Shown one piece after another: positions 1 through 64,000 of a stretch of DNA of 64,000 nt. Positions within the stretch are counted from its first letter, which is position 1; each line of letters begins with the position of its first letter. The stretch is taken from the NCBI GenBank assembly GCA_026004935.1, contig BPKC01000001.1, positions 310,001 through 374,000 of the forward strand. The letters are read 5' to 3'. The position numbers were made by a program, and so were the translations under genes. This DNA is from Rhodothalassiaceae bacterium (lineage in GTDB: Bacteria > Pseudomonadota > Alphaproteobacteria > Sphingomonadales > Rhodothalassiaceae). Below the pieces are notes generated by a model that worked only from the letters and a program-made list of their open reading frames with translations, was not told the origin of the DNA and ran no database searches.

Positions 1-251
1 TCGCGCTCGGCGATGCGGGCGCGTTCCGCCTCCAGCGCGGCTCTCAGCTCGCCGAGCCGCTCCTCGCGTGCGGCAAGCGCCTCCTTCAGCTCCCGGCGCT
101 CGGCTTCGAATCCGGCCCGCTCGGCCTCCGCCGCCTCGAGCCGCGCGCGCACGCGCGCAAGCCGGCTCCAGAAGACGAGCGCAAGCCCCGCAGCGACGCC
201 GGCCGCCGCAAGCGCGCCGGCCACGAGCAGCGTGGTCGCGGCCTCTGGCAT
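1..251 (-). CDS. rmuC: RmuC-family DNA recombination protein, N-terminal part only
   Basis: The visible 83 residues, read on the minus strand from the ATG at 251, begin MPEAATTLLVAG. They form one hydrophobic N-terminal membrane segment (about residues 5-30), then a highly charged Ala/Glu/Arg coiled coil (ERAGFEAERRELKEAL and similar). This is how RmuC proteins start: a membrane anchor, a long coiled coil, then a nuclease-like domain. RmuC limits inversions at short inverted repeats. The nuclease domain lies outside the window, so the assignment rests on the anchor and coiled coil and could be another coiled-coil membrane protein. The start lies 34 bp downstream of the gabD stop in the same orientation, so the two may be cotranscribed. 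Confidence 0.6.
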   Translation of the reverse strand, partial: MPEAATTLLVAGALAAAGVAAGLALVFWSRLARVRARLEAAEAERAGFEAERRELKEALAAREERLGELRAALEAERARIAER

Positions 252-284
252 GAACGTCCTCCTCCCCCCTGCGCCCGGCCGCCG

Positions 285-1751
285 TCAGGGCAGCGCGAGA
301 CAGACGTATTTCGTCTCGACGAACTCGAGGATGCCCTCGCGCCCGCCCTCGCGGCCGATGCCGGACTGCTTGACGCCGCCGAACGGCGCGACCTCGGTGG
401 AGATCAGGCCGGTGTTGACGCCGACGATCCCGGTCTCCAGCGCCTCGGCCACCCGGAAGACGCGCCCGACGTCGCGGGTGTAGAAATAGGAGGCGAGGCC
501 GTAGGGCGTATCGTTGGCCAGCCGCAGCACCTCGTCCTCGCCGCGGAAGCGGAACAGCGGCGCGACGGGCCCGAAGGTCTCCTCCCTGAAGCAGAGCATC
601 TCGGGGCTGGCATCCGCGATCACAGTCGGCTCGAAGAAGGTGCGGCCCAGCGGATGCGGCCGGCCGCCGGTCAGCACCCGCCCGCCCTTGGCCACGGCAT
701 CGGCGACATGGCGCTTGACCTTCTCCAAGGCGTCCTCGTTGATCAGCGGGCCCTGGACGACGCCCTCCTCGGTGCCGGGGCCGACCTTGAGGGCCTTCAC
801 CTGCGCGGCGAAGGCTTCTGCGAAGCGCTCGTAGATGCCGTCCTCGACGAAGATGCGGTTGGCGCACACGCAGGTCTGGCCGGTGTTGCGGTACTTGGAG
901 GCGAGCACGCCTTCCACCGCCGCCTCCAGATCCGCGTCGTCGAAGACGATGAAGGCGGCATTGCCGCCGAGCTCCAGATGCACCTTCTTCACCGTGTCGG
1001 CGCTGGCCCGCATCAGCAGCTTGCCCACCTCCGTGGAGCCGGTGAAGCTGATCATGCGCACGGTTTCGGATTCGAGAATCGGGCGCGCGACGACCTCGGG
1101 CTCGCCGGTGACGATGTTCAGCACGCCCGCCGGAATCCCCGCCTCCAGCGCGAGCCGGCCGAGGGCGAGCGCGGTGAACGGCGTGTCTTCGGCGGGCTTG
1201 GCGACGACGGTGCAGCCGGCCGCGATCGCCGGGGCGGCCTTGCGGGTCAGCATCGCCGCCGGAAAGTTCCACGGCGTGATCGCGCCCACGACCCCGATCG
1301 GCTGACGCAGCACGAGGATGCGCTGATCCGGCTTGGGCGCCGGGATCGTCTCGCCATAGACGCGCTTGGCCTCTTCCGCGAACCACTCGACGAAGCTCGC
1401 CGCATAGACGACCTCGCCTTTCGCCTCGGCGAGCGGCTTGCCCTGCTCGGTGGTCATGAGGAGTGCGAGATCGTCGGCATGCGCCATGATCGCCTCGTAC
1501 CAGGCCCTGAGCCGCGCCGCGCGTTCCTTCGCCGTCAGCCGCGCCCAGCTCTTCTGCGCCTCGGCGGCCGCCGCGATCGCCTGCTCCACCTGGCCGGGCG
1601 CAAGCTTCGGCACGGTGCCGATGACCGCCCCGGTCGCCGGATTCGTGACCTCGAGCACAGAGCCGTCCTCGGCGTCCACCCAGTCCGCGCCGATGAGCGC
1701 CTGCTCGCGCAGCAGATCCGTGCGCTTCAGGCCGATTGCCGTCTTCAGCAT
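285..1751 (-). CDS. gabD: NAD(P)-dependent succinate-semialdehyde dehydrogenase
   Basis: A full-length aldehyde dehydrogenase of 488 residues that oxidises succinate semialdehyde to succinate (GABA or 4-hydroxybutyrate degradation). Seen in the sequence: the Rossmann segment ITPWNFPAAMLTRK (about 158-171), FTGSTEVGK (236-244), the general-base region LELGG with Glu260, and the catalytic motif GQTCVCANR with nucleophile Cys294. The CxC arrangement and MTTEQGKPLAEAKGEV (about 99-114) are characteristic of the GabD subgroup. It lies between sufE and rmuC on the same strand, and no GABA transaminase is nearby. Substrate specificity is inferred from these subgroup motifs; related semialdehyde dehydrogenases are the alternative. 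Confidence 0.9.
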   Translation of the reverse strand: MLKTAIGLKRTDLLREQALIGADWVDAEDGSVLEVTNPATGAVIGTVPKLAPGQVEQAIAAAAEAQKSWARLTAKERAARLRAWYEAIMAHADDLALLMTTEQGKPLAEAKGEVVYAASFVEWFAEEAKRVYGETIPAPKPDQRILVLRQPIGVVGAITPWNFPAAMLTRKAAPAIAAGCTVVAKPAEDTPFTALALGRLALEAGIPAGVLNIVTGEPEVVARPILESETVRMISFTGSTEVGKLLMRASADTVKKVHLELGGNAAFIVFDDADLEAAVEGVLASKYRNTGQTCVCANRIFVEDGIYERFAEAFAAQVKALKVGPGTEEGVVQGPLINEDALEKVKRHVADAVAKGGRVLTGGRPHPLGRTFFEPTVIADASPEMLCFREETFGPVAPLFRFRGEDEVLRLANDTPYGLASYFYTRDVGRVFRVAEALETGIVGVNTGLISTEVAPFGGVKQSGIGREGGREGILEFVETKYVCLALP

Positions 1752-1785
1752 CTTCCGTCCTTTCCCTGCTCCACGCCCGCCGTGC

Positions 1786-2247
1786 TCAGCCGGCCGCCTC
1801 GGCCGTCCGCGACGCCTCGGCCGCCGCGGCCAGCTCGCGGATGCGTTTCAGCATCGCGTTGAGCCCGTTCGCCCGCATGGGGCTCAAATGCGTCTCCAGA
1901 TCGAGCTCGGCCAGGATCGCCTTCGCATCGGTGGCGAGAATCTCCTCCGGCCGCCGGCCGGAGAAGATGAGCAGCATGAGCGCGACCAGCCCCTTGACGA
2001 GATGGGCGTCGGAATCCCCGCGGAAGACGAGGCGCCCGTCGGCCCGCCGCTCGGGCACCAGCCACACCTTCGAGGTGCAGCCCTTCACCCGGAAGGCCTC
2101 GCTGTAGCCCTCCTCGGGCAGCGGCGGCAGCTTGCGCCCCAGCTCGATCAGATAGGCGAAGCGGTCCTCCCACGCATCGAGCAGCGCGAAGGTCTCGCGC
2201 ACGTCCTCGAGCGTGGTCTCGTCGGTCAAGGGATGGAAGGCGTCCAT
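1786..2247 (-). CDS. sufE: SufE-family cysteine desulfurase activator
   Basis: This 153-residue protein belongs to the SufE/CsdE family. It accepts persulfide sulfur from a cysteine desulfurase and stimulates Fe-S cluster assembly. The acceptor cysteine is Cys57 in FRVKGCTSKVW, the conserved motif of the family, followed by the typical LVKGLVALML and GRRPEEI segments. Length fits the family. It stands alone, without sufBCDS nearby, and is divergent from the MFS gene at 2403 with about 155 bp between them. The 35 bp to gabD downstream could allow cotranscription. The desulfurase partner is not in the window. Confidence 0.9.
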   Translation of the reverse strand: MDAFHPLTDETTLEDVRETFALLDAWEDRFAYLIELGRKLPPLPEEGYSEAFRVKGCTSKVWLVPERRADGRLVFRGDSDAHLVKGLVALMLLIFSGRRPEEILATDAKAILAELDLETHLSPMRANGLNAMLKRIRELAAAAEASRTAEAAG

Positions 2248-2402
2248 GTCCGGGTTCCGGCCGCCGATCCTGCCGCGGAAAGCCGGCTCGCGACCGCCTG
2301 TGCCGCGCCGACCTCTCGATTGTGGATGTGGCCTGTTGCATCGTCTCTGTCAACAAAGGCAGGCTCGCGCGGATGCGCTCGGCCGGAGGGAAGGACGGGA
2401 TC

Positions 2403-3797
2403 ATGAACGGACGGGGCGGAGCCGATGCGGAATCCGGGACGGCCGAGGCGGCGCAGCCCCTCGCGGGCGCAGCGGCGGAACCCTGGCCGCGCCCGGCGGC
2501 CGCCTGGGGCGTGGTCGCGCTGCTGTTTCTGATCTATACGCTCTCCTTCATCGATAGGCAGATTCTCGCGCTGCTCGTCGGCCCCATCAAGCGGGACCTT
2601 CAGGCCGGCGACTTCGCCTTCTCGCTGCTGTCCGGCTTCGCCTTCGCGCTCTTCTACACCGTCTTCGGGCTGCCCTTCGCCCGCTACGCCGACCGCGGCT
2701 CGCGCACGGGGCTGATCGCCTTCGGGGTGGCGCTGTGGTCGCTGGCGACCGCCGCCTGCGGTCTCGCGCGCGGCTTCTGGGGCCTGTTCGGCGCGCGGGT
2801 CATGGTCGGCGTCGGCGAGGCGACGCTCACCCCGGCGGCCAATTCGCTCATCGCCGATCTCTTCCCGCCGGCGAAGCTCGGCCGCGCGCTCGCCGTCTAT
2901 TCGCTGGGCATTCCCATCGGCTCGGCGATGGCCTTCATCCTCGGCGGCGCCGTGGTGCACTGGGTCGAATCGCTGCCGCCGATCGTCTGGCCGCTCGTCG
3001 GCGAGCTGCACGGCTGGCAGCTGGCGTTCATCGCCGTCGGCCTGCCCGGGCTCGTCTTCGCGCTCGTCATGATGGCGCTGCCGGAACCCCGGCGCCGCGG
3101 CCCCCGGCTCGCCGCGGGGCGGCCGGGCGTGCCGCTCGGGCAGGTCGTCCGTTACGTGGTCCGTCACGCGCCGGCCTATGCGCCGCTGTTCTTCGGCGCG
3201 GCGATGCTGTCGATGCTGGGCTATGGCGCGACCTTGTGGATGATCGCCTTCTTCGAGCGGGTGCACGCCGTGCCGGCCGGCGATGCCGGCACGATCTTCG
3301 GTCTCATCCTGCTGGTCTTCGGCACCGGCGGCATCCTGCTCGGCGGCACGCTGGCCGATCTGTGGTTCGCGCGCGGGAGGCGCGACGCGCATCTCATGCT
3401 GCTGCTCTTCGGCACCCTCGCGGGCCTGCCCTTCGGCATCGCCTATCCGCTCGTGGACGGGCTGCCGCCCGCGATCGCCCTGCTCGCGGTCTCGACGCTG
3501 ATCTCGAACATGCCCTGGGGGCTCGCCTATGCGGCGATCGCGACCATCACGCCGAACGAGCTCAGAGGCCAGATGGCGGCGCTCTATCTGTTCATCGTGA
3601 ACCTCATCGGGCTCGGGATCGGGCCGAGCGTGATCGCGGTGTTCACCGACTGGGTGTTCGCCGACGAGACCATGATCGGCGCCTCCATGGCGGCCGCGAC
3701 CGCGGTGATCGCGCCGCTCGCCGCGCTGCTGTTCGCGCTCGGCCGCCGGCCGTTCGCGCGCGCGGTGGCGGCCCGCCTCGACACCCCGGCGTCGTGA
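2403..3797 (+). CDS. MFS transporter, spinster-like subgroup
   Basis: A major facilitator superfamily carrier of 464 residues in the inner membrane with about 12 hydrophobic segments. The first helix carries SFIDRQILALL, followed by VGPIKRDL, an arrangement common in the spinster-like MFS group of proteobacteria. The MFS motif-A region is visible after helix 2 (FARYADRGSRTGL). The ATG at 2403 is chosen because GGAGGGAAGG lies at 2384-2393. In-frame starts at 2322 and 2373 would only add a non-conserved leader. The substrate cannot be told from sequence; organic anions or sphingolipid-like lipids are typical of relatives. It is convergent with the next gene, 10 bp between stops. Confidence 0.8.
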   Translation: MNGRGGADAESGTAEAAQPLAGAAAEPWPRPAAAWGVVALLFLIYTLSFIDRQILALLVGPIKRDLQAGDFAFSLLSGFAFALFYTVFGLPFARYADRGSRTGLIAFGVALWSLATAACGLARGFWGLFGARVMVGVGEATLTPAANSLIADLFPPAKLGRALAVYSLGIPIGSAMAFILGGAVVHWVESLPPIVWPLVGELHGWQLAFIAVGLPGLVFALVMMALPEPRRRGPRLAAGRPGVPLGQVVRYVVRHAPAYAPLFFGAAMLSMLGYGATLWMIAFFERVHAVPAGDAGTIFGLILLVFGTGGILLGGTLADLWFARGRRDAHLMLLLFGTLAGLPFGIAYPLVDGLPPAIALLAVSTLISNMPWGLAYAAIATITPNELRGQMAALYLFIVNLIGLGIGPSVIAVFTDWVFADETMIGASMAAATAVIAPLAALLFALGRRPFARAVAARLDTPAS

Positions 3798-3807
3798 CCG
3801 CAGGATC

Positions 3808-4758
3808 TCACGGCGCGCCGGCGCGCGTCTCGTCGGCGAGACCGCCGCCCCAGCGCCGATGGAGCGCGAGAAAGGCCTCGAGCACGGCCGCGGGCGCCTC
3901 CACCTGCGGATAATGGCCGACGCCGGCAAGGGGGACGACTGGCGCATCCGGCGCGAGCTCCCGGAAGCGCCGGGCGATGCTCTCGCCCGAGATCGGGTCT
4001 TCCGGCCCGTAGATGAGCGCGATCGGCACGGGCGCCTCGGCGACGGCGCGCGACCAGCGCTCCTCATGGGCCGCGCGCTCGTGAAGATACCGGCTCAAGG
4101 CGTGCAGCACGCCGCGGCCGCCGCCGGCGGTGACGAGATCGAAGAAGGCATCGAGCTCCGCGCGGTCGGGCCGGTGCGCCGCGCCGAAGATCGCCGCGAA
4201 CTGGCGGCGGAAGCGGCCGCGGGTGATGAGATGCTGCAGCAGGCGGCCGACCGGATCGCGCAGCCGGATCTGCATCGGCGAAAGCCTGATGGCCGAGAAG
4301 AACATGCCGCCGTTGAGGAAGACGACGCTCGCGAGCCGGAACGGCAGTTCCCCGACCCGCGCGCGCACGAGCAGCTCCTGGGCGACGGTATCGCCGTAGT
4401 CATGGGCCAGCACATGCACGGGCGCCCCGTCCGCCCAGCCGGCTTCGCGGACGAGATCCGTCACGAGATCCGCCTGCTCGAAGAGGCTGTAGCGATGGGC
4501 GCGCGGCTTGGCGGAAAAGCCGAAGCCCAGCATGTCGGGGGCGATCAGCGCCGCGCGCGCGGCCAGGGCCGGCCACAGCCGCGCCCAGTCGAAGCCCGCG
4601 GTGGGAAAGCCGTGGATGAGCACGAGCCGCGGAGCATCGCTGCGGTCATGGCGCCTGAGGAAGATGCGGTGCCCGCGCCAGCTCACCGTCTCCCCGGCCG
4701 CGCGCCAGGCGGCGAGCGCCGTGCGGTCCATCGGGATGGCGGCGGGATCCGCGCCCAT
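3808..4758 (-). CDS. Alpha/beta hydrolase, MEST/epoxide hydrolase-like
   Basis: An alpha/beta-fold hydrolase of 316 residues. Seen: the oxyanion-hole segment LIHGFPTAGFDW, a nucleophile elbow AHDYGDTVAQELL in which Asp rather than Ser sits at the nucleophile position, an acid-side loop IYGPEDPISG and the catalytic His in GVGHYPQ. The HDYGD elbow is that of the MEST/PEG1 branch, related to epoxide hydrolases and haloalkane dehalogenases. No signal peptide is seen. It is the last gene of the minus-strand hopanoid operon, 47 bp behind shc, with GGGAACGGGAG just before the ATG. A role in lipid or hopanoid metabolism is inference from position only. Confidence 0.75.
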   Translation of the reverse strand: MGADPAAIPMDRTALAAWRAAGETVSWRGHRIFLRRHDRSDAPRLVLIHGFPTAGFDWARLWPALAARAALIAPDMLGFGFSAKPRAHRYSLFEQADLVTDLVREAGWADGAPVHVLAHDYGDTVAQELLVRARVGELPFRLASVVFLNGGMFFSAIRLSPMQIRLRDPVGRLLQHLITRGRFRRQFAAIFGAAHRPDRAELDAFFDLVTAGGGRGVLHALSRYLHERAAHEERWSRAVAEAPVPIALIYGPEDPISGESIARRFRELAPDAPVVPLAGVGHYPQVEAPAAVLEAFLALHRRWGGGLADETRAGAP

Positions 4759-4805
4759 GCTCCCGTTCCCTCATGCCGCCCACGGCCGGGCGGCCCAGCG
4801 CGGGG

Positions 4806-6764
4806 CTACATGCCCCAGGCGACGGCCTTCTCGTTCGCGCGCCTGAGCCGCCGGTAGCGCGCCAGCGCCCAAAGCGGAAAATAGGCCGGGTAGCCGTGGT
4901 AGCGCAGATAGAAGACGCGCGGGAAGCCGACGGCGGTGAAATGCGGCTCGATCCAGCGGTCGCCGTTCTCCTCGCGCGGGGCCCTGAGCAGCCATTCGAC
5001 GCCGCGGCGCACCGCCGGATGCTCCACCTCGCCGGCCGCCATCAGCGCGAGCAGCGCCCAGGCCGTCTGCGAGGCGGTCGAGGGCGCAGGCTTGGCGCGC
5101 CGGTCCTCCCAGTAGGACTCCCCCGACTCCCCCCAGCCGCCGTCGGGGTTCTGGCGCGCGAGCAGCCAGTCCACCGCCTTGCGGACATGGGCCTGGCTCA
5201 TGTCCTCGCCCACCGCATTGAGCGCGCACAGCACCGACCATGTGCCGTAGATGTAGTTCGTCCCCCAGCGGCCGTACCAGCTGCCGTCGGGCTGCTGGGT
5301 CTTCTTCAGATAGGCGATCGCGCGATCCACCACCGGATCGCCCTTGCGGTGGCCGAGCTGGGCGAGCAGCGACAGGCAGCGGCCGGAGACGTCCTCGGTC
5401 GGCGGATCGAGCAGCGCGCCGTGGTCGGCAAACGGGATGTGGTTGAGATAGGTGTCGTCGTTGTCGATGTCGAAGGCGCCCCAGCCGCCGTTCGACGACT
5501 GCATGCCGCGGATCCACACCTCCGCCCGGCGGATGCTTTCCCGATAGGCATCCGGATCGGCGCGGTGGAGCGCCATCGCCACCACCGCCGTGTCATCGAC
5601 GTCGGGATAGTAGTCGTTGCCGTACTGGAAGGCCCAGCCGCCGGGTTCCAGATCCGGGGCGTTGATCGCCCAGTCGCCCTTCACATCCAGGATCTGGCGA
5701 TCCTTCAGCCAGTCGAGGGCCTTCTTGACCGCCCCCTCGCGCGCGGGCTCGCCCGCTTCCATCAGCGCGTGGGCGGCCAGCCCCGTGTCCCAGACCGGCG
5801 AGACGCAGGGCTGGACGAAGGCCTCGCCCTCGCCGGGGGTCACCAGCAGGCGGATGGACTTCTTGGCGGTCACCAGCCGCGGATCGTCCTTCGGATATCC
5901 CAGCGCCTCCATGGCCATCACGGCGTTCGCCATGGCCGGGAAGATGGCGCCGAGCCCGTCCTCGCCGTTCAGCCGCTCAAGGAAGAACTCTTCGGCCGCC
6001 TTGATCGCGCGGGCGCGGCTGCGCTTCGGGAAATGCGGCTCCACCACCCTGAGCACGCGATCGAGCCACAGGAAGAACTCGCCCGTCCAGCGCCCCGTCG
6101 GGTTCTGCTGCCAGTCGTCGATCTCTTCCGGATCGCGCCGGAAGAGCTCGCGGATGCCGGCGCCGGTGGGATTCTTCGCGACAGGCTTCAAAGCCGCAAG
6201 GATCAGCAGCGGCGCGATCACCGTGCGCGACCAGTAGGACATCCGCCAGATGTTGACCGGGAACCAGCGGGGCATCAGCATCAGCTCCACCGGCATCACC
6301 GGCACCGCCTTCCACGGCACCTGCGCGAACAGCGCCAGCGCGTAGCGGGTGAAGACGTTGCTGCGCTCGGCCCCGCCCATCTCCAGAATCCGTGCCCGGG
6401 CGCGGCGCATGTGTGCGGCCTCGGGATCGTCGCCCACCATCTTGAGCGCGTAATAGGCCTTCACGCTGGCCGACAGATCCGTCGGCCCCTCATGGAAGAG
6501 CGGCCAGCCGCCGTCTTCCTGCTGCTGCTTGCGGATGTAGCGGGCGAGCGCCTCCTCCAGCTCCGGCTCGCGCTCGTCCAGGTAATGGTTGAGGAAGATG
6601 TATTCGGCCGGAATCGTGACGTCGGCCTCCAGATCGAAGACGATGTGCCCGTCCGGGCGCTGGCGGCGCTTCAGGCCTTCGCTGGCCTCCGCGATCACGC
6701 GGTCGAGATGCGCATCGAGCGCCGCCCCGGTGGTCGTCTCGCGCGTCGTGACCGTGGCGTCCAT
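4806..6764 (-). CDS. shc: Squalene-hopene cyclase
   Basis: This 652-residue enzyme cyclises squalene to hopene and diplopterol, the committed step to hopanoid membrane lipids. The catalytic acid motif DVDD is at 388-391 (family DXDD). Repeated QW motifs are visible, for example QQQEDGGW, SNGGWGAFD, QQPDGSWYGRW and QNPDGGWGE. A basic, hydrophobic stretch around 160-200 fits the membrane-dipping region. The ATG at 6764 is preceded by GGAGGA and gives the usual family length; the reading frame stays open further upstream into hpnE. It lies 28 bp downstream of hpnE and belongs to the hpnC-B-D-E-shc operon. Also called hpnF. Confidence 0.97.
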   Translation of the reverse strand: MDATVTTRETTTGAALDAHLDRVIAEASEGLKRRQRPDGHIVFDLEADVTIPAEYIFLNHYLDEREPELEEALARYIRKQQQEDGGWPLFHEGPTDLSASVKAYYALKMVGDDPEAAHMRRARARILEMGGAERSNVFTRYALALFAQVPWKAVPVMPVELMLMPRWFPVNIWRMSYWSRTVIAPLLILAALKPVAKNPTGAGIRELFRRDPEEIDDWQQNPTGRWTGEFFLWLDRVLRVVEPHFPKRSRARAIKAAEEFFLERLNGEDGLGAIFPAMANAVMAMEALGYPKDDPRLVTAKKSIRLLVTPGEGEAFVQPCVSPVWDTGLAAHALMEAGEPAREGAVKKALDWLKDRQILDVKGDWAINAPDLEPGGWAFQYGNDYYPDVDDTAVVAMALHRADPDAYRESIRRAEVWIRGMQSSNGGWGAFDIDNDDTYLNHIPFADHGALLDPPTEDVSGRCLSLLAQLGHRKGDPVVDRAIAYLKKTQQPDGSWYGRWGTNYIYGTWSVLCALNAVGEDMSQAHVRKAVDWLLARQNPDGGWGESGESYWEDRRAKPAPSTASQTAWALLALMAAGEVEHPAVRRGVEWLLRAPREENGDRWIEPHFTAVGFPRVFYLRYHGYPAYFPLWALARYRRLRRANEKAVAWGM

Positions 6765-6792
6765 GCTTGCGTCCTCCCGTCGAACCCGGCCC

Positions 6793-8091
6793 TCAGGACG
6801 GGCCCGTTCCTTGCCCGATCGCCCGCGCCGCCGCAAGTCCGGAGCGCACGGCGCCCTCGATGGTGGCGGGCAGCCCCGTCGCCGTCCAGTCTCCCGCAAG
6901 CCAGAGATTGCGTGCATACGCGCGTGCCGCTTCGGGCCCCGGCCGGCGCGTGAGCGCAGACGGCGCGGCGGCGAAGGTCGCACGCTTCTCGCGCACCACC
7001 CGCCAGGGCGGCGGATTCGCGCCGCGCCCGCCGTCGGCACTCCATAGCCGGGCGATCTCGGCGAAAATGCGGCGCGCGAGGCGCTCCTGGTCCGTGTCCA
7101 GCAGGTGGTCGGCCGCCGAGATGGTGACGGACACGAGGTCGTCGCGCACGAACACCCATTGCGCGAGCCCGCCGACGAGGCCGAAGAGACGGACCCCTTC
7201 GCCGAAGGGCGGCGCGGGCAGGCGGTAGTGGAGATTGACGATCGCCTCGCCGTCGTCGGGCGTGGCAAGGCCGGGCACCAATCGGCGGGCGGCATGCTGG
7301 GGCACCGCGAGCAGCACCGCGTCCGCCGCACCCACCGGAATGGAGGCCGAGGCGGTCCGGAGTGCCGTGATGCGCCCGTCCTCGCGCTCCAGCGCGCGGA
7401 TCCGCCGGCCGGTCCGGATCTCGACGCCGTGCGCCGCCAGCCGGCGCACCGCCGGCGCGATCAGCGCCTCCTCGAGACTGTGGCGGGCGATCAGCGGCTC
7501 ACAGGCCCGCCCGCCCCTCATCAGCGTCTCGCGGATGACGGGCTTCAGGAATCCCGTCGCCGCCTTCTCCGGCGCGCGGTTGAGGACGGCGACGGTGAAG
7601 GGCTCGAGAAAGGCGCGCATCAGCGGGTGGGCGGCCGGCAGCAGGTCGCCGACGGGCGTGGCATCCGGCGCGCGCATGAGCCTGAAGAACAGCCGCAGAT
7701 GGTCCGCGACGCCCGCCCCCGGCACCCGGCGCGCGGGATCGAGAAGCCAGACGGGCAGCCGGCCGCGGCCGAAATCCAGCCGCCAGCGCCGGCCCGTGTC
7801 GAGATCGAGGAAGGGAAAGACGGCCGCACCCGGACCCGCAAGTCCGCCTTCGGCCCCCAGCGAGGCAAGCCATGACAGCGTCGTCCGATTGCCGGACAGC
7901 AGCAGGTGGTTGCCGTTGTCGATCACATGATCCAGCACCGGATCATGATAGGAGCGGCAGCGTCCGCCGGCGCGCGGGGCGGCCTCGTAGACGCGCACGG
8001 CTCTTCCCGCGTCCACCAGCGCGGTGGCCGCGGCAAGGCCGGCGAGCCCCGCGCCGATCACATGGACCGTGCCGCGACCGGCATCCGTCAT
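6793..8091 (-). CDS. hpnE: Hydroxysqualene dehydroxylase HpnE
   Basis: A 432-residue FAD-dependent amine-oxidase-like protein. In the HpnCDE route it reduces hydroxysqualene to squalene. The N-terminal dinucleotide-binding motif VHVIGAGLAGLAAATAL is followed by the acidic VYEAAPRAGGRCRSY segment. The C-terminal part has LWLAGDWTATGLPATIEGA, the second FAD-contact motif typical of phytoene desaturase-like flavoproteins. The ATG at 8091 overlaps the hpnD stop by 4 bp, indicating translational coupling. Neighbours on both sides are hopanoid genes, which makes this assignment firm over general phytoene desaturases. Confidence 0.95.
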   Translation of the reverse strand: MTDAGRGTVHVIGAGLAGLAAATALVDAGRAVRVYEAAPRAGGRCRSYHDPVLDHVIDNGNHLLLSGNRTTLSWLASLGAEGGLAGPGAAVFPFLDLDTGRRWRLDFGRGRLPVWLLDPARRVPGAGVADHLRLFFRLMRAPDATPVGDLLPAAHPLMRAFLEPFTVAVLNRAPEKAATGFLKPVIRETLMRGGRACEPLIARHSLEEALIAPAVRRLAAHGVEIRTGRRIRALEREDGRITALRTASASIPVGAADAVLLAVPQHAARRLVPGLATPDDGEAIVNLHYRLPAPPFGEGVRLFGLVGGLAQWVFVRDDLVSVTISAADHLLDTDQERLARRIFAEIARLWSADGGRGANPPPWRVVREKRATFAAAPSALTRRPGPEAARAYARNLWLAGDWTATGLPATIEGAVRSGLAAARAIGQGTGPS

Positions 8092-8993
8092 CCGCGCCTC
8101 CCGGGCCGCAGCAGAGCCTTGAGGGCGATCGCAAGCTTGCGCAGCCGGCCCTTGAGCTTCGCCGGCCGCCCCTTCTCGGGGCGGAACCCCCGCTTGATCA
8201 GCTGGTAGAGACTGTCCTCATAGACCGCCAGCATGGCCCAGGCCGCCCGCAGATCCCCTTCGCGCGCCTCCGCCAGCACCGCGCGGGTCGCCGAGAACTC
8301 GGCGGCCGCGCGCCTGGCGAGCCCCAGCAGCAGCTCCGGCAGCGCCGGGTGCGTCGCCACCGCCGCGGGATCGCGGCTCGTGATGCCGTAGCGATCGAGC
8401 AGCGGCGCGGGCAGATAGAGACGGCCGTGCCGCGCGTCCTCGGCGACATCGCGCAGGATGTTCGTGATCTGCAGCGCCCGGCCCTGATGCTCGGCCAGCG
8501 CGGGGCCGAGATGCGGCTCGATCCCGAAGACCTTCACGCACAGCCGGCCGACCGCGCAGGCGACCCGGTCGATGTAGAGATCGAAGGTATCGAGGTCGGG
8601 GGCGACGATGGGGCCGGCCACATCCATCTCCATGCCGGCGATGATGGCGGCAAAATCCTCCTCCCTCAGCCCGAAGCGGTCGATCGCCTCGGCGAGCGCC
8701 CGTTCAAGGGGGGTGGCGCCGGGCGCCCCCCGTGCAAGCGCCGCGATCCGGTCGCGCCAGGCGGCCAGCGCGCGTGTCTTCTCGTCGCGCGCGCCCGGCT
8801 CGTCGGCGATGTCGTCGACCGCGCGGCAGAAGCCGTAGATGGCGAACAGCGCCCGCCGGCGCTCGCGGTCCATCATCCGCATCGCCCAGTAGAAGGATGT
8901 CCCGGCACGGCGCACGGCGCGCGCCACCTGGCGGTGGTCGGCGCGCGCGGCCCGGCGCGGGCCTGCCCCGCCGATGGCGGTGCCTGCGGTCAT
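8088..8993 (-). CDS. hpnD: Presqualene diphosphate synthase HpnD
   Basis: A 301-residue member of the squalene/phytoene synthase family that condenses two farnesyl diphosphates to presqualene diphosphate. Two aspartate-rich motifs are visible: AVDDIADEPG and NILRDVAEDARHGRLYLP. The first helix SFYWAMRMMDRERRRALFAIYGFCR is that of HpnD and phytoene synthases. The ATG at 8993 overlaps the hpnB stop by 4 bp, and the stop overlaps hpnE by 4 bp. The frame is open upstream, but the overlap and the family N-terminus favour this start. The C-terminus is basic and lacks a membrane anchor. Confidence 0.94.
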   Translation of the reverse strand: MTAGTAIGGAGPRRAARADHRQVARAVRRAGTSFYWAMRMMDRERRRALFAIYGFCRAVDDIADEPGARDEKTRALAAWRDRIAALARGAPGATPLERALAEAIDRFGLREEDFAAIIAGMEMDVAGPIVAPDLDTFDLYIDRVACAVGRLCVKVFGIEPHLGPALAEHQGRALQITNILRDVAEDARHGRLYLPAPLLDRYGITSRDPAAVATHPALPELLLGLARRAAAEFSATRAVLAEAREGDLRAAWAMLAVYEDSLYQLIKRGFRPEKGRPAKLKGRLRKLAIALKALLRPGRRG

Positions 8994-10159
8994 GCGCCCG
9001 GCTCCCCGGCCGGGGCGGGATAGTGCCGGCCCTTCCAGCCGCCGCGCCTGCCCCTGTGGTGGTCCCACGCCGAATGGATGGTCATCGCCAGAAACAGCAG
9101 CGCGGCCACCGGCAGCAGCGGCGCAAGCCAGCCCGGCGCGCCCTCGCGCGCGAGCGAGGGGGCGAAGGTGATCGCCATCAGCGCCCATGCTGCGGCGCCC
9201 GCCGCCACCGTGGCCGGCCCGCCGCCCGCGATCGCGGCGAACGGCGGCAGGGCCGTCAGCCAGAGCATGCCGACAACGGTGCCGAGAAGCCGCGGCGGCG
9301 AATGGCCGAGCTCGGTGTAGGCGGTGCGGCGGACCATGTTCCAGATGTCCGCAAGACCCCGGTAGCTTCTCAGACTGATGCTCGTCGGCGACAGCTGCAG
9401 CCACAGCCGCGCGCCCCGGGCGGCCAGCCGCCGCGCCAGCGTGCAGTCGTCGATCAGGGCATCCCGCCAGGCGGCGAAGCCGCCGGCCGCCTCGAGCGCC
9501 GAGCGGGAAACCAGAATGGACCCGCCGGCCGCCGCCGGCCGCCGCCCCGTCTTCACCCGGTGGAAGGGATAGAGCAGGCGGAAGAAGTAGACGAAGGCCG
9601 GGATCAGCAGCCGCGCAAAGACGCCGCGGGAATCGAGCCGCACCATCTCCGAGACCATGTCGCGGTCATGGGCCTCGGCAATGGCGACGAGCCGCGCGAG
9701 CGTGCCCGGCGGATGCCAGATGTCCGCATCCGTCAGCCACAGCCGGTCGGCGTCGCGCGCGAGCGGGTGGCGCCGCGCCTGCTCCAGCGCCCACAGCTTG
9801 CCGCTCCAGCCGGCCGGAAGCGGCGCGCCCCGGATGACGGCGGTCTCCACCCCGGGCGGCGCGGTCCGCAGCACGGCCTCGGCCCGCTCCGCGGTGCCGT
9901 CGGTGCTCTCGTCGTCGACGACGATGATGCGCAGCCGGAAGGGCCCGGACTGGGCGATGAGCCCGGCGAGCGTGGTGGCGATCGCGCCGGCCTCGTTGCG
10001 CGCCGGCACCAGCGCCGCGACCACGGGCGCGCGGCCGCCCCCATCGGGCACCGCGGGTGCGGGCGCCTCGCCGCCGTCCCACCAGAAGCGGCCGTGGGCG
10101 AGGAAGAGGTAGACCCAGGCGGCGAGCGCCGCGAGTGTCGCCGGCAGCAGAAAGCTCAT
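8990..10159 (-). CDS. hpnB: Hopanoid-associated glycosyltransferase HpnB
   Basis: A 389-residue family-2 glycosyltransferase with an N-terminal membrane helix (MSFLLPATLAALAAWVYLFL) and several C-terminal hydrophobic segments (about 315-370). The nucleotide-sugar domain shows VPARNEAGAIATTLAG, IIVVDDESTDGTAE and the acidic motif LTDADIWHP, followed by ALIDDCTLARRLAARG. HpnB is repeatedly found in hopanoid clusters; its sugar donor and acceptor are not well established. It overlaps hpnC by 4 bp upstream and hpnD by 4 bp downstream. It probably acts at the cytoplasmic face of the inner membrane. Confidence 0.92.
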   Translation of the reverse strand: MSFLLPATLAALAAWVYLFLAHGRFWWDGGEAPAPAVPDGGGRAPVVAALVPARNEAGAIATTLAGLIAQSGPFRLRIIVVDDESTDGTAERAEAVLRTAPPGVETAVIRGAPLPAGWSGKLWALEQARRHPLARDADRLWLTDADIWHPPGTLARLVAIAEAHDRDMVSEMVRLDSRGVFARLLIPAFVYFFRLLYPFHRVKTGRRPAAAGGSILVSRSALEAAGGFAAWRDALIDDCTLARRLAARGARLWLQLSPTSISLRSYRGLADIWNMVRRTAYTELGHSPPRLLGTVVGMLWLTALPPFAAIAGGGPATVAAGAAAWALMAITFAPSLAREGAPGWLAPLLPVAALLFLAMTIHSAWDHHRGRRGGWKGRHYPAPAGEPGA

Positions 10160-11055
10160 CGCCCGCGCGCCCCCGCTCGCGGCCGGCGGAAGATGAGCCG
10201 CACGAGCGCGGCCAGCCCCGTCGCGACCGATTGCGGGCGCGCGAGCACGACCCGCTCGGCCAGCGGATCGCGGCGCATGAGTTCGCGCACGAGCCGCTTC
10301 GCCAGCGCGAGAATCACCGCGGATTCGGCGGCCAGCCGCGGCGAGGCGAGGCCCAGCGGCAGCGCCTCGGCCCTCTCGTTCAGGGCGGCCGCGCCGGCCG
10401 CACAGCGCCGGATGACGGCCTTCAGCGGCTCCGGCGCCGCCGGCCGGCCCAGCATCGCGACATCCGCCCCGGCCTCGCGCATCCACTCCAGCGGCAGATA
10501 GACCCGGTCGAGCCGGCGGTAGTCGTCGCCGCAGTCCTGGAGATGGTTGATCACCTGCAGGCTGTTGCACAGCGCGTCGTTGGCCGGCCAGAGATCCCGG
10601 GATTCGCCGTGAAGGTCGAGAAGATAGCGCCCCACCGGCGCGGCCGAGCGGTCGCAGTAGTCGATGAGCTCGGCCCAGCTCTCGTAGCGGTTCTTGACCG
10701 CATCCTGCTTGAAGGCCGAGATGAGGTCGAGACAGTGGCGCACCGGCACGCCGGTTTCCTCCAGGCTGGCCCTCATGGCCCGGGCCTTCGGAATCTCGGG
10801 CGCATCCGGGTCTCCGCGCACGGCGGCCGCGAAGGCATCGAGCCGGCGGCATTTTTCCTCCGGTGCGAGTTCGGGATTGTCGGCGATGTCGTCGATGGCG
10901 CGCGCAAACGCGTAGAAGGTCGCCACATGCGGCCGCAGCCGCCGCGCGATGAGAAAGGAGCCGACGGGAAAGTTCTCGTCGGCCGCGCCCTTGCCCGAGG
11001 GCGTCTCGATCGCCGCCGCCGGCCCGCCGATCGGGATCCCGCTTTCCGCATCCAT
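10156..11055 (-). CDS. hpnC: Hydroxysqualene synthase HpnC
   Basis: A 299-residue squalene synthase-like enzyme that converts presqualene diphosphate to hydroxysqualene. The DDxxD motif is in FARAIDDIADNPEL and the second acidic motif in NHLQDCGDDYRRLDRVYLP. HpnC-type ENFPVGSFLIARRLRPHV is near the N-terminus. Two ATGs are possible, at 11061 and 11055. GAAGAG lies 6 bases before the second, so 11055 is preferred. It is the first gene of the minus-strand hopanoid operon, and the roughly 220 bp to hpnA on the other strand must contain both promoters. I see no clear promoter hexamers there. Confidence 0.94.
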   Translation of the reverse strand: MDAESGIPIGGPAAAIETPSGKGAADENFPVGSFLIARRLRPHVATFYAFARAIDDIADNPELAPEEKCRRLDAFAAAVRGDPDAPEIPKARAMRASLEETGVPVRHCLDLISAFKQDAVKNRYESWAELIDYCDRSAAPVGRYLLDLHGESRDLWPANDALCNSLQVINHLQDCGDDYRRLDRVYLPLEWMREAGADVAMLGRPAAPEPLKAVIRRCAAGAAALNERAEALPLGLASPRLAAESAVILALAKRLVRELMRRDPLAERVVLARPQSVATGLAALVRLIFRRPRAGARGR

Positions 11056-11279
11056 CGCCATCTCTTCCGGCTGAGCGCGTGACCGCCGCCGTCCGCCCGT
11101 CATGCGGTGACGCGCGCCATATCCGGGACGGCCGCCCGGCGGCAAGGACCCGCCGCCGGCCCCGGGCCGCCGCAATCTTGCCAGACCGTGACGATAGGGG
11201 CATTGTCGCGCGAAATCCAGAAGGCGTGCGGATGCGGATGCCCGCACGCAGGCGGCAGCGGGTCGAGACGGGGGACGCC

Positions 11280-12302
11280 ATGACCAAGGCGCTGGTGACC
11301 GGTGCGGCGGGCTTCGTGGGCTCGGCCGTGGTCCATGCCCTGGTGCGCGAGGGGATCGCGGTGCGCGCGCTGGTGCGGCCGAGCTCGCATGTCTGGACGC
11401 TGGACGGCCTGCCGGTGGAGCGGGTCGTCGGCGACCTGCGCGATCCGGCCTGCCGGCGGGCGGTCGTGCGGGGCGTGGATGCGCTCTTTCATGTCGCGGC
11501 GGACTACCGCCTGTGGGTGCGCGATCCGGCGCCGCTTTACGAGACGAACGTGGCGGCGACGGAGGCGCTCTTCCGTGACGCGCTCGATGCGGGGGTCGCG
11601 CGCATCGTCCACACGAGCACGGTCGCGACGCTTCGCCCGCGCAAGGATGGCCGGCCCGCGGACGAGAGCGACCGCGGCGGGCTTGCCGACATGATCGGCC
11701 ATTACAAGCGCTCGAAATTCCTCGCCGAGGAGGCGGCGCTCAAACTCGCCCGCGAAGAGCGGGCGCCGATCGTCATCGTCCAGCCGTCCTCGCCGGTGGG
11801 CCCGCGGGATGCGCGCCCCACCCCGACGGGCCGGATCATCGTCGAGGCCGCCTGCGGCCGCATGCCGGCCTATGTCGCGACGGGGCTCAACATCGTGCAT
11901 GTGGACGATGTCGCAGCCGGTCATCTGCTCGCCTGGCGGAAGGGCCGGGTCGGCGAGCGCTACATCCTGGGCGGCGAGAATCTTGAGCTGAAGGACATTC
12001 TCGCCCTCATCGCGGAGCTGACCGGCGCGCGCCCGCCGCGCTGGCGGCTGCCGCTTGCGCTCGTGCGGCCGGTCGCCGCCGCCTGCGAGGCCGCGGCCCG
12101 GGTGCTGCCCGGCTTCGAACCCTTCGTCAACCGCGAGGCGGTGCGCATGGCGGAATACCGGATGTTCTTCTCCAGCGCGAAGGCCTCGGCCGCGCTCGGC
12201 TACCGCGCCCGGCCCGCGCGCGCGGCGATCGGGGACGCGCTCGACTGGTTCCACGCCTTCGGCTACATTCCCTGCGCACCGGTCCACCGCAGGGCCGCCT
12301 GA
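11280..12302 (+). CDS. hpnA: Hopanoid-associated sugar epimerase HpnA
   Basis: A 340-residue extended short-chain dehydrogenase. The NAD(P)-binding motif TGAAGFVGSAVV is at residues 7-18 and the catalytic Tyr-Lys in YKRSK (about 142-146), with HTSTVATL supplying the Ser/Thr region. The HpnA subgroup signature QPSSPVGPRDARPTPTGRII is visible. It is thought to supply or modify the sugar for hopanoid side chains, although the exact reaction is unsettled. The ATG at 11280 has GGGGGA nearby; an in-frame ATG at 11229 would add a non-conserved basic leader. It is transcribed away from the hpnC operon and is followed after 21 bp by the LOG-family gene. Confidence 0.93.
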   Translation: MTKALVTGAAGFVGSAVVHALVREGIAVRALVRPSSHVWTLDGLPVERVVGDLRDPACRRAVVRGVDALFHVAADYRLWVRDPAPLYETNVAATEALFRDALDAGVARIVHTSTVATLRPRKDGRPADESDRGGLADMIGHYKRSKFLAEEAALKLAREERAPIVIVQPSSPVGPRDARPTPTGRIIVEAACGRMPAYVATGLNIVHVDDVAAGHLLAWRKGRVGERYILGGENLELKDILALIAELTGARPPRWRLPLALVRPVAAACEAAARVLPGFEPFVNREAVRMAEYRMFFSSAKASAALGYRARPARAAIGDALDWFHAFGYIPCAPVHRRAA

Positions 12303-12323
12303 GAAAGAGAAGGTCCAGGGCCG

Positions 12324-13169
12324 ATGTCATCCAGACGGCGCCGGGGCGAGGATTGCCGCCGCCCATCGCCCTTTCCCTCGGCAAGCGAGGACCGCCGGCA
12401 TGCGCGCCGGCCCGGCCGGCGGCTGCCCCAGACCCGCTCGCCGAGCTACCGGCTGGCCTATGACGATCCGGCCTTTCTCGCGCGTGACGAGCTCAGAGGC
12501 ATCCGGCTCGCCCTCGAATACGAGAAGCCCGAGCTCATCCTCGAGGATGCGGGCATCGACGAGACGATCGTGATCTTCGGCTCGGCCCGCGCGCCCGCCG
12601 ATGACGACGAGGCGGCCGCGGACGACCCGCGGCGGGACGACTATCGCGCCGCCCGCCGGCTCGCGCGGATGATCTCGCGCGCCCGCCGGGTCAGCGGCGG
12701 CGGGCCGGTGGTGGTCACCGGCGGCGGGCCGGGCATCATGGAGGCGGGCAACCGCGGGGCCGCCGAGGAGGGCGCGCCCTCCATCGGTCTCAACATCGTC
12801 ATCCCCCACGAGCAGGTGCCCAATTCCTGGATCACACCGAAGTTTTCTTTTCTTTTCCACTACTTCGCCATCCGGAAGATGCACTTCCTGCTGCGCGCGC
12901 GGGCGGTGGTGTTCTTTCCCGGCGGCTTCGGGACGCTGGACGAGCTGTTCGAGACGCTGACCCTGCTGCAGACCGGGCGGCTCAGGCCCACGCCCATCCT
13001 GCTCTACCGCCGCGCCTTCTGGGATGCCGTCATCGGCTGGGACCGGCTCGTCGCCGAAGGCATGATCGATCCGGCCGATCGCGCGCTCGTGCGCCATGTG
13101 GAAAGCGCGGAGGAAGCCTTCGCGGCGCTGGTGGATGCGGGCGTGATCGCGGCCGCGCCGGCGCCCTGA
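12324..13169 (+). CDS. LOG-family protein (TIGR00730-type phosphoribohydrolase)
   Basis: A 281-residue Rossmann-like protein of the LOG/lysine-decarboxylase-like family. Seen: VTGGGPGIMEAGNRGA and PGGFGTLDELFETLTLLQTGR, where PGGxGTxxE is the hallmark. Characterised relatives are cytokinin riboside 5'-monophosphate phosphoribohydrolases; most bacterial members probably act on nucleoside monophosphates. The N-terminal 100 residues are longer than in short LOG proteins and are Arg-rich at the start, so the true start may lie downstream. It follows hpnA in the same direction. Its TGA abuts the reverse-strand stop of hemN, giving TGATCA. No link to hopanoids is known. Confidence 0.85.
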   Translation: MSSRRRRGEDCRRPSPFPSASEDRRHARRPGRRLPQTRSPSYRLAYDDPAFLARDELRGIRLALEYEKPELILEDAGIDETIVIFGSARAPADDDEAAADDPRRDDYRAARRLARMISRARRVSGGGPVVVTGGGPGIMEAGNRGAAEEGAPSIGLNIVIPHEQVPNSWITPKFSFLFHYFAIRKMHFLLRARAVVFFPGGFGTLDELFETLTLLQTGRLRPTPILLYRRAFWDAVIGWDRLVAEGMIDPADRALVRHVESAEEAFAALVDAGVIAAAPAP

Positions 13170-14570
13170 TCACACCGCCAGCGCGTGGCGCGGCGGCGCA
13201 TCCGCGGCCGTCCCGCCGAAGAGACCCGCCATCTTCGGGTCGATCGCCGCGGCCGCCAAGCGCGCCAGCGGCCGCGCAGGGGGCCGCAGCATCACCCGCC
13301 GGCCGGCCAGCGTGACGAGGCCGTCGGCGGCCAGCATCTCAAGCCGCGCCAGCGCATCGTCGAGGCCGTCGGGCCCGCGTCCATGGGAAAGACAGACGGC
13401 GGCCAGGTCGCATGCGCCGTAGCACAGCAGCTCCATGATCGCCGCCGCCCGCAGGCGATCCTCATCGTCGAGCACATGGCCGCGCACCGTCGCGATCCCC
13501 TCCTCCGCCACCAGCCGGCGATGATCGTCGAGGCGCACGGCATTCTGGGCGTAGCCCTCGGGAAAGCGGGAGATCGCACTGGCGCCGAGCCCCAGGACGA
13601 CCGCGGCGGGATCGTCGGTGAATCCCTGGAAGTTGCGGACGAGACGCCCCTCCTGGAGCGCCCGGGCCAGCCCGTCGTCGGCGCGCGCGAAATGGTCGAA
13701 GCCGACCGGCACGTATCCCGCCTCCTCGAGGGTGCGGGCGATCGCCGCCGCCTGGGCCCAGCGGGTGTGCGGATCGGGCAGGGCGTCTTCGGGCAGCAGC
13801 CGCTGATGCCGCTTCATCCAGGGCACATGGGCGTAGCCGAAGACCGCGATCCGGTGCGGGCCCATGGCGGCCGCCAGCCGGGCGCTCTCGCGCACGCCGG
13901 CGACGCTCTGGTGCGGCAGGCCGTACATGAGGTCGAAGCCGATGCGGGTGATCCCCGCGCTGCGCAGGACGGCCACCGCCCGGCGGACGAGATCGGCCGG
14001 CTGCGGCCGGTTGATCGCCTGCTGGACGGCGGGGTCGAAGTCCTGGACGCCGAGCGAGACGCGGTTGACCCCGAGGCGCGCGAGATGCGCCGCCTGGGCG
14101 GGGGTGACGAGGCGCGGGTCGAGCTCGGCGGCGATCTCGTCGGCCTCCTCCAGCGCGAAATGCCGCCGCAGCGCCGCGAACAGCCGCTCAAGCTGCGTCA
14201 GCGTCAGCGCATTCGGCGTCCCGCCGCCCAGATGCAGCCGCGCCACCGGCTGCCGCCGGCCGATGAGCCGGCCGACCGCCGCCATCTCCGCGACGAGGTC
14301 GTCGAGATAGCGGTCCACGCGGCCCGCGCGGCGGGTGATCGTCGTGTGGCAGCCGCAGTACCAGCACAGCTGCGGACAGAAGGGCAGATGCACATACAGC
14401 GAGATCCGCTCGCCGGCCGGGATCGCGGCCAGCCACAGCCGCACGCGCGCGGGCGCGAGCGGCGCAAACCGGTCGGCCGTCGGATAGCTCGTATAGCGCG
14501 GCAGCCGCGCGGCGAGATAGCGCGCGGGAAACGGGAAGCGGGAATCCGAATCGGCCGCAATGCTCTTCAT
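13170..14570 (-). CDS. hemN: Oxygen-independent coproporphyrinogen III oxidase
   Basis: A 466-residue radical SAM enzyme that decarboxylates coproporphyrinogen III to protoporphyrinogen IX without oxygen. The cluster motif CxxxCxxC is in FCPQLCWYC (Cys65, Cys69, Cys72). YTSYPTADRF near residue 26 and GGGTPNALT downstream are typical of true HemN rather than HemW. The ATG at 14570 gives the standard N-terminus. An FNR-type box lies 34 bp upstream, which fits induction under low oxygen. Together with hemE and hemJ elsewhere in the window this covers three late steps of haem synthesis. Confidence 0.95.
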   Translation of the reverse strand: MKSIAADSDSRFPFPARYLAARLPRYTSYPTADRFAPLAPARVRLWLAAIPAGERISLYVHLPFCPQLCWYCGCHTTITRRAGRVDRYLDDLVAEMAAVGRLIGRRQPVARLHLGGGTPNALTLTQLERLFAALRRHFALEEADEIAAELDPRLVTPAQAAHLARLGVNRVSLGVQDFDPAVQQAINRPQPADLVRRAVAVLRSAGITRIGFDLMYGLPHQSVAGVRESARLAAAMGPHRIAVFGYAHVPWMKRHQRLLPEDALPDPHTRWAQAAAIARTLEEAGYVPVGFDHFARADDGLARALQEGRLVRNFQGFTDDPAAVVLGLGASAISRFPEGYAQNAVRLDDHRRLVAEEGIATVRGHVLDDEDRLRAAAIMELLCYGACDLAAVCLSHGRGPDGLDDALARLEMLAADGLVTLAGRRVMLRPPARPLARLAAAAIDPKMAGLFGGTAADAPPRHALAV

Positions 14571-14603
14571 GCGACCATCCTGCCCGCGCGCGGGCCCCGC
14601 ACC

Positions 14604-14617
14604 TTGACATGGATCAA
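14604..14617. promoter_or_regulatory. FNR/FnrL-type operator upstream of hemN
   Basis: TTGACATGGATCAA fits the FNR consensus TTGAY-N4-RTCAA on both half-sites. It lies 34 bp upstream of the hemN start, within activating distance. hemN is a classical FNR/FnrL target in alphaproteobacteria. It could also affect the divergent pstS promoter, whose start codon is 111 bp away. Confidence 0.7.
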
Positions 14618-14636
14618 ATCCGCTTCGCGCCGCATG

Positions 14637-14654
14637 ATTCAACATTCGTTGAAT
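14637..14654. promoter_or_regulatory. 18-bp perfect inverted repeat, candidate operator of the pst-arsR operon
   Basis: ATTCAACATTCGTTGAAT is two 7-bp arms, perfectly complementary, around a 4-base centre, in the hemN/pstS divergent region, 73 bp before the pstS start. The AT-rich ATTCAA arms resemble operators of ArsR/SmtB-type regulators, and one such gene ends this operon. The pairing with that protein is inference. It does not match a Pho box. Confidence 0.5.
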
Positions 14655-14727
14655 TCAATGGACATCGAGGCGCGGATGCGCTAGCCCGCGACCGGGTCGG
14701 CAGGGGACGGGACGGAAAGGGGCGGCC

Positions 14728-15567
14728 ATGCCCGGGTTCCGGTTGCGGCGGGGCGCGCTGCTGGGCGCCGGCCTTCTGCTGCTGATTTCGTCCTGCGAGC
14801 GCGGCGAGGCGCCGGTGCGGCTTTCGGGCTCCAGCACCATTGCGCCGGTCGCGGCCGAGATCGCGCAGAGCGCGCGCGCGGGGCCGGGCCTTCCCCCCAT
14901 CACCGTTACCGCCGGCGGCTCGGGCAAAGGGCTCGCCGATCTCGCGCGCGGGGTCGCCGACATCGCCATGGTCTCGCGGCCGCTCGGCCGCGACGAGCAG
15001 GCGGGCCTGTTTGCGCTTGCCGTCGCGCGCGACCGCATCGCGGTCGTCGTCCACCGCACCAATCCCGTCCGGACGCTTTCGGCCGAGGCGCTTCGTGCCA
15101 TCTATACCGGCCGCGTGACGCGCTGGCGCGAGCTCGGCGTCGATTTCGACGCCCCCGTCATCGCGATCGAGAAGGCGGCCGGCCGCGGCACCCATGTCGC
15201 CTTCCACGCGGCGCTCGGCCTCGGCGAGCCGGCAGCCGGCGCGGCCGCCATCGTCGGCGCCAACGCCGAGGTGATCGCGGCGGCGGCCCGCACGCCGGGG
15301 GCCGTCGGCTATGTCTCGGCCGGCATGCTGGACGCGGCGACCGCGGCCGGCGAGCCGGTGCGCGCGCTCGCGCTGCCGGCGGATCTGGCGGCGCGGCTCG
15401 ATCGGCCGCTGCTTCTCGTCACCCGCGATCCCCCCGGCCCGCGCCTGCGGGCGGTGCTCGCCCTCTTCTGCGGCGCCGATGCCGCCCGCCGGCTCGCCCG
15501 TTGGGGCTTCTCACCCGTCGATGACTGCGCCAGCCGCCTCGCCCGGGCCAAAGGACCCGCGCGATGA
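14728..15567 (+). CDS. Phosphate-type ABC transporter substrate-binding lipoprotein (PstS-like)
   Basis: A 279-residue binding protein. The N-terminus is a lipoprotein signal (basic start, LLGAGLLLLISSC, with lipidated Cys about residue 23), so it should be membrane-tethered in the periplasm. The ligand-binding motifs of the phosphate-binding family are visible: LSGSSTIAPVAAEIA, TAGGSGKGLADLARGVADIA and IYTGRVTRW. It is shorter than typical PstS (about 340). Its stop overlaps the next gene by 4 bp. Phosphate is the likely ligand by family, but another oxyanion is possible. Confidence 0.8.
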   Translation: MPGFRLRRGALLGAGLLLLISSCERGEAPVRLSGSSTIAPVAAEIAQSARAGPGLPPITVTAGGSGKGLADLARGVADIAMVSRPLGRDEQAGLFALAVARDRIAVVVHRTNPVRTLSAEALRAIYTGRVTRWRELGVDFDAPVIAIEKAAGRGTHVAFHAALGLGEPAAGAAAIVGANAEVIAAAARTPGAVGYVSAGMLDAATAAGEPVRALALPADLAARLDRPLLLVTRDPPGPRLRAVLALFCGADAARRLARWGFSPVDDCASRLARAKGPAR

Positions 15568-16388
15568 GCGCCCGCCCGCGCGCACGCGCCGCCTTCCTGC
15601 TCACCCTGCCGCTTGCCGGGGCGGCGCTGCTGTTGCCGGCAAGCCTTGCGCGCGTCGTCGTGGATGGCGCGCAGAGCCTCGCACCCCTGCCGCCGGAGGC
15701 ATGGCGGGTTCTGGCGCAGACGGTCTCGACCAGCCTCGTGCTCGCCCTCGTCGCAACCGCGCTCGCGCTGGCGCCGGCCGTCACGCTCGCCCGGCTCGTC
15801 TTCGCCCACGCGGACCGGCCGGCGGCGCGCGTCCTGCACCGTCTGCTGGCGGCGACGGCGGCGCTGCCGTCGATCGTCATCGCGCTCGCCGCGCTCGCCG
15901 CCTTCGCCCCCGTCCTCTCCCGGATGATCGCTTCACCCTATCATCTGGCGCTGGCCGCGCTGGGTCTGGCGCTGCTCGCCTGTCCGGTGCTGGCGATCGG
16001 GCTTCTCGGTGCGGCCGAAAGCGGGCGCGCACGCGCCGAGCCGGCGGCGGCGGCCCTCGGCCTGTCGCTGGCGGGCCGGGCCTTCGCGCTCTATCTGCGC
16101 TGCGCCCGCGACTGGACGGCGGCGGCGGCGCTGTGGACGGTGCTGCGCCTCGTCGGCGAGACGATGGTGGTGCTGCTGCTGTCCGGCAACCGCCCGGCCT
16201 GGCCGCTGCTGCCGCAGAAGGCGGTGCTGGCGGCGACCGCCGACATCGCGCTGAACGCCGGCGAGGCGCCGCCCGCGCTCTGGGCGCCGCTTCTGCTCGA
16301 GGCGCTCGCCCTGATCGCGATCGCCTGCGGCCTGTCGCTCGCGGTCCGCCGCCTGCGCCGGGGCGGGCGCAAGGGCGTCGCGCCGTGA
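15564..16388 (+). CDS. Pst-type ABC transporter permease (PstC-like)
   Basis: A 274-residue inner-membrane permease with about six hydrophobic segments. The permease loop region reads LGLSLAGRAFALYLRCARDW, close to the EAA loop, and LRLVGETMVVLLLSGN matches the conserved GET segment of PstC/PstA proteins. The start overlaps the binding-protein stop by 4 bp, and its own TGA lies inside the GTGA that starts the next gene. It is annotated as PstC-like by order. Confidence 0.78.
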   Translation: MSARPRARAAFLLTLPLAGAALLLPASLARVVVDGAQSLAPLPPEAWRVLAQTVSTSLVLALVATALALAPAVTLARLVFAHADRPAARVLHRLLAATAALPSIVIALAALAAFAPVLSRMIASPYHLALAALGLALLACPVLAIGLLGAAESGRARAEPAAAALGLSLAGRAFALYLRCARDWTAAAALWTVLRLVGETMVVLLLSGNRPAWPLLPQKAVLAATADIALNAGEAPPALWAPLLLEALALIAIACGLSLAVRRLRRGGRKGVAP

Positions 16389-17200
16389 GCGGGTGCGCCC
16401 GCATCCGGGCCCGGGCCCGCGCCGTTCTGCGCGCCGCGGCGGCCCTTGCCGCCATCGCCTTCCTGCTCTGCGCCTGGCTGCCCGTCGCGGGCGGCATCCC
16501 GGGCGCGCTCCGGCCCTCCTTCCTGCTCGCGCCGCCGGCGCTGCTCGGGGCGGCGGGCGGCATCGGCCCGATCCTCCTTGCCAGCCTGCTGCTGGCCGGG
16601 CTTGCGGCGGTGATCGCCATCCTGCTGGCGCTGCCGGCGGGCATCGGGCTGTGGCTGGCGCGCGGCCGCAGCGGATGGGGCGAGACCCTCGCCGACATGC
16701 TGATCGCGGTGCCCTCGATCGTCTACGGCCTCGCCGCCCTCGCGCTCGCGGGAGCCCTGGGCGCCGGGCCGTCGCTCATCCTCGGCGCGCTCACCCTCGC
16801 CCTCATCGTCCTGCCCTGGCTTGCGCGCGGGGTGGGAGAGGCGCTGGCCGGCCTCGACCCGCGCTGGAATCTCGCCGCGGCGGCGCTGGGACTGCCGCTT
16901 CGCGTCTCGCTCGCCCGGGTCCTGTGGCCGCAGGCCCGGGGCGCGATCCGCGAGGCCGTGCTGCTGGCCATCGGCCGCGCGGCGGGCGAGACGGCGGCGC
17001 TGCTGCTCGCGCTCGGCAGCGGCTTCGGCGACGGAATCTCGCTCCTCGAACCGCAGCGGGTGCTCACCGTCCACATCACCGAGCTTGCGCTCCACGTCCC
17101 GGGCGGTCGGCCGCAGGCGCTGGCCTCGGCGGCGGTGCTGGCGCTGGCCGTGCTCGTCCTCGAGTGGCCGCTTCTCGCGCGAGCCCGGAGGGCGCCATGA
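16385..17200 (+). CDS. Pst-type ABC transporter permease (PstA-like)
   Basis: A 271-residue membrane protein beginning with GTG at 16385, chosen because the GTGA overlap with the previous stop is the same coupling used throughout this operon. Hydrophobic helices are clear (AVLRAAAALAAIAFLLCAW and others). AVPSIVYGLAALAL and AIGRAAGETAALLLALGSG are PstA signatures. The EAA-like loop is AALGLPLRVSLARVLWPQAR. Its stop overlaps the ATPase gene by 4 bp. Confidence 0.78.
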   Translation: MSGCARIRARARAVLRAAAALAAIAFLLCAWLPVAGGIPGALRPSFLLAPPALLGAAGGIGPILLASLLLAGLAAVIAILLALPAGIGLWLARGRSGWGETLADMLIAVPSIVYGLAALALAGALGAGPSLILGALTLALIVLPWLARGVGEALAGLDPRWNLAAAALGLPLRVSLARVLWPQARGAIREAVLLAIGRAAGETAALLLALGSGFGDGISLLEPQRVLTVHITELALHVPGGRPQALASAAVLALAVLVLEWPLLARARRAP

Positions 17201-18009
17201 CGGCGGCCGCGACCGCCCGCCCGGCACGCGCGCTGTTCCGGCTGGAGGGGCTCGCCGTCTCCTATCGCGGCCGGCCGGCGCTCAAGCCCGTCAGCGGCGA
17301 AATCGCCGAGGGCCGGCTCACCGCCATCGTCGGCCCTTCCGGCTGCGGCAAGTCCTCGCTGCTCATGGCGCTGAACCGCCTCGATCTCGAGACCCCGGGG
17401 GCCGAGGTAGCGGGCCGGCTGCTCTTCCGCGAGCGCGACCTCCTCGCCGATCCGGGCGACCTGCGCGCCCTGCGGCGCCGGCTCGCCCGGATCTTCCAGC
17501 AGCCGGCGGTGCTGCCGCTGTCGATCGGCGCGAACTTCGACCTGCCGCTCAAGGCCCATGGCGTGCGGGAGCCGGCGGCACGGCGGGCGCGCATGCGCGC
17601 GGCGCTGGAGACCGTGGGCCTTGCCGCCGAGCTGGACGGACGGCTCGAGACGCCCGCGCCGGAGCTCTCGGGCGGCCAGCAGCAGCGGCTGTGTCTGGCG
17701 CGCGCGCTGGCTCTCGAACCCGAGGTGCTGCTGCTCGACGAGCCCACGAGCCAGCTCGATCCCATCTCCGCCGCGCGCGTGGAGGAGGCGATCCGCGCGC
17801 TCAAGGACCGCGTCACGATCCTGCTCGTGACCCATGATCTCGCGCTCGCCGCCCGCCTTGCCGACGACCTCTGGTTCTTCTGGAGCGACGGCCGCGCCGG
17901 CTACTGCGCCGAGCAGGGCCCGGCACCGCGCCTCATCGGCCGGCCGCAAAGCCCCGAGCTTGCGCGCTTTCTCGCCGCGGCTCGCCTTGAGCGCGAAGGC
18001 GCGCTATGA
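17197..18009 (+). CDS. Pst-type ABC transporter ATP-binding protein (PstB-like)
   Basis: A 270-residue ABC ATPase. Walker A is GPSGCGKSSLLMALNRLD, including the NRLD stretch typical of PstB (family NRMND). The Q-loop region is RRLARIFQQPAVLPLS, the signature motif LSGGQQQRLCLARALA, Walker B VLLLDEPTSQLDP and the switch His in LVTHD. The QQQRLC form of the signature points to PstB rather than other importers. Its stop overlaps the arsR-like start by 4 bp. No phoU or phoB is present. Confidence 0.82.
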   Translation: MTAAATARPARALFRLEGLAVSYRGRPALKPVSGEIAEGRLTAIVGPSGCGKSSLLMALNRLDLETPGAEVAGRLLFRERDLLADPGDLRALRRRLARIFQQPAVLPLSIGANFDLPLKAHGVREPAARRARMRAALETVGLAAELDGRLETPAPELSGGQQQRLCLARALALEPEVLLLDEPTSQLDPISAARVEEAIRALKDRVTILLVTHDLALAARLADDLWFFWSDGRAGYCAEQGPAPRLIGRPQSPELARFLAAARLEREGAL

Positions 18010-18389
18010 TGGACCGGAAGATTGCGGAGAAGACGGCGATGACCGCAGCGCCCGGCACCGGCTCCGGCCGCGCGATGGAAGTGGAAGGCGCAGGCGCCTC
18101 TGCGGACAGGGAGGCGGTCTGCGCCGCGCGTCTGCGCGCGGTGAGCGATCCGACGCGTCTGAAGATCCTGCACCTGCTGCAGGAGGGCGGCCGCACCCCG
18201 GGCGAGCTGGCGCGCGCGCTCGCGCTCGCCCCCAATCTTCTCTCGCACCATCTCAGGGTCCTGCGCGAGAGCGGCTTCGTGGCCGCCGGCCGCGAGGGCC
18301 GCGTCATCCGCTACCGCCTTGCACGACCGCCTGTCGGCAAGAAGGACGGCGCCATCGACCTCGGCTGCTGCCGGCTCGACTTCTCATGA
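18006..18389 (+). CDS. ArsR-family winged-helix regulator ending the pst operon
   Basis: A 127-residue ArsR/SmtB-type repressor. The DNA-binding domain reads RLRAVSDPTRLKILHLLQEG, then GELARALALAPNLLSHHLRVLRESGFV as recognition helix and wing. The classical alpha-3 metal site ELCVC is absent. A C-terminal DLGCCRLDF places two adjacent cysteines in the last helix, which might sense a thiophilic ligand or redox state. The ATGA overlap with the ATPase gene makes it part of the transporter operon, so autoregulation through the 14637-14654 palindrome is plausible. It is convergent with smr; the stops overlap as TCATGA. The inducer is unknown. Confidence 0.85.
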   Translation: MMDRKIAEKTAMTAAPGTGSGRAMEVEGAGASADREAVCAARLRAVSDPTRLKILHLLQEGGRTPGELARALALAPNLLSHHLRVLRESGFVAAGREGRVIRYRLARPPVGKKDGAIDLGCCRLDFS

Positions 18390-19028
18390 GCCGCGCATGC
18401 GCGCATGCCGGCGCAACAGCAGATAGACGGCGCCCTCGCCGCCGTGGCGGGGAGCGGCCTGGCGGGCCGCATGGACGAGCGCCCGGAACGCCGGCTCGCC
18501 AAGCCACAGCGGCAGCAACCGCGCGAGCACGCCCCTCTCCCCGTCGGGACCGGGCCGCCGGCCCTTGCCGGTGATGACGAGCACCGTGCGCGCGCCGCCG
18601 GCCTGAAGGGCCTGCAGCCGCGCGAGCAGCAGGTCGTGCGCCGCGATCCGGTCGAGGCCGTGGAGGTCGATCACGGCATCGAGCGCACGCCCGCCCGCCT
18701 TCAGCCGCCGGAGCTCGCGGCGGGTGAGCTCCGCACGCGGCGGCGGCGTCCGCCCGGTGGCGCCCGTGCGGCCCGCGACGGATGGCGCGGACGGGGCGGG
18801 CGGGACGGGGGTTGAGCTGCGGGGCGATGCCGCCGCGGCCGCGTCCGGCTGCACGGTCTCCATGAGGCGGGCTTCCTCGCGCCGGCGGCGTAAGGGGGCG
18901 AGTGTCGCCGTCACGCGCCGCCACAGCGCGCGATCCTCCGGCGAAAGCGGGCCCGGAGCGGGATGCGGGCCACGCGGGAGGTCGGCTTGAAGGCTTCGGG
19001 GCCGCCGGCCGCCCCGCCTGTCAGGCAT
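18384..19028 (-). CDS. smr: Smr-domain protein
   Basis: A 214-residue protein with a disordered, Pro/Ala/Arg-rich N-terminal half and a C-terminal Smr domain. The domain shows AVIDLHGLDRIAAHDLLL, VLVITGKGRRPG and a C-terminal HGGEGAVYLLLRR. Smr domains nick DNA or RNA or bind nucleic acid; in alphaproteobacteria this stand-alone form sits near the origin beside timA. The DLHG and TGKG motifs are intact. The start at 19028 overlaps the timA stop by 8 bp. The lytic transglycosylase gene mltA, often between these two genes in relatives, is missing. Confidence 0.88.
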   Translation of the reverse strand: MPDRRGGRRPRSLQADLPRGPHPAPGPLSPEDRALWRRVTATLAPLRRRREEARLMETVQPDAAAAASPRSSTPVPPAPSAPSVAGRTGATGRTPPPRAELTRRELRRLKAGGRALDAVIDLHGLDRIAAHDLLLARLQALQAGGARTVLVITGKGRRPGPDGERGVLARLLPLWLGEPAFRALVHAARQAAPRHGGEGAVYLLLRRHARMRGS

Positions 19029-19692
19029 CGTCGTCGGCGCGGCGGGTGGCGGCGAGCCGCCAGTTGGGATCGGGATCGCCGAGCCGGCGCGTCAGCGTCC
19101 AGATGTCCTCGACGCGCTCGGCCCGCTCCGGATCGCCGGCGATGACGCGCCCCTCGCCGTCCTTCGTCGCGAGGGCGATGCGGGCGACGTAGCGCAGATC
19201 GATCTCGGCCTCGCGGCCGTCGAGCCGGATGTCCTCGACCGTCACGCGCTCGAGCGATTCCACACGGCCCTCCACCGTCTCGCCCGCCTCCTCGCGCGCG
19301 GCGATGGCCCGGGCGAAGTCCTCATGGACCTCGTCGACCAGGAAGGCGCGCAGCGTCTCGCGGTCGCCGCGCCAGTAGGCCTCGAGGATCATGGGATAGA
19401 AGGCCCGCGCGCCCTCCAGGAAATGCGCGAGCGTGAAATCCGGCTCGTGGCGACGGATCGCGGCCAGCGCCTGCTCCAGGCCCCGGTGGGCCAGCGCCGC
19501 GCGTTCCTCGTCCGCAAGCGGCGGCGCCTCCCCGGCCGTCGCCTGCGCCGGGCGTCCGCCCATGCTCCGGCGCCGCTCGCGGCGGGCGAGATCCGCCTCA
19601 TCCGTGCGCCCCAGGATCGCGCGCAGCCGCAGCAGGATGAAGCCCGCCACCAGCGCCCACAATACGATGTCGAGAGGAAATCCGCCGCTCAT
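19021..19692 (-). CDS. timA: Tim44-like membrane-associated protein (TimA)
   Basis: A 223-residue protein with one N-terminal membrane segment (LDIVLWALVAGFILLRL, about 6-22), a charged linker and a C-terminal Tim44-like domain. Domain features: FLEGARAFYPMILEAYWRGD, TLRAFLVDEVHEDF and the final EDIWTLTRR followed by NWRLAATR. Bacterial TimA is the proposed ancestor of mitochondrial Tim44, a membrane-bound protein of unsettled function. It is divergent from fxsA and next to smr, the standard alphaproteobacterial arrangement near secB. Confidence 0.88.
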   Translation of the reverse strand: MSGGFPLDIVLWALVAGFILLRLRAILGRTDEADLARRERRRSMGGRPAQATAGEAPPLADEERAALAHRGLEQALAAIRRHEPDFTLAHFLEGARAFYPMILEAYWRGDRETLRAFLVDEVHEDFARAIAAREEAGETVEGRVESLERVTVEDIRLDGREAEIDLRYVARIALATKDGEGRVIAGDPERAERVEDIWTLTRRLGDPDPNWRLAATRRADDDA

Positions 19693-19881
19693 GCCTCATC
19701 CGCCCAATCCGAGGCCGCATCCCGGGCGGGCAGGACCCCGCCGCGCGCGCCGGCTTGTCATCTGGGGGCCGCATCCCCATCTCGCAAGGGACGATCCGCC
19801 GGCGCCGGCCGCCGGCGCCGGGACGACCGGCCGGACGCGCCGTCCGGTCCTTAGTAGAAGCACCGCGGGAAAAGCTCAAGG

Positions 19882-20319
19882 ATGGCACGCTTTCTTCTGG
19901 CGCTGATTGCGCTCGTCTTCATCGAGATCGTCGTCTTCGTGAAGGTCGGCGGCGCGATCGGGGCCGTGCCGGTCGCCGCGCTGACGATCCTGTCGGCGGC
20001 GGTCGGCCTTGCGGTCGTGCGCCATCAGGGCCTGCAGCTCCTGGAGCGCGCCTGGCGGGTTCTCGCCGTCGGCGAGCTGCCGGTGGCGGCTCTCGGCGAG
20101 GGTGCGCTGCTGGCGCTGGCGGGGCTGTGCCTGCTGCTGCCCGGGCTGGTGACCGATGCCATCGGCGCGCTGCTGCTGATCCCGCCGCTGCGCCGCGCCC
20201 TGCTTGCGGCCTTCGGCTCGCCGTCGCGCGACCCGGTCTCGGTCATCGAGATCGCACCGGAGGACTACGACATCGATCCCGAACGTCCGCGCCGGCCGCT
20301 GCCGCCTTTCGACGGCTGA
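19882..20319 (+). CDS. fxsA: FxsA-family membrane protein
   Basis: A 145-residue inner-membrane protein of the FxsA family. Three to four hydrophobic segments are visible: FLLALIALVFIEIVVFVKVG, then VPVAALTILSAAVGLAVV, then ALLALAGLCLLLPGLVTDAIGALLLIPPLRR. The PGLVTDAIG loop is diagnostic. FxsA was named for overproduction that prevents F-plasmid exclusion of phage T7; the normal role is unknown. AAGCTCAAGG precedes the ATG. It lies between timA (divergent) and secB (same strand). Confidence 0.9.
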   Translation: MARFLLALIALVFIEIVVFVKVGGAIGAVPVAALTILSAAVGLAVVRHQGLQLLERAWRVLAVGELPVAALGEGALLALAGLCLLLPGLVTDAIGALLLIPPLRRALLAAFGSPSRDPVSVIEIAPEDYDIDPERPRRPLPPFDG

Positions 20320-20449
20320 GGCCCCTTGAGGCCGCCGCCGAGCTGTGCTAGCCGCCGGCGGGAACGGCCCGGGCTGCGGGAGGGGGAGCGCCTTTTGCGG
20401 ACCGGCGCCTCAAGCGACATCGGATCTTGCGGGAAGGAAACCGTCCACG

Positions 20450-21127
20450 ATGGCTGACGACACGAAGAAGACCGAGAACGGCGAGCCCGGCGCGGCGGCT
20501 GCCGGCGAGGAGACGGCCGTGGGTTCGACCGCCGGCACGACCGAGGCCAGCGGCGGCGACAGCGCGGCCGCACCCCAGACCGCGACGGCCGGGGATGCCG
20601 CCCGTCAGACCGGGACCCAGCCGCAGATCGCGCTGCTCGCCCAGTTCGTGAAGGATCTCTCCTTCGAGAACCCGAACGCGCCGCAGATCTACCAGCAGCT
20701 CGCCGAGGCCCAGCAGCAGCAGAAGGCGCCGACGCCGAACATCCAGGTCTCCGTCAACGCCCGCCAGGTGGCCCAGGAGGCCTTCGAGTGCGAGCTGAAA
20801 TTCAACGTGCTCATGAAGATCGAGGAGACGACGATCTTCGCCGTCGAGCTCGTCTATGCGGGGCTGTTCGGCATCCGCGGCCTCGACCAGCGGTTGCTCG
20901 AGCCCTTCCTGCTCGTCCAGGCGCCGCATCTGCTCTTCCCCTTCGCGCGCCGGATCCTGGCCGATGCCGTGCGCGACGGCGGGTTCGCGCCGCTGATGCT
21001 CGATCCCATCGACTTCAACGCCCTCTATCAGCAGGAGCTGCAGCGCCGCGCCCGGCAGCAGGGGCAGGGCGGCGAGCAGCCGGCCGGCGCGATCGATCTC
21101 GACCTGCCGCCCCAGGGCAACGCGTAA
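20450..21127 (+). CDS. secB: Protein-export chaperone SecB with long N-terminal extension
   Basis: A 225-residue SecB, the cytosolic holdase that delivers unfolded precursors to SecA. The conserved core starts near residue 60: LLAQFVKDLSFENPNAP, VSVNARQV and FECELKF, then LVYAGLFGI, LLFPFARRIL and GGFAPLMLDPIDF. The first 57 residues are low-complexity Ala/Gly/Thr/Glu and exceed the usual 150-170 residue length of the family. GGGAAGGAAA precedes the ATG at 20450. It is convergent with dnaQ, 18 bp between stops. Confidence 0.95.
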   Translation: MADDTKKTENGEPGAAAAGEETAVGSTAGTTEASGGDSAAAPQTATAGDAARQTGTQPQIALLAQFVKDLSFENPNAPQIYQQLAEAQQQQKAPTPNIQVSVNARQVAQEAFECELKFNVLMKIEETTIFAVELVYAGLFGIRGLDQRLLEPFLLVQAPHLLFPFARRILADAVRDGGFAPLMLDPIDFNALYQQELQRRARQQGQGGEQPAGAIDLDLPPQGNA

Positions 21128-21145
21128 GGACGCCGGCCGCGCGGC

Positions 21146-21850
21146 TCAGCCGCCGTCCGCCGCCAGCCAGAGCGGATCCTCCAGGGCTTCGGTGATGAAG
21201 GCCTCGTGGCGCGCGCGCTCCTCGGGGCTCGGCGCGTGCGGGCGCGGCGGGCGGACGGCGCGCGGCGCATCGCCCGGCGGGGCCGTGCCCGGCCCGGCCT
21301 CGCCCGGATCCCCCGCCAGCAGATCGAGCCCCGCCTGCCGGCCGCCCTTGAGCTCGAGATAGACGGCGGCGAGCAGCCGGCAGTCGACGAGCGCGTCATG
21401 CCGGTCGCGTTCGCTCAGATCGATGCCGAAGCGCCGGCACAGATGGTCGAGGCTGTTGCGCTGGCCGGGAAAGCGCTGGCGTGCGATCGCGAGGGTGTCG
21501 ATGAAGCGGTCGGCCGGCAGCGGGTCGCGGCCGATGCGCATGAGCTCCGCATTGAGGAAGCCCCGGTCGAATTCGGCGTTGTGGGCCACGAGCGGCGCAT
21601 CGCCGATGAAGGCGAGGAACTCGTCGACGATGGCGGCGAACACCGGCTGGTCGCGCAGCATCTCGTCGGTGATCCCGTGGACCGCGGCCGCGCCGGGATC
21701 GACGGGGCGCTCGGGGTTGACGAGGCGGTTGAAGCTGCGGCCCGTGGGCATCAGGTCGACGAGCTCGAGCGCGCCGATCTGGATGATCCGGTCGCCCTCC
21801 TCGACCCGGGTGCCGGTGGTCTCGACATCGAAGACGATCTCACGCGCCAT
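21146..21850 (-). CDS. dnaQ: DNA polymerase III epsilon subunit (3'-5' proofreading exonuclease)
   Basis: A 234-residue DEDDh exonuclease that proofreads in the replicative polymerase. Exo I is VFDVETTG (about 6-13), Exo II is VAHNAEFDRGFLNAEL, and Exo III is DRHDALVDCRLLAAVY with catalytic His and Asp. The C-terminal tail after about 180 is Pro/Arg-rich and should carry the alpha-subunit contact. The start overlaps the coaE stop by 11 bp, so the two are probably cotranslated. The coaE-dnaQ pair next to aroE is a conserved origin-proximal group in alphaproteobacteria. Confidence 0.96.
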   Translation of the reverse strand: MAREIVFDVETTGTRVEEGDRIIQIGALELVDLMPTGRSFNRLVNPERPVDPGAAAVHGITDEMLRDQPVFAAIVDEFLAFIGDAPLVAHNAEFDRGFLNAELMRIGRDPLPADRFIDTLAIARQRFPGQRNSLDHLCRRFGIDLSERDRHDALVDCRLLAAVYLELKGGRQAGLDLLAGDPGEAGPGTAPPGDAPRAVRPPRPHAPSPEERARHEAFITEALEDPLWLAADGG

Positions 21851-22490
21851 GGGGATTGCGTCTCCTCGCCCGTCTTCTGAGCTGCAGCCGGCGGCGCGAG
21901 CGCTGCGGCCGGCCCTGCTTCAGGAAGCGGCAGATCGCCCGCCATGTCCAGCGTTTTCCGAGCCCGGTGTGCCAGACGAGATCGGCGCGCCGGCGCTTGT
22001 CGCGGTCCGGAGTCTGGCGCGCGAGGATCGCCGCCAGCTTCTCCGGCGTCATCTGCGCGCGCGCCAGCGCCCGCCGGCGCTGGACGAAGGCCGGGGCGGT
22101 CACCACGGCGATCCAGTCGACCCGGCTCTCGCCGCCCGTCTCGAAGAGCAGCGGGATGTCGAGCACGGCGAGCGGCCGGCGGCGCGCGCGCTGGCGGCGC
22201 AGAAAGGCCCGCGAGGCCGCCCGCACCCGCGGGTGCAGAAGGCATTCGAGCCAGCGCCGCTCGGCCGGATCGCCGAAGACCCTGGCGCCGAGGCGCCCGC
22301 GGTCGATTCTTCCCTCCCGTACGCAGTCCGGATGGCGCGCGGCGATCGCCCGGCGCACCTCGGGATCGTGCCGGAGCAGCCCGTGGACCGCGCGATCGGA
22401 CTCGAACACCGGCACGCCGAGGCGGCGCAGCATGCGCCCGGCCTCGGACTTGCCCATGGCGATCGAACCTGTCAGCCCCAGGACCTTCAC
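21840..22490 (-). CDS. coaE: Dephospho-CoA kinase
   Basis: A 216-residue P-loop kinase that phosphorylates dephospho-CoA, the last step of coenzyme A synthesis. The P-loop is GLTGSIAMGKS (5-15), followed by VPVFESDRAVHGLL with the conserved Asp in FESD, and VLDIPLLFETG near the middle. AILARQTPDRDKRRRADLV is the conserved C-terminal region. Its ATG overlaps the aroE stop by 4 bp and its end overlaps dnaQ. Confidence 0.95.
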   Translation of the reverse strand: MKVLGLTGSIAMGKSEAGRMLRRLGVPVFESDRAVHGLLRHDPEVRRAIAARHPDCVREGRIDRGRLGARVFGDPAERRWLECLLHPRVRAASRAFLRRQRARRRPLAVLDIPLLFETGGESRVDWIAVVTAPAFVQRRRALARAQMTPEKLAAILARQTPDRDKRRRADLVWHTGLGKRWTWRAICRFLKQGRPQRSRRRLQLRRRARRRNPHGA

Positions 22491-23356
22491 GTCTGCGCTC
22501 CCGCGCGCGCGAGATGGGCTCTCAGCATCGCCTCGCCCCCGGCGATGTCCGCCGGCGGGCGTCCGTAGAAGGCGGCGAAGGCCGGTACCGCCTGGTGCAC
22601 CAGCATCTTCAGCCCGTCGATGACGGCGAGCCCGCGCGCGCGCGCCTGCCTCACGAGCGCGGTCTCGAGCGGCTGGTAGACGAGATCGAAGACCACGGCG
22701 CCTGCGGGCAGCAGGGAGAGATCGAGCGCAAGGGGCGGCATCCCCTTCATGCCGAGACTCGTGGCATTGACCACGAGCTCCGCCGATGCGAGGGCGAAGT
22801 TGCGCTCGTGCCAGGCGATCACCTCGATGCGCCGGTCGGCGAGATCGCGGGCGAGCTCCTCGGCCCGCTCGCGATGCCTGTTGGCGATGACGAGCCGGCC
22901 GACGCCGGCGTCAAGCAGCGCCACCGCCGCCGCCCGCGCCGCCCCGCCCGCACCGAGAAGCAGCGCCGTGCGGTCCCGCGCATCCGTCACCTCCTCGAGC
23001 GCCGCCCGCACGCCCGCGACATCGGTGTTGCGCGCGATCCAGCGCCCGCGCTCGTCGCGCAGGATGAGATTGGCCGCACCCGCGCGCCGGGCCAGCGGAT
23101 CGATGCGGTCGGCATGGGCGAGCACCGCCGTCTTGTGCGGGATCGTGACATTGGCGCCGACGAAGCCGAGCGCCTTGAGCCCCGTCACCGCCTCGCCGAG
23201 CGCATCCGGGGCGACCGCGAGCGCCACGTATTCGCCCGCGATCCCCTCGGCGGCGAGCCAGTGGCGGTGCAGCAGCGGCGACAGCGAATGGCCCACCGGC
23301 CAGCCGATGACGGCCGCGATCGGTCCGTAATCTCCGCGCTGCGGGGCCGTCCTCAT
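22487..23356 (-). CDS. aroE: Shikimate dehydrogenase
   Basis: A 289-residue NADP-dependent enzyme reducing 3-dehydroshikimate in the aromatic amino-acid pathway. Substrate-binding motif GWPVGHSLSPLLHRHWL is at 18-34, the catalytic Lys is in GANVTIPHKTAVL, and Asp is in RNTDVAGV. The NADP motif is LLLGAGGAARAAAVALL. The ATG at 23356 overlaps the maf stop by 4 bp (ATGA). It sits in the maf-aroE-coaE-dnaQ operon. Confidence 0.96.
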   Translation of the reverse strand: MRTAPQRGDYGPIAAVIGWPVGHSLSPLLHRHWLAAEGIAGEYVALAVAPDALGEAVTGLKALGFVGANVTIPHKTAVLAHADRIDPLARRAGAANLILRDERGRWIARNTDVAGVRAALEEVTDARDRTALLLGAGGAARAAAVALLDAGVGRLVIANRHRERAEELARDLADRRIEVIAWHERNFALASAELVVNATSLGMKGMPPLALDLSLLPAGAVVFDLVYQPLETALVRQARARGLAVIDGLKMLVHQAVPAFAAFYGRPPADIAGGEAMLRAHLARAGAQT

Positions 23357-23976
23357 GACGCGAGCGCCCCGTGCCGGCGCAGCGCGGCGAGCAGCGGCAG
23401 CAGGACGAGTCCGCGGATCGTGAAGATGTCGCCCGAGATCCGCTCCATGAGCTGAATGCCGACACCCTCGATCTCGTAGCAGCCGACGCAGGCGGTGAGC
23501 GCATCGCCGGCCGCCGCCGCATACCAGGCGAGAAAGTCGTCCGAAAGCTTCCGCATCTGAAGCTCCGCGCGGTCGACGCCGCGCCAGCAGATGGCGCCGT
23601 CGCGCGCCAGCACCGTCGCCGTCACCAGCGCATGGCTGCGGCCGGACAGCTCTTTCAGCAGCGCGATGGCGGCCGCCGGGTCGGGCCGCTTGTCGAGAAT
23701 GCGGCCCTCGAAGACGAGGATCTGGTCGGCCGCGACCACGAAGGCGCCCTCGCGCGCGCGGCCGGCCCCGCATGCCGCCGCGGCCTTCGCCTCGGCGAGC
23801 GCAAGCGCGATGCTCGCCGGCTCGTGCCCCTCGAGGCGCCGACGCAGCGCCGCCTCGTCGACCGCCACCGGCGCGACCGTGATCTCGAGCCCCGCCGCCC
23901 TCAGCATCTCGGCGCGCGCCCGGCTCGCCGAGGCGAGCAGGACCGGTACGCGCTGAATCGTCTCACGCGCCGCCAT
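23353..23976 (-). CDS. maf: Maf-family nucleoside triphosphate pyrophosphatase
   Basis: A 207-residue Maf/HAM1-like nucleotide pyrophosphatase, thought to remove non-canonical nucleotides. N-terminal VLLASASRARAEMLRAAG carries the SxSxxR phosphate-binding motif; VVAADQILVFEGRILDK holds the catalytic Asp. CYEIEGVGIQLMERISGDIFTIRGL is the typical C-terminal block. The ATG at 23976 overlaps the upstream PPSR gene by 14 bp. In Caulobacter the same gene follows RP001 at the origin. Confidence 0.93.
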   Translation of the reverse strand: MAARETIQRVPVLLASASRARAEMLRAAGLEITVAPVAVDEAALRRRLEGHEPASIALALAEAKAAAACGAGRAREGAFVVAADQILVFEGRILDKRPDPAAAIALLKELSGRSHALVTATVLARDGAICWRGVDRAELQMRKLSDDFLAWYAAAAGDALTACVGCYEIEGVGIQLMERISGDIFTIRGLVLLPLLAALRRHGALAS

Positions 23977-24880
23977 CCGGCACCTCCCGCGGCTGCTGCC
24001 GCTCGTTCCCGGGCCCGCCGGCCCCGTCCTCGGCCCGCTGCTGCCAGAGCTTGATGATGGCGGCGGCCGTCTCCTCGATCGAGCGGCGCGTGACGTCGAT
24101 GACGGGAATGCCGCGCGCCGCGCAGTAGCGCCGGCAGGCGCGCACCTCCTCGCGCACGCTTTCCAGATCCGTATAGGCGCCGCCCGCACCCGGCGGCCGG
24201 TCGCCCTCCTGCATGCGCTGGCTGCGGATTTCGACCAGCCTCTGGGGACTCGCCGTCAGCCCGACGCGAAGCGCCCGCAAGCCCGGATCGTCGAGCACCG
24301 CCGGCATCGGCACCCCGGGCACGAAGGGCACGTTGGCGGTGCGGTAGCCCTTGTTCGCCAGATAGATGCTCGTCGGCGTCTTGGAGGTGCGCGAGACCCC
24401 GATGAGGATGATGTCGGCCGTGCTCAGATTGTCCTGGGCAAGCCCGTCGTCATGGGCCATGGTGTAATGCAGCGCCTCGATGCGCCGGAAATAGGCGGCG
24501 TCCAGCGCATGCTGGCGCCCCGGCTGGCCCTTCGGCGCACGTCCCAGATGATGCGCCAGCGCCGTGATCACGGGATCGAGCACCGAGACATGGGCAAGCC
24601 CCAGGCCGTCCGCCAGGCGCACGAGCTCCGCGCGCACCTCCTCGTTCACCAAGGTGTAGAGGATCAGGCCCGGCCGCTCCTTGATGAAGGCGAAGATCTC
24701 GCGCATCTGCCGCGGCGTGCGCACCATCGGCCAGAGATGCTTCTCGCCCTCGACCCCTTCGAACTGGACGAGGGCCGCGGTCGCGATCGCCTCCAGCGTC
24801 TCGCCCGTCGCATCCGAGACGAGATGCAGGTGGACCGGGCCACCCGCGCGGTCGTCTTCTGCGCGTGCACGCCTGTTCAT
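23963..24880 (-). CDS. Pyruvate-phosphate dikinase regulatory protein (RP001/DUF299)
   Basis: A 305-residue bifunctional kinase/phosphorylase of the PPSR/PDRP family, controlling PEP synthase or pyruvate phosphate dikinase. The N-terminus reads HLHLVSDATGETLEAIATAAL and the nucleotide-binding motif is IGVSRTSKTPTSIYLANKGY (about residue 155). Length matches the family. The ATG at 24880 is the first conserved one; the frame is open upstream into the intergenic region. This is the RP001 gene that flanks the origin in Caulobacter and Rickettsia. It reads away from the candidate origin. Confidence 0.94.
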   Translation of the reverse strand: MNRRARAEDDRAGGPVHLHLVSDATGETLEAIATAALVQFEGVEGEKHLWPMVRTPRQMREIFAFIKERPGLILYTLVNEEVRAELVRLADGLGLAHVSVLDPVITALAHHLGRAPKGQPGRQHALDAAYFRRIEALHYTMAHDDGLAQDNLSTADIILIGVSRTSKTPTSIYLANKGYRTANVPFVPGVPMPAVLDDPGLRALRVGLTASPQRLVEIRSQRMQEGDRPPGAGGAYTDLESVREEVRACRRYCAARGIPVIDVTRRSIEETAAAIIKLWQQRAEDGAGGPGNERQQPREVPDGGA

Positions 24881-25245
24881 GACCTGTGGACAATTCTCCG
24901 CCAGCCGTCCTCGCCACGCAGTCTGCCGGCTTGTGCCCATCTTGTGAAGAGGCCGTGCCCGCCCGCGTGCCTTGGCGAGCCGTTGCCGCCGCGCCCCTTG
25001 AAAAGTGTGCATGACCATCTCCTCACCTGCGCGCGCATGCCGCCGCGCGCACCGGTTTCCCGCGCGCTGCGGCCGCCCGACGGCCCGCAGCGGGAACCGG
25101 CTGGTCCGTGGACGGCGCTGTGGACGAAGTTTGATCCCCGCTTTGCACATGCCCTTCTTCCTTTACTTCAACCTTCTGTCCTTCCTAAGGAAAAGAGGAA
25201 GAGAGATGGACGCGTGCAGGTGCCGATGCGGCAGGAAGGACCGGC
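24881..25245. other. oriC: Candidate chromosomal replication origin (RP001-hemE intergenic region)
   Basis: This 365-bp gene-free stretch lies between divergent RP001 and hemE, the location of oriC in Caulobacter crescentus and the predicted one in Rickettsia. Degenerate DnaA boxes are visible: TGTGGACAA at 24885-24893 (one mismatch to TGTGGATAA), TGTGCATGA at 25006-25014 and TGTGGACGA at 25119-25127 (two mismatches each). A relatively AT-rich, pyrimidine-biased tract at about 25147-25205 could be the unwinding element. A large imperfect inverted repeat lies between. No GANTC and no TTAA-N7-TTAA CtrA site is present. The region must also hold the hemE and RP001 promoters. Confidence 0.6.
25052..25100. 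repeat. Imperfect inverted repeat inside the candidate origin
   Basis: The left arm 25052-25075 starts CCGGTTTCCCGC and the right arm 25081-25100 ends GCGGGAACCGG. The arms pair over about 20 bp with two small bulges and leave a loop of about five bases. There is no T-run, so it is not an ordinary terminator. It could be a cruciform or a protein-binding structure in the origin. Confidence 0.5.
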
Positions 25246-26298
25246 ATGTCGAAACCGGCGCTTCTGCGGGTGCTGGAGGGCGAGGTGGTGGAGCCGCCGC
25301 CGCTCTGGCTGATGCGCCAGGCGGGCCGCTATCTGCCCGAATACCGGGCGGTGCGGGCGCGCTTTCCCGATTTTCTGAGCCTCGTTCATGATCCGGAGCG
25401 GGCGGCCGAGGTGACGCTGCAGCCGGTGCGGCGCTTCGGGCTGGATGCGGCGATCCTGTTCTCGGACATTCTCGTCGTCGTCGACGCGCTGGGCTGGCCG
25501 CTCCGCTTCGCCGAGGGCGAGGGGCCGGTGCTCGAGCCCTTCGAGGACGAGGCCGCGCTGGGCCGGCTAGCGGACGCTGCCGCGGCGCGCGGGCGGCTTC
25601 AGCCGATCTGCGAAACGGTGGCCCGGGTGCGCGCGGCGCTCGAGGAGGACAGGGCGCTCATCGGCTTTGCGGGCGGCCCCTGGACGGTCGCCACCTACAT
25701 GCTGGGCGGCGGCGGCGGCGAGGCGCGGCGGGATGAGGCCCTGCGCCGGGCCTTCGCCGCGCCGGAGCTCGTCGACCGGCTGCTCGCGCGTCTCGTCGAG
25801 GTGACGGCGGATCATCTCGCGGCGCAGGTGGAGGCCGGGGCGGACGCGCTCCAGATCTTCGAATCCTGGGCCGGCGAGCTGCCGGAACCCTTCTTCCGGC
25901 GGTGGGTGAGCGCGCCGACGGCCGAGCTCGTCGCGCGGGTCAGGCGCGTGCAGCCGCATGTGCCGATCATCGGCTTCGCCCGCGGCGCGGGCCTTCAGCT
26001 CCTCGCCTACCACGCCGATACGGGCGTGGATGCGCTGGGGCTGGAGCAGAACGTGCCGCTCGGCACGATCCGGCGGCTTCTCGGGCGCGAGGTGCCGCTG
26101 CAGGGCAATCTCGACCCCCGGATCCTCCTGCAGGGCGGGCCGGCGCTGGCCGGGGAGGTTAAGCGGATTCGCGAGGAGCTCCGCGGGACGCCGCATGTCT
26201 TCAATCTGGGACACGGGATCGACAGGCGCACGCCGCCGGAGCATGTGGCGGAACTTGTGCGGCTCGTGCGCGCGCGGCAGCGGGAGGGACGGAGCTGA
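25246..26298 (+). CDS. hemE: Uroporphyrinogen decarboxylase
   Basis: A 350-residue enzyme that decarboxylates uroporphyrinogen III to coproporphyrinogen III. The N-terminal signature PPLWLMRQAGRYLPEYR is at about 16-32, the conserved FSDILVV (about 72) and GFAGGPWTVATYML (about 140) follow, and LGHGIDRRTPPEHV closes the fold. AGGAAGGA lies 7 bases before the ATG. It reads away from the candidate origin, and its stop overlaps the hemJ start by one base (TGATG). Confidence 0.97.
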   Translation: MSKPALLRVLEGEVVEPPPLWLMRQAGRYLPEYRAVRARFPDFLSLVHDPERAAEVTLQPVRRFGLDAAILFSDILVVVDALGWPLRFAEGEGPVLEPFEDEAALGRLADAAAARGRLQPICETVARVRAALEEDRALIGFAGGPWTVATYMLGGGGGEARRDEALRRAFAAPELVDRLLARLVEVTADHLAAQVEAGADALQIFESWAGELPEPFFRRWVSAPTAELVARVRRVQPHVPIIGFARGAGLQLLAYHADTGVDALGLEQNVPLGTIRRLLGREVPLQGNLDPRILLQGGPALAGEVKRIREELRGTPHVFNLGHGIDRRTPPEHVAELVRLVRARQREGRS

Positions 26299-26744
26299 TG
26301 GAGCCGGGATTTCTGGGCGCGGAAGCCTATCTGTGGGTGAAGGCGCTGCATGTGATGTCCGTCATCTTCTGGATGGCGGGCATGCTGATGCTGCCGCGCT
26401 ATTTCGTCTACCACTGGCAGGCGGAACCCGGCGGGCGCGAAGACCGCGCCTGGCGGGAGCGCGAGCGCCGGCTGCTGCGGATCATCATCAATCCGGCGAT
26501 GATCGCGGCCTGGCTGTTCGGGCTGGTGCTGGCGGCCCATCTCGGGTTCGCCGGCGGCTGGCTCCACGCCAAGCTCGCGCTCGTGCTGCTGCTGTCCGGC
26601 TTTCACGGCATGCTCGCGCGCTGGCGCAAGGCCTTCGCGAGCGGGCGCTATCCGAAGAGCGAAGGCTTCTTCCGGCTGGCGGGCGAGGTCCCGGCGCTCT
26701 TCGTCATCGCCGTCGTCATCCTCGTGATCGTCAAGCCGTTCTGA
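26298..26744 (+). CDS. hemJ: Protoporphyrinogen oxidase HemJ
   Basis: A 148-residue membrane protein of the HemJ (UPF0093) family, the non-flavin oxidase that turns protoporphyrinogen IX into protoporphyrin IX. About four transmembrane segments are visible. Conserved residues include the His in VKALHVMSVIFWMAG (residue 19) and the Lys of LHAKLALVLLLSGFHG. The ATG overlaps the hemE TGA by one base, so the two haem genes form an operon. Confidence 0.93.
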   Translation: MEPGFLGAEAYLWVKALHVMSVIFWMAGMLMLPRYFVYHWQAEPGGREDRAWRERERRLLRIIINPAMIAAWLFGLVLAAHLGFAGGWLHAKLALVLLLSGFHGMLARWRKAFASGRYPKSEGFFRLAGEVPALFVIAVVILVIVKPF

Positions 26745-26792
26745 TGTGGCGGCCGCGGCCCGCGTCGCGCGCGGCTCGCTGAGCCGCGGCGC

Positions 26793-26820
26793 TTGACAAC
26801 CGGCGCCGGCGTGCTATCTG
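26793..26820 (+). promoter_or_regulatory. Sigma-70-type promoter upstream of rho
   Basis: TTGACA at 26793-26798 and TATCTG at 26815-26820 are separated by 16 bp, a good housekeeping-type promoter in very GC-rich surroundings. The likely start near 26827 leaves a leader of about 175 nt before the rho ATG at 27005, consistent with the long, autoregulated rho leaders known in other bacteria. Confidence 0.55.
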
Positions 26821-27004
26821 GACGACAAGGGCTTCTTTCCCATTTCCAGACCGGTCCGCGAAGGCGCGGCGCATGCGCCCGCGGGCGGTTTCCCCGGTGA
26901 TGGATCTTCCGGACAATCCGACCACGGACATGGATCTCGGCAGGCTAGCGGACGGTGACACGCAGGCGGCGGCGCCCGTCGCCTCTCGGACAGGGACGAA
27001 CGGC

Positions 27005-28261
27005 ATGAATCTGCAGGAACTGAAGAAGAAGACGCCGCCGGAGCTGCTCGCGCTGGCGGAAGAGGTCGGTGTCGAGGATGCGAGCAGCCTGCGCAAGCAG
27101 GACATGATGTTCGCGATCCTGAAGAAGATGGCGGAAAAGGGCGAGGAGATCTCGGGCGGCGGCGTCATCGAGGTCCTGCAGGACGGCTTCGGCTTCCTGC
27201 GCTCGCCGGAGGCGAACTACCTGCCCGGGCCCGACGACATCTATGTGAGCCCCAGCCAGGTGCGCCGCTTCGGCCTGCGCACGGGCGATACCGTCGAGGG
27301 CCAGATCCGCGCACCCAAGGAAGGCGAGCGCTATTTCGCCCTCGTCAAGGTCAACACCATCAACTTCCAGGATCCGGAGCAGGCGCGCCACCGGGTGAAT
27401 TTCGACAATCTCACCCCGCTCTATCCGAACGAGCATCTGAAGCTCGATCCGGAGGATCCGACGGTGAAAGACCTCTCGCCCCGGGTCATCGATCTCGTCG
27501 CGCCGCTCGGAAAGGGCCAGCGGGCGCTCATCGTCGCGCCGCCGAGGACCGGCAAGACGATGCTGCTGCAGAACATCGCCCAGTCCATCACCCGCAACCA
27601 TCCCGAGGTCTATCTCATCGTGCTGCTCATCGACGAGCGGCCCGAGGAGGTGACCGACATGCAGCGCTCGGTCAAGGGCGAGGTGATCTCGTCCACCTTC
27701 GACGAGCCGGCCGCGCGTCATGTGCAGGTGGCCGAGATGGTGATCGAGAAGGCCAAACGCCTCGTCGAGCACAAGTTCGACGTCGTCATCCTGCTCGATT
27801 CCATCACGCGGCTCGCGCGCGCCTACAACACGGTGGTGCCGAGCTCGGGCAAGGTGCTCACCGGCGGTGTCGACGCCAATGCGCTGCAGCGGCCGAAGCG
27901 CTTCTTCGGCGCCGCGCGCAACATCGAGGAGGGTGGCTCGCTGTCGATCATCGCCACCGCCTTGATCGACACCGGCAGCCGCATGGACGAGGTGATCTTC
28001 GAGGAGTTCAAGGGCACCGGCAACTGCGAGATCGTGCTCGACCGCAAGGTGGCCGACAAGCGCATCTTCCCGGCGATCGACATCCTCAAATCCGGCACCC
28101 GCAAGGAGGAGCTGCTGGTGCCGAAGGAGCATCTGCACAAGATGTGGGTGCTGCGCCGCATCCTCCAGCCCATGGGCACGCAGGACGCCATCGAATTCCT
28201 GCTCTCCAAGCTGAAGGAGACCAAGTCCAACGAGGAATTCTTCGCCGCCATGAACCAGTAG
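27005..28261 (+). CDS. rho: Transcription termination factor Rho
   Basis: A 418-residue hexameric RNA helicase. Seen in order: the N-terminal Rho domain [20 protein letters not shown], the RNA-binding cold-shock-like domain with [22 protein letters not shown] (about 60-82), Walker [11 protein letters not shown] (about 176-185), Walker [17 protein letters not shown], and Q-loop and R-loop segments near [10 protein letters not shown]. The ATG at 27005 gives the standard family N-terminus; the frame is open 44 codons upstream but without conserved sequence. Many convergent gene ends in this window lack hairpins, which makes Rho-dependent termination likely there. Confidence 0.97.
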
Positions 28262-28378
28262 GCGGGCGGCATCGGGTTTCTCGTTGATCGCATCCATTCC
28301 CGCCGGCGGACGGCTCCTCGCGAGCCGGGCTCCCTTGCGGAGGAAGCTCGCGCTTGCGCTCGTCCCGCCTCTTTCAAT

Positions 28379-28404
28379 GGAAAAATTAATATGCTATATT
28401 TTCC
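28379..28404. promoter_or_regulatory. AT-rich partial palindrome before the toxin-antitoxin operon
   Basis: A strikingly AT-rich 26-bp segment begins GGAAAA and ends TTTTCC, with a TATATT-like -10 element inside (about 28395-28400). It lies 16 bp before the antitoxin ATG, with AAGGAG between them. Inverted ends over a promoter fit autorepression by the Xre-type antitoxin. The centre is only partly symmetrical. Confidence 0.45.
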
Positions 28405-28420
28405 TGTGAAGGAGTGAGGC

Positions 28421-28810
28421 ATGAGAGCGGCGCACATTGTTGACGAGCGGCAGGCATCCGCCGAGGCGGCGGCCGTCGTCACCAAGGCCGTAGTGCGAGC
28501 GGCCGAGCGGCTCGGGCTTTCGGGCCGGGAGCTTGCGGCGGTTCTGGGCGTGAGCGAGGCGACGGTCTCGCGCATGAAGCGGGGGCGCCATCTGCTGCGT
28601 CCGGGTGAGAAGGCTTTCGAGCTGGCGGTGCTGTTCATCCGCATGTTCCGTTCTCTCGATGCCATCACGGGCGGGGATGAAGCCGTGGCCCGCGCCTGGC
28701 TGAGAAACACGAACAACGTGCTTGGTGCGCCGCCTGCCGAGAACATCCGCAGCATCGGGGGGCTTGTCGATGTCATCGCCTACCTGGACGGCCGACGCGC
28801 TCCGGTCTGA
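28421..28810 (+). CDS. Xre/MbcA/ParS-type antitoxin (DUF2384)
   Basis: A 129-residue antitoxin with an N-terminal helix-turn-helix (LGLSGRELAAVLGVSEATVSRM, about 33-54) and a C-terminal toxin-binding domain containing ALRSLDAITGG-like and WLRNTNNVLGAPP segments, typical of partners of RES toxins. AAGGAG precedes the ATG. Its stop lies 41 bp inside the toxin gene, which couples the two. It should neutralise the RES protein and repress its own promoter. Confidence 0.88.
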   Translation: MRAAHIVDERQASAEAAAVVTKAVVRAAERLGLSGRELAAVLGVSEATVSRMKRGRHLLRPGEKAFELAVLFIRMFRSLDAITGGDEAVARAWLRNTNNVLGAPPAENIRSIGGLVDVIAYLDGRRAPV

Positions 28811-29534
28811 GGTCCGACGGTTCAGGAGATCCGTCTGGCGCGCCGTCGAGGCCCAGCACATCGTCTCCACGCGCAAGCTCGTGGACAGTCTCGCCGAACA
28901 GCAGCTGCTTGAAGATATCATCGAGGCGAGCAAACCGGCCCTGCCACAGGAATGCCGGCATCTTCACTATCTGCTGGCCACCCCGTTCCGCTATGGCCGG
29001 AAGGCGCGGCCGAGCCGTTTCCGCGCATCCGGCGAGTCCGGCGTCTTCTACGCGAGCGAGCGGGTGGAAACGGCCGTCGCCGAGATGGCGTTCTACCGCC
29101 TGCTCTTCTTTGCCGAATCACCCGGCACGCCCTGGCCGGACCGGGCGCTGGAATACACGGCGTTTCAAGTGCGGATTACCACCGACCGTGCGCTGGATCT
29201 GACGCGCCCGCCGTTCAGCAGGGATGCGGCGTTGTGGACACGGCCGGCCGACCATTCCGCCTGTCAGACTCTCGGCCGCTCGGCACGCGAGGCCGGTGTT
29301 CAGGTGATCCGCTATGCGAGCGTCCGGGACCGGCCGTCGGGGCGGAATGTCGCCGTGTTGAGCTGCCTGGCCTTTGCCGGACCGCAACCGGTCGCAGTAG
29401 AGAGCTGGCGGCTGCTGTTCCTGGGAGACCGCGTGCAGGCGGTCCGGGATCATCCGCGCCTGAACCGGGAATGGCCGGTCTCCGATTTCGGGCGGGATCC
29501 CCGCCTCGCGCCGCTTCTTACGGGACCAGGATGA
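28770..29534 (+). CDS. RES-domain toxin
   Basis: A 254-residue RES-domain protein; characterised members degrade NAD+ and stop growth. The conserved core is seen as FRYGRKARPSRFRASGESGV, FYASERVETAVAEMAFYR and the later WTRPADHSACQTLGRSARE, which supply the Arg, Glu and Ser of the name. The ATG at 28770 has GGGGGG 7 bases upstream and overlaps the antitoxin by 41 bp. It is larger than many RES toxins because of an N-terminal helical region. Its 3' end overlaps the convergent quinone oxidoreductase gene by 17 bp. Confidence 0.87.
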   Translation: MSSPTWTADALRSEVRRFRRSVWRAVEAQHIVSTRKLVDSLAEQQLLEDIIEASKPALPQECRHLHYLLATPFRYGRKARPSRFRASGESGVFYASERVETAVAEMAFYRLLFFAESPGTPWPDRALEYTAFQVRITTDRALDLTRPPFSRDAALWTRPADHSACQTLGRSAREAGVQVIRYASVRDRPSGRNVAVLSCLAFAGPQPVAVESWRLLFLGDRVQAVRDHPRLNREWPVSDFGRDPRLAPLLTGPG

Positions 29535-30501
29535 CGCTGCCGGTGGTGGCGCGGGACTCGAGCAGGCGGTGGGCCTCGGCCGCCTTCTCCAGCGGCAGGC
29601 GTGCGGCGATCTGCGGGCGGATCACGCCGCGCTCCCACATCGCGAACACCCGCGCCGCGCCGTCGGCGATCTCCTCCCGCTCGGCATAGTAATCCATGAG
29701 AGAAGGGCGCGTGACGAAGACGGAGCCGGCCGCCGTCAGCTCCAGCAGCGAGACCGGCGGCACCGGGCCTGAGGCGTTGCCGAAGCTCACGAGCATGCCG
29801 CGCCGGCGAAGCGATGCGAGCGAATCCCGCCAGGTCGCCGCCCCGACGCCGTCGAAGACGACATCCACACCGCCCCCGCCCGTGATCTCCCGCACCCGCG
29901 CGGCTACCGGCTCCTCACGGTAGAGGATCACGTGATCGGCGCCGCGCGCGCGCGCAAGCGCCGCCTTCTCGTGCGATCCGACGGTGGTGATCACCGTCGC
30001 GCCCAGCGCCTTCAGCCACGGCAGCGCGAGATGGCCGACGCCGCCGGCGCCCGCATGGAAGAGCACCGTCATGCCGGGTTTGACCGGCGCACAGCGGCAG
30101 ACGAGATATTCCACGGTCGCGGCCTTGAGCATGATCGCGGCCGCCGTCTTGCAGTCCAGCCCTTCCGGCAGCCGCACGGCCCGCGCCGCCGGCACGACCC
30201 AGTATTCGGCGTAAGCGCCGACCGGTCCCAGAAACCCGCCGGCCCGCATGCCGGGCGTCCAGCCCGTGACACCCGGCCCCACGGCGTCGACGATCCCCGC
30301 CGCCTCCAGGCCGATGCCGCAGGGCGGATCGAGCGGATAGAGCCCGCTGCGGTGATAGGTATCGATGAAGTTGACGCCGGCCGCCTCGACGCGGATGCGG
30401 ATCTCGCCCGGCCCGGGTTCGGGAAGCGGCAGCGTTTCGGCGGCCAGCACCTCGGGCCCGCCGTGGCGCAGGAGGCGGATGGCGCGCATGGTCGCGGCCA
30501 T
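29518..30501 (-). CDS. NADPH:quinone oxidoreductase, zinc-free MDR family
   Basis: A 327-residue medium-chain dehydrogenase/reductase of the quinone-reductase (Qor) branch. It starts MAATMRAIRLLRHGGPEVL and has AGVNFIDTYHRSGLYP, the typical segment replacing the catalytic zinc ligands. The NADPH-binding motif is HAGAGGVGHLALPWLKALG. No structural-zinc cysteine cluster is visible. It probably reduces quinones or enones. It is followed upstream by other minus-strand enzymes and overlaps the RES gene tail by 17 bp. Confidence 0.88.
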   Translation of the reverse strand: MAATMRAIRLLRHGGPEVLAAETLPLPEPGPGEIRIRVEAAGVNFIDTYHRSGLYPLDPPCGIGLEAAGIVDAVGPGVTGWTPGMRAGGFLGPVGAYAEYWVVPAARAVRLPEGLDCKTAAAIMLKAATVEYLVCRCAPVKPGMTVLFHAGAGGVGHLALPWLKALGATVITTVGSHEKAALARARGADHVILYREEPVAARVREITGGGGVDVVFDGVGAATWRDSLASLRRRGMLVSFGNASGPVPPVSLLELTAAGSVFVTRPSLMDYYAEREEIADGAARVFAMWERGVIRPQIAARLPLEKAAEAHRLLESRATTGSVILVP

Positions 30502-30571
30502 GGCGGTTTCTCCCTGTTCGGGCGGGCGGTCCGGCCGGGGACCGATTCCGGCCGGCGCCGACCGGCCGCGG

Positions 30572-31273
30572 CTAGCGCTTCAGATGCTCGGCGAAGAAGT
30601 CCAGCGTGCGCCGGTTGGCGAGCTCGGCCACCTCCTTGTTGAAGGTGATGCCGTCCGGCCGGGCGAAGGCGTGATCGACGCCGGGATAGTCGTAGATGGT
30701 GACCCGCGGGTTCCCGTCCAGCGCCGCATGGATCTTCTTCTGCGCCGCCTTGTCGACGAACTGGTCCTCTTCGGCGATGTGCATCAGCAGGTAGCCGGCG
30801 ATGCTGTCCGCCTCCTCCAGATAGTTGTCGATGCCGACGCCGTAATAGCTGACGCTGGCGTCCACGCTCGTCCGGCAGGCGGTCAGATAGGCGAGCAGCC
30901 CGCCGAGACAGTAGCCGACGGCGCCGATCCGCCGCGTCACGGCGTCATGGCCGCGCAGGGTCTCGAGCGTCGCCGCGATGTCCTGGATGCCGAGATCGAC
31001 ATCGAAGGCCTTGTAGAGTTCGAAGGCCTTCTGCCACTCCTCGTCCGTCTTGTCGGTGAGCTCCACCCCGGGCTCGATGCGCCAGAAGAGGTCCGGGCAG
31101 AAGGCGACATAGCCCTCGCCCGCCAGCCAGTCGCAGATCCCGCGCATGCCGGCGTTCACGCCGAAGATCTCCTGGATCACGATGATGCCCGGCCCGCTCC
31201 CCGATTCGGGAAGGGCGAGATAGCCGCCGAAGCTGCCCGATCCGTCGCGTGCGGTGATGGTGAGCGTCGCCAT
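30572..31273 (-). CDS. Dienelactone hydrolase family protein
   Basis: A 233-residue alpha/beta hydrolase related to carboxymethylenebutenolidase. The nucleophile is Cys in AVGYCLGGLLAYL; the acid and base are in the DQFVDKAAQ and PGVDHAFARPDG regions, the last carrying the catalytic His. GIIVIQEIFGVNAGMRGI is the conserved N-terminal block with the Glu that activates the Cys. No other chloroaromatic-pathway gene is nearby, so the natural substrate is open. Confidence 0.88.
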   Translation of the reverse strand: MATLTITARDGSGSFGGYLALPESGSGPGIIVIQEIFGVNAGMRGICDWLAGEGYVAFCPDLFWRIEPGVELTDKTDEEWQKAFELYKAFDVDLGIQDIAATLETLRGHDAVTRRIGAVGYCLGGLLAYLTACRTSVDASVSYYGVGIDNYLEEADSIAGYLLMHIAEEDQFVDKAAQKKIHAALDGNPRVTIYDYPGVDHAFARPDGITFNKEVAELANRRTLDFFAEHLKR

Positions 31274-31393
31274 GTTCGTCCTCCCGAAACCGCCTCTTGC
31301 CTGGAATGCCGCCGCGCGGGCCTCGATCCCGCCGCGCGCCGGCCAATCTAGAGACCCGCGGGCGGCTTGAAAAGGGCCGCCCGCCGGCCGCCT

Positions 31394-31883
31394 TCAGCAG
31401 AGCAGCGCGCCCTCGTGCACCAGCAGCGCGCGCTTGGTCGCAACCCCGGCCGCGCCCGAATAGCCGACGAGCGCGCCGCGGCTTCCCACGACCCGGTGAC
31501 AGGGGATCAGGATCGGCAGCGGATTGCGCGCCACCGCCCGGCCGATGGCCCGCGGCGCGCTGCTGAGATCCCGGGCGAGCGCCCCGTAGGTCACGGTGTC
31601 GCCGAAGGGGATGGCACACAGCGCCCGCCAGACTCTCCGCTCGAAGGCGCTGCCGGCGGGTGAGAGCGGCAGCGTGAAGCGGGTCAGCCGCCCCGCGAAA
31701 TAGACGGCAAGCTGGGCGCGGGCCTCGGTGAGCAGGGGGTCGGCGGCCGCCTCGGGCAGGGCGCTTTCGCCCCAGTGCAGGCGGACCAGGGCATCGCCTT
31801 CGGCCACGAGAACGAGGCGGCCGACGGGGCTCGCCACCACCGCCGCCCGCGCGCCGGCGTGCTCCGGCCGGGTCCGATCCGCC

Positions 31884-31891
<8 letters not shown>
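31394..31891 (-). CDS. ogt: Methylated-DNA--protein-cysteine methyltransferase (Ogt type)
   Basis: A 165-residue suicide repair protein that removes alkyl groups from O6-alkylguanine. The active-site motif ILIPCHRVVG has the acceptor Cys131. The DNA-binding helix is YGALARDLSSAPRAIGRAVARNP and the C-terminal Glu-containing segment is RALLVHEGALL. There is no AraC domain, so it is the Ogt rather than the Ada type. The ATG at 31891 overlaps the end of the DUF255 gene by 8 bp. Confidence 0.93.
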
Positions 31892-33899
<2,008 letters not shown>

Positions 33900-33975
33900 C
33901 GGCCGGCTCTGGCGCTCTGCGGCGTTTTCCGGCAGACTCTAGCAGAAGCGCCGGAAGGCAGGAAGGACGGACGCC

Positions 33976-34224
33976 ATGAAGGTGGAGATCGCGATCGACT
34001 GCACGCCGGAGGAGCTGCGCCGCTTTCTCGGCCTGCCGGATGTGAGCGGGCTCAACCGCCGCTTCGAGGAGGCGGTGGAGAAGGTGGCCGGCGAGGCGAT
34101 GCCGGGGGCGGACGAGGTCGCGAAATGGATGCGCGCCTGGATGGGCCAGGCCGGCGAGGCGCAGAACGCCATGGCCGCCTGGGTGAAGATGTTCCAGGCC
34201 GGCGCGAAGGGCGGCGATGGCTGA
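33976..34224 (+). CDS. DUF6489-type small protein upstream of mnmE
   Basis: An 82-residue acidic protein beginning MKVEIAIDCTPEELRRFLGL, followed by helices with AKWMRAWMGQAGEAQNAM. It resembles a small family widespread in alphaproteobacteria (I recall it as DUF6489), sometimes noted for likeness to phasin-type helices. No signal peptide or membrane segment. GGAAGGA lies before the ATG. Its stop overlaps the mnmE start by 8 bp. Function unknown. Confidence 0.75.
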   Translation: MKVEIAIDCTPEELRRFLGLPDVSGLNRRFEEAVEKVAGEAMPGADEVAKWMRAWMGQAGEAQNAMAAWVKMFQAGAKGGDG

Positions 34225-35612
34225 CGGTCCGCGACCGGCATCCGCAAGCGCCGGCGCCGTGGCGGCGGGCGGGCCCGCGCGCGCGACCATCGCCGCGCTT
34301 GCGAGCGGGCGCGGGCGGGCCGGGGTCGCCGTCATCCGCGTGAGCGGACCCGGGGCCGCGGGCGTTCTGGACGCGCTGGGCGCCACGCGTGCGCGCGCCG
34401 AGCCCCGGCGGGCGCGGCTCGTGCGGCTCGTCGATCCGCGAGACGGCGGGCTTCTCGACCGCGCGCTCGCGCTGTGGTTTCCCGGGCCCGCGCTCGTATA
34501 CCGGCGAGGACGTCGCCGAGCTTCATGTCCACGGCGGCCCGGCCGTCGTCGCGGCGGTGCTGGAGGCGGTGACGGCGCTGCCGGGCGTGCGGCCGGCGGA
34601 ACCGGGGGAATTCACGCGCCGCGCCTTCGAGAACGGGCGCATGGATCTGGCCGCCGCCGAGGGCCTCGCCGATCTCGTCATGGCCGAAACGGAGGCCCAG
34701 CGGCGCCAGGCGCTGGCGCAGACGGCAGGGTTGCTGGGTGCGCGCATCGCCGGCTGGCAGGAGCGGGTGCTGGATGCGGCGGCGCGCATCGAGGCGCTGC
34801 TCGATTTCGCGGACGAGGAGATCGGCGACGAGGAGGGCATCGTTGCGGCCGTGCGCGCGGAGCTGGCCGCGCTTGCCGGCGAGCTCGATGCGGCGCTGAA
34901 GGATGCCGCGCGCGGGCGCCGGATCCGCGACGGCCTGACGGTCGTCATCCTCGGGCCGCCGAACGCCGGAAAATCCACGCTTCTCAACGCCCTGGCCGAG
35001 GAGGACGTGGCGATCGTCTCGCCCGAGCCCGGCACCACCCGCGACGCCGTCACCGTGCGGCTGGATCTGGCCGGCGTGCCGGTTTCGCTGGTGGACACCG
35101 CGGGCCTGCGCGAGGAGGCGGGCGCGGTCGAGCGCGAGGGCATCCGGCGGGCGCTGGCCCATGCGGGCCGGGCGGATCTCGCGCTGTGGCTGGAGCCGGT
35201 GGACGGCGGGGCGGCGGCCGCGCGTCCACCCGCCGGGACCACCCTCTGGCGCGTCGTGACCAAGATCGATCTCGACCCCGCGCGGCCCCCCGGGCGGCTC
35301 GGGGAGGGGAGCTTCGCGATCTCGGCGAAGACCGGCGCGGGGCTTGATGCGCTGCTGGCGGCGCTGCGGACATGGGTGGAGGATGCGACCGCCGGCCCGC
35401 CCGCGGTCGTCACCCGCCTGCGCCACGAGCGGGCGCTGGCGGAGGCGCGGGCGGCGCTCGCCGAGGCCGAGACGGCGCTGGGCGCGGGCGATCCGCTGCT
35501 CGGGGCCGAGGCGCTGCGGCGCGCGGATGCGGCGCTCGGCCGGATCACGGGCCGCGGCGGGGTCGAGGACATGCTCGACCGGCTGTTCGCCGAGTTCTGC
35601 ATCGGCAAATAG
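34217..35612 (+). pseudogene. mnmE: tRNA modification GTPase MnmE, interrupted by a +1 frameshift (probable sequence error)
   Basis: With MnmG this GTPase makes 5-carboxymethylaminomethyl-uridine at tRNA position 34. The N-terminal frame from 34217 reads TIAALASGRGRAGVAVIRVSG up to WFPGP. The sequence then continues one base later as PRSYTGEDVAELHVHGG. The switch lies at about 34481-34492 (CCCGGGCCCGCG) and removing one C restores one protein of about 464 residues. Downstream parts are intact: VILGPPNAGKSTLLNAL, GTTRDAV, VDTAGLREEAG, TKIDLD and the C-terminal FCIGK with its zinc/active-site Cys. A real null allele is less likely than a base-calling error, since every other motif is conserved. 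Confidence 0.88.
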
Positions 35613-35624
35613 GACGGGCCGGCG

Positions 35625-35640
35625 CGTTTCACGTGAAACG
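35625..35640. promoter_or_regulatory. parS: parS centromere site between mnmE and mnmG
   Basis: CGTTTCACGTGAAACG is a perfect 16-bp palindrome matching the ParB site consensus TGTTTCACGTGAAACA except at the outermost bases. It lies 12 bp after the mnmE stop and 3.6 kb before parB, where origin-proximal parS sites are expected. Confidence 0.9.
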
Positions 35641-35753
35641 GGCCGGCGGCCGCGGCGGGGCCGCCTTGGCTTTGCGCGCGCGAATCGCGTATGGAGCGCG
35701 CCGGACCCGTCGGGGCGCATCCCATGGTCCAGGACGAGGACGGAGAGCGGCAG

Positions 35754-37667
35754 GTGGCGCAGGACTTCGACGTGATCGTGGTGGGCGGCGGGCATGCCGG
35801 CTGCGAGGCGGCCGCGGCGGCGGCCCGCATCGGCGCGCGCACGGCTCTCGTCACCCACAGCATCGCCACCATCGGCGCGATGTCCTGCAATCCCGCGATC
35901 GGCGGGCTCGGCAAGGGCCATCTGGTGCGCGAGATCGACGCGCTCGACGGCCTGATGGGCCGGATCGCCGATCAGGCGGGCATCCATTTCCGGATGCTGA
36001 ACCGCTCCAAGGGTCCCGCGGTCTGGGGGCCGCGCGCGCAGGCGGACCGCAAGGTCTATGCCGCCCGCATGCGGGAGGCGCTGATCGGACAGGAGAATCT
36101 GACCATCGTCGAGGGCGCGGTCGGCGACCTGATCCTGATCCAGGGCGCGCCGCCGCGGCTTGCCGGCGTGCTGCTGGAGGACGGGCGGGCGCTGCGGGCC
36201 CCGCGGGTCGTGATCACCACCGGCACCTTCCTGCGCGGGCTGATCCATCGCGGCGAAGAGCGGCAGGCGGCCGGGCGCATCGGCGAGCCGCCGGCGGTCC
36301 GCCTGGCCGAGACCTTCGTGCGGATCGGCTTTCCCCTCGGCCGGCTGAAGACCGGCACGCCGCCGCGCCTGAGGCGCGACAGCATCGACTACGCGGGACT
36401 GGCGGTCCAGCCGGGCGACGATCCGCCGGAGCCCTTTTCGGCGCTCACCGATACGCTTCCGCTGCCGCAGACCGTCTGCCACATCACCCGCACGACGCCC
36501 CGCACGCATGAGATCATCCGCGCCAATCTGCACCGCGCGCCCATGTATTCCGGGCGGATCCGCTCGCGCGGGCCCCGCTACTGCCCCTCGATCGAGGACA
36601 AGGTGGTCCGCTTCGCCGCACGCGACAGCCACCAGATCTTCCTCGAGCCCGAAGGGCTGGACAGCCCGCTCGTCTATCCCAACGGTATCTCGACCAGCCT
36701 GCCGGCGGAGGTCCAGGAGGAGATGGTGCGGTCGATCCCCGGCCTAGAGCGGGCGGAGATCGCGCAATACGGCTATGCGATCGAATACGATTTCGTCGAT
36801 CCGCGGGCGCTGTGGCCGACGCTGGAGACGAAGGCGGTGGCCGGCCTCTTCCTCGCCGGCCAGATCAACGGCACGACCGGCTATGAGGAGGCGGCGGCCC
36901 AGGGGCTGGTGGCCGGAGCGAATGCGGCGCTTTCTCTGGCGGGGGAAGGGGAGATGGCCGGCGAGGCGCTGCTGGCCGCGGACCGCGTGCTGCTGCCGCG
37001 CCGGCAGGATTCCTACATCGGCGTGCTGATCGACGATCTGACCACCCTCGGCGTGGATGAGCCCTACCGCATGTTTACGAGCCGGGCCGAATACCGGCTG
37101 CGGCTGAGGGCGGACAATGCGGATCAGCGGCTCACCGGCCTCGGCATCCGCCTCGGCCTCGTGGGGCCGGAACGCGCGCGCCGCCACCGCGCGCGCATGA
37201 CCGCGCTGGCCGAGGGCCGCCGCCTGCTCGAGAGCCTGACGCTGACCCCCGCCGAGGCGCGCCGCCACGGGCTGAAGCTCGGCGCCGACGGCCGCCGGCG
37301 CAGCGCCTTCGATCTTCTCGCGCTGCCCGACGTGGACATCGGCGTGCTGCGGCGGATCTGGCCCGCGGAGCTTGCGGGGCTTGCCGAAGAGGCGGCCCGG
37401 CAGCTCGCGATCGACGCCCGCTACGCCCACTACGTGGCGCGGCAGGAGGCGGATCTGCAGGCGCTCGCCCGCGATCAGGGCGTGGTGCTGCCCGCGGATC
37501 TCGATTACGCCGCGATCGCCGGGCTGTCCAACGAGATGCGCGAGAAGCTCGCGGCCCACCGGCCGGCGACCCTGGCGGCGGCCGCCCGCATCCCGGGGGT
37601 GACGCCGGCCGCGCTCACCGCCGTTCTCGTGCATCTGAAGACGCGCAGGCTGACCGATGCGGCCTGA
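35754..37667 (+). CDS. mnmG: tRNA uridine-5-carboxymethylaminomethyl synthesis enzyme MnmG (GidA)
   Basis: An FAD protein of about 637 residues, partner of MnmE. The dinucleotide motif [20 protein letters not shown] follows the start; [23 protein letters not shown] is the diagnostic second block and [19 protein letters not shown] the C-terminal signature. GTG at 35754 is preferred because GGAGAG lies 5 bases upstream and the family N-terminus follows directly; ATGs at 35691 and 35724 remain possible. The 3' end overlaps rsmG by 11 bp. Confidence 0.95.
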
Positions 37668-38325
37668 TGACCGCGCTGCGCGGGCGCGGGGCCCGGACGA
37701 CCCCGGCCGGCTTGCGGACCGGCTCGGTGTTTCACGTGAAACGGCGGAGCGGCTGATCCGCTACGTGGATCTTCTGCGCGCCTGGAACGCCCGGATCAAT
37801 CTCGTCGCCCCGGCCAGTCTTGCGCATGTGTGGGAGCGCCACGTCCTCGACAGCCTCCAGCTTCGCGATCATCTCGATCCGGCCGCCGTGCCGGCCGGGC
37901 TCGACCTCGGCAGCGGCGCGGGGTTTCCGGGCCTCGTCCTCGCGATCGCGGCCGGAATCCCCATGACCCTGGTCGAGGCCGACCGGCGCAAGGCGGCCTT
38001 CCTTGCGACCGTGATCGCCGAAACGGGTGCCCCCGCGACGGCGATCAACCGGCGGATCGAGGCGCTCGCGCCCGGCGATCTGCCGCGGCCCGCCATCGTC
38101 ACCGCCCGCGCGCTCAAACCCCTGCCGCAGCTTCTGGCGCTCGCGGCCCCGTGGCTGGAGGGCGGCGGCGCGGTGCTGTGGGCCTGGAAGGGCGCGCGCT
38201 GGCGGGAGGAATTGACCGCCGCGCAAAAAGACTGGATATTCGCCTGCGATGCGCTGGCGAGCCGCACGGAGCCGGCGGCGCGGCTGCTGCGGATCTCGGG
38301 TCTGCGCCGGCGCGCGGTGCGCTGA
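37657..38325 (+). CDS. rsmG: 16S rRNA (guanine527-N7)-methyltransferase RsmG (GidB)
   Basis: A 222-residue SAM-dependent methyltransferase that modifies G527 of 16S rRNA. Motif I is [16 protein letters not shown] (about 87-102), preceded by [22 protein letters not shown] and [13 protein letters not shown] are further family blocks. The first 25 residues carry the parS site, read as [10 protein letters not shown]. It starts inside the 3' end of mnmG and is followed by parA after 23 bp. Confidence 0.95.
37728..37743. promoter_or_regulatory. parS: parS centromere site inside rsmG
   Basis: TGTTTCACGTGAAACG matches the 16-bp ParB consensus at 15 positions. It is embedded in the rsmG coding sequence where it encodes VSRET, a placement seen in many bacteria. 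It is 1.5 kb from parB and about 2.1 kb from the other copy. Confidence 0.92.
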
Positions 38326-38348
38326 ACGGGCGAGGGAAGCGGTCGGGG

Positions 38349-39185
38349 ATGGAACGCATGGCGACGGCGCCGAACGGGGATCGTCGAACGACCGGGTCCG
38401 CGGCGCGGGTCCTCGCGGTCGCCAACCAGAAGGGCGGCGTGGGCAAGACGACCACGGCGATCAATCTCGCCACCGCGCTCGCCGCCGTCGGCCGCCGGGT
38501 GCTCGTCATCGATCTCGACCCGCAGGGCAACGCCTCGACCGGCCTCGGCATTCCCATCGCCCGCCGCCACCCGACGAGCTACGAGGTGCTGACGGGGGCC
38601 GTGCCGGTCCACGAGGCGAGCTGCGGCACCGAGGTGCCGGGGCTTATGATCGTGCCGGCCACGGTGGATCTTTCGGGTGCGGAAGCCGAGCTCGTCGGCC
38701 GGCCGCGGCAGAATTTCCGGCTTCACGACGCGCTGGTGGCGGATGAGACGCGCCGGCGCTTCGACGACGTGCTGATCGACTGCCCGCCGTCGCTTTCCAT
38801 CCTCACCATCAACGCGCTGGCCGCCGCCGATTCGGTGCTGGTGCCGCTGCAGTGCGAGTTCTTCGCGCTCGAAGGCCTGTCGCTGCTGCTCAAGACCATC
38901 GAGCGGGTGCGCCGGCAGCTCAACCCGCGGCTCGAGATCGAAGGCATCGTGCTCACCATGTACGACCGCCGCAACCGGCTGTCCGAGCAGGTGGAAGACG
39001 ACGTCCGGGCGGCGCTGGGCCCGCAGGTATGGAAGACGGTGATCCCGCGCAACGTCCGCGTCTCGGAGGCGCCGAGCCACGGCAAGCCGGCGCTGATCTA
39101 CGACCACCGCTGCGCGGGCAGCGCCGCCTATCTTGCTCTCGCCAAAGAGTTTCTTCGCCGCCGCCGCCAGGAGAGGGCTGCGTGA
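38349..39185 (+). CDS. parA: Chromosome partitioning ATPase ParA
   Basis: A 278-residue Soj-type ATPase that drives origin segregation. The deviant Walker A motif is NQKGGVGKTTTAIN (about 26-39); DLDPQGNASTGLGI and the Walker B DDVLIDCPPSLSILT follow. The N-terminus has only a short leader before the ATPase fold, so it is the chromosomal small type. ATG at 38349 is used; 38358 is better spaced from GGGG and would remove three residues. Its TGA overlaps the parB ATG (TGATG). Confidence 0.96.
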   Translation: MERMATAPNGDRRTTGSAARVLAVANQKGGVGKTTTAINLATALAAVGRRVLVIDLDPQGNASTGLGIPIARRHPTSYEVLTGAVPVHEASCGTEVPGLMIVPATVDLSGAEAELVGRPRQNFRLHDALVADETRRRFDDVLIDCPPSLSILTINALAAADSVLVPLQCEFFALEGLSLLLKTIERVRRQLNPRLEIEGIVLTMYDRRNRLSEQVEDDVRAALGPQVWKTVIPRNVRVSEAPSHGKPALIYDHRCAGSAAYLALAKEFLRRRRQERAA

Positions 39186-40135
39186 TGCCGGATCCCGCCG
39201 ACGACAGGAACAGTGAGCCGCGCCGCTCCTCCGGGCGCCGCCGCGGGCTGGGCCGCGGCCTGTCGGCGCTGCTCGGCGAGCTCGAGGCCGAGGCGGCCGC
39301 CGGCGAGGACGCGCCGGGCGGGTCCGGCGTCCGGCGCCTGCCGATCACCCGGCTCAGACCGGGCCGTTTCCAGCCGCGCCGGCATTTCACGGCCGAGGAT
39401 CTCGGCGAGCTTGCGGCGTCCCTGCGCAAGACGGGGATGCTGCAGCCCATTCTCGTGCGCCCGCTGGACGAGGAGGATCCGGAGGGTCCGGTCTACGAGA
39501 TCGTCGCCGGCGAGCGGCGCTGGCGCGCCGCCCAGGCGGCCGGACTGCACGAGGTGCCGGTCATCGAGCGCCGGCTCGAGGATGCCGAGGCGCTGGAGAT
39601 CGCGCTTGTCGAGAATATCCAGCGCCGCGATCTCACCCCCATCGAGGAGGCGCGCGCCTATCGCCGCCTCATCGACGAGTTCGGCTACGGAACCGAGGAG
39701 GTCGGCCGGCTCGTGGGCAAGAGCCGCAGCCATGTCGCCAATCTGCTGCGCCTGCTGCAGCTGCCGCAGGCGGTCCAGGAGATGGTCGAGGAGGGCGCGC
39801 TCGCCATGGGCCATGCGCGCGCCCTTGTCGGCGTGCCGGACGCGGAGTTCCTCGCGCGGCGGATCGCGGCGGAAGGCCTGTCGGTGCGCGCGGTCGAGGA
39901 TCTCGCCGCCGGCGCCAAGGCCGCCGGCGGCGGACGGCGCGGGCGCGCGCGCAGGCGGCGGGTGGTGGATGATCCCGACATCCGCGATCTCGCCGAGACA
40001 TTGGGCCGCCTGCTCGGCACGCGGGTCGACATCCGGCATCGGCCCGACGGCGGCGGCCGCCTGGTCCTCCACTACCGGAACATCGAACAGCTCGACCGGT
40101 TCTGCCGCATGCTGGATCCGGGCAGGGGCTTCTAG
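39185..40135 (+). CDS. parB: Chromosome partitioning protein ParB
   Basis: A 316-residue ParB CTPase/clamp. RRRGLGRGLSALLGE is the N-terminal ParA-interacting tail. The ParB/Sulfiredoxin domain shows PITRLRPGRFQPRRHF, then the CTP-binding motifs IVAGERRWRAAQAAGL and LVENIQRRDLTPIEEA. The helix-turn-helix is EEVGRLVGKSRSHVANLLRL and the C-terminal dimer domain ends RMLDPGRGF. Its parS targets lie upstream in the same cluster. Its stop shares CTAG with the convergent holA stop. Confidence 0.96.
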   Translation: MPDPADDRNSEPRRSSGRRRGLGRGLSALLGELEAEAAAGEDAPGGSGVRRLPITRLRPGRFQPRRHFTAEDLGELAASLRKTGMLQPILVRPLDEEDPEGPVYEIVAGERRWRAAQAAGLHEVPVIERRLEDAEALEIALVENIQRRDLTPIEEARAYRRLIDEFGYGTEEVGRLVGKSRSHVANLLRLLQLPQAVQEMVEEGALAMGHARALVGVPDAEFLARRIAAEGLSVRAVEDLAAGAKAAGGGRRGRARRRRVVDDPDIRDLAETLGRLLGTRVDIRHRPDGGGRLVLHYRNIEQLDRFCRMLDPGRGF

Positions 40136-41187
40136 CACGCGCGGTGCTCCGCCGCGGCGGCCCCGCCGATGCGCCCGCAGGCGAGATCGAGGAGCAGCTT
40201 GCGCAGCAGCGGCTCGGCCGGGCGGCCGGACTTGACGGCCGCCTCCGCCGCCACCACGGCATCGAGCAGCGCACCCCAGGCGGGGGCCCGCAACCGGGCG
40301 AGCGCCGCCTCCACCGCCGGCCGGTCGCGGAAGAAGACGGGCGGCCGCGCGCCGGCGACGACGGCGGCCGGTGCCGCGCCCCGCGCGCAGGCCAGCGCAA
40401 GCGGCCACAGCTGCAGCAGCTGCTGGGCGAGGATGCGCAGCAGCGCGATCGGCTGGACGCCCGCGGCCAGCGCCGAGGCGAGCGCGGTCTCCAGGCCCGC
40501 GGCATCTCCCGCGAGCGCCGCGCGCACCACCTCCTGGGCGCCGGCGGCGCCGCTGTCGCCGACGAGGGCCTCGGCGGTGGCCAGATCGAGGCGGCGGTCG
40601 GTGGCGTCGAGGAAATAGAGCGCGATCTTGTCCAGCTCGTGGCGGGTGACCGCGCGGTCCGCGCCGAGGGATGCCAGCAGATGCGCCCGCGCGTCCGGGT
40701 CGGCCGTGATCTTCCGATCTTTGAGCCAGCCGTCGACAAGCGCGGCAAGATCCCGCTCGCCGTCGGCATAGCAGGCGATCGCGGCGAGATCCGCCGCGTC
40801 CTCGAACAGCCGCCGCAGCCGCGCCCGCGGCGCCAGATTGCCCGCCTCGACGAGCAGGAAACCGTCGGAGGCCGCGCCCGCCAGGGCGTCCGCGACGGGC
40901 CCGGCATGCGCATCGCCCGACGTCCGCAGCCAGACGAGGCGCCGGCCGCCGAACATGGAGATGGCGTTGAGCTCGTCGACGAGTGCCGCCGGATCGGCCT
41001 TCAGCCGCTCGTCATCGAGGCGCGCGATCCGGAAGCCGTCCTTGAGGTCGGGCACGATCTGGCGGGCGATGCGTTCCGCGCGCTCGCGCACCAGCCCCTC
41101 GTCCGGGCCGAAGACGAGCGCCGCCCGCAGCCGCGCCGGCCAGGATTCCAGCGCCCGCGCAAGAGCCGATCCGGTCAATTTCGCCAT
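40132..41187 (-). CDS. holA: DNA polymerase III delta subunit
   Basis: A 351-residue clamp-loader subunit. N-terminal region ALVFGPDEGLVRERAERIARQIV is the degenerate P-loop-like segment of HolA. FGGRRLVWLRTSG and FLLVEAGNLAPRARLRRLFEDA follow in the family order, and the C-terminal collar domain ends around LLDLACGRIGG. It starts 6 bp after the lptE stop, in the leuS-lptE-holA order common in alphaproteobacteria. Confidence 0.92.
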   Translation of the reverse strand: MAKLTGSALARALESWPARLRAALVFGPDEGLVRERAERIARQIVPDLKDGFRIARLDDERLKADPAALVDELNAISMFGGRRLVWLRTSGDAHAGPVADALAGAASDGFLLVEAGNLAPRARLRRLFEDAADLAAIACYADGERDLAALVDGWLKDRKITADPDARAHLLASLGADRAVTRHELDKIALYFLDATDRRLDLATAEALVGDSGAAGAQEVVRAALAGDAAGLETALASALAAGVQPIALLRILAQQLLQLWPLALACARGAAPAAVVAGARPPVFFRDRPAVEAALARLRAPAWGALLDAVVAAEAAVKSGRPAEPLLRKLLLDLACGRIGGAAAAEHRAC

Positions 41188-41193
41188 GCCCGT

Positions 41194-41719
41194 TTACCTG
41201 TCAGGCGAACTTTCGGCCCGCCAGCGCGCGAGCAGCGCGCGCACCCTTTGCGCCAGCTCCTGCAGCGCGCGGCGCTCGGCGTCGCGCCGGGCCATCTCGG
41301 CGGCGAAGTCGGAACGGACGATGTCGTAGGGCACGACGGCGAGAAGCTCCTCCGAGAACGCCCGGCCGTCCGGCGCCGTCCAGGACAGCGCGCCGGCGAT
41401 CTTCACGGCCGCCCGCGTCGCCGCCCGGTCGCCGCGCAGGCCGTAGCGCTCCTCGCGGGCCGCGAGCTCGAGCCGCGCCGCGCCGTCCGCTGCCGGCTTC
41501 CACGGCATCCAGTCCGACCCCGGCGAGCGCACCGGCCGCGGCATCGGCCAGTGCCGGCTCGGCCGCAAGGACGACGGGCAGCGCTTCGGCGCCGGCGACC
41601 GGCACCGCCGCCGGCTCGCGCCAGGCCGGGGCGAAGCCGCAGGCCGAAAGCGCCGCCGCGACGAGCAGCCCGGCCGCCATGCGCGCCGCCGCGCGCCATC
41701 TCGCACCCCGCTGCGACAC
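41194..41719 (-). pseudogene. lptE: LPS-assembly lipoprotein LptE, interrupted by a frameshift (probable sequence error)
   Basis: LptE plugs LptD, the outer-membrane LPS translocon. The N-terminal frame (GTG 41719; ATG 41680 also possible) has a lipoprotein signal MAAGLLVAAALSACGFAPAW and continues to about GVGLDAVEAGS. The C-terminal half is one base over: AADGAARLELAAREERYGL, KIAGALSWTAPDGRAFSEEL, VPYDIVRSDFAAEMA and AQRVRALLARW. The switch falls near 41490-41505. Both halves together make about 173 residues, the right length. LptE is essential in most LPS-bearing bacteria, so a sequence error is the simplest reading. The assignment rests on the signal, length and position between leuS and holA. 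Confidence 0.75.
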
Positions 41720-41753
41720 CTTGCGTGTTCCGCCTCTCCTCAGCCCGGCACGA

Positions 41754-41785
41754 TGTCAGCCCAGGACGTTGTCAGCCCAGGACGA
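41754..41785. repeat. Tandem 16-bp duplication at the leuS stop codon
   Basis: Two adjacent 16-bp units, TGTCAGCCCAGGACGT and TGTCAGCCCAGGACGA, differ only in the last base. Each contains the reverse-strand leuS end (LG, then TGA). The inner copy supplies the real stop at 41772-41774; the outer copy is non-coding and adds a second stop. Confidence 0.85.
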
Positions 41786-44339
41786 TGTTGACGATCCGCT
41801 TCGGCACGACGATGACGCGCCTGACCGGGCGATCGCCGATGGCGCGTCGCACCTTCTCGCTGGCGAGCGCCTGCTCGCGCACCGCCTCCTCGGAGGCATC
41901 GGGCGCGACCATGATGCGGTCGCGCAGCCTGCCCTGGACCTGGACCGGCAGCTCGATCACCTCCTCGCGCATCAGCGCCTCATCGGCCTCCGGCCAGCGG
42001 CTGGTCGCAAGCAGGCTGTCGTGGCCGAGCCGCGTCCAGAGCTCCTCGGCCAGATGCGGCATCATCGGCGCGATGACCTGGACGAGGATTTCCAGCACCT
42101 CGCGCAGCACCGGCGGCCGGATCGCATCGCTCTCGCTCGCCGATATCGCGTTCGCGAGCTCGTGGATCCGGGCCACCGCGCGGTTGAGGCGCATGTTCTC
42201 GATGTCGTCGGCGACATCGCGGATGGTGCGGTGGGCGATGCGCAGCAGGTCGCGCTCGGGCCGCGCGAGATCCGCAGGCCGCGGGGTGCCGGGCGCGGGC
42301 AGCAGGTCGGCTGCGCCGTCCACCAGCCGGTAGAGCCGCTGGGTGAAGCGCCAGGCGCCCTCGATGCCCTCTTCCGTCCAGATGAGATCGCGCTCGGGCG
42401 GGCTGTCGGAGAGCATGAACCAGCGCGCGGTGTCGGCGCCGTAGCGGTCGATGATGTCGTCGGGATCGACGACATTCTTCTTCGACTTGCTCATCTTCTC
42501 GATGCGGCCCGCGGTGACCCGCTTGCCGGTGTCCTTGCGGATCAGGCTGCCGTCCGGACGGCGCACCACGAGCTCGGGCAGCACCCACTGGCCGTCCTCG
42601 TCGCGGTAGGTCTCGTGCAGCACCATGCCCTGGGTGAACAGCCCCCTGAAGGGCTCGGCGATGTCGAGGTGGCCGCAGCGCTTCAACGCCCGGGTGAAGA
42701 AGCGCGCATAGAGCAGATGCAGGATCGCGTGCTCGATGCCGCCGATGTAGCGGTCGACGGGCAGCCAGTATTCCGCCTTCTCCCTGACGATCGGCCGGTC
42801 CGCATGCGGGGCCGTGAAGCGGATGAAATACCAGGCCGAATCGACGAAGGTGTCCAGCGTGTCGGTTTCGCGCTCGGCCGCGCCGCCGCAGCGCGGGCAG
42901 GTGGTCTTCTTCCAGGTCGGGTGGTTGGCGAGCGGGTTGCCCGGCTGGTCGAAGCGGATGTCGAGCGGCAGGGTCACCGGCAGCTCGTCGCGCGGGACCG
43001 GCACGGGCCCGCAGGCCGGGCAGTGGATGATGGGGATCGGCGTGCCCCAGTAACGCTGGCGCGACACGCCCCAGTCGCGCAGGCGATACTGCACCTGACG
43101 CCGCCCCCAGCCCTCTTCTTCCGCGCGGCGGATGACGGCCCGCTTTGCCTCCTCGCTGGTCAGCCCGTCCAGGAATCCCGAATGCGCAAGCAGGCCCGGC
43201 CCGGTCCAGGCCTCCTCCCCGATCGCGAAGGTTTCGGGATCCTCGCCTTCGGGGATCACCACCGGTATCACCGGCAGGTCGTAGCGGCGGGCGAATTCGA
43301 GGTCGCGCTGGTCATGGGCCGGGCAGCCGAAGATCGCACCCGTGCCGTATTCCATCAGCACGAAATTGGCGACGAAGACGGGCAGCCGGCGCTCCGGATC
43401 GAAGGGATGCCGCACCTCGATCGGGGTGCGCCAGCCCTTCTTTTCGGCCGTCTCCAGGGCCACCACCGAGGTGCCCATGCGGTTGCACTCGGCGATGAAG
43501 GCGGCAAGCCCGGGATCGGTTTTCGCCAGCTCCTCGGCCAGCGGGTGATCGGGGGCGATCGCGACGAAGCTCGCCCCGAAGATGGTGTCCGGCCGGGTGG
43601 TGAACACCTCGATCTCGCGCGGCGGCTCCTCGGTGGTGCGGAAGCGGAAGGCCAGACCTTCCGAGCGCCCGATCCAGTTCTCCTGCATGCGCCGGACCTT
43701 CTCGGGCCAGCCGTCCAGCGTCTTCAGCCCATCGAGCAGCTCGTCCGCGAAATCCGTGATCTTCAGGAACCACTGCTTCAGCTTGCGGCGCTCGACCGGC
43801 GCGCCGGAGCGCCAGCCGCGCCCGTCGATCACCTGCTCGTTGGCGAGCACCGTCCGGTCCACGGGATCCCAGTTGACCCAGGATTCCTTCTGGTAGACGA
43901 GGCCCGCCTCGAAGAGATCCAGAAACAGCGCCTGCTCCTTGCCGTAGTATTCCGGATCGCAGGTGGCGAATTCCCGCGACCAGTCGATCGCGAGACCCAT
44001 GGACTGGAGCTGCCCGCGCATGGTGGCGATGTTGTCGTAGGTCCAGTCCGCCGGGTGCACGCCCTTTTCCATCGCCGCGTTCTCCGCCGGCATGCCGAAG
44101 GCGTCCCAGCCCATGGGATGCAGCACGTTGTGGCCGCGGGCGCGGTAGTAGCGGCAGAGGACGTCACCGATGGTGTAGTTGCGCACATGGCCCATGTGGA
44201 TGCGGCCGGAAGGATAGGGGAACATCTCGAGGATGTAGACGGGCTCGCCCGGATGGTCCTCGCGCGTGCGGAAGGCCTCGACCTCCTCCCAGCGCCGCTG
44301 CCACTTCCTCTCGATGACCTTCGCGTTGTAGCGCGACAT
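41772..44339 (-). CDS. leuS: Leucyl-tRNA synthetase
   Basis: An 855-residue class I synthetase. The HIGH motif is HMGH (48-51) in [20 protein letters not shown]; the editing domain has the threonine-rich [20 protein letters not shown]; zinc-type cysteines are in CPACG and CPRCGG; KMSKS appears in [19 protein letters not shown]. The end is [15 protein letters not shown] at 44339 begins MSRYNAK, matching the family; a GTG four codons upstream is possible. A 16-bp tandem repeat sits at its stop. Confidence 0.97.
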
Positions 44340-44447
44340 GCTGAGCGTCACTCCCTCATCCGTGCCATGGTCGATGCGTCCCCGCGGCGGGCCGCCCGGC
44401 GGGATCGGCGGCGTCGCGCCCGGCGGATCACCGGCCGGCTGCGGCCC

Positions 44448-44915
44448 TCAGCCCTTCGGGCGCTCCATCCGGAGCTGGCGCGCGCGCGCCAGGATGGCTT
44501 CCGCGATCTTGAGCTCGGTGGCGGCCTGGACGGGCTGGTTGACCCAGATCCCGGCCTCGTTGCGGGTCTGGCGCACGACGTGAACCTCGACGGCATCGCC
44601 CCTGAGCTCGCGCGAGAGGATGAAGACGGACACCTTGAGCCGCTCGTCGGGCGCCGCCGGATCGCTGTACCAGTCGGTCACGATCACGCCGGCCCGGCCG
44701 TCGGCCTCGATGAGCGGCATGAAGGCCAGCGTGTCGAGGCTCGCGCGCCAGAGATAGGCGTTGACCCCCAGATGCGCCGCCGAGATCTTCGGCTCGCCCG
44801 GCCCGCGCTTTCCGCCGCATGCCGCCGGCAGCAGGACGAGCGGCAGGACCGCCGCCAGCAACGTCAGCCGCGGCACGCCCCGCTTCCGGAATTCCGGCCC
44901 GCGCCCTCGTGTCAT
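44448..44915 (-). CDS. DUF3576 lipoprotein
   Basis: A 155-residue lipoprotein. The signal runs to PLVLLPAACGG, giving a lipidated Cys near residue 34. The mature part reads AAHLGVNAYLWRASLDTLAF, VIVTDWYSD and KVSVFILSRELRGDAVEVHV, features of DUF3576, a family found next to leuS and lptE in alphaproteobacteria. Function unknown; the company of lptE suggests an outer-membrane task. The 299 bp to the divergent gene at 45215 shows no strong promoter hexamers apart from TATAAG on the minus strand near 44970. Confidence 0.85.
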   Translation of the reverse strand: MTRGRGPEFRKRGVPRLTLLAAVLPLVLLPAACGGKRGPGEPKISAAHLGVNAYLWRASLDTLAFMPLIEADGRAGVIVTDWYSDPAAPDERLKVSVFILSRELRGDAVEVHVVRQTRNEAGIWVNQPVQAATELKIAEAILARARQLRMERPKG

Positions 44916-45214
44916 CCATCCTGCCCTTTCGTTCCGCTGCGCGCCGCCGATGCCGGCCGCGCCCCGCTTATAGTCGCCCCGTCCGGGCTTGACCAGAGGC
45001 TCCAAAACGCGGCCCATGATGCGGATTTCCGGCGAGTGTTGCCGAAATGTCACTGGTCTTTCCGGCCGATTTGTGGCACAATTTCCGAGAGCGTCCGGCA
45101 TGTGACGCGCCGGCGCCCGAAAGGGCCGCCCGGAAAGCGCGGCCGGACGATGGGGTGCATCTTGTCTTCCCGCCTGCCGGATGCCATCTGGCGGCGAGGA
45201 CGGGAGCGACGGCA

Positions 45215-46036
45215 GTGAGGAAGCGCACATCAGGCATCGTCGTCCTTCTCGCGCTGATCGGCGCGGCGGGCGCGGCGCGTGCGGCGCAGCAGCAGGCGCC
45301 CGCCACGGATGCGCGCGCGGCGGACGCGCAGGAGTACCTCTATCTGCGCGAGGCGCCGATCGCCTCCCTTCCTCTGAAGGCGAAGCCGCGCGCCGATTCG
45401 CCCTCCGCGGGCGGAGAGGAGCGGGCGCCGCGCTTCACCTTCACGCCGCGGGTGGGCGTCGCCGATCCGCTGGGGCGCTCGCTCACGCTCTCAGGCCGGC
45501 TCGCACCGCTGTCGAGCTTCACGCCGCGCTACCGCGAAAGCGAGATCACCATCAGCATCCTGCCGCCGGAGGGCCGGCCGGACAAGGCCGTCGGGATCGC
45601 GCTGTCCTCCGAATACCTCATCCAGGACGGCAGCGTCTTCGGCTTCACCGGTGCCGGCTCGCCGCTCGACAGCCGGGCCTATCAGCTCGGCATCGCCTTC
45701 CGGATGAGCGGATTCTCGCTGGGTGCGACGGTTCAGCGCCAGGAGGGCGGGCTGCTCGGCGAGCGCGCCCAGGGCGTCGATCTCGGCCTCGGCTACCGCA
45801 TCGGCGCCTTCGAGACGCAGCTTGCGATCGGCGAGTTCTCGAGCTCGAGCCGCGGGCTTGACGCGCTTGTCGACCGCAGCTTCTACCGGCTCGATCTCGG
45901 CGCCGCCTACCGGATCTCGGAGCGGGTGCGGCTGTCGGGCGGCATCCGCCTGTTCGACTATGTGAACGCCGGCGCCGCCCCCGAGCTCGCGAACCGCGCC
46001 GGCATGCTCTATCTCGGCACGAGCCTGAGCTTCTAG
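45215..46036 (+). CDS. Outer-membrane beta-barrel protein, porin-like
   Basis: A 273-residue exported protein. GTG at 45215 has GGGAG 8 bases upstream and starts a clear signal peptide (RKRTSGIVVLLALIGAAGAARA). The mature chain alternates polar and hydrophobic residues in strand-like stretches, for example AYQLGIAFRMSGFSLGATVQ and FYRLDLGAAYRISERVRLSGG. It ends in TSLSF, where the terminal Phe is the outer-membrane insertion signal. It resembles general porin-type barrels, but I cannot name a specific family. Its stop shares CTAG with the convergent thiE-like gene. Confidence 0.7.
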   Translation: MRKRTSGIVVLLALIGAAGAARAAQQQAPATDARAADAQEYLYLREAPIASLPLKAKPRADSPSAGGEERAPRFTFTPRVGVADPLGRSLTLSGRLAPLSSFTPRYRESEITISILPPEGRPDKAVGIALSSEYLIQDGSVFGFTGAGSPLDSRAYQLGIAFRMSGFSLGATVQRQEGGLLGERAQGVDLGLGYRIGAFETQLAIGEFSSSSRGLDALVDRSFYRLDLGAAYRISERVRLSGGIRLFDYVNAGAAPELANRAGMLYLGTSLSF

Positions 46037-46800
46037 CGGCCCCGATCGTGCGTGCGCCGCGCATCATCCCGGGCCGCCGCGGCCGTTCCCCGTCCACCCG
46101 GCGCATCCCGGTCACTTAGGCGGCCTTGCGGCGATCCCGCGAGATGCTCCCAGAAACCGATCGCGGCGAAACCGTCGGCCGCGCCCGCCAGCCGGCGCAG
46201 CCTTCTTGCGGTCATGCCGCCGAGCGCGAGGATGTGACGGGGACCGCCGGCCCCGCGCAGCCGCCGGCAAAACCGCGCGAAGACATGCGGTCCCATCGCC
46301 CGCGCGCCGGGGTGGCTTGCGGTCGCGAACACCGGCGAGACCAGGGCCCAGGGCAGGACGAGGCGCCGGACCAGCCGCCCCTCGCGCCCGTCATGGACGG
46401 CCCCGCTCAGCAGCCGCGGGCGGGCGCCGGGGCGCGCCGCGACGGCGGGCCGGCGCATCTGCCAGGCGGCGAGATGCCGGCCCGCGACGCCGGGCGGCAG
46501 CCGGCGCGGCCTGATGCCCTCGCCGGCGACCCAGAGCAGCCGGCGCTGGCGGCGGCAGGCGTGCGCGAGATCGTCCAGCAGCGGGTCGGGCTGCGGACGC
46601 CCGTAGCCGCGGTAGAGCACCGCCACCTCCCGCGGCAGACGGGCGAGCATGGCCAGCCCCTCCCGCCCGAGCCGGTCGGGCTGATAGATCAGCACGGCCC
46701 GCGGCGGCCACGGCCGCCCGCGCGGCGCCCGGCGGGCGAGAAGCGCTCTGAGGGCAAACCATTCCACCGGCCTTCGCTCGCACATCTCCATCGTCCCCAT
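46033..46800 (-). CDS. Thiamine-phosphate synthase-like protein (ThiE/TenI fold)
   Basis: A 255-residue protein whose C-terminal half follows the ThiE/TenI barrel: LVLPWALVSPVFATASHPGA, then GGPRHILALGGMTARRLRRL and GAADGFAAIGFWEHL, corresponding to the phosphate-binding end of the fold. The N-terminal half is Arg-rich and divergent, and the usual DRxxxA(A)xGxHxGQ pyrophosphate site is not obvious. It may therefore be a TenI-like relative rather than an active ThiE. The start at 46800 (MGTMEM) is one of three clustered ATGs. It is divergent from yggS by 100 bp. Confidence 0.6.
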   Translation of the reverse strand: MGTMEMCERRPVEWFALRALLARRAPRGRPWPPRAVLIYQPDRLGREGLAMLARLPREVAVLYRGYGRPQPDPLLDDLAHACRRQRRLLWVAGEGIRPRRLPPGVAGRHLAAWQMRRPAVAARPGARPRLLSGAVHDGREGRLVRRLVLPWALVSPVFATASHPGARAMGPHVFARFCRRLRGAGGPRHILALGGMTARRLRRLAGAADGFAAIGFWEHLAGSPQGRLSDRDAPGGRGTAAAARDDARRTHDRGR

Positions 46801-46900
46801 CGACGCCCGGTGCAGGCTAGCGCTTGCGCCCTTGCGGGAACAGGGCTTTGCCGGTAGGCCTGTCGCGCCCTCCACTAGGAATGGATCACGCGAGCCGCCG

Positions 46901-47635
46901 ATGACGCAGGATCCGACAGCGCCGTCTTCCGCCGATCCCGCGCTGGTCGCGGAGATCGCCGCCCGCCATCGCGAGATCATGGCCCGCGTCGCGGCGGCCC
47001 GCCGCAGCCAGGGTCTGCCCGCCGGAGGCGGCGAGATCATCGCGGTCTCCAAGGGCCAGCCCGATGCGCGCATCGCGGCGGCGCTCGCCGCGGGCATCCG
47101 CTCCTTCGGCGAGAACCGGATCCAGGAGGCCGCGCGCCACTGGGCGCCGCGCCGCAAGGCCTTCGCGGATCTCAGACTGCATTTCATCGGCCGGCTGCAG
47201 AGCAACAAGGTCGAAGACTGCGTCGCGCTTTTCGACGTCATCCACAGCATCGACCGCGAGAAGCTGATCGACCCGCTCCTGCGCGCCATCGCCCGCACCG
47301 GCCGGCGCCCCGAGCTGCTGGTCCAGGTCAACACCGGCGCCGAGCCGCAGAAGGCGGGGGTGCTGCCGGCGGATCTGCCGCGTCTGCTCGCCGCGCTGGC
47401 GGACGCGGGGCTGCAGGTCTCGGGGCTGATGTGCATCCCGCCCGTCGACGACGAGCCGGCGCTGCATTTCGCCCTGCTCAAGGAGCTGGCGCGCCGCCAC
47501 GGCCTGCGCCGCCTGTCGATGGGGATGTCGGGCGACTACGAGATCGCCGCCGCCATGGGCGCGGACATGCTGCGCATCGGCACCGCCCTCTTCGGCCCGC
47601 GCGAGACCGGCCCCGGCCCGTCCGCCCGCGGCTGA
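46901..47635 (+). CDS. yggS: PLP homeostasis protein YggS (PLPBP family)
   Basis: A 244-residue pyridoxal-phosphate-binding protein of the alanine-racemase-like fold. The PLP lysine is in IIAVSKGQPDARIAAALAAG and the next block is FGENRIQEAARHW. FIGRLQSNKV, HSIDREKLI and LLVQVNTGAEPQKAG follow in family order, and LSMGMSGDYEIAAAMGADMLRIGTALFG closes it. ATG at 46901 is chosen because residues upstream are not conserved. It keeps PLP levels balanced in the cytoplasm. Confidence 0.94.
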   Translation: MTQDPTAPSSADPALVAEIAARHREIMARVAAARRSQGLPAGGGEIIAVSKGQPDARIAAALAAGIRSFGENRIQEAARHWAPRRKAFADLRLHFIGRLQSNKVEDCVALFDVIHSIDREKLIDPLLRAIARTGRRPELLVQVNTGAEPQKAGVLPADLPRLLAALADAGLQVSGLMCIPPVDDEPALHFALLKELARRHGLRRLSMGMSGDYEIAAAMGADMLRIGTALFGPRETGPGPSARG

Positions 47636-47659
47636 GGCCGCGATGGGCTCCCGCCGCGC

Positions 47660-47673
47660 TCACGAAATCGTGA
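47660..47673. promoter_or_regulatory. Palindrome between yggS and the Rrf2-family gene
   Basis: TCACGAAATCGTGA is a perfect 6-bp inverted repeat with a 2-base centre, 24 bp after the yggS stop and 124 bp before the regulator start. There is no T-run, so an operator for the Rrf2 protein is more likely than a terminator. Confidence 0.4.
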
Positions 47674-47796
47674 TGAAGAGTTGATTCGCCCCGCCCGCCG
47701 CTTTTCGGTCATAAGACGGTCGGGGGAGCGGTGCGGCGGACGGCCGCGGGCAGGCCGGTCGGTGCCGGGATGCCAAGGTGGAGCGCGCGGGGAGCC

Positions 47797-48243
47797 ATGC
47801 GGATCTGCGATCGCCGACTGCTTTTCGTTCTCGATGCCCTGCTGTGGATCGCCGAGCACGCGGGGGGGGAAGGGCGCGCCCTTCCCCAGCGCCGTCTCGC
47901 GCGGCTGCAGGGCGTGCCCGGCCGCTTTCTCGAGCATGATCTTCAGCGCCTCGTGCGCGCCGGAATCCTGAAGGGCAGCCGCGGCCCGCGCGGCGGCTAC
48001 CGGCTCGCGCGGCCCGCCGAGACCATCCTTCTCGGCGAGGTCATCGCCGCTCTCTCCACGCGCGGGAAGGCCGCGGTCGAACCGGGCGAGGTCAGGAGCC
48101 CCTTCCTCAGGCACGCGATCCTGCCGCTGTTCACCGAGCTGGAGGACCGCATCGCCGCGCTGCTGTCCGAGCGCACGCTCGCCGATCTCATCGCCACCGC
48201 GCGGGCGCGGGCCGAGCCGGAGCGCCTCGAAGACGTCGCCTGA
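47797..48243 (+). CDS. Rrf2-family transcriptional regulator without Fe-S cysteines
   Basis: A 148-residue winged-helix regulator of the Rrf2 family: RRLLFVLDALLWIAEHA is helix 1, LARLQGVPGRFLEHDLQRLVRAGIL the recognition region and GSRGPRGGYRLARPAETILLGEV the diagnostic wing. The three cysteines that bind a cluster in IscR or NsrR are missing (one Cys only, near the start), so it probably senses something else, as CymR does. GGGGAG precedes the ATG at 47797. Its target is unknown; a palindrome at 47660 is a candidate. Confidence 0.85.
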   Translation: MRICDRRLLFVLDALLWIAEHAGGEGRALPQRRLARLQGVPGRFLEHDLQRLVRAGILKGSRGPRGGYRLARPAETILLGEVIAALSTRGKAAVEPGEVRSPFLRHAILPLFTELEDRIAALLSERTLADLIATARARAEPERLEDVA

Positions 48244-48400
48244 CGCGCCGCGCCCGGGACGGGGCGGGCCCGCCGCGGATCCGGGCGGCGGCGGCCGTGA
48301 CCCCGCGGCGGCGGGAGCGTGCTCCCGGTTCCGCGCTTGTCTGCGCATGGCGCCTCGTGCCAAACAGCCGCCGGCATCGATCGGCACGAAAGCCGGCGCC

Positions 48401-49165
48401 ATGACACCCGAACAGCTCGAGCGCTACGCGCGCCACATCGTGCTTCCCGAGATCGGCGGCCCCGGCCAGCGCCGGCTGCTCGCCTCCTCCGTGCTGCTCG
48501 TCGGCGCCGGCGGGATCGGGGCGCCGGCCGCGCTGTATCTGGCGGCGGCCGGCATCGGCCGCATCGGCCTCGTCGACCACGACGTCGTCTCGCGCTCCAA
48601 CCTCCAGCGCCAGGTCCTCTACGCCGAGGCCGACATCGGCCGGCCCAAGGTGGAGGCGGCCGCCATGCGTCTCGCCGCGCGCAATCCCGACTGCCGGATC
48701 GAGCCGCATCATGACCGGCTCGACGCCGCCAATGCCGCCGAACTCGTGGCCGGCTACGATCTCGTGCTGGACGGGTCCGACAATTTCGCGACCAGGCTCG
48801 CGGTGGCCGAGGCCTGCGTGCGCCGCCGCCGCACCCTCGTCTCCGCCGCCATCCGCCGCTTCGAGGGCCAGCTTGCGGTCTTCAAGCCGCATGCGGGCGC
48901 GGATCTGCCCTGCTACCACTGCTTCGTCGGGGCCGATCCCGGCCATCTCGACGAGACGCCCTGCGCGGAGCTCGGCATCCTCGGCGCGGCGGCCGGCGTG
49001 CTCGGCAGCTGGGCCGCGGCCGAGGCGGTTAAGGAACTCGTCGGGGGTCTGCCGACGCTCGCCGGCCGCCTGCTCATCGTCGATCTGCTGGACGCGCGCG
49101 CGCGGACCATCGCGCTGCCCCCCGATCCCGCCTGCCCCCATCACCGCTGGCTCGCCGCCGGCTGA
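48401..49165 (+). CDS. moeB: MoeB/ThiF-type ubiquitin-like protein activating enzyme
   Basis: A 254-residue E1-like adenylyltransferase. Seen: LERYARHIVLPEIGGPGQRRL, the nucleotide loop VLLVGAGGIGAPAALYLAAAG, DHDVVSRSNLQRQVLY with the catalytic Arg, and GSDNFATR. One zinc pair is in CYHC; the second is CPHH near the C-terminus, so one ligand may be His. No rhodanese domain is present. It adenylates a MoaD- or ThiS-like protein; neither is nearby, so MoeB versus ThiF is undecided. ATG 48401 (MTPEQLERY) matches relatives; 48347 would add 18 residues. Confidence 0.85.
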   Translation: MTPEQLERYARHIVLPEIGGPGQRRLLASSVLLVGAGGIGAPAALYLAAAGIGRIGLVDHDVVSRSNLQRQVLYAEADIGRPKVEAAAMRLAARNPDCRIEPHHDRLDAANAAELVAGYDLVLDGSDNFATRLAVAEACVRRRRTLVSAAIRRFEGQLAVFKPHAGADLPCYHCFVGADPGHLDETPCAELGILGAAAGVLGSWAAAEAVKELVGGLPTLAGRLLIVDLLDARARTIALPPDPACPHHRWLAAG

Positions 49166-49174
49166 GCGCGGCTC

Positions 49175-49981
49175 TCACCCGGCCGCGAGCGCGGGATCCA
49201 GATCCACCAGCACCGGCACATGGTCGCTCGGCCGCCCCCAGCCGCGCGCCTCTTTGAGCACGGTCACATCGCGCACGCATTCCGCGAGCCCGGGACTGGT
49301 CCAGACGTGATCGAGGCGCCGCCCGCGATCGGACGCCGCCCAGTCGCGCGCGCGGTAGGACCACCAGGTGAACAGCTTCCGGGGGCGCGGGATCGCGGCC
49401 CGCACGACATCGACGAAGTCATGCGCGGCCATGAGGGCGAGCAGCCGCTCGGTCTCCGCCGGGGTGTGGCTGACGACGTCGAGCAGCGCCTCGTGCGACC
49501 ACACGTCCTCGGGATGCGGGGCCACATTGAGGTCGCCCAGCAGGATCACCGGTTCCCTGAGCCGCCCGGCCCAGGTGATCATCTCGTCGAGGAAGGCGAG
49601 CTTGTGGGCGAAGCGGGGGTTGGCCGCGGGATCCGGCACGTCGCCGCCGGCGGGGACGTAGAAATTGTGGAGAACCACCCCGCCGGGCAGCCGCGCCGCG
49701 AGATGGCGGGCGTCATCCGCCCCGCACCAGCTGCGCGATCCGGCGTCCTCGAGCGGCAGGCGCGAGAGGATCGCCACGCCATTGTAGCCCTTGATGGCGC
49801 GCAGCAGCTGGTGCGGATAGCCGAGCGCGGCGAAATCTTCGGCGGGAAAGCGATCGGCCGCGACCTTGATCTCCTGCAGGCAGACGATGTCGGGGGCGTG
49901 TTCCGCCACCAGGCGCACGACATGGGGCCAGCGCGCGCGCACCGAATTGACGTTCCAGCAGCACAGGCGGATGCGGTCCAT
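49175..49981 (-). CDS. xthA: Exodeoxyribonuclease III (AP endonuclease)
   Basis: A 268-residue exonuclease/endonuclease/phosphatase enzyme that repairs abasic sites. Catalytic motifs are in order: LCCWNVNSVRARW, IVCLQEIKV with metal-binding Glu, LGDLNVAPHPEDVW with Asp-Asn, and the final RPSDHVPVLVDLD with the catalytic Asp-His. RRLDHVWTSPGL is the conserved Asp region. It is the last gene of a minus-strand run behind the hypothetical gene at 50022, 40 bp away. Confidence 0.95.
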   Translation of the reverse strand: MDRIRLCCWNVNSVRARWPHVVRLVAEHAPDIVCLQEIKVAADRFPAEDFAALGYPHQLLRAIKGYNGVAILSRLPLEDAGSRSWCGADDARHLAARLPGGVVLHNFYVPAGGDVPDPAANPRFAHKLAFLDEMITWAGRLREPVILLGDLNVAPHPEDVWSHEALLDVVSHTPAETERLLALMAAHDFVDVVRAAIPRPRKLFTWWSYRARDWAASDRGRRLDHVWTSPGLAECVRDVTVLKEARGWGRPSDHVPVLVDLDPALAAG

Positions 49982-50021
49982 CGTCGATTCCGTCGGGTTC
50001 CGGGCGGAAGCGGTCTCGTCA

Positions 50022-50618
50022 TCAGTAGATGTGCCAGGTCGCCCCGATCAAGGCGAGCGGCCAGCGCCCCTTCTCGAACAGCGCAAAGCGCAGCGCGAAG
50101 GGATGCGCCGCTTCCGCCCCGGCCGCCAGCACCAGCGCCGCATCCACCGTCGCGGCCGCCGCCGCGCCCACCGCCGCGTCCAGCAGATCGGCGGGAGTTG
50201 CGGGCGGGAAGACGCCGTCCTCCTCGATGGCGCGCCCGGCGGTCACCGCCGCAAGGCCCTTCAGGACGGTCAGCGCCTCCTCCATCGCCTCGCGCTGCGC
50301 AAGCTGCGCGCGGATCCGGTCGGCCAGCTCGGCGCGCCGCTGCTCTTCCTGGAGGGCGAGGGGGTTGCCGGGATCGGCCGCGGCCAGCACCTCCTCGACA
50401 TCGGCGAGCGATTCGGCCGGCACCGGGTCGGCATCGGGAATGCCGAGCCCCGCAAGACAGGCCCGGGCCGTCTCGACGGTCGCGGCATCGAGCGGGCGCG
50501 CGAGCGCCCCGAACCAGGGCATGCGGGCGAGATAGCGGCCGAGCCGCGGCAGGCCGGCGAGCGCGGGCTCGTCGGCGGCAAGAAGATCGAGGAGAGCGAG
50601 CGGATGGTTCATGCGCAT
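50022..50618 (-). CDS. Hypothetical protein between the small RNA and xthA
   Basis: A 198-residue protein starting MRMNHPLALLDLLAAD. It is Ala/Leu-rich and mostly helical, with an acidic charged middle (NPLALQEEQRRAELADRIRAQLAQREAMEEAL, about 85-116) that could form a coiled coil. There is no signal peptide or convincing membrane segment. I do not recognise the family. It lies directly downstream of the small-RNA terminator and upstream of xthA on the same strand. ATGs at 50618 and 50612 are both possible; no good ribosome-binding site distinguishes them. Confidence 0.6.
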   Translation of the reverse strand: MRMNHPLALLDLLAADEPALAGLPRLGRYLARMPWFGALARPLDAATVETARACLAGLGIPDADPVPAESLADVEEVLAAADPGNPLALQEEQRRAELADRIRAQLAQREAMEEALTVLKGLAAVTAGRAIEEDGVFPPATPADLLDAAVGAAAAATVDAALVLAAGAEAAHPFALRFALFEKGRWPLALIGATWHIY

Positions 50619-50678
50619 GATGGCGATCCGTGACGGCGGCATCCCCGGGTGCCGGCACCCGGCCCTTTCGCGGCGCGC

Positions 50679-50718
50679 AAACGAGAGCGCCCGGTCGAGG
50701 GGGGCATCGACCGGGCGC
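50679..50718 (-). terminator. Rho-independent terminator of the small RNA
   Basis: On the minus strand the stem GCGCCCGGTCGA pairs perfectly with TCGACCGGGCGC (50707-50718 and 50687-50698) around the 8-base loop TGCCCCCC, followed by TCTCGTTT. The tail is less U-rich than ideal but the 12-bp GC stem is very strong. Confidence 0.75.
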
Positions 50719-50796
50719 AGCCGTTAACGGCGTCGCTTGAGCGGTCTAACCGGGAAGTGGGGGGCACAACTCCGGGAGGGGACGACCGCTCAAGTG
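50679..50796 (-). ncRNA. Candidate small RNA with twin UGCCCCCC loops
   Basis: A promoter, two hairpins and a terminator are stacked in the lolA to 50022 gap on the minus strand. Hairpin 1 closes with a perfect 11-bp stem (50736-50746 with 50784-50794), and its 37-nt interior carries UCCCCUCCC and UGCCCCCC. Next comes the palindrome GCCGTTAACGGC (50720-50731). Hairpin 2 is the terminator with a perfect 12-bp stem and the loop UGCCCCCC. The same 8-nt loop in both hairpins, complementary to G-rich ribosome-binding sites, suggests a trans-acting antisense regulator. The design recalls the 6C RNA of actinobacteria, but this is a proteobacterium and no homology is claimed. Confidence 0.7.
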
Positions 50797-50801
50797 ATTT
50801 G

Positions 50802-50829
50802 AACATAGGACATCCGGAATTAAAGTCAA
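50802..50829 (-). promoter_or_regulatory. Sigma-70-type promoter of the small RNA
   Basis: Read on the minus strand: TTGACT at 50829-50824 and TATGTT at 50807-50802 with a 16-bp spacer. The predicted start, about 50796, is one or two bases before the first hairpin. The surrounding tract is conspicuously AT-rich for this window, and lies just after the lolA stop. Confidence 0.65.
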
Positions 50830-50851
50830 GCACCACGCGCCGGTGAGGCGT

Positions 50852-51550
50852 CTACATGCCGCGCCGCTTGCGCCGCACGGCCCGCCGCGGGTCGGCGAAC
50901 TCCCATGCCGATTCCGCGATCTCGACATTGGCTTCGGCGTCAAAAAGCCGCACCTCGATGACGCCGCCGCGGCCGTCCGGCACCCGCCAGCCGAGCCAGG
51001 AAAGCGCGCCGCCGCGTTCCGAAATGAGCAGCAGCGCGCGGCCGCGCCCGGGATGGGCGGGATCCTCGACCTCCACCCAGAACAGGCCCCCGACCGGGCC
51101 GTCATGGATGGCGCGAATCGCCGCGCGCAGCGCCCCGGGATCGGGGCGGCGGGCGAGCAGCGGGGCGAGCACGGTCTCGGCCACGGGCCAGCGGCTGACG
51201 CTGCCCGCCTCCTCGTCGACCAGCGACACCTGGCGGCCGTCGGAGACGATGATGAACGGGGTGCCGTCGGTATAGGAGAAGCGGAAGCGGCCGGGCCGCT
51301 GCCACAGGAAGATGCCCTCGCGGCGCCCGCCGTCGGGCGTGATCTCGACGAATCGCGCCTTCAGGCTGGCGAGCCCCGCAAAGAAGGCGACGACCTCATC
51401 CGCCCGCCGGTCCTCGACCGCCGCGGTATCGCCGCCGGAGGCGGCCGGCGCATCCTGCGTCCGGGCGGCCGCGCCGCCCGCGAGCAGCGCAACGAGCAGC
51501 GCAAGCGCCGTCCCCATCGCCGCGAACCGCCGTCCGGTCTTCGCGATCAT
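50852..51550 (-). CDS. lolA: Outer-membrane lipoprotein carrier LolA
   Basis: A 232-residue periplasmic protein with a cleavable signal (FAAMGTALALLVALLAGGAAA, cleavage near residue 30). The LolA fold is seen in ASLKARFVEITPDGGRREG, the conserved IFLWQRPGRFRFSY segment and VSDGRQVSLVDEEAGSVSRW. It ferries lipoproteins from LolCDE to the outer membrane. It lies 100 bp downstream of ftsK on the same strand, a usual alphaproteobacterial pairing. Confidence 0.9.
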   Translation of the reverse strand: MIAKTGRRFAAMGTALALLVALLAGGAAARTQDAPAASGGDTAAVEDRRADEVVAFFAGLASLKARFVEITPDGGRREGIFLWQRPGRFRFSYTDGTPFIIVSDGRQVSLVDEEAGSVSRWPVAETVLAPLLARRPDPGALRAAIRAIHDGPVGGLFWVEVEDPAHPGRGRALLLISERGGALSWLGWRVPDGRGGVIEVRLFDAEANVEIAESAWEFADPRRAVRRKRRGM

Positions 51551-51650
51551 CGCGTCCCCGCCTCGCCTTCAAGCCGGTTTCCGCCCCGCCCTTGCCGACG
51601 CGCGACTGAACCCGGGGTGAACCGGGCCCGCACGGCCGCCCGCGGCCGCG

Positions 51651-53957
<2,307 letters not shown>

Positions 53958-54087
53958 GCGCTCTCCCGTCTCGAGAACGGCCCCGCACCCCCGGCCGCGC
54001 CGCGGCCGGAAGGCGGATGCCCCGATCCCGGGCATGCTAACCCTTGAAGGCGCGCCCTGCCAAGCGGGCAGGCGGGCCGCCGAGGCG

Positions 54088-55395
<1,308 letters not shown>

Positions 55396-55424
55396 GATGC
55401 CTCCTGTCCGCTTTTCGACCCGTC

Positions 55425-55439
55425 TGTTGCGGCGCAACA
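55425..55439. promoter_or_regulatory. 15-bp perfect palindrome upstream of amt
   Basis: TGTTGCGGCGCAACA consists of two 6-bp arms around a 3-base centre, 30 bp upstream of the amt start. It does not match the NtrC site TGCACC-N5-GGTGCA. It may be an operator at the amt promoter; the protein is unknown. Confidence 0.45.
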
Positions 55440-55707
55440 ATCACGACCCGTGCCATGTCCGCGCCCGGCGCCGGCCGATCGCCGCAACCCCCGGCGAATG
55501 GGGGGATTCGGGCGGATCGGCCGCGGCGGCGTGCGGGGACGGGCCCGGCGGTGCACCGGCGCGCAGATGGGCAGGCTGGTCACCGGGCGGGCATCCTGCC
55601 CTCATCCTGCGCCTTGCCCGCGCTGGACAAGCGGACGCCGGTGGGGCAAGCATCACGGATGCGGCCCGCACGAGGGACCACGAGCGGGCGCGGGCATGAG
55701 GACGGGG

Positions 55708-56940
55708 ATGGCGAAGGCGAAGACGGACAGGGCGGATGCGGTCATCGTCGGCGGCGGCTTCGTCGGGCTTGCGACGGGGATCGCGCTCGCCGAGGCGGGG
55801 CTCGCCGCGACCGTGATCGACCGGGTGGCGCCGCCGCCGCGGCTCGCGCCCGGTTTCGACGGCCGGGCCTCCGCCATCGCCCATGCCTCGGTGCGGCTTC
55901 TTGAGGCGCTGGGGGTCTGGCGGCACGTCGCGGACCACCAGCCGATCCTCGAGATCCGGGTCAGCGACCGCCACGCCCCGGTGTACCTGCATTTCGATTG
56001 CGGCGAGCTCGACGGCCGGCCGCTCGGCGAGATGGTGGAGAACCGCCATCTGCTCGCAGCCCTCCACGCCCGCGCCGGGGAGCTTCAGGGACTGCGCCTC
56101 CTTGCGCCGGCCGAGATCACGGATGTCGTGCGCAGCGCCGGCCGGGTGGAGGTCGCGCTCGCCGACGGCCGGCGCATCCGCGCCCCCCTTCTCGTCGCCG
56201 CCGACGGCCGCCGCAGCCGGCTGAGGCGGCTCGCCGGGATCCGGCACTTCGGCTGGGACTACGGCCAGGAGGGCATCGTCACCACCATCCACCACGAGCT
56301 GGATCATGGCGGCATCGCCCATGAGCGCTTTCTCTCCGGCGGGCCGTTCGCGATCCTGCCGCTCACCGGGCGGCGGTCGTCGCTGGTGTGGACGCTGCCG
56401 GCCCGCCTGGCCCCGGCCGCGATCGCGCTGCCCGAGCCGGCCTTCACCGCTGCCATCGCCCGACGCATCGGCGGCTTTCTGGGGGCGATCCGGGTGGCGG
56501 ACCACCGCTTCCGCCATCCGCTCAATCTGGTGCTGGCCGAGCGCTTCGTCGCCGAGCGCCTCGTGCTGGTGGGCGACGCCGCCCACGGCATCCACCCCAT
56601 AGCCGGCCAGGGACTCAATCTGGGGTTGAGAGACGTGGCCGCGCTGGCCGAGGTGCTGGTCGAGGCCGCGCGCCGCGGCGAGGACATCGGCGCGCCCGGC
56701 GTGCTCGGGCGCTACGAGCGCTGGCGCCGCACCGACAGCCTGGTGCTGGCGACCGTGACCGACGGGCTGAACCGCCTGTTCGCCACCGACTGTCCGCCGG
56801 TCGCGCTCGCCCGCGATGCGGGGCTGGCCGCGGTGGAGCGCATGCCGCCCCTGAAACGCTTCTTCATGCGCCATGCCCGCGGCACGCTGGGCCGGCTGCC
56901 GCGGCTGCTCGAGGGCCGGTCCCTTCAGGACGCCGGATAG
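55708..56940 (+). CDS. UbiH/COQ6-family FAD-dependent hydroxylase
   Basis: A 410-residue flavoprotein monooxygenase of the ubiquinone-hydroxylase group. The N-terminal FAD motif is AVIVGGGFVGLATGIALAEAG and the second is VLVGDAAHGIHPIAGQGLNL; ADGRRSRLRRLAGI is the DG motif. AGGA lies before the ATG at 55708; an ATG at 55696 would add four residues. It probably adds a ring hydroxyl in ubiquinone synthesis. UbiH, UbiF, UbiI and UbiL cannot be told apart here. Its end overlaps the convergent gene by 16 bp. Confidence 0.9.
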   Translation: MAKAKTDRADAVIVGGGFVGLATGIALAEAGLAATVIDRVAPPPRLAPGFDGRASAIAHASVRLLEALGVWRHVADHQPILEIRVSDRHAPVYLHFDCGELDGRPLGEMVENRHLLAALHARAGELQGLRLLAPAEITDVVRSAGRVEVALADGRRIRAPLLVAADGRRSRLRRLAGIRHFGWDYGQEGIVTTIHHELDHGGIAHERFLSGGPFAILPLTGRRSSLVWTLPARLAPAAIALPEPAFTAAIARRIGGFLGAIRVADHRFRHPLNLVLAERFVAERLVLVGDAAHGIHPIAGQGLNLGLRDVAALAEVLVEAARRGEDIGAPGVLGRYERWRRTDSLVLATVTDGLNRLFATDCPPVALARDAGLAAVERMPPLKRFFMRHARGTLGRLPRLLEGRSLQDAG

Positions 56941-57686
56941 CGGTGGTCGCGATAGATGCGGACGTAGACGTAGCGGAAGGACGGCAGGATCAGCGGGTCG
57001 ACGACCGCCTCCAGCCTTTCTTCCAGCAGCACGGTCCGTCCCTCGGCGTCGCGGCCGAAGCGCTGGGTTCCGCGCGCATCCTTCAGAACCACGAACCAGC
57101 TGAGCCGGCGCGGGGCGATGAGCGCAAGACGCGCCTCCTCCACCATCGCCCGCCCGCCGGCGCACAGGACGATGAGCTCGGCGGACAGCGATTCGGAGAG
57201 GTCCTCTCCCTTCACGACGACGCTGCCGGCCCCGAGCGGGGCGATCGCGAGCCGCCAGAACCGCCGGCCGTCGGCATCGGGCGGGGTCAGCGGCTCGGCG
57301 CGGACCACCCCGCCCGCCAGATACCGGGCGAGCCCCGCCGCGCTCATGGGCGGGCCGTCCGCGGCCAGATGCTCGGCGAGCTTGCGCGCGCGTTTTTCCC
57401 CGACCGGCTCGCCGTTGCGCGCGAGAACCAGCCAGCCGGACGCATCCTTCGCCGCGTCTTCCGGGCGGAAGCGGGCGAGGATCTCGCGGGTGTCGCCGCG
57501 GTTGTCGCGGATGGTGACGGTGACCTCGGGCGCAGCCGGCGGCAGCCCCGCCTTCACCGCCGCGACGAGCCGGGGCGCCGGATCCGGATCATCGCCCGGC
57601 GGACAGGCGCCCGCGCGCGCGGGCGCCGATGCGAGGACCGGGACGGCGGCGAGCAGCAGGGCTGCGGCCGCAAGGCGCGCGCTCAT
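56925..57686 (-). CDS. Secreted protein of unknown function
   Basis: A 253-residue protein with a clear signal peptide ([25 protein letters not shown], cleavage near 25). Two cysteines are visible (one just after the signal, one in LIVLCAGG). Mixed alpha/beta composition; the C-terminus is rich in Tyr and Arg ([16 protein letters not shown]). I do not recognise a family. The ATG overlaps the Trm112-like stop (ATGA) with GGAAGAGG before it, so it is translationally coupled to that gene. A periplasmic location is inferred. Confidence 0.7.
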
Positions 57687-57910
57687 GCATCCTCTTCCAG
57701 GCGCCGCGCCTCCTCGACCAGCATGATGGGCACGCCGTCGCGCACCGGATAGGCGAGACCGGCCTTGCGCGAGACGAGCTCCCGGCGCGCGGGATCCCAT
57801 TCGAGCGGACCATGGGTGAGGGGACAGACGAGAATCTCGAGAAGAGCCGGGTCGAAGGGCGGATCGCCGTCGTCTGCGCCGGCCGCGCGTTCCGGGGTGT
57901 CCTTCGTCAT
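57683..57910 (-). CDS. Trm112-family zinc-ribbon-like protein
   Basis: A 75-residue protein of the Trm112/YcaR family. The core reads [42 protein letters not shown] and EEARRL. One Cys of the usual CPxC pair is retained (CPLT), so zinc is probably not bound. Eukaryotic Trm112 activates methyltransferases; the bacterial role is unclear. ATG 57910 with AAGGGG upstream is preferred over a GTG at 57937. It lies in an operon with the thioredoxin-TPR gene upstream. Confidence 0.85.
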
Positions 57911-57933
57911 CGCCCGCCCCTTCTTCCGCCGCG

Positions 57934-58863
57934 TCACGAAAACAGGATCGAGGACAGGCGCCGGCGCGTCCTCAGCCCGAAGGGCGAGGATTCGCCCGCC
58001 GCCTCGATGATTCTGAGCAGAAGCCTGCGCGCCTCGCCGTCCGCGAAATCCCTGTCACGGGCGATGATGGCGAGCAGTTCGTCGGCCGCGCGCTCGGCCT
58101 CGCCGGCCGCCATCAGCGCGCGCGCAAGATCGAGCCGCGCCTTGAGATCCTCCGGATGGGCCGCGACATGGGCGGCGAGCGCCTCGACATCGCCCGATTC
58201 GCCGAGTTCGTCCGCCAGCTTCAGATACGCCTTCGCCTGGCGGATGCGCGGCTCCTCGTCCGCATGCTCCGGCAGGTCGGCGAGCAGGCCGCGCGCCTCC
58301 TCGCGCCGGCCGAGCTTGAGCCAGGCCATGGCGAGTCCTGCGCGCGCCTCCAGCGATTCGCGATCGGACTGCAGCGCCTGGGTATAGAGATCGGCCGCCT
58401 CCAGCACGCGGTTCTCGTCGAGCGCTTTGCCGGCCTCCTCGAGCAGAGCCTTCAGGGCCGGCGGCGGGCCGCCTTCGGCCAGCGCCAGCAGATTGGCGAC
58501 AAAGCGCCTGAGCTCCGATTCGGGCAGCGCGCCCATGAAGGCGTCCACCGGCTGGCCCTTGTAGAAGGCGAAGACGGTGGGGATGGACTGGATCCGCAAT
58601 TGCGCGGCGATGCGCGGATTGGCGTCCACATTGACCTTGATGAGGGCGAGCCGGCCCGCGTGCTCGCGCACGATCTTCTCGAGCAGGGGGGTGAGCTGGC
58701 GGCAGGGCCCGCACCACTCGGCCCAGAAGTCCACGAGCACGGGATGCTTCTGGGACGCCTCCAGCACGTCGGCGACGAAGGCGGCCTCGTCCGTGTCCTT
58801 GATGAGCGCCTCGCCCCCGTCCGCCTTTCCGCCGCCACCGATGATCAGGGATTCCTCCGCCAT
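57934..58863 (-). CDS. ybbN: Thioredoxin-TPR protein (YbbN/CnoX-like)
   Basis: A 309-residue protein with an N-terminal thioredoxin domain ([20 protein letters not shown], with CGPC at 51-54) and a C-terminal helical repeat region (about 150-290; [20 protein letters not shown] and following TPR-like units). This is the YbbN/CnoX layout, a holdase that protects substrates from oxidation. It keeps the CGPC site, whereas E. coli YbbN has lost redox activity, so it may act as a true thioredoxin. The stop lies just before the Trm112-like gene. Confidence 0.9.
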
Positions 58864-59069
58864 GCCGCGGCTCCGACACTGCATGCTGCCATCTCTCCCG
58901 GTCCGGCCCGGGCCGCCGGGACGAGGCATCAACGCGTGAGACCTCTTAGCGGTTCGCCCGCTCGCGCACAAGAAGCCGCGCCCGCCGCCGGCCTCTTGCA
59001 TTCAGCGGGCGAATGCCGTAAAGGCGCCGCGGATCACGGCCCGCGCAGAAGACGCGCGCGGGACCGCAT

Positions 59070-59144
59070 GCGGGCGTAGCTCAGGGGTAGAGCACAACCT
59101 TGCCAAGGTTGGGGTCGTGGGTTCGAATCCCATCGCCCGCTCCA
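59070..59144 (+). tRNA. tRNA-Gly (GCC anticodon)
   Basis: The cloverleaf is complete: acceptor GCGGGCG pairs with CGCCCGC, the D arm has GCTC-AGGGGTA-GAGC, the anticodon stem CAACC pairs with GGTTG around TTGCCAA (anticodon GCC), and the T arm is GTGGG-TTCGAAT-CCCAT. The discriminator T and CCA are encoded. The 75-nt length is normal. Confidence 0.96.
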
Positions 59145-59417
59145 TCCGCCTCCTTCTGCCGACAAGGTCATGAAAGATGGTCATGCGCGCGATGAGGCGC
59201 CGCAGTCCGCCGATTGCCCGAGCGAAGACCAAATCGTTCCCGCGCCGTGTTCTCCTGATGTCGCATCTTGACGGGTGGCGGTTTTTCATGCGGGGCATGC
59301 AGGAAGCCTCTTTTCACCGCCCCTTAAGCTTTTTTAGGTTAACACCCGTTTCCGGTAGCCGAAGCGGCGGCCCGGGCAGCGCCTTCCAGGGCCGCCGGCA
59401 CAAAGGATCCTGCCGCC

Positions 59418-62400
59418 ATGGATGTGGCTCTGCGCGATCCCTTCGCCCTCAAGGACCGCAAGATCGCGGAGGTTCTGGCCCACGCCCGCGCCGTCACCCC
59501 GCCGGAGGAACGCGACGACCTGCTGCGCTTCCTCGACGTCTTCTACGCCCATGCGGCCGCCGACGACATCGAGGACGAGTCGGTCGAGCATCTCTACGCC
59601 ATCGCCCGCTTCATGTGGAAGCTGGGCCGCGAGCGCCGGCCGGGCCGGCCGATCGTGCGCGTCTTCAACCCGCGCGAGCTGGATGACGGCGGCTGGGCGA
59701 CGCCCCACACGGCGATCGCCATCGTCAATGACGACATGCCCTTCCTCGTCGATTCCATCACCGGCGGGCTGGTGGCGATCGACCATCACCAGATCCATGC
59801 GGTCCACCACCCCATTCTGCTCGTCGCCCGCGACGCGGACGGCCACCGCCAGAGCGTCATCGGCGCCTGCGGCTACGACCGCGATGCGGACGCCGGCGGC
59901 CTGCGCGAATCCCACATCTACATCGAGATCGACGCCCAGTCCGATCCCAGGGTGCTGGCGGCGATCGCGCGCCGGGTGGAGGCGATCCTGGCCGATGTCC
60001 GCCAGGCGGTGGACGACTGGCGGCCGATGCTGGCGAAGATCGACGAGACGGTCGCCGCGCTGACCGTGGCGCCTCCGCCGATCCCCGCCGACATGCAGGA
60101 GGAGACGGTCCGCTTCCTGCGCTGGCTCAGAGACGACAACTTCACCTTCCTCGGCTACCGCGAGTACCGTTTCGAGGGCGATCCGAGCGTGGCGGCCTTC
60201 TCGGCGGTGCGCGGCTCGGGGCTCGGGCTGCTGCGCGATCCCCGGCGCTACGTGCTGCGCGGCGCGAAGGGGCTCACCGTGCTCTCCGAGGAGATCCGGG
60301 ACTTCCTGCGCCGCCCGGACCAGCCGGTGATCATCACCAAGGCGAACGTCAAGTCGACGGTCCACCGGCCGGTCCACATGGACTACATCGGGGTGAAGAT
60401 CTACGACGAGCAGGGCGCGGTGGTGGGCGAGCGGCGCTTCGTCGGCCTGTTCACCTCCAAGTCCTATGCGACCAGCGTGTTCGCCGTGCCGCTGCTCCGG
60501 CGCAAGGTCGAGAACGTCCGCCGGCGCGCCCGTTTCGATCCGCGCAGCCACGCCGGCAAGGCGCTCACCCACATCCTCGAGACCTTCCCGCGCGACGAGA
60601 TCTTCCAGATCGAGGAGGATCCGCTGCTCGCCACCGCCCTCGGCATCCTGCATCTGAGCGAGCGGCCGCGCGCGCGCGCCTTCATCCGCCGCGACCGCTT
60701 CGAGCGCTTCGTCTCCGCGCTCGTCTACGTGCCGCGCGAATCCTACCACGCGGGCCTGCGCGAGAAGATCGCGCGGATCCTGTGCGAGGCCTTCGGGGGC
60801 GAGCTGTCGGTGTATTACGGCCAGCTGTCGGATGCCGTGCTCGCGCACTGGCATTTCATCATCCGCACGCGGCCCGGCCAGGTGAAGAAGCCCGATCCCG
60901 ACGAGATCGACCGGCGCATCGCCGAGGTCGTCAAGGGCTGGTCGGAGAATCTGCGCGAGCTTCTCGTCGAGCGCTTCGGCGAGGAGCGGGGGCTGAAGCT
61001 CTTCAACCGCTACGGCCGGATCTTCCCGCGGGCCTACGAGGAGGACTTCGAGCCGCGCCAGGCGATCCTCGACATCATCAAGCTGGAGGAGCTGGCCGGC
61101 GGGAAGCGGGTCGCCTTCGACCTCTACCGGCGCGAATTCGACGACAGGCGCTTTCTGCATCTCAAGATCTACCACGCCGACCGGATCATTCCGCTCTCCG
61201 AGGTGCTGCCCCAGCTCGAGAATCTGGGGCTCAAGGTCATCAGCGAGAACGCCTATGAGCTGGAGCGCGAAGGCGGCGGCTGCATCCACGACTTCTTTCT
61301 GGAGCGCGTGCGCGACAGCCGGTTTTCGCTCGCCGAGATCAAGCCGCTGATCGAGGACCTGCTTGCGGCGCTCTGGGACGGGCAAATCGAGGACGATCCC
61401 TTCAACGGCCTTGCGATCACCGCGGGGCTCGACTGGCGCCGGATCGTCGTGCTGCGGGCCTACGGGCGCTGCCTGCGCCAGCTCGGCCTGCCCTTCGGAC
61501 AGGGCTACATCGCCTCCTCGCTCGTCGCCCATCCCGCCATCGCGGCCGGGCTCGTGGCGCTTTTCGAGGCGAAGTTCGCGCCGAAAGGGGGCGGGCGCCG
61601 GCGCGCGGCCCGGATCGCCGCGCTGAAGGACGAGATTCTCGAAGCGCTCAACGAGGTCCAGAGTCTCGACCGCGACCGGATTCTCAGAGCCTATCTCAAT
61701 CTCGTCGATGCGACGCTGAGGACGAATTTCTACCAGCCCTTCGACCGGGAGCTCCACGGCTGCGCAGACGGGGCTCGCGCTGAAGCTGCGCTCGCGCGCG
61801 GTCGAGGAGGCGCCGCCGCCCCGGCCCTGGGCGGAGATCTTCGTCTATTCGCCGCGGGTGGAGGGCGTGCATCTGCGCATGGGCCCGGTCGCGCGCGGCG
61901 GGCTGAGATGGTCGGACCGGCGCCAGGATTTCCGCACCGAGGTGCTGGGGCTGGTGAAGGCGCAGCAGGTCAAGAACGCCGTGATCGTGCCGGTGGGTGC
62001 GAAGGGCGGTTTCGTGCCGAAGCAGCTGCCGCCGGCGAGCGAGCGCGACGCCTGGCTCGCCGAAGGGGTCGCCTGCTACCGCATCTTCGTCGCAAGCCTG
62101 CTGTCGGTCACCGACAATCTGGACGGCGAGAAGGTGATCCCGCCGCGGCGCGTCGTGCGCCACGACGACGACGATCCCTATCTCGTGGTGGCGGCCGACA
62201 AGGGCACGGCCACGTTTTCGGACATCGCCAACGAGATCGCGGCCTCCTTCGGCTTCTGGCTGGGCGACGCCTTCGCCTCGGGCGGCAGCAACGGCTACGA
62301 CCACAAGGCGATGGGGATCACGGCGCGCGGCGCCTGGGTGTCGGTGGAGCGGCATTTCCGCGAAATGGGGATCAATGTCGCGGAAGACCCCATCGACGTC

Positions 62401-64000
62401 ATCGGGGTCGGCGACATGTCGGGCGACGTCTTCGGCAACGGCATGCTGCGCTCGCGCGCCATCCGCCTCAAGGCCGCCTTCGACCACCGCCACATCTTCC
62501 TCGATCCCGACCCCGATCCCGAGGTCAGCTTCGCCGAGCGCGAGCGGCTGTTCCGGCTGCCGCGCTCGAGCTGGGCGGACTATGATCCCGCGAAGATCTC
62601 GAACGGCGGCGGCGTCTTCCCCCGCACGGCCAAGCGCATCCCGCTCTCGCCCGAGGTGCGCGCCTGGCTCAAGGTCGAGGCCGAGGCGCTCACCCCGCAG
62701 CAGCTCATCCGCGCGATCCTGAAGGCGCCGGCCGACCTGCTGTGGTTCGGCGGCATCGGCACCTATGTGAAGGCGAGCACCGAAAGCCACGCCCAGGCCG
62801 GGGACCGCGCGAACGACGCCGTGCGCGTCGATGCGAAAGAGCTCAGGGTCAAGGTCGTGGGCGAGGGCGCCAATCTCGGCATGACCCAGCGCGCGCGCAT
62901 CGAGTTCGCGCGCGGCGGCGGCCGGGTGAACACCGACTTCATCGACAATTCTGCGGGCGTCGACTGCTCGGACAAGGAGGTCAACATCAAGATCCTGCTG
63001 GCGGAGGCGCTGCGCCAGGGCCGGCTGACGATGGCGCGGCGCAACAAGCTTCTCAAGGACATGACCGAGGACGTCGCCGCCATCGTGCTCGCCGACAACT
63101 ATCTGCAGACCCAGGCCATCTCGCTGGCCGAGGCGCGGGCCGCCAAGGCGCGCGAGTCCCACGCCGGGCTCATCCGCCTGCTCGAGCGCGAAGAGCTGCT
63201 CGACCGCGAGCTCGAGGCGCTGCCGAGCGAGGAGGAGTTCGCCGAGCTCGCGCTCGCCCGCAAGGGACTGACGCGGCCCGAGATCGCGGTGCTGATGGCC
63301 TATGCGAAGCTCTCGCTGAAGGCGGTGCTGCTCAACGGCACCTTCATCGACGATCCCTGCCTGCGCCCCGCGCTCGAGCAGCCCTTCCCGGCGGCCCTTC
63401 GCGAGCGCTTCGGCGATCTGATGGACCGCCACCGGCTGCGGCGCGAGATCATCGCGACCCAGCTCGTCAACGAGATCGTCAACAGAGGCGGCATCACCTT
63501 CGTCTACGAGGTGCGCGAGGAGACGGGTCTCGGCGTCGACCAGATCGCCGCCGCCCATGTGCTGGCGCGCGACGTCTTCGGACTCGCGGACCTGTGGCGG
63601 CGGATCGACGCGCTGGACTACCGGGTGCCGGCCGCCATCCAGACGCTCATGCATCTCGAGCTGCAGGAGTTTCTGAAGACCCAGGCGGTCTGGTTCCTGC
63701 GCAACGAGGGCTGGCCGTGGGACATTCCGGCGCTGACGGGCGCCTACCGCGACGGCGTGGAGGCGCTGCTCGCCGATCCCGAATCGGCGCTGGCGCCGCT
63801 CGCGCGCGAGCAGTTCATCGCGCGCCAGAACATGTATGCGGCCGAGGGCGTGCCCGAGCCGCTCGCGCGCCAGGTCGCGGCGCTGCTGGCGCTGCCCAAC
63901 ATCTGCGATCTGGAAAAGGTCGCCAATCTCCTCGGCCGGCCCATCGTCTCGGTGGGCGCGGCCTATTCGGCGGTCGGCGACCGGCTCGGCTTCGACTGGC
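59418..64000 (+). pseudogene. NAD-specific glutamate dehydrogenase, large (180-kDa class) type; frameshifted and cut by the window end
   Basis: This converts glutamate to 2-oxoglutarate with NAD. The first frame, from ATG 59418, gives 776 residues of the N-terminal regulatory/ACT-like half (DDMPFLVDSITGG, FLGYREYRFEGD, ESYHAGLREKIARI). At about 61746-61750 the reading shifts by +1. From 61750 on, GLALKLRS, YSPRVEGVHLRMGPVARGGLRW (positions about 61850-61910) and KNAVIVPVGAKGGFVPK continue the catalytic domain without another break to the window end. Dropping one G from CCGGGAG restores it. About 1,526 residues are visible of roughly 1,600. A sequence error is likelier than a real mutation, since the second half shows no decay. 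Confidence 0.9.

Follow-up and report, generated by a model that had tools for sequence, protein, structure and literature searches.

Between lolA and xthA in a Rhodothalassiaceae bacterium lies what is very probably a real RNA gene, located in the 64,000-nucleotide stretch of DNA that is called the window here. This judgement follows from its recovery in 7/7 genomes of the window's own family, together with compensatory changes in the stems while 25 loop bases stayed identical. Comparison of related genomes points to a conserved structure in which the loops are kept and the stems rewritten, a conserved place and a conserved promoter spacing. We call the RNA a new sRNA family acting in a known way; membership in alpha-r14, GsrN or 6C fails. 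With moderate confidence, it can be regarded as a stand-alone, trans-acting sRNA of ~119 nt with its own promoter and terminator, whose C-runs would pair with G-rich translation starts.

The order on the minus strand is lolA, the RNA element (50829-50679), the gene of a 206-aa protein, and xthA. The features are as follows:

50852..51550, minus strand: lolA, the upstream neighbour on the same strand (PF03548, E 3.3e-11)
50829-50802, minus strand: sigma-70-type promoter TTGACT-N16-TATGTT, predicted transcription start near 50797
50679..50797, minus strand: predicted small RNA, ~119 nt (fold z -7.25; single copy in genome)
50736..50794, minus strand: hairpin 1, an outer 11-bp stem around a C-rich domain
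50774..50782, minus strand: UCCCCUCCC, anti-Shine-Dalgarno-like; its CCCCUCCC starts the 25-nt invariant stretch
50759..50766, minus strand: UGCCCCCC, the C-run at the tip of hairpin 1
50720..50731, minus strand: middle hairpin, palindrome GCCGTTAACGGC, 12 nt forming a 4-bp hairpin
50687..50718, minus strand: terminator hairpin, 12-bp stem, loop UGCCCCCC at 50706-50699
50679..50686, minus strand: tail UCUCGUUU, a weak U-tract
50022..50642, minus strand: protein of 206 aa of unknown family, directly downstream of the RNA
49175..49981, minus strand: xthA, exodeoxyribonuclease III (PF03372, TIGR00633), the synteny anchor

The preliminary description, made from the letters of the window, had placed the RNA between lolA and a hypothetical gene. 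This is borne out: PF03548 is found upstream, the 206-aa protein downstream is matched by neither Pfam nor NCBIfam at E<=0.001, and xthA comes next. Proteins like the 206-aa protein precede xthA in f1, f3, f5, f7 and f8 loci (f1 is the window's own family) and were not found at the f2, f4 and f6 loci examined. A search of the own genome gave one strong match to the RNA (1.5e-18); the next-best matches were 0.076 (opposite strand, same place) and 0.146 (elsewhere). Phages yielded no match to the RNA, and plasmids none to the window's own RNA sequence. The genome encodes Hfq.

The promoter TTGACT-N16-TATGTT, claimed previously, is the sole promoter-like site in 241 bases, for which shuffled sequence leads one to expect 0.1. 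Both of the perfect stems that had been proposed are present, 11 bp in hairpin 1 (50794-50784 / 50746-50736) and 12 bp in the terminator (50718-50707 / 50698-50687), as is the additional C-rich stretch, UCCCCUCCC at 50782-50774. The supposed 12-bp palindrome exists as GCCGTTAACGGC, but 12 is its length in nucleotides and the hairpin is hence one of 4 bp. The predicted 119-nt RNA folds with -62.8 kcal/mol (z -7.25), equalled by 0/200 shuffles. On the plus strand, GGGGGGCA is located at 50699-50706 and 50759-50766, so both copies of the "same UGCCCCCC loop" are where they had been reported, but relatives keep the C-run alone. With 3 occurrences in the window against 5.3 expected, the 8-mer GGGGGGCA by itself is unremarkable, unlike its position inside covarying hairpins. 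Exposure of UGCCCCCC in a loop holds for the terminator but not entirely for hairpin 1, in whose predicted fold GUG pairs with CAC: the apical loop then consists of five of the six Cs, and a three-pair helix takes up the U and G of UGCCCCCC.

Seven genomes of the own family (f1) were searched, the own one included. BLASTN against 60 genomes including the own detected the RNA in 5/6 other f1 genomes, and R1, a covariance model from six f1 sequences (alignment A2), recovers the seventh (G003, locus L042; 5.2e-6), which has a different loop with two C-runs. A 25-nt stretch, CCCCTCCCGGAGTTGTGCCCCCCAC, is identical in 6/7 members. In A2, 13/36 pairs have changed on both sides, a number reached in 0/500 shuffles, and 97.7% of the cells are paired; when the partners are slid, at most 42.1% are paired with <=4 two-sided pairs. 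Two-sided changes affect 7/10 pairs of stem 1, the outer stem of hairpin 1 (96.7% of cells paired), 4/5 pairs of helix 3, the middle hairpin, and 2/12 pairs of the terminator (100% paired). Within hairpin 1, 8/9 pairs of the inner helix are invariant and this helix is therefore without covariation support. The terminator loops of the six relatives read AGCCCCCC (in three), UGCCCCCC, UACCCCCC or CCCCCC; because they vary, the 8-nt identity of the two loops is incidental and the C-run is the conserved part. The alignment also contains G-U pairs on the minus strand, which would be A-C mismatches on the plus strand; this supports the minus strand as the RNA strand. The preliminary description had made its case depend on conservation of the stems and loops in homologous regions, and there the stems covary and the C-runs are kept.

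A search of 296 genomes of the order with R1 (its E-values, like those of R2 below, are rough) gave matches in 15 genomes at E<=0.01. The match lies between lolA and xthA in 12 of the 15 (7 f1, 4 f2, 1 f4); the other three (L045, L048, L049) adjoin neither gene and are probably false. The f3, f7 and f8 genomes had no match in this search. Regions upstream of xthA were then taken from 60 further genomes, making 72 loci in all. A second model, R2, was derived from 16 Sphingomonadaceae (f6) loci; it holds 11 pairs because MAFFT left stem 1 of the f6 alignment (A3) unaligned. All 22 f6 loci with a recognised lolA have the RNA, 16 being in R2 and the other 6 found by it. The typical f6 RNA combines a loop like TTTCCCCCCTGTTGCCC with GCGTGACGAACGC as its middle hairpin, and its terminator loop resembles ATGCCCCC; exceptions include L099 and L102. 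R2 matches 194/199 f6 genomes and 96/96 genera, 13 of the 199 genomes having supplied its sequences. The covariance-model search of lolA-xthA relatives that had been suggested thus recovers 7/7 f1 members with R1 and 194/199 in f6 with R2. Judging from named BLAST relatives and the many genera, f6 as a whole appears to be Sphingomonadaceae in the wide sense. Among the best 30 R2 matches in f6, LolA is upstream in 30/30 and xthA within 1.5 kb downstream in 23/30, which makes lolA the firmer neighbour in this set. One genome (G569) shows two copies of the RNA with equal scores (C2:14696-14832 and 2573855-2573991), possibly an assembly overlap.

BLAST with an f6 RNA also found relatives on plasmids of Qipengyuania citrea (L320), Sphingomonas parapaucimobilis (L321) and Sphingopyxis indica (L322), with R2 scores of 1.9e-27, 2.4e-25 and 3.1e-19, respectively. 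LolA is upstream and exodeoxyribonuclease III downstream at all three, with an alkaline phosphatase gene between in Q. citrea. In each of these lolA-RNA-xth blocks ribA stands beside xth, and the S. indica plasmid is typed as conjugative.

The link between f1 and f6 rests on matches of R1 to f2, f4 and some f6 loci, matches of R2 to f2 and f4 loci (3.2e-9 to 0.0019), and synteny. The 7 f1 loci tried with R2, as well as L056, L086, L144, L203, L216, L226 and L248, were unmatched up to E 10, and chance-level scores were obtained for L059 (0.55, partial) and L157 (3.7). Of 30 chosen loci, R1 matched 19 with E<=0.01: six known ones, three f6, S. parapaucimobilis, one f7, one f8 and seven outside the order. 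These loci were picked partly for their C-loop terminators, so the count is support and not a rate. L226 (0.11), L054 (0.067), L322 (0.042) and L110 (0.014) scored above 0.01, and L320, L058, L062, L101, L104, L109 and L086 were unmatched up to E 1. The RNA of the window shares the features by which a lolA-xthA C-loop RNA was defined, namely the post-lolA position, in most cases ahead of xthA, and a covarying C-run hairpin 1 and terminator. When 35 chosen members from the order were folded, z was below -2 in 35/35, and for the 5' half alone in 18/35.

Elsewhere the distribution is uneven. Kordiimonadaceae (f5, which includes Kordiimonas) provided 18 loci, 15 with lolA recognised; 14/15 of these lolA gaps are without the RNA, and the one C-loop terminator (L086) is missed by both R1 and R2. 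One of the two f7 loci matches R1 (L059, 0.0017). Lol​A was recognised in 11 of 13 f8 loci, and R1, applied to a single f8 locus whose terminator loop contains C (L056), gave 1.4e-4. At f8 loci such as L068, L087 and L091, lolA is followed by T-tailed terminators whose loops are not rich in C; the C-loop RNA may have been replaced or lost in such loci. Outside the order such loci are carried by Methylopila turkensis, metagenome-assembled Hyphomicrobiales, Tepidamorphus and unplaced alphaproteobacteria. The RNA occurs patchily there; since lolA was recognised upstream of xthA in no more than 55/139 loci, we give no rate. Two of the loci outside the order, L144 and L203, have CCCCUCCC loops inside the lolA-xthA interval.

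The promoter too can be followed through relatives. TTGNNN, a spacing of 16 or 17 nt and a loose second hexamer occur in 10/12 f1, f2 and f4 members, a raw count without shuffled control. Of the best 30 f6 matches (L270-L299), 30/30 have TTCA between -45 and -22 relative to the model start, and 27/30 have TTCA plus an AAGC-like box against 2.5% of shuffles, the 27/30 being a fitted value since the box expression was widened after the sequences had been viewed (6/30 in its earlier form). These 30 share a box ~60 to 20 nt upstream, mostly GTTCAT followed by an AAAGCC-like element, a position taken in f1 and f2 by a plain TTGAN promoter. It is a possible activator site.

We infer that the RNA is transcribed. 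Transcription would start at a sigma-70-type promoter of its own, in the interval from lolA to xthA, and stop at its own terminator, and the folded stems would present C-rich seeds: UCCCCUCCC and the C-run in hairpin 1, and the C-run in the terminator loop. These seeds may pair with G-rich Shine-Dalgarno regions or with G-runs close to start codons, keep ribosomes from binding and so lower the translation of a set of mRNAs. By analogy with known RNAs, pairing of C-runs with ribosome-binding sites would fit, and the drift of the stems around C-rich loops that were kept is suggestive of an antisense RNA seeded by its loops. The mechanism has been established by experiment for similar RNAs, namely NfeR1 (PMC10746234), GsrN (PMC5869019) and B11 (PMC10470900).

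Translation starts were sampled from 454 kb of the own genome by comparing the 30-mers upstream of 307 script-predicted starts with 9461 interior ones. GGGAGG is found upstream of 23/307 starts (17/307 when starts were chosen ignoring Shine-Dalgarno) against 0.8% of interior 30-mers, GGGGGG upstream of 4/307 against 0.22%, and CCCCCC upstream of 0/307. This G enrichment is compatible with pairing but no demonstration of it, since ordinary Shine-Dalgarno sequences are also G-rich. Target patterns, consisting of the loop complement followed by ATG, occur 30 times in 39 f6 genomes against 7 for a control, and 8 times in the own genome against 2; the control is the reversed pattern, which differs in dinucleotides, and one of the 30 is the opposite strand of the RNA gene. 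In the f1 genome G006 there are 75 cases of GGGGGGCA then ATG and 2 of the reversed pattern, a far larger number than in its relatives, which have 6 to 20. The target prediction with a C-run that had been recommended led to no credible conserved target in the 60 loci checked (the complete list of 30 for f6, and 30 for f1 among the matches listed), no orthologous pair there resembling true starts. One pair, L337/L345, is orthologous between two genomes (59.5% identical over 126 aa), but these are probably not starts because the frames are open for ~50 codons upstream of the ATG; another, L369/L377, is a 45-aa frame found twice in one genome. TonB-type receptors are among the single matches, as is a PII-like protein (both identified by eye), and nothing is concluded from them.

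The 25-nt invariance in six genomes covers paired positions of the inner hairpin as well. It exceeds the need of a short seed and counts against the pairing explanation. Along with the 8/9 inner-helix pairs that never vary and the lack of a credible conserved mRNA target at the sites checked, it would suit an RNA that binds a protein, either a chaperone or a C-rich-loop regulator, and titrates or guides it instead of pairing with mRNA. We consider this unlikely: other clades hold their C-runs in differing contexts, the loop of G003 (L042) differs and has two C-runs, and the well-studied C-loop RNAs act by pairing, as described in the cited parts of PMC10746234 and PMC10470900.

It is quite unlikely that the element is a fragment of the lolA 3' UTR, serving as a terminator or stabiliser and possibly processed to an sRNA, without a free-standing regulatory role. 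Such a fragment would be expected on the same strand directly downstream of lolA, would end in a terminator as this one does, and would agree with lolA being the steadier neighbour (30/30 against 23/30 for xthA in the best 30 f6 matches); the own promoter, with its 16-17 nt spacing in 10/12 relatives, and a loop conservation that exceeds the needs of termination speak against it. Descent from alpha-r14, the "cuckoo" RNAs, by a shift from CCUCCUCCC to C-run loops is, in our estimation, very unlikely. Both RNAs are built from several hairpins whose C-rich loops resemble one another, the alpha-r14 model RF02344 gives weak full-length matches at 2/20 relatives' loci (35.2 and 28.5 bits, gathering score 58.8), and L144 and L203, outside the order, have their CCCCUCCC loops in the lolA-xthA interval. 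Against this, RF02344 is unmatched at the own locus up to E 5 and, with a limit of E 0.5, at the eight loci scanned outside the order, CCUCCUCCC is absent from the RNA of the window, and no xthA or lolA was found within ~1.5 kb of 19 RF02344 loci by tblastn, which a diverged lolA could escape. A stand-alone sRNA with C-run seeds is the reading we prefer.

Searches of Rfam 15 agree with a new family. At the own locus there are chance-level matches only, even at E<=5, the best being P15 with 17.1 bits against 70; 6C, for which Rfam contains a family, is not among them, nor found at gathering. None of 28 relatives' loci matches above gathering, and nothing is found at the RNA in the eight loci outside the order. 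Below gathering, the scan of 20 relatives' loci shows ar14 twice and RsmY once, the latter with 22.1 bits against 57. A known Rfam family, which would have removed the novelty, was thus not encountered at the own locus or the 28 others. No earlier report of a lolA-xthA RNA was found in the main texts of open-access papers, among the matches listed; for the Zms sRNAs of Zymomonas, lolA and xth are both absent from the main text of the open papers, though the RNA could still be identical with a Zms RNA. The description of an undescribed small RNA thus stands, with covariation, fixed place, promoter spacing and 194/199 R2 matches behind it and neither an Rfam family nor an earlier report found.

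Sphingomonads are important in the breakdown of pollutants and in making ethanol; to our knowledge little is known of their riboregulation. Found by the model in 96/96 sampled genera and unmatched by Rfam above gathering at any locus scanned, the RNA would be an unannotated core regulator, and with its fixed neighbour and covariance model it can be tested directly in a wide range of strains and in dRNA-seq data that already exist. It also adds one more lineage with C-run loops resembling generic seeds, which bears on the origin and divergence of such regulators. A wider picture is possible, though we put it forward tentatively and with some doubt: an ancient alphaproteobacterial core sRNA may have stood beside lolA before the split of Sphingomonadales and Hyphomicrobiales and have persisted in almost every member of the Sphingomonadaceae as a regulator of translation on a global scale. 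Besides masking Shine-Dalgarno sequences generically, the long invariant loop in one family may bind a particular partner that is conserved, whether RNA or protein.

Among known RNAs the comparison extends to one sphingomonad and three C-loop families. SuhB of Sphingopyxis granuli, an sRNA of 61 nt, is reported in the cited part of PMC6563040 to lower translation by binding a 5' UTR, with Hfq. It was rejected as a candidate on its length (61 nt against ~119 nt) and for the absence of suhB among the Rfam matches up to E 0.5 at 20 loci.

NfeR1, an alpha-r14 RNA, has three hairpins that carry CCUCCUCCC and uses them to silence ntrB (PMC10746234, in the part cited). Like the RNA of the window, alpha-r14 RNAs (RF02344) are described in the cited parts of PMC10746234 and PMC3927594 as ~120 nt long, with repeated C-rich hairpin loops, constant loops and variable stems, a sigma-70-type promoter and occurrence in Alphaproteobacteria. 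In contrast to the CCUCCUCCC of every alpha-r14 hairpin, the RNA of the window has CCCCUCCC and C5-C6 loops, namely UCCCCUCCC, two C6 runs and a middle hairpin, GCCGUUAACGGC, without a C-run, and it occupies another locus. When RF02344 was followed through the class, its gathering score was reached in 0/190 genomes; the 19 loci at E<=0.01 came from 17/190 genomes and, with no lolA or xthA nearby by tblastn, alpha-r14 was rejected as the same gene. One class genome has tandem alpha-r14-like hairpins (L111 + L128, G316:C1:245431-245802), many of them with the loop CTCCTCCTCCCT.

For GsrN the comparison used the EcfG promoter consensus. It was rejected on the TTGACT-N16-TATGTT promoter and the neighbours lolA, unknown protein and xthA. 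In Caulobacter, six tandem Cs in a 5' loop of GsrN pair with G-rich sites; its promoter depends on sigma-EcfG, it belongs to the EcfG stress response, it is processed, and its homologs typically lie near the general stress locus (PMC5869019, in the part cited). The RNA of the window has in its predicted fold a C-run that may likewise pair with G-rich sites, but a TTGACT promoter and a place between lolA and xthA.

Mycobacterial 6C/B11 has two C-run loops, either of which is sufficient against G-tracts at ribosome-binding sites, according to the cited part of PMC10470900. The predicted fold and the alignment give the RNA of the window two hairpins with C-run loops as well; it differs in phylum, in neighbours and in lacking an Rfam match. 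Of the layout that the preliminary description had likened to 6C, the way of working and the two C-run hairpins hold up, but membership does not. The RNA does not qualify as alpha-r14, GsrN or 6C; what it probably shares with all three is the way of working.
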